From Rhodothermales bacterium (lineage in GTDB: Bacteria > Bacteroidota > Rhodothermia > Rhodothermales > VXPQ01), in the NCBI GenBank assembly GCA_022825385.1, contig JAJDWX010000010.1:1-38014 (forward strand): a DNA stretch of 38,014 bases, written 5' to 3'. The position numbers were made by a program, and so were the translations under genes. How positions within the stretch are numbered: position 1 is the stretch's first letter; each line of letters starts with the position of its first letter. Under the pieces are notes generated by a model. That model made no database searches. It worked only from the letters and a program-made list of their open reading frames with translations, and had not been told where the DNA came from. This document shows, one piece after another, positions 1-38,014 of this stretch.

Positions 1-54
1 ACGCGCCCTTCGGGAGGCTGCGAGGGGCACGCTGGCTGTGTCATTCCTCATTAT

Positions 55-927
55 GTGGGGCCTGCCACATCGCTTCGTCATTCCTTGCCAGCGCACCCCT
101 CGCATGCCTCTGAGCTTCGCGGATTTAATCAGAGTATCCTTGTGCAGATAACCGACTGGATCATACCGCTTCGCATTGTCGATTTCGTCGAAATCGCCGC
201 TGTGTCGTACATCCTGTACAAATTGTACCGGTTCATGCGGGGCACGATCGCCCTGCAAATATTACTCGGGCTCGTGGCCCTGTACGTCGTGCAGGTGATT
301 GTGACCGCCGTGGACATGACCATGCTTCCGGCGCTTTTCGCGTCCATCGGGGAAGTGGCCGTCCTGGCGGTCATTATTCTTTTTCAGCCAGAAATACGCC
401 GCGTACTGCTCTTGCTGGGCCGCAACCCGCTCATACGGCGCTTCGTACGTTCGGCCGTACGGGAACAGACCATGAAAGAGGTCCTGGACGCCGTGGACAA
501 AATGAGCAAGAACCGGGTGGGCGCATTGATTGCGTTCGAACGCTCGTCGGGGCTGCGGAACTACACCGAAACGGGCGTCGCCGTCAAGGGCAATGTTTCC
601 TGCGACTTGCTCCTCGCTATATTCCATGGACAAAATCCCCTCCATGACGGCGCCGTGATCATAAGCGGCGACCGCCTCGAAGCCGCCCGCTGCATCTTGC
701 CGATCTCAAGCAACATAAAACCGGGAGGCACCCTGGGGCTTCGCCATCGCGCCGCCGCGGGCCTTTCCGAACAGACGGATGCTTTCGTCGTCGTCGTGTC
801 CGAAGAAACGGGCGCCATTTCCGTATCGACGGACGGCGAATTGCGTCGGAATCTGTCCGCCGACGCCCTGGAGGCAAGCCTCGCGGAGGCGTTTACCCAT
901 CGCCCCAGCCATGAACCGCCTGCGTAA
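55..927 (+). CDS. cdaA: Diadenylate cyclase CdaA (DisA_N domain)
   Basis: Membrane-bound enzyme that joins two ATP into cyclic di-AMP, a second messenger for osmotic and cell-wall balance. The protein has about three hydrophobic N-terminal segments (residues ~32-110) followed by the DAC catalytic domain. The two family signatures are present: DGA at 198-200 (in LHDGAVII) and RHR at 230-232 (in GLRHRAAAG). The GTG at 55 gives 290 residues, with an unusual polar ~28-residue leader. Family members normally begin just before the first membrane helix, so the GTG at 142 (residue 30) is a likely true start. No strong Shine-Dalgarno decides between them. The stop lies two bases before pcm, so the two are probably cotranscribed. 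The 54 bases before the gene are too short to identify the upstream neighbour. Confidence 0.94.
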   Translation: MGPATSLRHSLPAHPSHASELRGFNQSILVQITDWIIPLRIVDFVEIAAVSYILYKLYRFMRGTIALQILLGLVALYVVQVIVTAVDMTMLPALFASIGEVAVLAVIILFQPEIRRVLLLLGRNPLIRRFVRSAVREQTMKEVLDAVDKMSKNRVGALIAFERSSGLRNYTETGVAVKGNVSCDLLLAIFHGQNPLHDGAVIISGDRLEAARCILPISSNIKPGGTLGLRHRAAAGLSEQTDAFVVVVSEETGAISVSTDGELRRNLSADALEASLAEAFTHRPSHEPPA

Positions 928-929
928 TC

Positions 930-1598
930 ATGCTATCTGACGGGGTATTCGACCGGCGACGGCAGCGGCTCGTGGATCAGATGCGAGAGCACGGCATTTC
1001 CGACGAACGCGTACTCGCCGCGATCGGCTCGACGCATCGGCACCGGTTCGTAGAAAAAGCGTTCCGCCCGCGCGCCTACGAAGACGAGGCGCTGCCCATC
1101 GGGATGAAGCAAACCATATCGCAACCTTTTACGGTGGCCTACCAGACCATGTTGCTGGACGTCCAGCCCGGCGACCGGATTCTCGAAGTCGGGACCGGGA
1201 GCGGATATCAAGCCGCCGTACTCTGCGAAATGGGGGCGCGCGTATTTTCCATCGAGCGACACCGACCGCTCCTCGCGCGGACGCGCGACCTCCTTGCGTC
1301 GCTTGGCTACCGGGTCGCGCTCAAAACCGGCGACGGAACGCTCGGATGGGCGTCCCAGGCTCCATTCGATGGCGTCGTGATCACGGCGGGCGCATCGGAG
1401 GCGCCGGAAACGCTGCTCCGCCAACTGCGCATCGAAGGCGAAGACGACAAACCCGCCGGACGCCTGGTTGCGCCTGTCGGCAACCGGGAGACGCAGACGA
1501 TGTGGCTGTACCGCCGGCTCGCCGAAGATCGCTACGAAAAAACGGCCAGTCGGCAATTCAAGTTCGTCCCGCTGATCGGCCAGCAAGGCGGCCTGTAG
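930..1598 (+). CDS. pcm: Protein-L-isoaspartate O-methyltransferase
   Basis: Cytosolic repair enzyme that uses S-adenosylmethionine to methylate isoaspartyl residues in aged proteins. At 222 residues it is a normal family length. Residues 62-66 (TISQP) match the conserved substrate-loop motif. Residues 86-94 (EVGTGSGYQ) are the SAM-binding motif I. The C-terminal FVPLIG near residue 214 is the usual family ending. It begins two bases after cdaA stops, which suggests translational coupling. It ends 13 bp from the stop of the convergent gene on the minus strand, leaving almost no room for a terminator between them. Confidence 0.95.
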   Translation: MLSDGVFDRRRQRLVDQMREHGISDERVLAAIGSTHRHRFVEKAFRPRAYEDEALPIGMKQTISQPFTVAYQTMLLDVQPGDRILEVGTGSGYQAAVLCEMGARVFSIERHRPLLARTRDLLASLGYRVALKTGDGTLGWASQAPFDGVVITAGASEAPETLLRQLRIEGEDDKPAGRLVAPVGNRETQTMWLYRRLAEDRYEKTASRQFKFVPLIGQQGGL

Positions 1599-1611
1599 AA
1601 CCGTCGCGGAA

Positions 1612-3018
1612 CTACCCGACGATGGTGGGCATGCCCGTGGCGAACGCTTCCCTGAGCGCTTGCGTGGCCTCCCCCCGAAGCGCTTCCGCGCTGGCGTTGC
1701 CATCGTCCAGCACGGCAATGCCGATGCTCACCCCGCCCCCTCCCGGCAATCCGGGATGGCCAAGCATATCCTGCTGGAGCCGGATCGCCCATTGCTCTAC
1801 GGCTTCGCCCGCTTCCTTGAAAAATACGCCGAACAACAACTCGCCGAACCGCTCGACGCGCGCGCCGCGGACGGTTTCCCGCAGCCGCTGCACCAGCAAA
1901 CTCTCCGCCTGCATAACCGCCCGTTGCCCTCCTTCGTCCGCAATATCCTCGGCGCAATTCAGGTATACGAGCGCCAGGGCAAGCGGCGTACCCTGGTCCT
2001 GCGCCCGCCATATCTCCTCGTCGACGATTTCGCTTCGCGGGCGCACGTCCTCTTTCCCTTCCCGCAAGAGTTCGTCGCCAATCCCCGTTTCCAGAATATT
2101 TCCCAAAAGATGGGCAAAATTAATGGACAGGATTTGCTTCGCCTCGGAACGGAGCATATGCCCCCGCATCGCATCGGCAAGCAGCACGTACCGGGCCAGC
2201 GCGGAAGGAACAGGGACAGGAGCAAGAACCACTTGCTTGATCGGAACCCGTTGCCGGTAGTATCCGCACACATTGCCTGCAAGCTGGTTCTCGGACGCGC
2301 TACGGAAGTGCAGCCCCGGCCGGCGGTGTTCCCATTGCAAGAGCGGCGTTTTCGATACGAACGACCCGCTGCCGCGCGCGTTGCGGTTCACGCTTACGAT
2401 AGCCTCTATATGATATTGAGGCGCTCTGTTCGGCTGCCTGAGCAGGCACACCGTATCGGCTCGGGTAATGCCGCGGTACGCCTGCATATACGGAAGGAGC
2501 ACTGTGCGCAGCGACTGGTGCGACGACTCGTTGACAGCGATCCGAACGCTTTGCGAAGACTCCTGAATGGAAAAATCCAGCGTTCCCTGCACAGGCGCGG
2601 TCAACCGGGAAACTTTCGGGTTCGCGCGCGCGGAACCGTTCGCTGCGGTCGCCGCCGAGCCATTCCCCGAAACGGCGTCTGTCCCGAGCCGTTCCTCGTA
2701 TTCTTCGGATCCGTCCGCGGCGCCCTTCGGACGAATGTCCAGAATACCCACCGCAGCGAGGTCCCTTTGTCGTTCGTCGCCAAGCGCTTCCTCGTCCGCG
2801 GACGCTTCCGGCGGCGCGTCGGCCAGGGATTCCGCCTGGTCCCGGCTGGCTTGCTTGTACCGTTTGCGCCGCAGACGGCGCCGTACGACGTGAACGATCG
2901 CCACAGTCAGGGCAACGCCCAACGCAGCGCCCGCCGCCCAAAAAAGAAGCGGCTGGTCAATAACCAGCGCCAGCGCGACGGCCACCACCGCCGCGATGAC
3001 AAAAAGAACGCGCAACAT
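1612..3018 (-). CDS. Membrane protein with sensor-like region and degenerate GGDEF domain
   Basis: This 468-residue protein starts with two hydrophobic segments (residues ~3-20 and ~26-46), then a basic stretch and an acidic/polar linker to about residue 145. A GAF-like region (~150-310) follows, then a C-terminal domain (~325-468) with the layout of a GGDEF domain. It has a hydrophobic strand with LALALVYLN, a closing strand SIGIAV near 431-436, and an ALREAFATG helix. The position of the GG(D/E)EF loop reads RFGELLF (390-396), so the signature is lost and cyclase activity is unlikely. The closest guess is a membrane-tethered sensor or nucleotide-binding protein. The GAF assignment is weaker than the GGDEF one. 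It stands alone on the minus strand, with its own promoter at 3105-3133, and converges on pcm. Confidence 0.6.
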   Translation of the reverse strand: MLRVLFVIAAVVAVALALVIDQPLLFWAAGAALGVALTVAIVHVVRRRLRRKRYKQASRDQAESLADAPPEASADEEALGDERQRDLAAVGILDIRPKGAADGSEEYEERLGTDAVSGNGSAATAANGSARANPKVSRLTAPVQGTLDFSIQESSQSVRIAVNESSHQSLRTVLLPYMQAYRGITRADTVCLLRQPNRAPQYHIEAIVSVNRNARGSGSFVSKTPLLQWEHRRPGLHFRSASENQLAGNVCGYYRQRVPIKQVVLAPVPVPSALARYVLLADAMRGHMLRSEAKQILSINFAHLLGNILETGIGDELLREGKEDVRPRSEIVDEEIWRAQDQGTPLALALVYLNCAEDIADEGGQRAVMQAESLLVQRLRETVRGARVERFGELLFGVFFKEAGEAVEQWAIRLQQDMLGHPGLPGGGGVSIGIAVLDDGNASAEALRGEATQALREAFATGMPTIVG

Positions 3019-3104
3019 TATGCTGTCATGTCCTGCCTGTGAACACGGGAACGAAAGCGAGGCAGCGGCGGCATTGCATTGGGTGGATACAGAATGCCGT
3101 AAGT

Positions 3105-3133
3105 AATCTACAAAAAAGGAAAGATAATGTCAA
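3105..3133 (-). promoter_or_regulatory. Sigma70-type promoter of the degenerate-GGDEF gene
   Basis: On the minus strand a perfect TTGACA (-35, 3133-3128) is followed after exactly 17 bases by TAGATT (-10, 3110-3105), four of six matches to TATAAT. It lies about 90 bp upstream of the ATG at 3018 and within the gap between that gene and ftsX. It is the best canonical promoter I could see in the window. Confidence 0.65.
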
Positions 3134-3245
3134 CAAAATGTAAACGCCGCGCCCCCGCCGGATATCCGCAAGCGGTTCAAAGCGATTTCGCCGGGGGAGG
3201 CGGGGCGGCGGGCGACCGAAAATCAGGAAGAGGAATTCCCGACAG

Positions 3246-4127
3246 CTAATGCAACGGAATATTGCCTATCACCTTGCGAAAGGCGAAACGGGAACCGATC
3301 CAGCCAAGCGCGAGGCCGCATAGCGCGAGGCCGCATAGCGCAATAAGCAGCCAAGCGTTCGGAAACACGGTCATTTGCGGCAGATATCGCTGCGCCAGCG
3401 CGTACAATCCCCAGAGCAGCAAAAAAGCCAATACGGCGGACCCTATCCCTTGCGCCATGCCTTCCACCACGAACGGCCGCCGGATAAAGCGCTCGGTGGC
3501 GCCCACCAGTTTCATGGTGCGAATGAGCAGGCGCCGCGCATACATGGTAAGGCGAATCGTGTTGGCGACCAGAAATATGGACGTGAGTACGACAATGCTC
3601 CCGATCAACAGGCCAACGATAGCCAGCAGGCGCAGATTTTCCTGCACTTTGGCGAGCAAGGCGCTGTTGAAAACCACTTCGTCCACATGATCCCACGAAC
3701 GGAATTCTCCGGCGATCGCCTCCAGGCTATCCGGGTGCGCATAGACGGGGGCCACGCGAACCTTGATAGACGCCGGCAGAAAAGGCGTATCCAGAAACGC
3801 GTCGGCGCCCTCTCCAAACTCTTCCTGGAAAATAATGCGGGCGTCCCGGCGAGAAACAAATTCGGTTTCGGCTACGCCCCGCGTCCCTTCCACCTGCAGG
3901 CGGATGGCCGCAATGGCGGCGTCCTCCGCCGATTCCTCCACGAAAATCTCCAGTTCGCCGACGCGCTGACGCAACCAGGTCGATACCTGTTGCGCCTCGT
4001 ATGCAAGCCATGCGAAAAGCCCGATCATGGTCAAGGCCACCGTCATCGCGCTGATCGAAGTAAACGCCGAAACGCGGGCGCGGCGCAACCCGGCCAATCC
4101 TTCCCGAATGCTGTAGGGCAAACGCAT
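3246..4127 (-). CDS. ftsX: Cell division protein FtsX
   Basis: Permease-like subunit of the FtsEX complex, which sits at the division septum and activates peptidoglycan hydrolases. With the ATG at 4127 the protein is 293 residues. It has one N-terminal membrane helix (~21-45), an extracytoplasmic domain (~46-170), and three more helices (around 175-200, 225-250 and 260-285). This four-helix FtsX pattern includes a conserved LVGATERFIRRPF segment. The open frame extends upstream into pheA, but the ATG at 4127 (protein start MRLPYSIREGL) matches normal FtsX starts and lies 16 bp after pheA stops. ftsE is not in the window. Near the C-terminus an exact 15-bp tandem duplication repeats LCGLA inside the last membrane helix. 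Confidence 0.93.
   Translation of the reverse strand: MRLPYSIREGLAGLRRARVSAFTSISAMTVALTMIGLFAWLAYEAQQVSTWLRQRVGELEIFVEESAEDAAIAAIRLQVEGTRGVAETEFVSRRDARIIFQEEFGEGADAFLDTPFLPASIKVRVAPVYAHPDSLEAIAGEFRSWDHVDEVVFNSALLAKVQENLRLLAIVGLLIGSIVVLTSIFLVANTIRLTMYARRLLIRTMKLVGATERFIRRPFVVEGMAQGIGSAVLAFLLLWGLYALAQRYLPQMTVFPNAWLLIALCGLALCGLALGWIGSRFAFRKVIGNIPLH
3309..3338. repeat. Exact 15-bp tandem duplication inside ftsX
   Basis: Two adjacent identical copies of GCGAGGCCGCATAGC (3309-3323 and 3324-3338) keep the reading frame and duplicate five residues (LCGLA) in the last transmembrane segment of FtsX. Confidence 0.85.
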
Positions 4128-4143
4128 TATTTCTGAAGTACGC

Positions 4144-5001
4144 TTATGTTTTTCCGCTCCTGTACGACCCAAGCACCTTGAGGTACGAAGCAATTTCCCG
4201 AAGATGGTCCAGCGCGAGCTCCACCGGCTTGTCCGACGCAGAGCCAAGCACGTCAAGATAAAAACGATAATTGCCCGGACTCCCCGCAAGCGGGCGGCTT
4301 TCTATCTTGAACAAGTCCAGTTCCCGAAGCGCGAATACGGCAAGGCTCTTGAACAGGGCGCCGGGGACATTGGCGCGCATGGAAAACACAATGGACGTTT
4401 TCCAGTCTTGACGGACGTCGGGACGCGGCGACGGCAATTCCCGCTCGCGCGAAAGCAACAGAAACCGCGTATAATTCCGATGATTGTTTTCGATGTCGGC
4501 TTCGAGGATGTCGAGTCCGTACACCGCCGCGGCGCGGGCGCTCCCGATAGCCGCTTCGCCAGGAGCGCCATTCCGGGCCAGGTCCCGTACGGCCCCCGCC
4601 GTGTCGTAGGCCGCCACGGCCTCCGCGGACGACAGGCGCGTTCGCAGAAAATCCCGACACTGGCCAAGCGCCTGCGGATGCGAACGCACCACGCGAATAT
4701 CGTCCAGGGCGGCGCCCGGCGCCGCGATCAAATTGTGCCGTATCCGCAACTGCAACTCGCCAATAATGAACGCTTCGTGCATGCGCAACAGGTCGTAGCA
4801 CGCGTGCACGCTCCCGAACAGGGAATTTTCGATGGGAATGACCACCCGCTCGACCGCCTCGCTTTCCAGCGCCTCGAACACCTTTTCGAAAGAAGGCAAG
4901 GGAACCGCTTCGGCGTCCGCAACAAAGCCCCGCAGCGCTTCTTCGCTGAAAGCGCCCGTCTCGCCCTGAAAAGCAATCCGTATGGAAGCAGGTGACGACA
5001 T
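4144..5001 (-). CDS. pheA: Prephenate dehydratase with ACT domain
   Basis: Converts prephenate to phenylpyruvate in phenylalanine synthesis, in the cytosol. The 285-residue protein is the monofunctional form, with no chorismate mutase domain. The catalytic domain starts FQGETGAFSEEA and contains the catalytic threonine motif YTRF near residue 185. The C-terminal ACT domain carries VPGALFKSL and the ESRP motif, which bind phenylalanine for feedback inhibition. The ATG at 5001 overlaps the argS stop by one base (TAATG arrangement), indicating coupled translation. ftsX follows 16 bp after its stop. A longer upstream reading frame exists only because argS is open in this frame. Confidence 0.95.
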   Translation of the reverse strand: MSSPASIRIAFQGETGAFSEEALRGFVADAEAVPLPSFEKVFEALESEAVERVVIPIENSLFGSVHACYDLLRMHEAFIIGELQLRIRHNLIAAPGAALDDIRVVRSHPQALGQCRDFLRTRLSSAEAVAAYDTAGAVRDLARNGAPGEAAIGSARAAAVYGLDILEADIENNHRNYTRFLLLSRERELPSPRPDVRQDWKTSIVFSMRANVPGALFKSLAVFALRELDLFKIESRPLAGSPGNYRFYLDVLGSASDKPVELALDHLREIASYLKVLGSYRSGKT

Positions 5002-6689
5002 TACATGCGTTCCGGTCTGGAAACGCCAAGCGCTTGCAAACCATTCGAAAGTACGATCCGCGCCGCGCGCGCCAACTGCATGCGGGCCGCCGCCAGATCG
5101 TTTGCTTCTCCGATAATACGGCAATGGCCGTAGAACTGCGTAAAAGCAACGGCTACTTCGCGCAAATAATTGGCCGCCTGGTGCGGCTCGCGCGCGGCGG
5201 CGGCCTGCGCAAGGACCTCCGGGAACCGCAAAAGGACCTTCATGAGCGCGATTTCGGCGGGATGCGCAAGCAACGACCAATCGGCGCCCTCGTCGCAAAA
5301 ACCCGTTTCCGCCGCTTTGCGCAGAATGGAGCAAATGCGCGCATGGGCGTACTGCAAGTAAAATACGGGATTCTTGTCGCTGGCTTCCTTCGCCAGGTCC
5401 AGGTCGAATTCAAGGTGCGCGTTAGGGGACCGCATCAAAAAGAAAAACCGCGTAACGTCTTCGCCCACTTCGTCCATCAAATCGTCCAGGGTCACATAGG
5501 TTGCCCGCCGGGTGCTCATCTTTACCGGCGCGCCTCCGCGCACAAGCGTAACGAACTGATGCACCATGACTTCCACGCGGTCGGCGTCCCGCCCCAGCGC
5601 CCGGAGACCATGCAGCACGTCCGGGTACGTCGCAATGTGATCGGCCCCGAGAATATCCACGATGCGGTCGAAACCCCGGTCGCACTTGTCGACGTGGTAG
5701 GCGATATCGGGCAGGCGATAGGTTGGCTCGCCGCTGCGCTTGACAAGCACGGTGTCCTGTTCCTTGCCGAACGCCGTGGTCCGGAACCATACGGCGCCGT
5801 CCCGATCGTAGCAATGCCCCGCGTCGCGCAACGCCTGTAGCGCGCGCCACACCGCATCGTTCTCGTACAGGCTCCGTTCGTTGAAATACGTATCCATGCG
5901 GATGCCGAGACGGTCCAGCGTCCGTTCGATGTCGGCGAAAATGGCCTTTTCCGCCGCCTCCTTGAACGGGGCCGCGTCGCCATCCGGGTCGGGCGGGTTT
6001 TCCGATTCGGCATGCAGGCGTTCGGCGATGTCCGTAATATAGGCCCCAAGGTAGCCGTCCTCTGGAAAAGACGCCGGGACCTCGACCGACGCGCCGCCCG
6101 CGTCTATCTGCTTGCGCGGCGCGTCCGGGTCGATAACCGCCTGGTATCGCGCCTGCACGGACTCGCCCAGCACGCGCATCTGCCGCCCGGCGTCGTTAAA
6201 ATAATACTCGCGGGTCACGTCGTAGCCGCTCCAGGCCAGCAAATTGGCCACCGTGTCGCCAAGCACCGCATTGCGGCCATGGCCCACCGTCAGCGGTCCG
6301 GTGGGATTCGCGCTCACATACTCCACCAGCGCCCGTTTTCCCTTCCCGGTTTCGCCGCGCCCAAACGCCTCCCCGGCGGCAAGCAGCGCGCGCATCTCCT
6401 CCGCCAGATATTCCGTCGCAAAGCGAAAGTTTACGAACCCGGAACCGGCCGCCTCCACGGAAGCGATCCGCGCAGGGTCGAGCGGGCGGGCGCGCAGCGC
6501 TTCCGCCAGTTCCTCGGCGATGCGGCGAGGCGGGCGACGCAAATGCCGCGCCAGCTGCATGGCCGCATTCGTGGCCAGGTCGCCGTGCTCGGAATTTTTG
6601 GGCTTTTCGAATTCCGGGGCGAAATCCGGCGGCGTCCCGTCGAACTGCGTCAGGACCTCGACCAGCGCGCTTGCGAGATACGTTTTCAC
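5001..6689 (-). CDS. argS: Arginyl-tRNA synthetase
   Basis: Class I synthetase that charges tRNA-Arg. The 562-residue length is normal. The N-terminal Add-1 domain is followed by the nucleotide-binding motif ANPTGPLTVGHGRN (127-140). The usual first histidine of the HIGH motif is threonine here (TVGH). The KMSKS equivalent reads KMSTR at 390-394. The C-terminal DALR anticodon-binding domain ends in the typical SRPERM. The start is GTG at 6689, giving MKTYLASAL. The gene begins 43 bp after rodA and overlaps pheA by one base, so it belongs to the mrdA-rodA-argS-pheA-ftsX run. Confidence 0.97.
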   Translation of the reverse strand: MKTYLASALVEVLTQFDGTPPDFAPEFEKPKNSEHGDLATNAAMQLARHLRRPPRRIAEELAEALRARPLDPARIASVEAAGSGFVNFRFATEYLAEEMRALLAAGEAFGRGETGKGKRALVEYVSANPTGPLTVGHGRNAVLGDTVANLLAWSGYDVTREYYFNDAGRQMRVLGESVQARYQAVIDPDAPRKQIDAGGASVEVPASFPEDGYLGAYITDIAERLHAESENPPDPDGDAAPFKEAAEKAIFADIERTLDRLGIRMDTYFNERSLYENDAVWRALQALRDAGHCYDRDGAVWFRTTAFGKEQDTVLVKRSGEPTYRLPDIAYHVDKCDRGFDRIVDILGADHIATYPDVLHGLRALGRDADRVEVMVHQFVTLVRGGAPVKMSTRRATYVTLDDLMDEVGEDVTRFFFLMRSPNAHLEFDLDLAKEASDKNPVFYLQYAHARICSILRKAAETGFCDEGADWSLLAHPAEIALMKVLLRFPEVLAQAAAAREPHQAANYLREVAVAFTQFYGHCRIIGEANDLAAARMQLARAARIVLSNGLQALGVSRPERM

Positions 6690-6732
6690 TTTGGCTGCAA
6701 ATCTGCGAACGTGCAGGACAATTGCAAAAGGA

Positions 6733-7992
6733 TCAATATACGTAGATGGGGAAATCGTCGCGCCGCATGTGCAAATTCAGCAAGAGGGCCAGCAGCACCG
6801 TGTTGGCGAGCATGGCGGACCCTCCGTAGGAAATGAACGGCAGCGGAATCCCGATGACCGGCAGCAAACCCGCCACCATCCCGATATTAACGAAAACATG
6901 CGCCAGAAAGATGCTTGCGGTCCCCACGGCCACCATGCTCCCGAAGGGATGTTTGATCTGCATGCCCATCTGAATCACGCGAACGAGCAGAACCGTAAAC
7001 AGGGCAATCACCGCCATGGAGCCAAGAAATCCCCATTCTTCCCCAATGATGCTGAACACGAAATCCGTCGATTGCTCCGGCACGTAGGCGCCTTGCGTCT
7101 GCGTCCCCTCCATAAAGCCCTTGCCGGTCAAGCCTCCGGATCCGATCGCCGCTTTCGACTGCACCAGGTGAAAGCCCACCCCCGACCGGAATTCCTCCGC
7201 GCCCGGGTTCGTAAAAGAACGAATGCGCGCCACCTGATGCGGACGAAACACTTGGTGCAGGGCGAACAGCACGGCGGCGATCGCGCCCCCGGAAAATACC
7301 CCCGCCATGGCGCCGTACAACCGCGACCGGGTCTTCCAGAACACGAAAATCGTAAAGAGCGCCGCGAAAACGAGGGCGGTGGGAAGGTGCACCACCGCAA
7401 AATAGCCCGCCACGCCCGACGCAGCCATAAGAATAAACATGCTGGTCGGCCAGATTGCCCAAAACACGGCCACGGGCGCCACAGCGCAAAACACAAAGGC
7501 GGTTCCGGCGTCGTTCTGAAGCAGAATCAACGCCACGGGAACCATAAAAACGGCGACCAGCAGCAACGCATAGCGCACTTTGCTCGAATTGGGCCGTATG
7601 GACGAAACCAACTGGGCCGCCGCCAGCACGGCGCCCACCTTGGCGATTTCGGAAACTTGCAGGCTAAACCCTCCTATGTACAACCAGCTCCGTGCGCCGT
7701 TGACTTCGCGTCCGAACAACAGGGCGAGGGCCAGCAAAAGCAACGTCCCCAGATATGCGACCCAGGCGACGCGCTGGAAAAAATGCACGGGGAGAAAGAG
7801 ACACGCCAGGCCCGCCCCCGACGATATGACAATCCATGCCAGCTGGCGCCAGAAATTCTGGCGGACGGACGCAAGGAGATACTCCGCGGACGGGCCATTC
7901 GTGGTGCTGTAGATGGCGACGAGGCCAATGGACGCCAGCCCGACCCAGGCGAAAATCGTGAGGTAATCCAGATTCCGATACCAGATGCGCAT
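6733..7992 (-). CDS. rodA: Rod shape-determining SEDS glycosyltransferase RodA
   Basis: Inner-membrane peptidoglycan polymerase of the elongasome, working with PBP2. The 419-residue protein has about ten hydrophobic segments. SEDS signatures are present: the extracytoplasmic VPEQSTDFVFSIIGEEWG segment with the conserved Asp and Glu pair, and the late membrane motif PLPFISYGGSAML. GKGFMEGTQTQGAYVPE matches RodA better than FtsW. The ATG at 7992 gives MRIWYRNLDYLT. It follows mrdA by 67 bp and precedes argS by 43 bp. The mrdA-rodA pairing is the usual one and supports both calls. Confidence 0.96.
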   Translation of the reverse strand: MRIWYRNLDYLTIFAWVGLASIGLVAIYSTTNGPSAEYLLASVRQNFWRQLAWIVISSGAGLACLFLPVHFFQRVAWVAYLGTLLLLALALLFGREVNGARSWLYIGGFSLQVSEIAKVGAVLAAAQLVSSIRPNSSKVRYALLLVAVFMVPVALILLQNDAGTAFVFCAVAPVAVFWAIWPTSMFILMAASGVAGYFAVVHLPTALVFAALFTIFVFWKTRSRLYGAMAGVFSGGAIAAVLFALHQVFRPHQVARIRSFTNPGAEEFRSGVGFHLVQSKAAIGSGGLTGKGFMEGTQTQGAYVPEQSTDFVFSIIGEEWGFLGSMAVIALFTVLLVRVIQMGMQIKHPFGSMVAVGTASIFLAHVFVNIGMVAGLLPVIGIPLPFISYGGSAMLANTVLLALLLNLHMRRDDFPIYVY

Positions 7993-8059
7993 GGGACAAG
8001 CCGTCGGAAACAGCGATGGAAACAGGATGCGGGTCTATGCGAACGAAACAGGCGTAATA

Positions 8060-10003
8060 TTATGCGTCGGCCTCGATGTCGGCGGCGGATTCGCTGTCCT
8101 GCGGAGCCTGGGCGGTTTCCTCGCCGGGCCCCGCTTCTTCGGGAACGTCCGCTTGCCCAGGGCTACGCGCCGCCTCGGGCGCGGCCTCTTCCCCGTGCAG
8201 CGGCTCGCTTTCGACGGCAAGCACAGACTGAAGCACCCACTGCCGCGCAGGGCTCGCGTCAATGGAGCCGGTCAGGTATTGTTCGGCCATCAACGACCCG
8301 ATGGGGCCTGCGGCGACGGCGCCAAAACCGGCGTTCTCCACCTGAACCGCCACGGCGATTTGCGGATCGTCGTAGGGAGCGAACAGAATGAACACAGAAT
8401 CGTCCTTCCGGCCATGGGGAGCCTGAGCCGTACCGGTTTTTCCCCCGCTGGGAATGCCGGGAATCTGAATCCATCGTCCCGTCCCGGCTTCCATCACGCG
8501 CTTCATGCCTTCGCGCACCACATCGAAATGCGCCTCGCGTATCGGCAGTTTCGCCGGCGCGGCGATTTGCGGATACAGAATCTCCCCGGTCTCGGCATGC
8601 GCCATCCGGGTAACGAGGTGGGGCGTATACAGCGTCCCCCGATTGGCCACGGCGGCGGCGTACCGGGCCAGTTGCAAAGGCGTTACGCCCATGTCCCCTT
8701 GTCCCACGCCAAGGTTAATCGTATAGCCGGGGCCCCAGGCGGGGAAGCGCTGATCATAATAGGCGGAGTCGGGAATCAACCCGGACCCCTGCTCGCCAAT
8801 ATCCGTAGCTACCTGCTCGCCGAATCCGAACATGCGCGCATAGTCGCTGAACGCCTCGACATTCGTGCGCATCATCAATTCGAAGAAAAACGTGTTGCAC
8901 GATTTTTCCAGCGCCTCTTCCAGGGCGATGCGCCCGTGCGCGTCCATATCGCGAAACACGCTCGGGCCGCCAAGCGGGTGATAGCCTGCGCAGTGGACAT
9001 GCTCCGTCGGGGAGATGGTCCCTTCCTGAAGCGCCATCAGCGCCATAAACGGCTTCCAGGTCGAGCCCGGCGGCAACAGGTTCATCGTGGCCCGGTTGTA
9101 CAGCGGCTTCTCCGGACTGTTGATTAAATGGTCCCAGTCCTCGGGATCCATGGCCTCCGTAAACACATCCGGATCGTAGTCCGGCTTGCTCACAAGCGCC
9201 AGGATTTCGCCGCTGTTCGCGTCGAGCGCCACCGCGCCGCCCCGCTTGCCGACGAACAAAGACTCCGCCAGCGCTTGCAGGTCCGTATCCAGGCCAAGGT
9301 GCATGTCGTACCCGCTTGTCGGGGCGTGGTCGAAGGCGCCGTCCTGCCAGGAGTTGACCTCCAGGCCGTGTACGTTGACCACTTTGATTTCGGAGCCCAG
9401 ACTCCCGCGCAGGCCAAATTCGTATCGGCTTTCGACGCCGGACTTCCCGATCAGGTCGCCCTGCCGATATCCCCTTTCTTGCAGCCGGGCCAGTTCGCTG
9501 TCTGTGACTTCCCGGACATACCCAAGGACATGGGCGGCCGTGGCCTTCGTATGATACCGCCGACGGAAATCCTGGTCGTACCCGACGCCCGGCAATCGAT
9601 AGAAATTCTCCGCTACGCGGCTGAAAATATCTTCCGGCACGTCCCGGAACGCTTTCCCGGGCTGAAAGGCGCTGTAGCGGCGCAATTCGGCGAAACGAGC
9701 GGCAACCACGCTGTCGGGGACTTCCAGCAGGTCGGCGAGGAGCGGAATCTTGTCCGCGTCGAAACTCCGCGGGGTGATCGTAACCGTGTAGCTGGGCTCG
9801 TTGTTCACCAGGATGCGACCGTTCCGATCATAGATGGCGCCGCGGGCAGGCAATACCCTGCGCTCCCGAAGCGCATTCGTTTCGGATTCGCTGACGTAAT
9901 CGTCGGTGCGGATGAGTTGAAGTTGCGCCAGGCGCAAACTCAAAAGACCCATGGCGACGAGGATAACGCCGATAAAAACACGTCCGCGCAGCGTGTAATC
10001 CAT
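8060..10003 (-). CDS. mrdA: Penicillin-binding protein 2 (peptidoglycan DD-transpeptidase)
   Basis: Class B PBP that cross-links peptidoglycan during elongation, anchored by one N-terminal helix (~8-30) with its catalytic part in the periplasm. A PBP dimerisation domain occupies ~50-230. The transpeptidase domain has all three motifs: SxxK as STWK with S314 and K317, SxN as SCN with S368 and N370, and KTG at 522-524. After the domain ends (~590) there is an acidic, Ala/Glu/Pro-rich tail of about 55 residues with no visible fold, longer than usual for PBP2. The ATG at 10003 gives MDYTLRGRVF. It is the first gene of the minus-strand run, so the promoter should lie in 10004-10295. mreC and mreD are not seen in the window. 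Confidence 0.95.
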   Translation of the reverse strand: MDYTLRGRVFIGVILVAMGLLSLRLAQLQLIRTDDYVSESETNALRERRVLPARGAIYDRNGRILVNNEPSYTVTITPRSFDADKIPLLADLLEVPDSVVAARFAELRRYSAFQPGKAFRDVPEDIFSRVAENFYRLPGVGYDQDFRRRYHTKATAAHVLGYVREVTDSELARLQERGYRQGDLIGKSGVESRYEFGLRGSLGSEIKVVNVHGLEVNSWQDGAFDHAPTSGYDMHLGLDTDLQALAESLFVGKRGGAVALDANSGEILALVSKPDYDPDVFTEAMDPEDWDHLINSPEKPLYNRATMNLLPPGSTWKPFMALMALQEGTISPTEHVHCAGYHPLGGPSVFRDMDAHGRIALEEALEKSCNTFFFELMMRTNVEAFSDYARMFGFGEQVATDIGEQGSGLIPDSAYYDQRFPAWGPGYTINLGVGQGDMGVTPLQLARYAAAVANRGTLYTPHLVTRMAHAETGEILYPQIAAPAKLPIREAHFDVVREGMKRVMEAGTGRWIQIPGIPSGGKTGTAQAPHGRKDDSVFILFAPYDDPQIAVAVQVENAGFGAVAAGPIGSLMAEQYLTGSIDASPARQWVLQSVLAVESEPLHGEEAAPEAARSPGQADVPEEAGPGEETAQAPQDSESAADIEADA

Positions 10004-10295
10004 ACTATTTATCGTATCGCGTTCGTTATAAAAGGCCCGTTATGCAGCGCGCGGCGCGCAGGGAATACGCAGCCTTCTGAACAATCTGTAACGATCCAAA
10101 GCGGTTTTTGGTCAATCCGAAACGCCCGAAACGCAGAATTCTTGCGCGCATGCGCGAACCGGAAGCGTCCGCGCTCGTAAACAACCTTGCGCCGCCAGCC
10201 AAACGAACCTTGCGCGAATATCGCGTACGGCGCGGCATCGCCTACATAGCACGCCATTGCGGGAGTCCCGCTCTCCGACCCTGTCAGGACCGCCA
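10004..10295. promoter_or_regulatory. Divergent intergenic region between mrdA and the outer-membrane fusion gene
   Basis: About 290 bp must carry promoters in both directions. It includes a 12-bp perfect palindrome, CGCGCATGCGCG, near 10145-10156. A Shine-Dalgarno-like AGGA at about 10286 precedes the plus-strand ATG at 10296. I saw no canonical -35/-10 pair that I would commit to, and no convincing small gene. Confidence 0.4.
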
Positions 10296-13200
10296 ATGTT
10301 TCGAACCGCCTCCCTGCTTGCATATCTCCTCGTCTTTTGCGCATGCGCGGCGCTGACCCCCGCAACCGTCGAGGCGCAATACTTTGGTCGAAACAAGGTC
10401 CAGTACGATCGTTTCGATTTCAAGCATTTCGAAACCGAGCATTTCGTCATCTACTATTATCCCGAAGAGGAGCAGGCGGTTCGCGACGCGGCGCGCATGG
10501 CCGAGCGGTGGTACAGCCGGCATTCCCGCACGTACCTCCGGGAATTCAACGAAAAGAAACCGCTTATTTTCTATGCGAACGACGCCGATTTCCACCAGAC
10601 GAACGTAATCGGAGGGCTCATCGGGGAGGGCACCGGCGGCGTAACCGAATCGCTCAAGCAGCGCGTCATCATGCCGCTTACCGGCAGCTACGCCGAAACG
10701 GACCACGTATTGGGACACGAACTGGTCCACTCCTTCCAGTACGACATTGGCCTCAGCGACCAGGACCCGATCCGGTTCAATCTGGCGCTCTTGCCGTTGT
10801 GGATGATCGAAGGCACGGCGGAATATCTCTCCGTAGGACGCTCCGATTCGCACACGGCGATGTGGCTGCGGGACGCCTTGCTTCGGGACGATTTGCCCAC
10901 CATCGAACAGTTGACGCGCGACCAGCGCTATTTCCCGTATCGCTTCGGGCAGGCGTACATGGCCTATGTCGGCGGCAAATACGGCGACGCCGCCGTGGCG
11001 AACCTGTTCAAACTGGCGGGGCGGGCCGGTGTGGACTCTGCGTTCGTATACGCGCTGGGCATTACGACCGACTCGCTCTCTACGGAATGGAAGCAGGTGG
11101 TGCGCAAAACCTACGAGCCGTTCATGGAGAACAAAACGCCGCCCGAAGAATCGGGACGGCGCATCCTCGCCCCGGACATCGACGGGGGCGAAGTGAACCT
11201 TTCTCCTGCGCTCAGCCCGGACGGGGACTACATTGCGTTTCTGTCGGAAAGAGATTTGTTCTCCATCAACCTGTTCGTGGCGGACGCGAAAACGGGCAAG
11301 GTCATATCGAGCCTGAAGAACCCGGCGGCGAACCCCCACATGGACGCGCTGCGCTTCATCCAGTCCGCCGGGTCCTGGTCGCCGGACGGACGGCGGCTGG
11401 CCTTCGTTTCCTTTGCGGACGGGGACAACCGGATATCCATTTTCGACGTCAGGCGGCGGAAAGTGCGCCAGAACATCGCCGTGGAAGGGGTTACCGCGCT
11501 GACGAACCTCGCCTGGTCGCCGGACGGTTCCTCCATTGCGTTTACCGGACTGGAAGGCGGCATCAGCGACCTGTACGTGCTGAACCTCGAAACAAGCGCC
11601 GTGCGGCAGCTAACCAATGATCGGTACGCAGACCTGCAACCGGACTGGTCGCCGGACGGAAAATACATTGCCTTTACGACGGATCGGGGCGAGAACCCTA
11701 CGGACTTCGACCAGCTGGAGTATCAGAAAAACGGGATTGCGCTGTTCGACCTGGAGCGCAACGAAATACGGTCGTTGCGGCCTTTCGGCGATGTGCTGCA
11801 TCACAATCCGCAATTCTCGCCGGACGGCAAGGACCTCTATTTCATCAGCGATCAAAACGGCTTCAAGGACGTCTACCGGCTTGATCTGGCCTCCGAACAG
11901 GCGTACCGGATCACCAACCTGGCCACAGGGGTCAGCGGCATCACCGCGTTGTCTCCGGCCATGTCGGTGGCGGACCGCAGCGGCCAGATGTCCTTTTCCG
12001 TATTTTCGGACAATGCGTATACGGTGTACGTTCGGGAGCCGGACGAACTCCGGGGCGAACCGGCGCCGCCCCAGCCCGCCGGGCATATTGCTACGGCAAG
12101 CGTCCTGCCCCCGATCCGGTCGCTCAACGAAGGGCTGGTGGGCAACTACCTCAACGATTCGATGACGGGCCTGCCCCGCCCGGGCCTGCAATGGCCCGTA
12201 CAGGAGTACAAATCCAGCCTCGAACTGGATTACGTAGCCCCTCCGACCATCGGGGTGGCGGCGGGCGGCTTGTACGGAACGCAAGTCGCGGGCGGCATCG
12301 GCTTTGCGTTCTCGGACATGCTTGGCAACCGGAACCTGTACCTGATCGCGCAAGCCCAGGGCACGTTCAAGGATATCGGGGGGCAGGCCTCCTATATCGA
12401 TTACGGGCAGCGCATAAACCTGGGCGCCTCGGCAGGACATATTCCGATCCTGTACGGCTATTCCGCCGGCGGATTCGTGGAGGGATACCAGGTGGTGGAA
12501 CAGCTGCGGCAACGCATCTTCATCGACCAGGTGGCGGGCATCGCGCAGTATCCGTTCAGCCAAACGCGGCGGGTCGAGGCGAATGCGGGGTTCGTCCGGT
12601 ACGGATTCGACAACGAGGTGGAGCAGTTCGTGGGGTCGGGCTTTTCCTTCGGCCGAAATCGCGTCGATCCCGACGAATCCCTGTTTTTCCAGGGAATTAC
12701 CGAACGAAAACCCTTCTATTTTTTCCAGGCCGGGCTGGCCTTTGTCGGAGATTACTCCTTCAACGGATTCACCTCGCCGATCAGCGGGGGGCGCTACCGC
12801 ATCGAAGTCTCTCCGAACATCGGAAGCGAGACCTTCGTGCGCGGGCTGTTCGATTACCGGCAATACCTGTACGTAGCGCCCGCCACGCTCGCCGTGCGCG
12901 GACTGCACATCGGCAACTACGGGGCCAGGTCCACAGACGATCTCTTCACCACGCAATACCTCGGCTATTCTTACTACCCCGCGTTCGTTCGCGGATACAA
13001 TTTCCGGTCGTTCGAAACATCGGAATGCATCCCCACCGACATAGGCTTTTCCGGCCAGTGCCCCTCGATGGATCGTTTGCGGGGTACGCACGTGGCCCTG
13101 ACGAGCGTGGAAGTTCGCATCCCGTTTCTGGGAACCGAGCAACTGGGGCTTATTTCGTTTCCGTATCTCCCGACCGAACTGGCCTTGTTCGCGGACGGCG

Positions 13201-13400
13201 GCGTAGCATGGAGCAAAGACAGTTCGCCGGCGCTCAAATTCGAGCGGGACACCAACGAACACGTACCCGTCTTCAGCGCAGGCATGGCTGCGCGCGTCAA
13301 TATTTTGGGGTACATTGTGCTGGAATCGTATTATGCATATCCTTTCCAGCGCCCGAAAGCCGGTTGGCAATTGGGATTCCGCCTGGCGCCCGGCTGGTAA
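10296..13400 (+). CDS. Outer-membrane fusion: HExxH peptidase-like domain, beta-propeller and beta-barrel
   Basis: This 1,034-residue protein starts with a clear signal peptide (~1-28, cleavage near VEAQ). Residues ~35-270 resemble a gluzincin metallopeptidase of the MA-like type, with HELVH at 141-145 and a downstream EGTAE at 172-176 that could supply the third zinc ligand. Residues ~290-620 hold at least five PD40/WD40-like blades with repeated W/FSPDG motifs (ALSPDG, SWSPDG, AWSPDG, DWSPDG, QFSPDG). Residues ~660-1034 look like a BamA/surface-antigen beta-barrel. The ATG at 10296 was chosen over an upstream frame because of the AGGA site and the signal peptide. Inference: the peptidase and propeller sit at the outer membrane, anchored by the barrel. 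The substrate is unknown. pyrD follows after 17 bp. Confidence 0.75.
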   Translation: MFRTASLLAYLLVFCACAALTPATVEAQYFGRNKVQYDRFDFKHFETEHFVIYYYPEEEQAVRDAARMAERWYSRHSRTYLREFNEKKPLIFYANDADFHQTNVIGGLIGEGTGGVTESLKQRVIMPLTGSYAETDHVLGHELVHSFQYDIGLSDQDPIRFNLALLPLWMIEGTAEYLSVGRSDSHTAMWLRDALLRDDLPTIEQLTRDQRYFPYRFGQAYMAYVGGKYGDAAVANLFKLAGRAGVDSAFVYALGITTDSLSTEWKQVVRKTYEPFMENKTPPEESGRRILAPDIDGGEVNLSPALSPDGDYIAFLSERDLFSINLFVADAKTGKVISSLKNPAANPHMDALRFIQSAGSWSPDGRRLAFVSFADGDNRISIFDVRRRKVRQNIAVEGVTALTNLAWSPDGSSIAFTGLEGGISDLYVLNLETSAVRQLTNDRYADLQPDWSPDGKYIAFTTDRGENPTDFDQLEYQKNGIALFDLERNEIRSLRPFGDVLHHNPQFSPDGKDLYFISDQNGFKDVYRLDLASEQAYRITNLATGVSGITALSPAMSVADRSGQMSFSVFSDNAYTVYVREPDELRGEPAPPQPAGHIATASVLPPIRSLNEGLVGNYLNDSMTGLPRPGLQWPVQEYKSSLELDYVAPPTIGVAAGGLYGTQVAGGIGFAFSDMLGNRNLYLIAQAQGTFKDIGGQASYIDYGQRINLGASAGHIPILYGYSAGGFVEGYQVVEQLRQRIFIDQVAGIAQYPFSQTRRVEANAGFVRYGFDNEVEQFVGSGFSFGRNRVDPDESLFFQGITERKPFYFFQAGLAFVGDYSFNGFTSPISGGRYRIEVSPNIGSETFVRGLFDYRQYLYVAPATLAVRGLHIGNYGARSTDDLFTTQYLGYSYYPAFVRGYNFRSFETSECIPTDIGFSGQCPSMDRLRGTHVALTSVEVRIPFLGTEQLGLISFPYLPTELALFADGGVAWSKDSSPALKFERDTNEHVPVFSAGMAARVNILGYIVLESYYAYPFQRPKAGWQLGFRLAPGW

Positions 13401-13417
13401 GGCAACAAGGCCCCCGG

Positions 13418-14524
13418 ATGTACGACATTTTCCGCACCGCACTGTTCAGGTTAGACCCCGAGCAAGCCCATTACCTCGCCGCTTGCGCCGCGCGAAGCGT
13501 GCAATTCGCCCGGGCAGAGCAGGCGCTGAAAAAAATATTTGCGTTCGAGGATGCGCGCCTCGAACAAACGCTTTGGGGCCATACCTTCCCGTCTCCGGTC
13601 GGCCTTGCCGCCGGGTTCGACAAGAATGCGTCGCTGGCGGCGTTCTGGCATGCGCTGGGATTCGGCTTTGCGGAAATCGGCTCGGTCACGGCCTGGCCAT
13701 CCCGGGGAAATCCCCGCCCGCGCGCCTTTCGCCTGATCGAAGACGAAGCGCTCGTCAACCGGATGGGCCTCAACAACAAGGGCGTCCGCAACATTGCCCG
13801 GCGCCTTCGCCTCACCGCCCCCCGGAGCCGCATTCCCCTCGGAATCAATATCGCCAGTACGCATGGCCGCGCGCTTGCGGGCAACTCGGCCGTGGAAGAT
13901 TTCCGCTTGAGTTTCAAAACCATCGCGGACCAGGGGGCCTATGTTGCGCTGAATATTTCCTGTCCGAATACGCCGGACGGCAAAACCTTCGAGGACCCGG
14001 GGTCTCTGGAAATCCTTTTGAAGGCCATCATGGAGCAACGAAGGGAATCGGCGCCCGACGCGCCCGTGCTGCTGAAACTGCCGCCGCCCGTTTCCGATCA
14101 GATCGTATTCGACAGCGGCCTGCAGGACATCGTCCGGCTTGCCCGCGAATACGGGGTTACGGGGTTCGTGGCCGCCAACACGGCCCCCGACCGGGAAGGA
14201 CTCGCCGCGCAGCCTGACCGCCTCGCCGCCATCGGCAGGGGCGGACTAAGCGGACGACCGCTCGAATCCCGCGCCACGCACCTTGTGCGGCATCTGTACC
14301 GGCTCACGGAAGGCGCAATGCCCATTATTGGCGTGGGCGGCGTATTTTCCGCCGAGGACGCCTACCGGAAAATCCGCGCCGGGGCCTCGCTCGTGCAACT
14401 GTACACCGCGCTCGTGTACCGCGGCCCGGACGTCGTACGCGAGATCAAGACCGGGCTGGCGCAGCTGCTCGAACGGGACGGGCTCGATTCGGTTGCGGAC
14501 GCGGTGGGCGCAGACGCCGCATAA
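13418..14524 (+). CDS. pyrD: Dihydroorotate dehydrogenase, class 2-like
   Basis: Oxidises dihydroorotate to orotate in pyrimidine synthesis, using FMN. The 368-residue length and N-terminal helical extension (DPEQAHYLAACAAR) fit the membrane-associated, quinone-dependent class 2. FMN-binding motifs include GLAAGFDKNA, EIGSVTAWPSRGNPRPR, NRMGLNNKG and IIGVGGVFSAEDAY. The catalytic-loop motif reads NISCPNTPDG with Cys182, whereas well-studied class 2 enzymes have serine there and class 1 enzymes have cysteine. The open frame continues far upstream, but the ATG at 13418, 17 bp after the previous stop and with AAGG before it, gives a normal start (MYDIFRTALFRLDPEQAH). Confidence 0.95.
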   Translation: MYDIFRTALFRLDPEQAHYLAACAARSVQFARAEQALKKIFAFEDARLEQTLWGHTFPSPVGLAAGFDKNASLAAFWHALGFGFAEIGSVTAWPSRGNPRPRAFRLIEDEALVNRMGLNNKGVRNIARRLRLTAPRSRIPLGINIASTHGRALAGNSAVEDFRLSFKTIADQGAYVALNISCPNTPDGKTFEDPGSLEILLKAIMEQRRESAPDAPVLLKLPPPVSDQIVFDSGLQDIVRLAREYGVTGFVAANTAPDREGLAAQPDRLAAIGRGGLSGRPLESRATHLVRHLYRLTEGAMPIIGVGGVFSAEDAYRKIRAGASLVQLYTALVYRGPDVVREIKTGLAQLLERDGLDSVADAVGADAA

Positions 14525-14553
14525 CGCCCTTTTTCCTTGCCCGCCAGCAAGCC

Positions 14554-17500
14554 GTGCCTGTCCCTGCGACTCGTCTTTTTATCAGCGCCCTTCTCTGCGC
14601 CGCCGCGCTTGTTTGCGGCGGGACAGCGTCGGCGCGCGCGCAGTCGGCGGCCACCACCGGCATCATACGGGGCACCGTATACAGCGCTTCGGGCGAGCCC
14701 GTGCCCGACGCCGGGATCATTATCCACCACCTCGACACCGGCCTGCGCACGATCGTCGAAACCTCGGCTACGGGGGCCTTTGCGCGGGCGCTGCTGCCGC
14801 GCGGCGAATATAATATCCTGGTCGTCTCCGAAACCAACCTGGGCGAAATCCGCCGGGAAGGGCTGGCGCTGCATACCGGCGAAACGCTCGTCCTCGACCT
14901 TGCCTTTGCCGTCATCGACCTGGAAGAAATCACGGTAACCGCCCCCGAAACGCCGCTTCTCGATCCGGAAGACGCGACCCGCTCGCAGCGCCTTTCCGAG
15001 GACATCGTGGACGCCTTGCCCAACAACGGCCGAAACCTGCTCGACCTGACCCTGCTGACTCCCGGCGTCTCCATCGGACAAGGGCCGGACGGAGACGTGC
15101 TCAACATCGCCGGACAGCGGGGGATATTCAACAATTTCATGGTCGATGGCGCCGATTTCAACAATCCCTTTTTCGGCGAACAGCGCGGCGGGCAGCGGCC
15201 TGCGTTTACCTTCAATCAGGACGCCGTGGAAGAGATGGTCGTCGTAAGCCAGGGGGCGCCCGCCGAATTCGGCCGTTCCGCAGGCGGATTCATCCATGTC
15301 GTGACGCGCTCCGGGACCAACGATTTCCAGGGATCGGCGCACTATTTCGGGCAATGGGACGCCGTCGCCGCCGAATATCGCGCGGAAAGGGGAGGCGGCA
15401 AGCCATCCTTTGGACGAAATCAGTTCGGATTTACGCTGGGCGGACCCATCGTACGGGACCGCGCCTTCTTCTTCGCCGCCTACGATCAGCAGGTTTCGTC
15501 CGAAACGAAGCAGACAGACCGGGCGGTGCAGCGGCCGGCGGAACTGGAAAAACTGGAAAATTTCCTGCGCGCGCAGTGGCCCGGGCGCTTCGAAAACGAA
15601 TTCGGACCCATCTCCCGCAGCGACGACGCCCGCGCCCTGACCGCCAAGCTGGACTTCCACCTGAACACGCAGAACCAGGCTTCCATAAAATACAACTACG
15701 CCTGGTCCGAACAGGCGAACGGCACCTTCGACGTGGATTCCTGGGGACGCTCGGCGAACGGGATCGAGCAGGACTATTCGCACGCCGTCAATGTCGGCTT
15801 GCGGTCTTTGCTGGGCAATGCGGCGTTTAACGAATTCCGCGCCCAGTGGGCCGTGGAGCATCGCCCGCGCCGCTATCGGGGGCCTGTTTTGCCGGACGCC
15901 GACCCGCCGCCCACCCCCCAGTTCGACGAAATGGGCGGGCGCCCCTTTCCCGACATCGGCATGGATTTCGCCGACGGGTTCCGGATCGGCCTGCCGTACT
16001 TCCTGCCGGTGCACCCCAGCAAAGACGGGCGGCTGCAACTCGTCAACAATGTTTCCTTTCTGGCGGGCAACCACCTCTTCAAAACCGGGGCAGAATACAA
16101 CCGCACCACCGTAACGCAACAATTTATCGGCTTCGCCAACGGGCGGTACATTTTCGATTCGGTGGACGGGTTCATCGGGTTCGTGGAACAGGGGAACCGG
16201 TATGTTACCTGTTCGGACGGCTCCAGCAGCGCGGAGGGCATTTGCCCGGAAGGAACGTCGATCGCCGGCCCGGCGCTGTTGTATCTGCAATCGGCGACGG
16301 TCCCCGGCGTGCCTCCCGAAAACCTCGGGGTCCAGACCCTGCGGGCCCACGAGCTGGCGCTGTTCGTACAGGACGCCTGGACGATCGGAACCGACCTGAT
16401 CCTGCATCTGGGGCTGCGCTGGGAAGGGGTATGGCATCCGGACGTGTTCGTGAAGCCGGAGGATACGTTCTATGCGCCGTATCTGAGCGATCCGCGGTTT
16501 CCCTCAGACGGGACCATTCCCGACGACCTCGACAATTTCCAGCCTCGCCTGGGATTGACCTGGAATGTCGGGGGAAAGAACGCCACGGTGGCGCGCGCCA
16601 ACGCCGGATCGTATTATGCGCGCATACCGGGGCTGGTCTTCGCGGCGCCGCGCTCCACCAACGGCGCGTACCAGCAGATTCTGTTCCGAAGCAGCGCCGA
16701 TTCGCCCGCGCTGGGCCCCGTGCCCGCTGTCGACGCCTTGATCGACGGGTCCGATACGGTCCCCTTCCTGCCGGACGTCCATGTCGTCGGGCGCGATCTG
16801 GAACTGCCGCGCACCTGGTCGTTCAGCGCCGGGATAGACCATGCGCTTGGCGCCGGCCTGGCGGCGAGCGTGTCCTGGCAGCATGCCCGCACCGATCATC
16901 TTTTTCGCTTTGTGGATCGGAACGCCGCCGCGCTCGGATCGCCCTTCGGCGCGGGGACGCACCCGGACGGCGGCGGGCTCGCTACGCTGTACGCCGTAGA
17001 AAGCACGGCCCGCTCGCGGTACCACGGAATCACGCTGGGCGCGCGGGGACGGGACGCACTGAGGGGCCTGCTGGATTTCGAAGCCAGTTACACCCTTTCG
17101 TTCGACCGCTCCGACGACGACAACGAACGCGACCCGTTCACGTTTACGTACGCAGACGCCCGCAATCTGTCGCCGGAATACGGCTGGTCCGACCGCGACC
17201 GACGCCATCGGTTCGCCGGGTATTTCGCCTTTGCGCTTCCGGGGAAGATTTCGTTCAGCAACATTTTCCGGTATCTTTCGGCCTCGCCGGTTTCCGAGCG
17301 GTGCGACCGGCGAGGGGAACGCGCCGACGCGCCGGCGGACCGCGTCTGCGCGGACGGCGCGATCCTGCAGCGCAACACCCTGCGGCGGAACAACGCCTTC
17401 TTTACCTGGGACGCGCGGCTCGCGCGCGCATTCGGGACCCGGGCCCGGCTCGAAGTCATGGTCGATTTTTTCAATGTCACGAATGCGGACAATTTTCTTG

Positions 17501-17601
17501 ACGCCGCCCTGGGCTCGCTCCTCTTCAACTTCGACGGCACGATTCGCAGCGGCCTCGGGGACACGCGGCGGGCGCAAATAGGAGCCAAGCTGCGTTTCTG
17601 A
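14554..17601 (+). CDS. TonB-dependent receptor, Oar-like, with carboxypeptidase-regulatory domain
   Basis: Outer-membrane receptor of 1,015 residues. It has a signal peptide (~1-30), a carboxypeptidase-regulatory-like beta-sandwich (~37-120), a TonB-box-like EEITVTAP near 128-135, and a plug domain (~140-255) with VDGADFNNPFF and the closing VVTRSGTNDFQG. A large beta-barrel runs to the final phenylalanine (AKLRF), the expected barrel-assembly signal. The Oar-like architecture gives no firm substrate, and there is no SusD-type lipoprotein beside it. It starts with GTG 29 bp after pyrD stops, with no strong ribosome site. The downstream gap leads to tRNA-Pro. Confidence 0.88.
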   Translation: MPVPATRLFISALLCAAALVCGGTASARAQSAATTGIIRGTVYSASGEPVPDAGIIIHHLDTGLRTIVETSATGAFARALLPRGEYNILVVSETNLGEIRREGLALHTGETLVLDLAFAVIDLEEITVTAPETPLLDPEDATRSQRLSEDIVDALPNNGRNLLDLTLLTPGVSIGQGPDGDVLNIAGQRGIFNNFMVDGADFNNPFFGEQRGGQRPAFTFNQDAVEEMVVVSQGAPAEFGRSAGGFIHVVTRSGTNDFQGSAHYFGQWDAVAAEYRAERGGGKPSFGRNQFGFTLGGPIVRDRAFFFAAYDQQVSSETKQTDRAVQRPAELEKLENFLRAQWPGRFENEFGPISRSDDARALTAKLDFHLNTQNQASIKYNYAWSEQANGTFDVDSWGRSANGIEQDYSHAVNVGLRSLLGNAAFNEFRAQWAVEHRPRRYRGPVLPDADPPPTPQFDEMGGRPFPDIGMDFADGFRIGLPYFLPVHPSKDGRLQLVNNVSFLAGNHLFKTGAEYNRTTVTQQFIGFANGRYIFDSVDGFIGFVEQGNRYVTCSDGSSSAEGICPEGTSIAGPALLYLQSATVPGVPPENLGVQTLRAHELALFVQDAWTIGTDLILHLGLRWEGVWHPDVFVKPEDTFYAPYLSDPRFPSDGTIPDDLDNFQPRLGLTWNVGGKNATVARANAGSYYARIPGLVFAAPRSTNGAYQQILFRSSADSPALGPVPAVDALIDGSDTVPFLPDVHVVGRDLELPRTWSFSAGIDHALGAGLAASVSWQHARTDHLFRFVDRNAAALGSPFGAGTHPDGGGLATLYAVESTARSRYHGITLGARGRDALRGLLDFEASYTLSFDRSDDDNERDPFTFTYADARNLSPEYGWSDRDRRHRFAGYFAFALPGKISFSNIFRYLSASPVSERCDRRGERADAPADRVCADGAILQRNTLRRNNAFFTWDARLARAFGTRARLEVMVDFFNVTNADNFLDAALGSLLFNFDGTIRSGLGDTRRAQIGAKLRF

Positions 17602-17758
17602 GCGGCGGGAACGAGAACCAGGGCGGGAAACCCTCGGGGAAAACATGCGTTATAATTTGTAACGGCGGTTTTTGGACTTTTCGCAACGCAGGGGTAAAGC
17701 GGTTTCCTTGCCGCGTTCGCCGCCGATTCAGATTTTTCAAGAGGGGTAATCGGTTTTT
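17602..17758 (+). promoter_or_regulatory. Leader region of tRNA-Pro with TATAAT box
   Basis: This gap contains TATAAT at 17651-17656 inside a near-palindrome (GTTATAATTTGTAAC), about 100 bp before the tRNA. No matching -35 is visible at the correct spacing, so the promoter call is weak. A short AGGG/CCCT inverted repeat near 17620-17634 could help end the upstream receptor transcript, but no T-run follows it. Confidence 0.3.
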
Positions 17759-17835
<77 letters not shown>

Positions 17836-17921
17836 TTTTATATTTCCGGCGCTTTCGCGTTGTCAACGCGCATCAGGGCGCGGTAGTGCGACCAGCTCAG
17901 GTCGGAATGGAAGACAGTGGC

Positions 17922-18038
17922 GAATTCAGTACCCACTGGGTACTGTTTTTGACTATTGCCCAATTCTTTCCCCGCTGGGAAAAGATTCTCTTGTTGTCGC
18001 AATTCTCTACCCACTGGGGAGAGAATCTTGTGCTGGTG
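17922..18038. repeat. Three tandem 39-bp hairpin units
   Basis: The cores ACCCACTGGG (17931-17940), CCCCGCTGGG (17970-17979) and ACCCACTGGG (18009-18018) are spaced exactly 39 bp. Each is flanked by arms that differ in sequence yet pair with each other: CAGT/ACTG in unit 1 (8-bp perfect stem), CTTT/AAAAG in unit 2 (one extra base), and ATTCTCT/AGAGAAT in unit 3 (7-bp outer stem, one mismatch, 3-bp inner stem). Units 2 and 3 also share AATTCT before and GAATCTTG-like sequence after the core. Arms that change together while the spacing and centre are kept suggest selection on base pairing. Confidence 0.8.
17927..17950 (+). terminator. Possible intrinsic terminator of tRNA-Pro
   Basis: The first unit of the array forms an 8-bp perfect stem (CAGTACCC / GGGTACTG) with a three-base ACT loop, directly followed by five thymines. 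It lies 91 bp beyond the tRNA 3' end. It could end the tRNA transcript, although the run of Ts is short. Confidence 0.45.
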
Positions 18039-18169
18039 AAAGTTGCGCCCGTTCGGCACAGCAAACCCAATGAGCGCCCACCCGTTTTCCCGGAAACCAT
18101 TTCCCGCCTTGCCCTTATTATATAACGAACAGCCAACCGGATAACGCGCATTGCGGCGCGGTCTCTTTC

Positions 18170-18658
18170 ATGCTTGCTGCACGGAGAACATACAGGAAAA
18201 CGCACAGGACGGTCGCCACGCTGCTCGGCCTGAGCTTGCTGTTCGGCGCGGGGGCCCCTTTGGCGCAAACAACCTGCGCCATGGGACAAAACGGGCAAAA
18301 CGACCTGCATGGAACCCACGACTGCCACCACGAAAACACGCATTCTCATGGGCCCGCCGAGGCGCCGCCTCCTCCTTGCTCGCACGAAGCGGAATCGACG
18401 CATGAAGGCGCAGTACCTTCTTCTTTGGACGCCCGGCCATGCTGCGCATTCGAATCGGCTGCGGCCGGCGAAGCCGTAACGCTTCTTTCGAGAAGCGGAT
18501 GGCGGGATGCAGGCAATCTTTTCCTTGCGCTCCTTCCCCCTGCCCGATACGAAGCGCCAGACAAGGTATCAGCGCCCGCGCGCCTTTCCGCCCCGCCACG
18601 CTGTACCGGCTCTCCCCGCATCGACAGGCAGGCCCTGCTCGCTACGTTCCTGATCTGA
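18170..18658 (+). CDS. Small secreted His/Cys-rich protein of the copper efflux locus
   Basis: The 162-residue protein has a basic start and hydrophobic segment typical of a signal peptide (~1-33, ending near PLAQ). It then has candidate metal-binding clusters: CHHENTHSHG (~52-61), a PPPPCSH segment (~66-72) and a CC pair near residue 91. It directly precedes cusC, with a ~90-bp gap. Small exported proteins with HxC, CC and Pro-rich motifs are often found beside Cus/Czc-type pumps in Bacteroidota. I infer a periplasmic copper/silver-binding or regulatory role, but no family is firmly recognised. The ATG at 18170 has no strong ribosome site. Confidence 0.55.
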   Translation: MLAARRTYRKTHRTVATLLGLSLLFGAGAPLAQTTCAMGQNGQNDLHGTHDCHHENTHSHGPAEAPPPPCSHEAESTHEGAVPSSLDARPCCAFESAAAGEAVTLLSRSGWRDAGNLFLALLPPARYEAPDKVSAPARLSAPPRCTGSPRIDRQALLATFLI

Positions 18659-18748
18659 AAGGCTTGTTGCTTTCCGCTATTTCCCGGGGCCCGGCTCGCC
18701 CGCGCCCCTCGCGTTTGCAACAGGAAGTCCCAACAGGTCAGGAATTAT

Positions 18749-20062
18749 ATGAAGCCGATTCAATCCATTGGCGCAGTCCGCGCCCTGTTCATCGCCCTGC
18801 TTTTGCTCCCGGCGATGGCCCATGCAAGGCATCGACCGTTTGCGCCGGTCGATACGCTGCTGAGCCTTGACAATCTCCTGACAGAGATACGGGCCGGCAA
18901 TCCGTCCCTGCGCGTATCCCGACTGGAGGCAGAGGCCCTGGCTACCCGAAGCCGTCAGGCGTCCGCCTTTCCAGACCCTGCCGTGTCGGTCGGATACCAA
19001 CCGTATTCGCTCCTGACGGCGCGCGGCGCGCAGCGCAGCCAATGGCGCATCGAGCAGATGGCGCCGTACCCGGGCAAGCGCCGACTTCAGGGCGCCATCG
19101 CCGACCTGAACGCCGAAGTCGCAGGTTTTGAAGCAGATGCGTTCGAAGAAGACCTGCTCTTCGAGGCCAAGCAGGCGTACTACGAACTCTATCGGATTCA
19201 GCGACAGGAAAAGCTCATCCTCGCTTTTCAGGGCAGACTGGAAAATTTTGAAGAGGCCGCCGCCGCGCAATACGAAGTAGGCGCCGGCATGCAACAAGCC
19301 ATTCTGAAAGCGCAACTGGAAAAGAACGCCCTCGTGCGCGAGCGGCTTGAACTGGCAGAACGTCGCCGGACGGCCACCGAAACCCTGACGCGCTTGCTAA
19401 ACCGGCCCGCATCCGGCGCTTTTACAGCGGACATCCGGATCGAGGCGCCGGCGGCGCTCCCCCTTGACGAAGCCGCGCTGTTAGCCATCGCCCTGCGGGA
19501 ACGACCGGAAACCCGCGCCCTTGACGCGGCAACGCGCCGCGCCGACGCCCGCATCGCCCTGGCCCGCAAGGCGTTCATGCCCGACTTCGGCCTGAGCCTG
19601 ACGTATTTCGACATAGGCCGCGCCGACGCGCCGCCGACGGCTACGGGACGGGACGCCGTCGCAATCGGCGCCACCATCAAAGTGCCTGTTCAACGCGGGG
19701 GGCGACGGGCTCGGCTGGAGGAAACCCGCGTACGCCGCATCCAGGCGGAGACGCGGCGAGAAGCGCTCGAAACCTCGTTCCGGACGCAGATCGCGGATCT
19801 TGCAAGCCGGCTGCGCGGAGAGGCCCGGCAACTTGCCTTGTATCGGGAAGCCCTTATCCCCCAGGCCGAAACCACGCTTCAGGCTACGCTCAGCGCCTAT
19901 ACGACAGGCCGCACCGATTTTCTGGACCTCCTGGACGCCGAGCGCATGCTTTTTTCGTTGGAAACGGGCTACGAAGACACGTTCGCCCGCTACCTGAAGA
20001 CGACCGCCGCCCTCGAAAGAGCGCTGGGTATCCGCTCGCTTGCAGACCTTGACACGCTTTAG
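18749..20062 (+). CDS. cusC: TolC-family outer-membrane efflux protein, CusC/CzcC-like
   Basis: Outer-membrane channel that passes metal ions out of the cell from the CusBA pump. The 437-residue protein has a signal peptide (~1-27) and two outer-membrane-efflux repeats rich in long amphipathic helices (~40-230 and ~240-430). An example is the pattern around FPDPAVSVGYQPYS, usual for CzcC-like proteins. No lipobox cysteine is seen after the signal peptide, so it is probably not lipidated, unlike E. coli CusC. The start ATG at 18749 has an AGGA five bases upstream. cusB begins 35 bp after the stop. Confidence 0.87.
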   Translation: MKPIQSIGAVRALFIALLLLPAMAHARHRPFAPVDTLLSLDNLLTEIRAGNPSLRVSRLEAEALATRSRQASAFPDPAVSVGYQPYSLLTARGAQRSQWRIEQMAPYPGKRRLQGAIADLNAEVAGFEADAFEEDLLFEAKQAYYELYRIQRQEKLILAFQGRLENFEEAAAAQYEVGAGMQQAILKAQLEKNALVRERLELAERRRTATETLTRLLNRPASGAFTADIRIEAPAALPLDEAALLAIALRERPETRALDAATRRADARIALARKAFMPDFGLSLTYFDIGRADAPPTATGRDAVAIGATIKVPVQRGGRRARLEETRVRRIQAETRREALETSFRTQIADLASRLRGEARQLALYREALIPQAETTLQATLSAYTTGRTDFLDLLDAERMLFSLETGYEDTFARYLKTTAALERALGIRSLADLDTL

Positions 20063-20097
20063 ACGCCCTGCCGGCGTCCACCCAGACCCTGAACGCC

Positions 20098-21492
20098 ATG
20101 AACACGCAACGATTCGCCAAATGGCTCGGAATTCCGCTGCTGCTTGCAGCGCTTGCCGCCGCCGGTGGTTTTTTCCTGGGGCGCATCGCCACAGACGGAA
20201 CGGCAACCATAGCCGGGAATAAGGCGTCCGCCGACGAAGGGGAACGCAAAATCCTCTACTGGCAAGCCCCCATGAACCCGGAGGAAATCTACGATCAGCC
20301 CGGCAAATCGGCCATGGGCATGGACCTCGTTCCCGTTTACGAGGACGCAGACAGCGCGGAGCCGGGGAGCGCCGTGTCCATCGACCCGGCGACGGTGCAG
20401 AACATGGGCGTACGCACCGAGCGCGTCCGTCGGATGGATTTTTCCCGCATGATCCGCGCCGTCGGCGAAGTCCAGTACGACGAGGAGCGGCTCTATCTGG
20501 TCAACGCCAAGATCTCCGGCTGGATCGAAAGGCTTTACGTCAACTTCATCGGGGACCAGGTCCGGCAGGGGGACCCGCTGATGGAAATTTATTCGCCGGA
20601 ACTGGTCGCTACGCAGCAGGAATACCTGCTGGCGCTCGAAAACCACCGGATGCTGGCCGAAAGCAGCGTCCCTTCGGTCCGGCAAGACGCCGCGAAACTC
20701 CTCGCCTCGGCGCGCACCCGACTTGAATACTGGGACATCCCCGCCTCGGAAATCGAACGTCTGGAGCAAACCGGCGAAGTGAACAAGACCACCCTGCTCG
20801 AAGCCCCGGCCACGGGCGTCGTCGTGAAAAGAGACGCCATAGAAGGCGCCCATATCGAAGCCGGCATGGACCTCTTCGAAATCGCCGACCTGCGGACCGT
20901 GTGGGTGCACGCCAGCTTCTACGACAACGAGGCGCCGTGGATCAGCGAGGGGCAACCCGTCGAAATGGAACTGTCTTACTTGCCGGGCAAGACGTATGCG
21001 GGACAGGTTTCCTATATCTACCCCTATTTGCGCGAGAAGGCCCGCGACGTGCATGTGCGCCTGATCTTTTCCAATCCGGATCTGGACCTCAAGCCCGGGA
21101 TGTACGCCAATATCCAGCTCCAGGGCAAGGTCATACCCGACGCGCTGGTCGTACCCTCCGAAGCCGTCATTCGCTCCGGCGCGCGCACGCTCGTTTTCGT
21201 GGCCCATGGAGAAGGCCGATTCGAGCCGCGCGAAATCCGGATCGGCGAGGAAGGCGGGCCGGGAAACAGCCTGGTGCGGGTGCTCGACGGCCTGTCGGGC
21301 GACGAAGAGATCGTCACCTCGGCCCAGTTCATGCTGGACAGCGAAAGCCGCCTGCAGGAGGCCATCCGGAACATGTTGCAGGAGCGGACGCCGTCCAACG
21401 CGCAGCCTGCCGGCGAAGAGACGGAAGCCATGCCGGAAATGGCGCCTGCGGCGTCTGGAGAATCCGACGCGCAAATGCATCATCATCATTGA
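20098..21492 (+). CDS. cusB: Periplasmic adaptor of a Cu/Ag RND pump (CusB-like)
   Basis: Membrane-fusion protein linking the inner-membrane pump to the outer-membrane channel, and likely a metal-loading partner. The 464-residue protein has an N-terminal membrane anchor (~10-30). A heavy-metal-binding motif at ~54-81 (YWQAPMNPEE ... SAMGMDLVPVY) has methionines in place of the cysteines of some relatives. Barrel-sandwich, hairpin and beta-barrel domains follow, with the family segments AKISGWIERLYVNF, GDPLMEIYSPELV and EAPATGVVV. The last residues are MHHHH, a natural histidine tail that may bind metal. It lies between cusC (35 bp) and cusA (59 bp). Confidence 0.9.
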   Translation: MNTQRFAKWLGIPLLLAALAAAGGFFLGRIATDGTATIAGNKASADEGERKILYWQAPMNPEEIYDQPGKSAMGMDLVPVYEDADSAEPGSAVSIDPATVQNMGVRTERVRRMDFSRMIRAVGEVQYDEERLYLVNAKISGWIERLYVNFIGDQVRQGDPLMEIYSPELVATQQEYLLALENHRMLAESSVPSVRQDAAKLLASARTRLEYWDIPASEIERLEQTGEVNKTTLLEAPATGVVVKRDAIEGAHIEAGMDLFEIADLRTVWVHASFYDNEAPWISEGQPVEMELSYLPGKTYAGQVSYIYPYLREKARDVHVRLIFSNPDLDLKPGMYANIQLQGKVIPDALVVPSEAVIRSGARTLVFVAHGEGRFEPREIRIGEEGGPGNSLVRVLDGLSGDEEIVTSAQFMLDSESRLQEAIRNMLQERTPSNAQPAGEETEAMPEMAPAASGESDAQMHHHH

Positions 21493-21551
21493 GCCGGTAC
21501 ATCCTTCCTCGCGCGCCTTAGGGCATTTCCCGACTTTTTTCAGAGAAAATC

Positions 21552-24500
21552 ATGTTGGAAAAGATCATAGAGGCTTCGGTCAATAACCGCCTGCTGGTGA
21601 TTGTCTTCACGATCCTGATCGGGCTGGCGGGCGCCTACGCGATGTTCCGTACGCCCGTAGACGCCATCCCCGACCTGAGCGACGTGCAGGTGATCGTTTT
21701 CACCGAGTATCCGGGCCAGGCTCCGCAGGTCGTCGAAGACCAGGTGACGTATCCGCTCACGACGGCCATGCTGGGCGTACCCTTCGCGAAAGCCGTGCGG
21801 GGCTATTCGTTCTTCGGCTACTCGTTCGTCTACCTCATATTCGAAGACGGCACGGACATGTATTGGGCGCGCAGCCGGGTTCTGGAATATCTCAACTATG
21901 TGGCAGGACGGCTTCCAGAAGGCGTCGCGCCCACGCTGGGGCCGGACGCCACCGGCGTAGGCTGGGTCTTCGAATATGCGCTCGACGGCGGGGACCGGTA
22001 CGACCTTCAGCAACTGCGCTCCATCCAGGACTGGTTTCTGCGCTACGAGCTGATGAGCGTGCCTGGCGTGGCCGAAGTGGCCTCCATCGGCGGCTACGTC
22101 AAGCAGTATCAGGTCGAGGTCGATCCCAACAAGCTGCTGGCCTACGACGTCCCGCTTTCGAAAGTGCGCGAAGCCCTGCAACGCAGCAACAACGATGTGG
22201 GCGGCAGACTGGTCGAGATGGGGGAAACCGAGTTTATGGTGCGGGGGCTGGGATATATCCAGTCCGTAGAGGACATAGAGAACGCACCCGTGGGCGTGGA
22301 CGAAAACGGCACCCCCATTCTGATTCGGAACATCGCCCATGTGCACCTGGGGCCCGAATTGCGCCGCGGGCTGGCGGATCTGGATGGCGAAGGCGAAACC
22401 GTCGGGGGAATCGTGGTCATGCGCTATGGCGAAAACGCCCTCGAAACGATCGACGCCGTCAAAGCGAAACTGGAAGAACTGAAGGCGGGACTGCCGGAAG
22501 GCGTAACCGTCCAGGCCGTCTACGACCGCAGCAGCCTCATCAAGCGCGCTATCGACAACCTGCAAGGGAAGCTGCTCGAAGAAAGCCTCATCGTTGCGCT
22601 GGTGACCATGCTGTTCCTTCTGCACGTCCGCAGCGCCCTGGTGGCGATCTTCACCCTTCCGATGGGCATTCTGATCGCGTTCCTGATCATGTATTACCAA
22701 GGCCTCAACGCCAACATCATGTCGCTCAGCGGCATCGCCATCGCCATCGGCGCGATGGTCGACGCAGCGATCGTGATGATCGAAAACGCCCACAAACACA
22801 TGGAGCGCGACGCCGGGAAGAAAGACCGCTGGCGCATCATTATCGATGCGTCCAAAGAGGTCGGGCCGGCGTTGTTCTATTCGCTGCTGATTATCACGCT
22901 CTCTTTTCTGCCCGTATTCACCCTTCAGGCGCAGGAGGGCCGGCTCTTCAAGCCGCTGGCTTTCACGAAAACCTACGCCATGGCGGCTTCGGCGCTGCTG
23001 GCCATTACGGTCGTGCCGGCGCTGATGGGCTACTTCATACGCGGCAAAATCCTGCCAGAGAAGAAGAACCCTGTCAATCGGTTTCTGATTGCCCTGTATC
23101 GCCCGGTAATTCACGCCGCGCTCCGGTTCAAATGGATAACCATTGCCGCTGCGATAGCGGCGCTGGGAGCAACGGCGTATCCCCTCGGCAAACTGGGTTC
23201 CGAATTCATGCCGCCTTTGAACGAGGGCGATCTGCTCTACATGCCCACCACCGATCCGGGCGTCAGCATTGCCAAGGCAAGGGAACTCTTGCAGCAAACC
23301 AACAAGATCGTCAAGACCTTTCCGGAGGTAGACCATGCTTTCGGCAAGGCGGGCCGCGCCGAAACAGCCACGGACCCGGCGCCGCTGTCCATGATAGAAA
23401 CCACGATCACCCTGAAGCCGGAAAGCGCATGGCGGGAAGGCATGACCATGGACCGGCTCGTCCGCGAACTGGATGCCGCGATCGACTTCCCGGGCCTCAC
23501 CAACGCCTGGACCATGCCCATCAAAACGCGCATCGATATGCTCTCGACAGGCATCAAGACGCCCGTCGGCGTCAAACTGATGGGGCCCGACCTGAATATC
23601 CTTTCCGACCTGGGGCAACGCATCGCGGCCCTCCTGCAGACCGTGCCGGGCACGTTGAGCGCCTTCCCGGACAAAACCGTCGGCGGCAATTTTATCGACT
23701 ATCGCATAAACCGCGAAGAAGCCGCCCGGTACGGCCTGACGGTGGGCGACGTACAGGATGTGATCATGTCCGCCATCGGCGGAATGAATGTCACACAGAC
23801 GGTCGAGGGCCTGGAACGGTACCCGGTCAACGTTCGGTACAGCCGCGAACTGCGCGATAACCTGCCGGCGCTCCGGCGGGTACTGATTCCTACTCCTGCG
23901 GGAGCGCAGATTCCACTGAGTTATGTGGCTGATTTCAGCATCGTCAACGGACCGCCGGTCATTAAAAGCGAAAACGCGCGCACGACCTCCTGGATTTACG
24001 TGGACATCCGCGACATCGACGTGGGCGCCTACGTGCAGAACGCCCGCGCCGTCGTGCATGAGCAGGTGGACCTGCCGGAGGGATACAGCATGGTCTGGAG
24101 CGGGCAATACGAATACATGGAACGGGCCCGGCAGCGCCTGCAGATCGTGATTCCGCTGACGCTCGCAATCATTTTCCTGCTGCTCTACCTGAACTTCAGG
24201 AACATCACCGAAAGCCTTATCGTGATGTTGTCGTTGCCGTTTTCGCTCGTTGGCGGCGTCTGGCTCTTGTATCTGTTCGACTATAACCTCAGCGTAGCCG
24301 TTGGGGTCGGCTTCATTGCGCTGGCGGGGGTCGCAGCCGAAACCGGCGTAATCATGCTGATCTATCTCGATCAGGCCTGGAAGGAGAGGCGGGCGCGCGG
24401 ACAAATGACTTCGCTGAAGGAGCTGTACGAAGCCGTCGTTGCGGGCGCCGTGGATCGGGTGCGCCCCAAAATGATGACCGTCATGGCCATCATGGCGGGT

Positions 24501-24662
24501 CTTTTGCCCATTTTATGGGGGCACGGCGCAGGCTCGCAAGTAATGAAACGCATCGCGGCGCCGATGGTCGGGGGAATGGTTTCGTCCACGATCCTGACGC
24601 TGGTCGTCATCCCGGTCATCTACTACCTGTGGAAAAGCCGGGCATTGAAGAGGCGGGCCTGA
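21552..24662 (+). CDS. cusA: Cu(I)/Ag(I) RND efflux pump CusA
   Basis: Inner-membrane proton-driven pump of 1,036 residues with the standard twelve-helix RND layout and two large periplasmic loops. It starts MLEKIIEASVNN and has PVDAIPDLSDVQVIV, the usual CusA/CzcA opening. GAMVDAAIVMIENAHKH carries the proton-relay aspartate of helix 4. The three methionines that pass copper or silver through the cleft in E. coli CusA are conserved at M564 (LLYMPTT), M614 (LSMIETT) and M663 (IDMLSTG). This favours monovalent Cu/Ag over Zn/Co/Cd as substrate. It is the largest gene of the Cus locus. No two-component regulator is visible nearby. Confidence 0.96.
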   Translation: MLEKIIEASVNNRLLVIVFTILIGLAGAYAMFRTPVDAIPDLSDVQVIVFTEYPGQAPQVVEDQVTYPLTTAMLGVPFAKAVRGYSFFGYSFVYLIFEDGTDMYWARSRVLEYLNYVAGRLPEGVAPTLGPDATGVGWVFEYALDGGDRYDLQQLRSIQDWFLRYELMSVPGVAEVASIGGYVKQYQVEVDPNKLLAYDVPLSKVREALQRSNNDVGGRLVEMGETEFMVRGLGYIQSVEDIENAPVGVDENGTPILIRNIAHVHLGPELRRGLADLDGEGETVGGIVVMRYGENALETIDAVKAKLEELKAGLPEGVTVQAVYDRSSLIKRAIDNLQGKLLEESLIVALVTMLFLLHVRSALVAIFTLPMGILIAFLIMYYQGLNANIMSLSGIAIAIGAMVDAAIVMIENAHKHMERDAGKKDRWRIIIDASKEVGPALFYSLLIITLSFLPVFTLQAQEGRLFKPLAFTKTYAMAASALLAITVVPALMGYFIRGKILPEKKNPVNRFLIALYRPVIHAALRFKWITIAAAIAALGATAYPLGKLGSEFMPPLNEGDLLYMPTTDPGVSIAKARELLQQTNKIVKTFPEVDHAFGKAGRAETATDPAPLSMIETTITLKPESAWREGMTMDRLVRELDAAIDFPGLTNAWTMPIKTRIDMLSTGIKTPVGVKLMGPDLNILSDLGQRIAALLQTVPGTLSAFPDKTVGGNFIDYRINREEAARYGLTVGDVQDVIMSAIGGMNVTQTVEGLERYPVNVRYSRELRDNLPALRRVLIPTPAGAQIPLSYVADFSIVNGPPVIKSENARTTSWIYVDIRDIDVGAYVQNARAVVHEQVDLPEGYSMVWSGQYEYMERARQRLQIVIPLTLAIIFLLLYLNFRNITESLIVMLSLPFSLVGGVWLLYLFDYNLSVAVGVGFIALAGVAAETGVIMLIYLDQAWKERRARGQMTSLKELYEAVVAGAVDRVRPKMMTVMAIMAGLLPILWGHGAGSQVMKRIAAPMVGGMVSSTILTLVVIPVIYYLWKSRALKRRA

Positions 24663-24723
24663 ACCAAACGCGGCGGCGCACGTAAGGGACGCTCCTGTTT
24701 TTCGAACCATCTCAGTAAACTCC

Positions 24724-25056
24724 GTGGAAGCATTCATCGACTGGTTTATGGGGCTGGGAGCACGCTACGGAGTCAACCCCATCGTCTTCGGGTCGATCTA
24801 CGTAGGGGCCATTCCCTTCTTTACCCTGTCCATCGCCTGGCTCGTGCGGAATTTGCGGCGGCGCCGGTCGATCGTCGCCCCCCTGCTGTCCGCCTCGTTC
24901 TTCTTCGTCTCGGCCTACCTGTACCTGATCGTCGTCGGGCGAGACATTCCCGTCTGGGTGTACCTCTTCATCGGCGGCATGGTGGTCTTCGGCGCGTTCT
25001 CCACCCTGAAGAAAATCCGGGGGCAGTTGCAGGAGGGAAAAGATAGCGAAGCGTAG
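24724..25056 (+). CDS. Small three-helix membrane protein after cusA
   Basis: The 110-residue protein starts with GTG, 61 bp after cusA, in the same direction. Three hydrophobic segments are visible (~18-40, ~48-70 and ~76-95), separated by a basic loop (RNLRRRR) and followed by a charged tail (KKIRGQLQEGKDSEA). The coding pattern looks real: the C-terminal tail is polar, and charge follows the positive-inside rule. I do not recognise a function. Its position suggests it is carried with the efflux operon, but that is only context. Confidence 0.65.
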   Translation: MEAFIDWFMGLGARYGVNPIVFGSIYVGAIPFFTLSIAWLVRNLRRRRSIVAPLLSASFFFVSAYLYLIVVGRDIPVWVYLFIGGMVVFGAFSTLKKIRGQLQEGKDSEA

Positions 25057-25286
25057 AAATTATTTATATTTGCAACCATTAGCGGCAATCGCTCATCAAG
25101 GTTTGGCTGGCCGAACGGCTGGAAAAACTGGATGCGCCGGACCGCCGAACGGCTGAGCCTTCCGCCACATGCTTGTAGCGACAACTGGGCCAGCGTAATG
25201 ACGCTCTGGGCCGACGCGCGCACACCGCACGCCAGCAGCGCGGCGACCAGGCCAAGTAGCGTAACCGACTTGCGGATGGCAAGCAT
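24915..25286 (-). pseudogene. Possible fragment of a secreted protein
   Basis: The first ~28 residues on the minus strand form a convincing signal peptide (MLAIRKSVTLLGLVAALLA... ending SAQS). About 45 residues of plausible coding sequence follow, and then the frame runs antisense into the C-terminal part of the small membrane protein. The overlapping 3' part (24915-25056) is probably not translated usefully. This could be the 5' remnant of a secreted protein gene, or a short secreted peptide. Confidence is low. Confidence 0.3.
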
Positions 25287-25572
25287 CGCGAAGATATCTT
25301 GATACGAAAAGTTAAAAATCGGCAGGAAGTTGCCGGAGCACGTATCAAATCGTCATGCTGCGCAGTCGGGAGAGAGAGGGAAGGGTAATCGGATCCGTTC
25401 CCCTCGTCAACCGTTTACCGGAACGCGGTGTTCCGCGCCTCCTCGCAGCAGCGTCTTTGCGCACAAGCAAGGAGACGCGGCGGCCCGACCCCGCGCCGGC
25501 GCCCTGTTCCGCCATAGCTCCCCGCGCGCCTAACGCCCCGTTAACCCCCTGCGCACAAAACCTGCGCCCGCC
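25287..25572. other. Upstream region of ilvD
   Basis: This gap between the possible secreted fragment and ilvD is A+T-richer near 25290-25350, where a promoter could lie. It is then G+C-rich up to the ilvD start. I see no leader peptide with runs of branched-chain codons, no T-box-like element, and no clear -35/-10 pair. Confidence 0.4.
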
Positions 25573-27276
<1,704 letters not shown>

Positions 27277-27488
27277 CGGAGCGGGAAAAATGAATTTTTT
27301 ATGAAAAACGAGTCGGGCGGGGACTCTGCGGCGTTGTCGGGCGTTTAATTAGGCTGACTCCCGTTTTTTCCTAAAGAACTACGCGGGTATTCGCGAAATT
27401 ATACCTGATATCCGTTGCGCGGCGCCAAACAGGAGCGGACGACAACCCCGCGGGCGCCAAGTTGGACTTGCCATTCCTTCTCGACGTA
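27277..27488 (+). promoter_or_regulatory. Gap between ilvD and the Calx-beta surface gene
   Basis: A short GAGTC/GACTC inverted repeat (27310-27314 and 27322-27326) and a CCCG followed by TTTTTT at about 27364-27369 may end the ilvD transcript, though the stem is poor. An A+T-richer stretch around 27395-27415 (TTATACCTGATATC) could be the promoter of the surface gene. Neither call is firm. Confidence 0.3.
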
Positions 27489-30400
27489 ATGCATGATTAT
27501 TTTCGAGTACCCCCCCCCCTCGCACATGGTAGAAGGAACGTTGCGGGCGGCAGGCGCGGACGCTTTCGGAACCGGGCCGGTTGGCGGCAGGGCGGTATTC
27601 CTCGCCTCCTTGCCGCGGCGCTGCTGGGCGTAGCGGTCCTGAGCGGTTTTGCGCGCTCCGCCGCCGCGCAGGACCCTGTTATCGTTCCCGAATCCTGGGT
27701 TTTCACTCCTTCGGCATTTACGAATGGCGATCAGTTCCGGCTCCTTTTCGTCACGTCCACCAAACGCGACGCAAGTTCGTCGAATATTGCGGACTACGAC
27801 ACATTTGTGCAGAACAGGGTGGCGGCCGGGCATAACGCAATCCGGCCATACAGTTCGCAATTCAAGGTCGTTGGCTCCACCGAGACGGTAGACGCAAGAG
27901 ACCATACCGGGACGACGCATACGACGATGAATCCGGGCGTACCGATCTACTGGCTGAAGACCAACATCGGGAACGGGGCCAGGGTAGCCGCCGACTACGC
28001 GAATTTCTACGATGGCGGGTGGGATAATAACAGTAATGCCAGGAAGGAATCCGGACAGAAATTTGGCAATACCGCATTGTTTACGCTCAAAATATGGACG
28101 GGGACACACCACGACGGAACGAAGAGTGCAAGTCCTCTCGGTGGTAGTTCGCTCACGTCAAGTACAACCTATGGCGAGCTAAATAGTATTACGAGGGGAC
28201 CCTTGAATCACGGCCAGGCACCTAAAACAACGCAATACGAGCTATACGGCCTTTCGCCTGTCTTTGAGGTAGGGGTGGTGCCCGTGGACGTAAGCCTTTC
28301 GGTAAGCGCGAGCGGGGCCGTAACGGAAGGGGGTTCCGTTACGATCACGGCGACCGCCTCCCAGCAGAACGACACCGGCGCGGCGGTGAGCATACCAATC
28401 CAGACGCGCGCGGCGGAAACGACGGCGCAGGCGGCGGACTATACAGTGGCTTCCGCCATCTCCATCCCAAACGGCGCCACGACCGGTACGACCGCCTTTT
28501 CCGCAACGCTGGGCGACGGCGACGAACTCGGCGAAGAAGTGGTGATCGAGCTGGGTACGTTGCCAACCGGCTGGCAAGGGAAGGACATGGCGGACTCCGT
28601 GCTTATTTCAATCACGGACAACGACCCGACGCCCGTAACGCTCTCGGTGACGGACGGCACGGCGGACGAGGGGGACATGACGGACACGGGGACGATCCGG
28701 CTCACGCTGGGCCGCGCGCTTATTGCAAACGAGGTACTCGACGTCCCGCTCCAGTTCGCGGGGGGCGACGTGGGCACGAACTTCAGCCTGGCGCTTTCCG
28801 GCTCGCCCACCGGCGTAACGTTCTCGTCGAGTACGGTCACCTTCACCGGGCCCAGCGCGGCGACGGCGGACGTTACGCTGACGGCGCTTGACGACAACCT
28901 GGGCGTGGACGAGACCGTTACCGTGTCCATTCCGGCGACGGACTCGGGTACGCCGAGCCTTTCGGCGACGGGCCTTGACGGCGGAGCAAGCGGCAGCGGC
29001 ACAGGCCAGGTCATAATTGACGACGACGACCCCACGACGTACATCGTGTCGCTCACAAGCACGGCGGCGGATTCGCTGGAGGGCAGCGCGGGACACGAGG
29101 ACCGCGGCGTAATCGAACTCAGCGTGGCCCCCGATCCGCCCGACAGGTCGCGATTTAATATCGACATCTGTCTGACTGGCGACGCCACGTATGGCTTTAG
29201 GACGGGCATAGCATGGGATTACCATATTGTCGACCGGTACGGCGACAGAATAGCGTTTCACAGTGGCTGCACGACGGACGGCATCCACGCAACCACCGAA
29301 CTGGACCCTTTTTCGATTCGGGTTCGCAGCGATACGGACATCGAAGACGACGAGACGCTGACGCTAACGCTGCACCGCGTCACAGACAGCAGAGGGCGAC
29401 AGACCAGGGAGCTCACGCCGCAAAATCTCATCATTTCCCCTACGAATTCCTCGGTTACCTACACGATCCTGACCGACGACTTTCCGTCGCTGGACCTGTC
29501 GGTGAGCGACGCCGGAGAGGTTACGGAGGGAGGTACGCTGACGGTGACGGCGACGTTGGGCGAAGCGCGATCCGGCAGCGGCCTTGACATTCCCTTGCAG
29601 CGCGCGGGGGCGCATTCGACGGCTTCGGCGTCGGACTATACGCTTTCGGGCTCGCCTGCGGGCACGATCTCGGTCGCCGACGGCGCAACAAGCGGCTCGG
29701 TCACGCTGACCGCCGTGGACAACACCAACGACATGCCGTCGAAGACGCTGCGGCTTGCGCTCGCTTCGCCGCCCTCCGATTACGTGGTGGGTACGGATCA
29801 TGTAGACATCCGGATCATGGACAACGAAGCGTCGTGGGTGAACCTTGTCTTACCGGACACGACCGCTACGGAGGGCGACCCGTCGGCGACGGCCCGGATC
29901 GAACTGGTCCTGAATCGGCGGCTCTATGCGCCCGAGGTTCTTGTGGTCCCGCTGCTCTTCGGGGGCGGCGCGCTCGGAGTGGACTTCAACCTGTCGAAGG
30001 GTTCTGCAACCGAGTCGGAAATCGAACTCAACGAGATGACCGGCGAGCTGACTTTCTCCGGCGCCGGCAACGACGCGGTCGTTTTGCTGACCGCGGCGGA
30101 CGACGCAGACGCCATGGACTCCAGGGTGACCGTATCGATACCGACGGCGTCTTCGGGCCCGGCGCCCATCCTTACGGCGACGGACATGGACGGAGGCGTC
30201 CAGGGACACAATCTCGGCACGGGGTGGATCGCGATCACGGACGACGACGAGCCGGCGGCAACCTTTGCCTTGACGTCCGCAACCGAAGGAGAGGCAAACG
30301 CGACGGTGGACGCGACGGTGAGCCTCTCGCCCGCGCCGCCAGCGGACATTACCCTGCGCTACGCTATCGCCGGGTCGGCGACGCGGGGCGCGGACTACGG

Positions 30401-32879
30401 TATCGCGGGGGTGACAAGCAGTACGGGAACGCTGTCCGTGTCTGCGGGCGCGACCGCCGCAACCATTTCTATCGGCGTCCTGGACGACATCGCATGGGAA
30501 TCCTCCGAAACGGTCGTCCTGACGCTTAAGGACGGCGCGGACTACGAGGTAGGCAGCGATAGCGTGTATACGCTCACGATCACGGACAACGACACGGCGG
30601 AGGCGTCCTTCGCTTCGTCGGCGTCGAACTCGGGCGAGGCGGCCGGCGCGTTCGACGTAACAATCAATCTCGATCCTGCGCCGCCGGCGGGCATTACGCT
30701 GAACTATATGCTTTCCGGCACGGCGACGCGGCACCTGGACTACAGTATCGCGGGGGTAACGAGCAATACGGGAACGCTGTCTGTGTCTGCGGGCGCGACC
30801 GCCGCGACCCTTTCTATCGGCATCGTGGAAGACAATGTGACGGAGGCGGGCGAAACGGTGATTCTGACGCTTCAGCCCGGCGTGGGCTACACGCTGGGAA
30901 GCATGCATCAGCATACGGTGACGATTACGGACAACGACGCGGCGGCGCTTGTCTTGTCAAAAGGATCGCTCACGGTGCACGAGGGCGGCGAGGATGGGGG
31001 GTACTCGATACGCCTCGCCACGAACCCGGACGGGCCGGTTACCGTTACGCCGCAATCGGACAACGCGGCGGCGGCGACCGTCTCGGGCCCGCTCGCGTTT
31101 AATTTTGTGAACTGGCAGACGCCGCAAACCGTCACGGTAACGCCCGTGGACGACGACGACGCGGACGACGAGATCGCAACGATTACGCATACGGTGTCGG
31201 GCTACGGCAACCTGACGCAAGGGCCGACGGTGACCGTGGGGGTGAACGACGACGAAATATCCCCGGATGCAGGGGTGCAAACAAGCGTCCTGACGCTGCA
31301 ACTTACGGAGGGCGGGGCTGCCGGCAGTTACGAGGTCACCCTGAACACGGACCCGGAGGCTACGGTAACGATTACGCCGCAGTCGGGCGACACGGGGGCG
31401 CTGACCGTCTCTGGCGCGCTTACGTTCAACAGTTCGAACTGGGGGGACCCGCAAACCGTCACAGCGACGCCGCGAAACGATACGGACACGGACAACGAGA
31501 CGGTGACGATCGCGCACCTCGTGGCGGGCTATCCCGGCGTACCGTCGGCCGGCCCGAACGTCACGGCGACGATCGCGGACGACGACGAGCCGCCCCCGGC
31601 GGCCTCCTTCGCTGCTTCTTCGGCCAGCGCGAGCGAAGGAACGGGAATAGTTAACGTACGAATCAATCTTGATCGCGCGGCGCCGACGGACCTTACGCTC
31701 AGCTACTCCGTAGGCGGCACGGCAAGCAGCGGGGCGGACTTTAGCATCGCCAACGCCGGGTCGGCTACGGTGTCTTCCGGCTCGGCGGGGGCAACGGCGA
31801 CGATTTCCATTGCGGAGGACGGCGTGACGGAAGGCAGCGAGACGGTCGTGCTGACGCTTCAGGGCGGCCCAGGCTATACGGTGGGGAATCCGCCTGCGTA
31901 TTCGCTTGTCATTGCGGACAACGACGCGGGGAGCATTTCGACGAATTTGCCGTCGCTGTCCCTTGCCCTGCAAGAAGGCGGCGAGGCGGGCAGCTATACG
32001 CTGGCGCTGGACAACCAGCCGGACGGCGCAGTTACCGTTACGCCGTCCTCAAGCGACGCACAGGCGGTTGCTGTTTCGGGCGCCCTGACGTTCGACAGCG
32101 CCAACTGGGAAGAACCGCAAACCGTGACGGTGACCCCCGTGGACGATGCGGACATGGACGACGAGTCGGTAACGATCACGCATGCGGTGGCGGGCTACGG
32201 CGACCTGACGCAGGGGCCTGAGGTGCAGGCGTCGGTGGCGGACAACGAGGCGCCGGGCGTAATGGCAAGTACGCTGACGCTGTCGATTAGGGAAGGCGGC
32301 GAGGCGGCAAGCTACACGCTGGCGCTGCGGACCGATCCGGGCGGCCCGGTAACCGTTACCCCATCCTCAAGCAACGAACAGGCGGCGACGGTATCGGGCG
32401 CGCTCGCGTTCGACAATGCCAACTGGCAGACGCCGCAAACCGTTACGGTAACGCCGGTGAACGATGCGAATGTGGAAGACGATAGGGTGACGATCACGCA
32501 TACGGTGGCGGGCTACCCGAACGTGGCCGCGGGGCCGGTCGTCCATGTAACGGTGGTAGACGCTACGACCATCATATCCGTCGAAGAGGAGGAACGCAAG
32601 GAAGAGGAGATACCCACCGCCTTCGCGCTGGAGCAAAACTATCCGAACCCGTTCAACCCCGCGACGACCATTGCGTTCGCGCTGGACGAAACGCAGCGCG
32701 TCACGCTTACGGTCTACGACCTGCTGGGGCAGAAGGTGCGGACGCTGGTGGACGGCGTGCGGCCGGCGGCCCGCTATCGCGTTCCGTTCGACGCATCGGA
32801 CCTCGCCAGCGGCACGTACATCTACGTCCTGCGCACCGAAGCGCAAACCGCCGCAAAGACCATGGTGCTGCTCAAGTAG
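27489..32879 (+). CDS. Giant secreted Calx-beta repeat protein with C-terminal sorting domain
   Basis: This ~1,796-residue exported protein is probably displayed on or released from the cell surface. The ATG at 27489 is the only ATG before the signal peptide; an in-frame TTG at 27462 is an alternative. A long basic n-region leads to a hydrophobic core (LLAAALLGVAVLSGF) ending in AAAQ. A ~210-residue domain without a clear relative follows, then about twelve Calx-beta-like repeats, each starting with an EGG/EGD-type motif and many ending in an acidic DND/DDD. The C-terminal ~90 residues carry NYPNPFNPATT and end MVLLK, a Por-type (type IX) sorting domain. Calx-beta repeats often bind calcium and mediate adhesion; that role here is inference. 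A C10 tract lies at codons 8-11. Confidence 0.85.
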   Translation: MHDYFRVPPPLAHGRRNVAGGRRGRFRNRAGWRQGGIPRLLAAALLGVAVLSGFARSAAAQDPVIVPESWVFTPSAFTNGDQFRLLFVTSTKRDASSSNIADYDTFVQNRVAAGHNAIRPYSSQFKVVGSTETVDARDHTGTTHTTMNPGVPIYWLKTNIGNGARVAADYANFYDGGWDNNSNARKESGQKFGNTALFTLKIWTGTHHDGTKSASPLGGSSLTSSTTYGELNSITRGPLNHGQAPKTTQYELYGLSPVFEVGVVPVDVSLSVSASGAVTEGGSVTITATASQQNDTGAAVSIPIQTRAAETTAQAADYTVASAISIPNGATTGTTAFSATLGDGDELGEEVVIELGTLPTGWQGKDMADSVLISITDNDPTPVTLSVTDGTADEGDMTDTGTIRLTLGRALIANEVLDVPLQFAGGDVGTNFSLALSGSPTGVTFSSSTVTFTGPSAATADVTLTALDDNLGVDETVTVSIPATDSGTPSLSATGLDGGASGSGTGQVIIDDDDPTTYIVSLTSTAADSLEGSAGHEDRGVIELSVAPDPPDRSRFNIDICLTGDATYGFRTGIAWDYHIVDRYGDRIAFHSGCTTDGIHATTELDPFSIRVRSDTDIEDDETLTLTLHRVTDSRGRQTRELTPQNLIISPTNSSVTYTILTDDFPSLDLSVSDAGEVTEGGTLTVTATLGEARSGSGLDIPLQRAGAHSTASASDYTLSGSPAGTISVADGATSGSVTLTAVDNTNDMPSKTLRLALASPPSDYVVGTDHVDIRIMDNEASWVNLVLPDTTATEGDPSATARIELVLNRRLYAPEVLVVPLLFGGGALGVDFNLSKGSATESEIELNEMTGELTFSGAGNDAVVLLTAADDADAMDSRVTVSIPTASSGPAPILTATDMDGGVQGHNLGTGWIAITDDDEPAATFALTSATEGEANATVDATVSLSPAPPADITLRYAIAGSATRGADYGIAGVTSSTGTLSVSAGATAATISIGVLDDIAWESSETVVLTLKDGADYEVGSDSVYTLTITDNDTAEASFASSASNSGEAAGAFDVTINLDPAPPAGITLNYMLSGTATRHLDYSIAGVTSNTGTLSVSAGATAATLSIGIVEDNVTEAGETVILTLQPGVGYTLGSMHQHTVTITDNDAAALVLSKGSLTVHEGGEDGGYSIRLATNPDGPVTVTPQSDNAAAATVSGPLAFNFVNWQTPQTVTVTPVDDDDADDEIATITHTVSGYGNLTQGPTVTVGVNDDEISPDAGVQTSVLTLQLTEGGAAGSYEVTLNTDPEATVTITPQSGDTGALTVSGALTFNSSNWGDPQTVTATPRNDTDTDNETVTIAHLVAGYPGVPSAGPNVTATIADDDEPPPAASFAASSASASEGTGIVNVRINLDRAAPTDLTLSYSVGGTASSGADFSIANAGSATVSSGSAGATATISIAEDGVTEGSETVVLTLQGGPGYTVGNPPAYSLVIADNDAGSISTNLPSLSLALQEGGEAGSYTLALDNQPDGAVTVTPSSSDAQAVAVSGALTFDSANWEEPQTVTVTPVDDADMDDESVTITHAVAGYGDLTQGPEVQASVADNEAPGVMASTLTLSIREGGEAASYTLALRTDPGGPVTVTPSSSNEQAATVSGALAFDNANWQTPQTVTVTPVNDANVEDDRVTITHTVAGYPNVAAGPVVHVTVVDATTIISVEEEERKEEEIPTAFALEQNYPNPFNPATTIAFALDETQRVTLTVYDLLGQKVRTLVDGVRPAARYRVPFDASDLASGTYIYVLRTEAQTAAKTMVLLK
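27510..27519. repeat. Ten-cytosine homopolymer at the 5' end of the surface gene
   Basis: Ten consecutive C bases lie 18 bp after the ATG at 27489 and before the signal peptide. The 10-C length is the in-frame state. Adding one C leads to TAG within five codons, and removing one C leads to TAG about 30 codons later. There is no in-frame ATG, GTG or TTG between the tract and the signal peptide, so tract length controls expression. Confidence 0.85.
30401..30821 (+). repeat. Near-identical 76-bp segments in adjacent Calx-beta repeats
   Basis: Positions 30401-30476 and 30746-30821 differ at only six of 76 bases, four of them silent. They lie 345 bp (115 codons) apart. The neighbouring repeats have diverged much more. 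This suggests a recent duplication or gene conversion between repeats. Confidence 0.75.
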
Positions 32880-33003
32880 GAAGTTCTTTGGGAAGCGGGG
32901 TTCTCGCCCTGGACGCGCTGGGCGGGAAGCGTGGTTTTGGGAAGCGTACCCTCGTTCTCGCGCGGCGGACAAGTGCCGGCCTGCCGGGCACCCTAAAATA
33001 TTT

Positions 33004-33032
33004 AGGCGCCGAATTTTCGCGCCTTACTTTTT
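33004..33032 (+). terminator. Intrinsic terminator of the Calx-beta gene
   Basis: The stem AGGCGC / GCGCCT has a loop that can itself pair partly (CGAA/TTCG). It is followed by TTACTTTTT. It lies about 125 bp after the stop of the large surface protein gene. Confidence 0.7.
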
Positions 33033-33088
33033 AAAGTTTCCCTCTGGGAGAGGCGGGTTGTGGCGGGTTTTTTCGTGCGGTTTTGCAC

Positions 33089-33133
33089 ACAATGGGGCTT
33101 CCATTGTATATGCATTATTCGTATGTTGCATTA
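33089..33133 (+). promoter_or_regulatory. Possible operator of the toxin-antitoxin locus
   Basis: A perfect inverted repeat, ACAATGG-GGCTT-CCATTGT (33089-33107), is followed by two TGCATTA direct repeats 16 bp apart, all within 110 bp of the antitoxin start. Antitoxins of this family bind palindromes in their own promoters, so autoregulation here is plausible. A -35/-10 pair is not clear. Confidence 0.4.
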
Positions 33134-33194
33134 CGATCAGGTCTCCGAATGCGTTCCTTCGAATCGACGAAGCCATCAGCCTTCAGGAAACGCC

Positions 33195-33482
33195 ATGCCG
33201 CCCACTGACGCTATTTCCAAAACGACCACGGTGTCCGCCCGAATCGACGAGGCCACCAAGGAAAATGCCGTGCGCGTCTTCGAACGACTTGGTCTCACGA
33301 CGTCCCAGGCCATCATGTTGTTCTACAAACAGGTTGAACTGCGCCAGGGCCTGCCTTTTTCGGTCGAATTGCCCAAGGTTCCCAATGAGGATACGCTGGA
33401 GGCGATCAGGGAGGCCGAAAACCCGGAAGCCCTCTGTAGTTTCGAAACGCCGGAGGCGCTCTTCCGGGATTTGGGCGTCTGA
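33195..33482 (+). CDS. DinJ/RelB-family antitoxin
   Basis: The 95-residue protein has an N-terminal ribbon-helix-helix DNA-binding region (TTTVSARIDEATKENA, then VFERLGLTTSQAIMLFYKQV). A C-terminal tail (LPFSVELPKVPNEDTLEAI) is of the type that wraps around and neutralises a YafQ/RelE-like RNase toxin. The ATG at 33195 has an AGGA eight bases upstream and gives the standard DinJ start; a longer upstream frame is rejected. The stop overlaps a downstream ATG (TGATG), the usual coupling to a toxin gene, but that toxin is truncated. It is therefore an orphan or relic antitoxin. Confidence 0.87.
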   Translation: MPPTDAISKTTTVSARIDEATKENAVRVFERLGLTTSQAIMLFYKQVELRQGLPFSVELPKVPNEDTLEAIREAENPEALCSFETPEALFRDLGV

Positions 33483-33568
33483 TGAAGCATATCCGGCGGA
33501 CGGGTCAGTTTAAATTTTGTGTTCGCTCATCGGGGTATGTCTCGGCGTCTTCATTTATTCGTATCTGA
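33482..33568 (+). pseudogene. Truncated YafQ-like toxin remnant
   Basis: The frame starts at the ATG overlapping the antitoxin stop and reads MKHIRRTGQFK. This matches the usual N-terminus of YafQ-type RNase toxins (MK.I..TGQFK). Similarity then ends abruptly near 33514, and the frame closes at 33568 after 28 residues. The catalytic core is absent. The break lies just before the 3' end of the convergent zinc-ribbon gene (stop at 33572), so a deletion or rearrangement probably joined the two. Confidence 0.65.
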
Positions 33569-33571
33569 ATT

Positions 33572-34237
33572 TCAGAAAGGCAGATCGTCGTCTACGTCGT
33601 ATTCGTTCTCCTCGTCCGCATCGTATGCGCTCTTTTCGTCCTCTGGCGCAGATGCAATCTCTCTTGTGCCCCGGCATTCCGGGTAATCGGAACAGCCCCA
33701 AAAATCGTTGCCTGCATTAGGACCTTTTTGGGCCGTGCGGCGAACCATTCCCGAACCGCAATCCGGGCAATCGGGCGTATCGGCCGCCTTCTCCGAGGTA
33801 GATGCAATGTCCCGAGTGCCTGTGCATTCAGGATAATCGGAGCAACCCCAAAAATCGTTGCCTGCGTTGCGACCCGTGCGGGCCGTGCGGCGAATCATTC
33901 CCGAACCGCAATCAGGACAATCGGGCGCGTCGTCGTCTACATCGTATTCGTCGGCGTCGTATGCGCTCTCGCCATTCTCCGTCGCAGATGCAATGTCTCG
34001 CGTACCTCTGCATTCTGGATAATCGGAGCAACCCCAAAAATCGTTGCCTGCGTTGCGACCCGTGCGGGCCGTGCGGCGCACCATCCCCGAACCGCAATCC
34101 GGGCAATCGGGGGCATCGTCCTCCTCGTCGTATTCATCCGCGTCGTCCAGATCTTCCGCTTCGTCTCCATCGTCCCAGGCAGCCTCGTCGTCGTCCGCAT
34201 CTGGCTCGTCGTCGAACATGGATTCCCAATCCGGCAT
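33572..34237 (-). CDS. Acidic protein with three topoisomerase-type zinc ribbons
   Basis: The 221-residue protein contains three nearly identical C4 zinc ribbons of the kind found at the C-terminus of topoisomerase I. Cysteine sets are 45/48/70/76, 107/110/132/138 and 157/160/182/188, each within CPDCGSGM ... FWGCSDYPEC. The ribbons are joined by very acidic linkers, and an Asp/Glu-rich N-terminal stretch (~9-43) precedes them. No topoisomerase catalytic domain is present. The ATG at 34237 (MPDWESMF) lies 19 bp after folA stops. Such ribbons bind single-stranded DNA in topoisomerases; the acidic linkers could instead mean a protein or histone-like partner. The function is unknown. Confidence 0.8.
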   Translation of the reverse strand: MPDWESMFDDEPDADDDEAAWDDGDEAEDLDDADEYDEEDDAPDCPDCGSGMVRRTARTGRNAGNDFWGCSDYPECRGTRDIASATENGESAYDADEYDVDDDAPDCPDCGSGMIRRTARTGRNAGNDFWGCSDYPECTGTRDIASTSEKAADTPDCPDCGSGMVRRTAQKGPNAGNDFWGCSDYPECRGTREIASAPEDEKSAYDADEENEYDVDDDLPF

Positions 34238-34256
34238 GGCTTTGGAATAAGGTTGG

Positions 34257-34787
34257 TTATTCTTGCAGAGGATCGATACGCCCAAAAGTTACGAAACGAA
34301 ACCCGTCGCGGCGGGCTTCCGCAGTCTGCTCGAACGCGCCGCCGATCAGGTGTTCGTATGGGGGAAAAAAGGTGTCTCCCGAATAATCGCCCGCCACCAG
34401 GGTCAGTTCCCATCGATCCGCCCGTTCGAGGAATTGTTCGTAGAGGGCGGCGCCGCCGCCAATGAAAACGCGGGACGCCCCCTGCGCAGCGGCCAGCGCC
34501 GCCTCCGGGTTGGCGAACGTCTCCATATCGGGATACCCTGCCATCCGCCCCTGCGACGTAACGATCAGCAAGCGGCGGTCGGGCAGCGGCCCGCCGAACT
34601 CCTCCACCAGCGATTCGAAGGTGCGGCGGCCCATGATCATGGGGAAGCCCGTGGTCAAGCGCTTGAATCGCTTCAGGTCCTCGGGAAGGCGCCAGGGCAA
34701 CCGATTCTCCACGCCGATGACGCGGTTCGTCTCGGCCACGGCGGCGATGAGCACGATTTCCGGGCGGGCGGGAGCAGGATCGGTCAT
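34257..34787 (-). CDS. folA: Dihydrofolate reductase
   Basis: NADPH-dependent enzyme that makes tetrahydrofolate for thymidylate and one-carbon metabolism. The 176-residue protein has a normal length. The active-site region reads GVENRLPWRLPEDLKRFK with the catalytic acid at D37. GRRTFESL binds NADPH, and FIGGGAALYEQFL is the second cofactor motif. The start ATG at 34787 gives MTDPAPARPEIVLIAAV; a longer frame upstream overlaps the preceding gene and lacks family similarity. It lies 11 bp after the metallo-beta-lactamase-fold gene and 19 bp before the zinc-ribbon gene, so the three are probably one operon. thyA is not in the window. Confidence 0.96.
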   Translation of the reverse strand: MTDPAPARPEIVLIAAVAETNRVIGVENRLPWRLPEDLKRFKRLTTGFPMIMGRRTFESLVEEFGGPLPDRRLLIVTSQGRMAGYPDMETFANPEAALAAAQGASRVFIGGGAALYEQFLERADRWELTLVAGDYSGDTFFPPYEHLIGGAFEQTAEARRDGFRFVTFGRIDPLQE

Positions 34788-34798
34788 GGCAGCGCCTT

Positions 34799-35668
34799 TT
34801 ATTCGGTGAGGTCGCGGTGCAAAGTAGCGATCCAGCGGTCGGTGGAAATGAATCCGTCGCCCCATGTCGCCCATTCGTCGCCCGCGCCCGCCGCCTGGAG
34901 CTCCTCCAGACTGTGGCCCGCGTCGATCCCCGCCGCGACCGCCGCCCGGGTTTCCTCGATCATCCGGAGATAGGTTTCCAGATCGCTCGGCGAAGCCACC
35001 GGACCGTGGCCCGGAATAATTCGGGTTTCGGGGTTGGCCTGCGCCAATACCGCGCGGCCCGCCGCAAGGACCCCGTCCACCGCGCCCCCGCTATCCATAT
35101 CGACGAAGGGGAACCGCTGGTTGAAAAACGTATCGCCCATGTGGATGACATTGGAGCCGGTGAAGAAAATGAGGGCGTCTCCGTCTGTGTGGGCATGGGG
35201 AACGTGCAGCACCCGGACTTCCTCCCCATTGAAATGGATGGAAAGGGCTTCGGCGAAGGTAATCACCGGCAAGGCGGCGGGCGGGGCGGGCGGCGTAATC
35301 CGGTCGCCGCGTTGCTGTTCGGTCGCCAGCCGGGCGCGGACATTGTGGTGGGCGATAATGGGGGTTTCTACGCCAAATTCCGCATTGCCGCCCGTGTGAT
35401 CGCCGTGAAAATGGGTGTTGAGCAGAAATTCGAGGTCGCCCTCGCCAAGGTCCTGGAGCAAGGCGCGAATCTGATCGGCCAGCGGGGCGAATTTGTCGTC
35501 CACCATCAGGAAGCCGTCCGGCCCGGCGGAAACGCCGATATTGCCGCTTCGCGCCCCGTCGATCATGTGGATGGCTCCGGCGACATGGGACACCGTAAGG
35601 TCCTGCGCGTCCTGGGCGGAAACAGGCAGGGGTGCAAGCAAAAGCGCAAAAAACAGGGATCGGGGCAT
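34799..35668 (-). CDS. Secreted metallo-beta-lactamase-fold hydrolase
   Basis: The 289-residue protein has a signal peptide (~1-18, cleavage near VSAQ) and a complete MBL-fold metal-binding set. HFHGDH is at 86-91, followed by the later histidine in the HVPHAHTDGD region, the aspartate in HMGDTFF, and the final histidine in IIPGHGPV. It should act in the periplasm or outside the cell with two zinc ions. The family includes lactamases, lactonases and many hydrolases of unknown substrate, and nothing here decides between them. The ATG at 35668 (MPRSLFFALLLA) was chosen because the signal peptide begins there. It is first in a likely operon with folA. Confidence 0.87.
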   Translation of the reverse strand: MPRSLFFALLLAPLPVSAQDAQDLTVSHVAGAIHMIDGARSGNIGVSAGPDGFLMVDDKFAPLADQIRALLQDLGEGDLEFLLNTHFHGDHTGGNAEFGVETPIIAHHNVRARLATEQQRGDRITPPAPPAALPVITFAEALSIHFNGEEVRVLHVPHAHTDGDALIFFTGSNVIHMGDTFFNQRFPFVDMDSGGAVDGVLAAGRAVLAQANPETRIIPGHGPVASPSDLETYLRMIEETRAAVAAGIDAGHSLEELQAAGAGDEWATWGDGFISTDRWIATLHRDLTE

Positions 35669-35986
35669 GGCAGGGTTTGGGGAAGTTGGGGGTGGAGGTT
35701 GGTCTGACAGCGTTTTTTCGAGATTTAAAGGTGCGGAATTACCGCCTTGTTCCGATCCAACCAGCCCAATGAGGGAATTTGATATCCAGACACGACCGCA
35801 GAACCCACAGCCCCGCCTGCAGGGCGATAGTAGCCTCGCGGCGATGGCGCAATAGCCGAGCTTGCCGTATGGATCCGCTACGCCAGCGAAAAACATCCTC
35901 GCCAGCGCCTTGACAATCTGATGTCCGCCGACGTATTCTATAAACGAAAGCCGCTCCCGAAGGCGCGATCTGTGGAGTTATACCCC
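35669..35986. other. Divergent gap between the MBL-fold gene and the AAA ATPase gene
   Basis: This 318-bp region must contain promoters in both directions. An A/T-rich patch with TTTTTT near 35713-35718 is the only conspicuous feature. Frames stay open across much of it on both strands, but I recognise no product and see no strong promoter. It may contain decayed coding sequence. Confidence 0.4.
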
Positions 35987-37198
35987 ATGAAATTCATCCG
36001 TAGCCTCGAAATAAGTGGGTTGTTGTCGTTTCCTCCCGATACGCCAGCTTTTGAACTACATGATCTGAATGTTCTGATCGGACCGAACGGTTCTGGAAAA
36101 ACGAACATCCTTGAGGCGCTGGAACTCCTTCGTGCCACGCCAACGGACTTCGCTGCCGCGATCCGGGATGGCGGCGGCGCTGCGGAGTGGTTTTGGAAGG
36201 GAGCGTCCGCAAGCAAGGTGGCCAGGATTGAAATCGAGACACAGGGTCGGATTGCAAATGGATCGAGTCAGTTTGAACGGCCGCTTCGTCACCGCCTTGA
36301 GTTTGTATTGGACAATACGCGAATTGAAGTGTACGACGAGGCCATTGAGGGGACGCAGCCTCGACCTGGGCATGCAGAACCTTATTTTTATTATCGTTTT
36401 CAGAGGGGACGTCCCGTTATCAACATCATAGACCAACCTGGAAATGCAAACGGAAAAGACTCGTTTCGAAGGCTCCAGCGACAGGATCTGTTGCCGGACC
36501 AGTCCGTTCTGGCGCAGATCAAGGATATAGATCGGTATCCCGATATTACCCGGCTGGGACGGCAATTCGGACAAATTCAGATGCTGCGCGATTGGACCAT
36601 CGGGCGCTATACGGCGCCGCGAAAAGCGGAACCGGCAGACCTGCCCGAGGACCGACTTTTACCCGATTGCAGCAATCTTGCCCTGATACTCAACAAGATC
36701 GAACACAGCCAAGCGTCGCTTGAGTTCAACAAATTCCTCAAGCGTTTCTTTCCCCGTTTCGAACGGATGTCCACAAAGGTATCCGGCGGTACGATCCAGT
36801 TTTATCTTCATGAAGCGGATTTCGCTTCTCCGGTTCCGGTAACGCGCCTGTCGGACGGCACGATTCGGTTTGTGGCGTTGCTTGCCACGTTGCTAATGCC
36901 TTCGCCGCCGCCCCTCATCTGTATCGACGAACCGGAGTTGGGCTTACATCCAGACGCCGTATCTCTTATCGCCGATCTGATGATCGAGGCGTCCGAGCGT
37001 ACGCAACTCATCGTGGCAACCCATTCCAACGCCCTTGTCTCCGCTTTGTCTGTAAAACCAGAGGCCGTTATTGCCTGCGAACGGGTTGGCGCGGGAACAA
37101 CGCTGCGGCGACTCGATTCCGCCAAACTCGCGCATTGGCTAGAGGACTATGCGCTTGGCGATCTGTGGCGCATGGGCGAATTGGGGGCAAATCCATGA
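35987..37198 (+). CDS. AAA family ATPase (RecF/OLD-like AAA_21)
   Basis: The 403-residue P-loop ATPase is of the ABC/SMC-like AAA_21 group. The N-terminal motif LEISGLLSF is followed by Walker A GPNGSGKTN (32-40). The signature-like RLSDGTIRFVALLATLL precedes Walker B with ICIDE (311-315) and EPELGLHP, and the switch histidine lies in ATHSNALVSAL. The ATG at 35987 gives MKFIRSLEISG, the normal family start; an upstream ATG at 35921 adds 22 unconvincing residues. The stop overlaps the start of a DUF4276-like gene (ATGA), the usual pairing for this ATPase. Such ATPase-TOPRIM pairs resemble the architecture of OLD, Gabija and PARIS defence systems; that role is inference. Confidence 0.87.
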   Translation: MKFIRSLEISGLLSFPPDTPAFELHDLNVLIGPNGSGKTNILEALELLRATPTDFAAAIRDGGGAAEWFWKGASASKVARIEIETQGRIANGSSQFERPLRHRLEFVLDNTRIEVYDEAIEGTQPRPGHAEPYFYYRFQRGRPVINIIDQPGNANGKDSFRRLQRQDLLPDQSVLAQIKDIDRYPDITRLGRQFGQIQMLRDWTIGRYTAPRKAEPADLPEDRLLPDCSNLALILNKIEHSQASLEFNKFLKRFFPRFERMSTKVSGGTIQFYLHEADFASPVPVTRLSDGTIRFVALLATLLMPSPPPLICIDEPELGLHPDAVSLIADLMIEASERTQLIVATHSNALVSALSVKPEAVIACERVGAGTTLRRLDSAKLAHWLEDYALGDLWRMGELGANP

Positions 37199-37632
37199 GC
37201 AGTATTGCAATCTACATGGAGGGAGGGGGAAACAAGGCAGGTTCCAGGGCTATGCTATGCACAGGCATGGATGCTTTTCTGGACACCCCCAAATTCCGCA
37301 CCTTTAAATTCCGAAAAAAATACTGTCCAACCAAACCGAACCACTTCCTGGGTCCTTGTTACTTTCTAATGATACACTATTTTTTCGAGGCTGTATTCGG
37401 TTTTAATTTTATAAGTTTTTTCAAAAGCATGTTGATATTGAATATATATTCTTCAGGTGCTCCTTGCCATTGTCCAATTGAGCCAAAGCATGCAACTGCT
37501 TTAATGAGAATCACCCAAAAGCGCTTCAGCTCAATGGACAAATATTTCTCATCATGCAAACCATTAGTAAGAAATTTATTTTCTTCTAAATCATACAATC
37601 TCATAGCTTTAGACACTCTTCCATGTACATAA
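37195..37632 (+). pseudogene. Truncated DUF4276-like (TOPRIM-type) partner of the ATPase
   Basis: The gene starts at the ATG overlapping the ATPase stop. Its first ~28 residues, MSSIAIYMEGGG then GMDAFLDT, match the usual DUF4276 opening with its acidic EGGG loop. Similarity stops near 37280. The frame then continues through low-complexity, A+T-rich sequence to 37632, with a composition unlike the start and antisense to another plausible gene. The conserved C-terminal part of DUF4276 is missing. I read this as a gene cut by an insertion or rearrangement; the predicted tail after ~37285 is probably not native. Confidence 0.6.
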
Positions 37633-38014
37633 CCAGAACCGAAGTCGTATAGACCTTTCATAGTTTCATCTAAAGAATCTACTTGTGTTCCTAATTTATT
37701 TGAATCCTCTCTAAGACATTTTTCTATGAATTTTCTTATCTTTTTTCTTCCTAACCAATTATTAGGTTGTTGCCATTTACCTTCCTCATCTATATCCTCT
37801 GTATAAAATGTATTCTTAAATTTTTCATGCATATCACTTTTCTTATCAGCTCGGTTTTCATAAATTAGAAATAAAATATCCTCTATAACTTCTTGTAATA
37901 ATCTACACATAACACCAAATTCATATACAAATCCATTATCTATCAAAATCTTTGCTGCACGCAAATTGCTTATCAATTGAACAGTTTTCATGATAACAAT
38001 ATGTAGAGAATCTT
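37377..38014 (-). CDS. Partial helical protein of unknown function in A+T-rich DNA
   Basis: The frame stays open to the window edge: codons before the ATG at 37991 read on without a stop, so the gene probably continues beyond 38014 and the first visible Met may be internal. From 37991 it is 204 residues, mostly helical. It includes YEFGVMCRLLQEVIEDILFL and a GYVHGR motif, which loosely recalls HEPN- or DUF5677-like abortive-infection proteins; this is a guess. The base composition is far lower in G+C than anything else in the window, with many ATA, AAA and TTA codons, which indicates recent horizontal transfer. It runs antisense to the broken DUF4276-like frame. Confidence 0.6.
   Translation of the reverse strand, partial: DSLHIVIMKTVQLISNLRAAKILIDNGFVYEFGVMCRLLQEVIEDILFLIYENRADKKSDMHEKFKNTFYTEDIDEEGKWQQPNNWLGRKKIRKFIEKCLREDSNKLGTQVDSLDETMKGLYDFGSGYVHGRVSKAMRLYDLEENKFLTNGLHDEKYLSIELKRFWVILIKAVACFGSIGQWQGAPEEYIFNINMLLKKLIKLKPNTASKK

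Follow-up and report, generated by a model that had tools for sequence, protein, structure and literature searches.

The three tandem hairpins beside a tRNA-Pro gene in this Rhodothermales genome are the relic of a truncated DUF1016/YhcG nuclease pseudogene, and the co-varying palindrome on which they are built is a real, family-wide feature of DUF1016 genes that acts beyond the protein sequence. The family's own protein probably reads this palindrome as a DNA site. With moderate confidence, we regard the palindromes as the cognate parS-like sites of a nuclease with a ParB-like DNA-binding domain, which would bind them inside and beside its own gene.

The array beside tRNA-Pro belongs to a decayed DUF1016/YhcG gene

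In the window (the whole stretch of 38,014 nucleotides analysed here), three odd-centred inverted repeats are centred at 17936, 17975 and 18014. The exact 39-bp spacing of their cores, described in the initial annotation, was confirmed, and 2000 local Markov shuffles of positions 17881-18050 never yielded three repeats of such strength. Unit 1, AATTCAGTACCCACTGGGTACTGTTTT (17923-17949), is matched at 10 of 12 tested pairs and codes for QYPVGTEF on the minus strand; unit 2, AATTCTTTCCCCGCTGGGAAAAGATTC (17962-17988), is matched at 9 of 12 and codes for LFPAGKEL; unit 3, AATTCTCTACCCACTGGGGAGAGAATC (18001-18027), is matched at 10 of 12 and codes for ILSPVGREL. The arms are specific to each unit and self-complementary, as had been described, apart from one internal A.G mismatch in the 18014 stem and imperfect outer ends. 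The array also folds more strongly than all 200 dinucleotide shuffles on either strand (z of -3.9 for the plus and -3.3 for the minus strand).

Both strands are open and would encode 13-residue repeats, as first reported, and the meaningful strand proved to be the minus strand, where the units form in-frame 13-aa repeats directly before an LSWSHYR motif. These repeats lie in a remnant of a DUF1016_N/YhcG gene (17838-18068, minus strand), truncated at both ends and identified by its reading frame, Pfam and its homologues. The match of the remnant to DUF1016_N (PF17761; E 0.027) covers the expected part of the profile (positions 78-108 of 137), with the LSW[ST]HYR...REFY region that marks the family, and its score falls under the gathering cut-off because the remnant is truncated. 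The C-terminal PD-(D/E)XK nuclease domain (PF06250), present in intact relatives such as that of E. coli, is absent from the window, where the reading frame ends at 17838. The remnant shares 56% identity with an intact homologue of 381 aa from the same genus (L009), the best intact homologues ranging from 49 to 62%, and intact homologues from a phylum-wide search show similar linker repeats just before LSWSHYR in their translations. What had been taken for a weaker fourth hairpin (17890-17903) turned out to be the D-L-S-W-S codons of the LSWSH motif (17887-17904, minus strand), the anchor of the family, as judged by the frame and a comparison of 135 genes; its 4-bp arms pair in just 1 of these 135 homologous genes, and it is not a unit.

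Another Rhodothermales metagenome-assembled genome (L037) carries an orthologous remnant, 85% identical, beside the same tRNA-Pro gene. Its array has one further true unit on the 18030+ side, which the window copy has lost by deletion, together with 10 bp further on. A second DUF1016 fragment with its own palindrome was found in the source genome (L007, contig C11), and no dispersed copies of the array were found there. The window gene is dead, and its palindromes are relics. The tRNA-Pro(CGG) gene (17759-17835, plus strand) is an opposite-strand neighbour that lies outside the element. A tRNA trailer, a small RNA and a terminator, all suggested initially, were rejected: among Rfam families only tRNA matched in the window, and the relatives of the array, which itself sits in a protein-coding gene remnant on the other strand, are coding-strand parts of DUF1016 genes. 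The units differ in their arms and code in frame, and the array lacks the identical repeats and unrelated spacers of a CRISPR array. Elsewhere in the window, a 186-bp tandem duplication (33785-34146) is present in two copies with an 87% match.

A co-varying palindrome is embedded in frame in DUF1016 genes across phyla

Genes of the DUF1016/YhcG family, which combine PF17761 with PF06250 and are listed in PADLOC as a candidate anti-phage system (PDC-S02), share a 27-bp inverted repeat with the consensus AATT-N7-C-R-N-Y-G-N7'-AATT. Each linker repeat is built on this palindrome, and linkerless genes carry a single palindrome at a fixed place before LSW[ST]H. Across 135 clustered genes, a strong palindrome precedes the anchor in 86%, with a mean best score of 9.9 against 4.8 for synonymous shuffles, and within the gene the palindromes are all but confined to -156 to -1 nt from the anchor. 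Nearly all units (187 of 195) fall in a single codon phase; the centre is at exactly -12 in 64 units, and units most often follow each other at 39 or 36 bp. The seven variable positions form Watson-Crick pairs in 147-179 of 187 cases, where 56-106 are expected, and all four pair types are used.

The 195-unit set was chosen for being palindromic, and the fair test is provided by 53 linkerless genes chosen by protein sequence alone. In these genes, pairing around the centre at -12 reached 0.884, against 0.513 for synonymous shuffles; it was 0.345 when arms were swapped between genes (maximum 0.450 of 1000) and about 0.3 when the centre was moved by one base. The arms tested were diverse, with 36 different N7 sequences among 46. 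Carriers include Legionella, Rhodococcus, Curtobacterium, Butyrivibrio, Simkania, Nostoc, Leptolyngbya, Granulicella and the Wolbachia phage WO. In E. coli K-12, yhcG contains three units 39 bp apart, and in another E. coli allele (L129) the arms differ from those of K-12 and are again complementary.

These comparisons bear out the proposal that the co-varying arms reflect a selected structure rather than simple repeat expansion, the support coming from the DUF1016 gene family; the window array itself is decaying. The initial annotation had named many copies with paired substitutions as possible support for a real element; the many relatives were found as DUF1016 genes, not as neighbours of tRNA genes. 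It had also set base pairing and protein conservation against each other as alternatives; the two are not exclusive, since the segment is coding and its pairing exceeds what the protein requires. Because the codons on either side of each unit must pair, the residues they encode change in concert, a striking case of a DNA-level constraint that dictates protein sequence across phyla.

Matched arms could in principle arise with no function at all, since template-switch mutation at quasi-palindromes is known in general to correct one arm against the other and would yield co-variation without selection. However, the palindromes cluster, across phyla, at a single position within one gene family, the rest of the same genes being almost free of them, and some single-step intermediates exist (a T.G pair in L013 between T-A in L011 and C-G in L014); we find this explanation barely credible. 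A hairpin that controls translation or decay of the nuclease mRNA would agree with the strong RNA folding of the array and its location inside the transcript. Against it, isolated stem mismatches comprise 20 G.T and 37 A.C, where synonymous transitions alone predict 317:378 (p 0.14), so that G.U is not favoured in the stems, which favours a DNA-level dyad or hairpin over an mRNA hairpin; copies also occur outside genes. We consider the mRNA reading very improbable, and the constraint on the palindrome looks to act at the DNA level.

Palindromic DNA read in frame inside proteins is also a feature of Rickettsia palindromic elements (RPEs; PMC3733652) and of intragenic CGTC/GTAG REPs (PMC4316617), and a mobile palindromic repeat of this kind might have colonised a tolerant linker. 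The in-frame coding palindromes and their tandem growth, with up to 31 copies beside one gene, resemble RPE and REP behaviour. In contrast to RPEs, which measure about 100-150 nt and enter many unrelated genes, the DUF1016 unit is 27 bp long, is essentially confined to one gene family and keeps a fixed register; unlike REPs, with their GTAG or CGTC heads and high copy number, its consensus has neither head and its copies are few per genome. Moreover, nothing nearly identical to a K-12 unit occurs elsewhere in E. coli, matches to a CAGAC-core pattern in 394 Bacteroidota genomes are limited to DUF1016 genes or a long array adjoining one, and position and register are conserved across phyla. A mobile repeat is therefore an improbable source. 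In REPtrons, an enzyme gene is likewise tied to its own palindromes; however, RAYTs are HUH tyrosine transposases that flank rather than contain the REPs, whereas DUF1016 proteins belong to the PD-(D/E)XK class. No named element of such form was found in the literature searched, in keeping with the initial annotation, and in that literature, which covered few subscription papers, the palindromes in DUF1016/YhcG genes are not described.

The adjoining array just mentioned (L276; G388:C102:12500-18500) comprises 31 palindromes, mostly 78 bp apart, spanning about 2.7 kb immediately next to a DUF1016 gene. Two E. coli loci (L130 and L131) have lost units 2 and 3 of yhcG through an 80-bp deletion, which also shifts the frame. 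DUF1016 genes lie directly downstream of tyrosine recombinase genes on plasmids of P. aeruginosa (L205) and Granulicella (L206), and a Methylomonas plasmid (L114) has a DUF1016 gene within a BREX-1 cluster, flanked by pglX and pglZ.

The predicted protein fold points to a possible ParB-like reader of the site

Homodimeric proteins of the ParB/Noc fold bind short palindromes, and the spo0J gene of Bacillus contains a parS site. An AlphaFold2 model of a linkerless homologue from a phage contig (mean pLDDT 69, pTM 0.43, with the N-domain mostly at 77-92) showed an all-helical N-domain, whose best structural matches were the DNA-binding domains of Noc and ParB, including complexes with palindromic sites. 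The VIA-align Z scores of 8.7-8.3 (residues 25-150, 96-104 aligned, rmsd 2.5-3.2) are below the safe level for helical domains, between which a Z of 8-9 can reflect a common arrangement rather than kinship. The modelled C-domain matched NucS/EndoMS (Z 8.5 and 8.1). Among proteins with solved structures, no convincing sequence relatives were found. A weak match to DciF was gone with a profile search, and the literature searched had nothing relevant under that name.

On this model, the N-domain of the encoded protein, with its predicted ParB/Noc/Spo0J-like fold, would bind the palindrome, each monomer reading one half-site, while the C-domain would act as a NucS/EndoMS-like PD-(D/E)XK nuclease. 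N7 would shift as the recognition helix changes, tandem units would multiply the sites, and the sites would probably serve autoregulation or mark the gene and its island as self. The likeness to ParB/Spo0J-parS and Noc-NBS lies in the predicted N-domain fold; YhcG differs from ParB and Noc in having a nuclease domain in place of a visible CTPase domain, and its putative site spans 27 bp and has a variable N7, where parS has a single conserved sequence of 16 bp.

If the analogy with HTH proteins holds, recognition would fall to the helix that follows the GKGF turn. The inner four letters of N7 (N4) are far more alike within a gene (similarity 0.92) than between genes (0.42), which could result from tandem duplication. 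Among 123 ten-residue windows, GFSVRNLRYM, in the presumed recognition helix, ranked first in predicting the inner N4, with an r of 0.28 that is controlled for overall identity and not tree-aware; the maximum of 100 label permutations was 0.14. In three identity-matched bins the same window ranked 1st, 6th and 7th and other windows correlated too, so that the association between helix and N4 counts as support and not as proof.

The outer three letters of N7 pair but do not track the presumed recognition helix, which leaves room for recognition by shape. In such a scheme, a cruciform or single-strand hairpin would be recognised structurally by the YhcG nuclease, and the arm letters would matter only for pairing. 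The outer letters can also differ among the units of one gene (CGC, CCG and TGG in E. coli), which counts against a site read by sequence, as a single sequence-reading dimer would not demand it. The YhcG nuclease domain has further been likened to YraN-like Holliday junction resolvases (PMC1189080), and deletion of yhcG is synthetic lethal with dnaB, dnaN and parE alleles (PMC2672614). However, the inner N4 hardly varies within a gene and shows an association with the presumed recognition helix, and AATT and CRNYG are conserved in sequence; we thus judge purely structural recognition unlikely, if well worth keeping in mind, and retain the reading of the palindrome as a sequence-read site of the family's own protein.

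YhcG/DUF1016 is a large family without an established function in the papers found, and the conserved site inside its genes offers a concrete handle on what YhcG binds. E. coli K-12 is a natural test case, with three units in yhcG and two more flanking its island.

Stand-alone copies lie at island edges and beside other defence and mobility genes

In K-12, one stand-alone palindrome comes right after gltD and another about 30 bp past yhcG, at the two edges of the variable gltD|gltF-yhcG|nanQ island. In a strain without yhcG (AVS0973), exactly one copy remains between gltD and nanQ; its left flank is like that on the gltD side and its right flank like one on the nanQ side. In viral contigs, 8 of 12 matches fall outside recognisable DUF1016 genes, mostly with matching arms, and adjoin serine recombinase, integrase-linked or SocA-type toxin-antitoxin (TA) pair, AbiEii and RhuM genes, among others. 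In one genus, type I restriction loci have a small palindrome-bearing ORF between hsdM and hsdS whose product resembles the part of DUF1016 that surrounds the palindrome (BLASTP 43% over 35 aa). Half-sites recurring near DUF1016 genes showed no excess (7 vs 5.3).

The arrangement at the K-12 island and in the yhcG-less strain would suit palindromes that serve as recombination or integration sites, that is, as junctions for the insertion, exchange and loss of cassettes holding DUF1016, TA, RhuM or type I restriction genes, and so would the stand-alone viral copies beside recombinase, integrase-linked TA, AbiEii and RhuM genes. In addition, yhcG of E. coli FDAARGOS_401 (L126) is cut short exactly where its third palindrome ends on the 3' side, and next to it comes an unrelated ORF of 101 aa with a transposase annotation. 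Integron attC sites likewise place short inverted repeats at the ends of exchanged gene cassettes, whereas the DUF1016 palindromes sit inside genes. Such a role would leave unexplained both the fixed in-frame position in most family members and the variation of the arms, and L129 and L132 lack the gltD-side copy; we consider it unlikely.

The stand-alone copies may be working sites, remains of genes since lost, or both, and the inferred binding may bring about autoregulation, self-marking or cassette exchange. More tentatively, and with somewhat less than even confidence, we propose coding-embedded DNA sites as a general arrangement, in which the genes of an ancient nuclease family would carry their own variable, self-complementary recognition sequence in frame and beside the gene, site and helix diversifying together, possibly for self-marking or homing of defence islands.

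Several further palindromes were recorded. The hsdM-hsdS ORF, conserved and about 60 aa long, occurs in three type I loci (L244, L249 and L252), where with its palindrome it resembles a miniature DUF1016 segment. Near-identical stand-alone palindromes occur about 40-55 bp past the stop codon of Fic-like_C genes (L246, L245 and L252), and RhuM genes are bracketed by AATT-ended palindromes of two N7 types (L272:4559 and 5825; L275:1221 and 2487). Three copies of another palindrome, GTAGCATCGTTGCARTGCAACGATGCCAC, which starts with GTAG and is possibly a REP-type repeat, were seen in L066 (393, 558 and 736). The pattern AATTN4CCCN3GGGN4AATT matched 82 times in viral contigs, with 9 matches fully complementary at the four variable pairs (about 0.3 expected); these 9 sites (L281, L295, L298, L299, L309, L318, L333, L340 and L345) lie outside recognisable DUF1016 genes, and some may be terminators.
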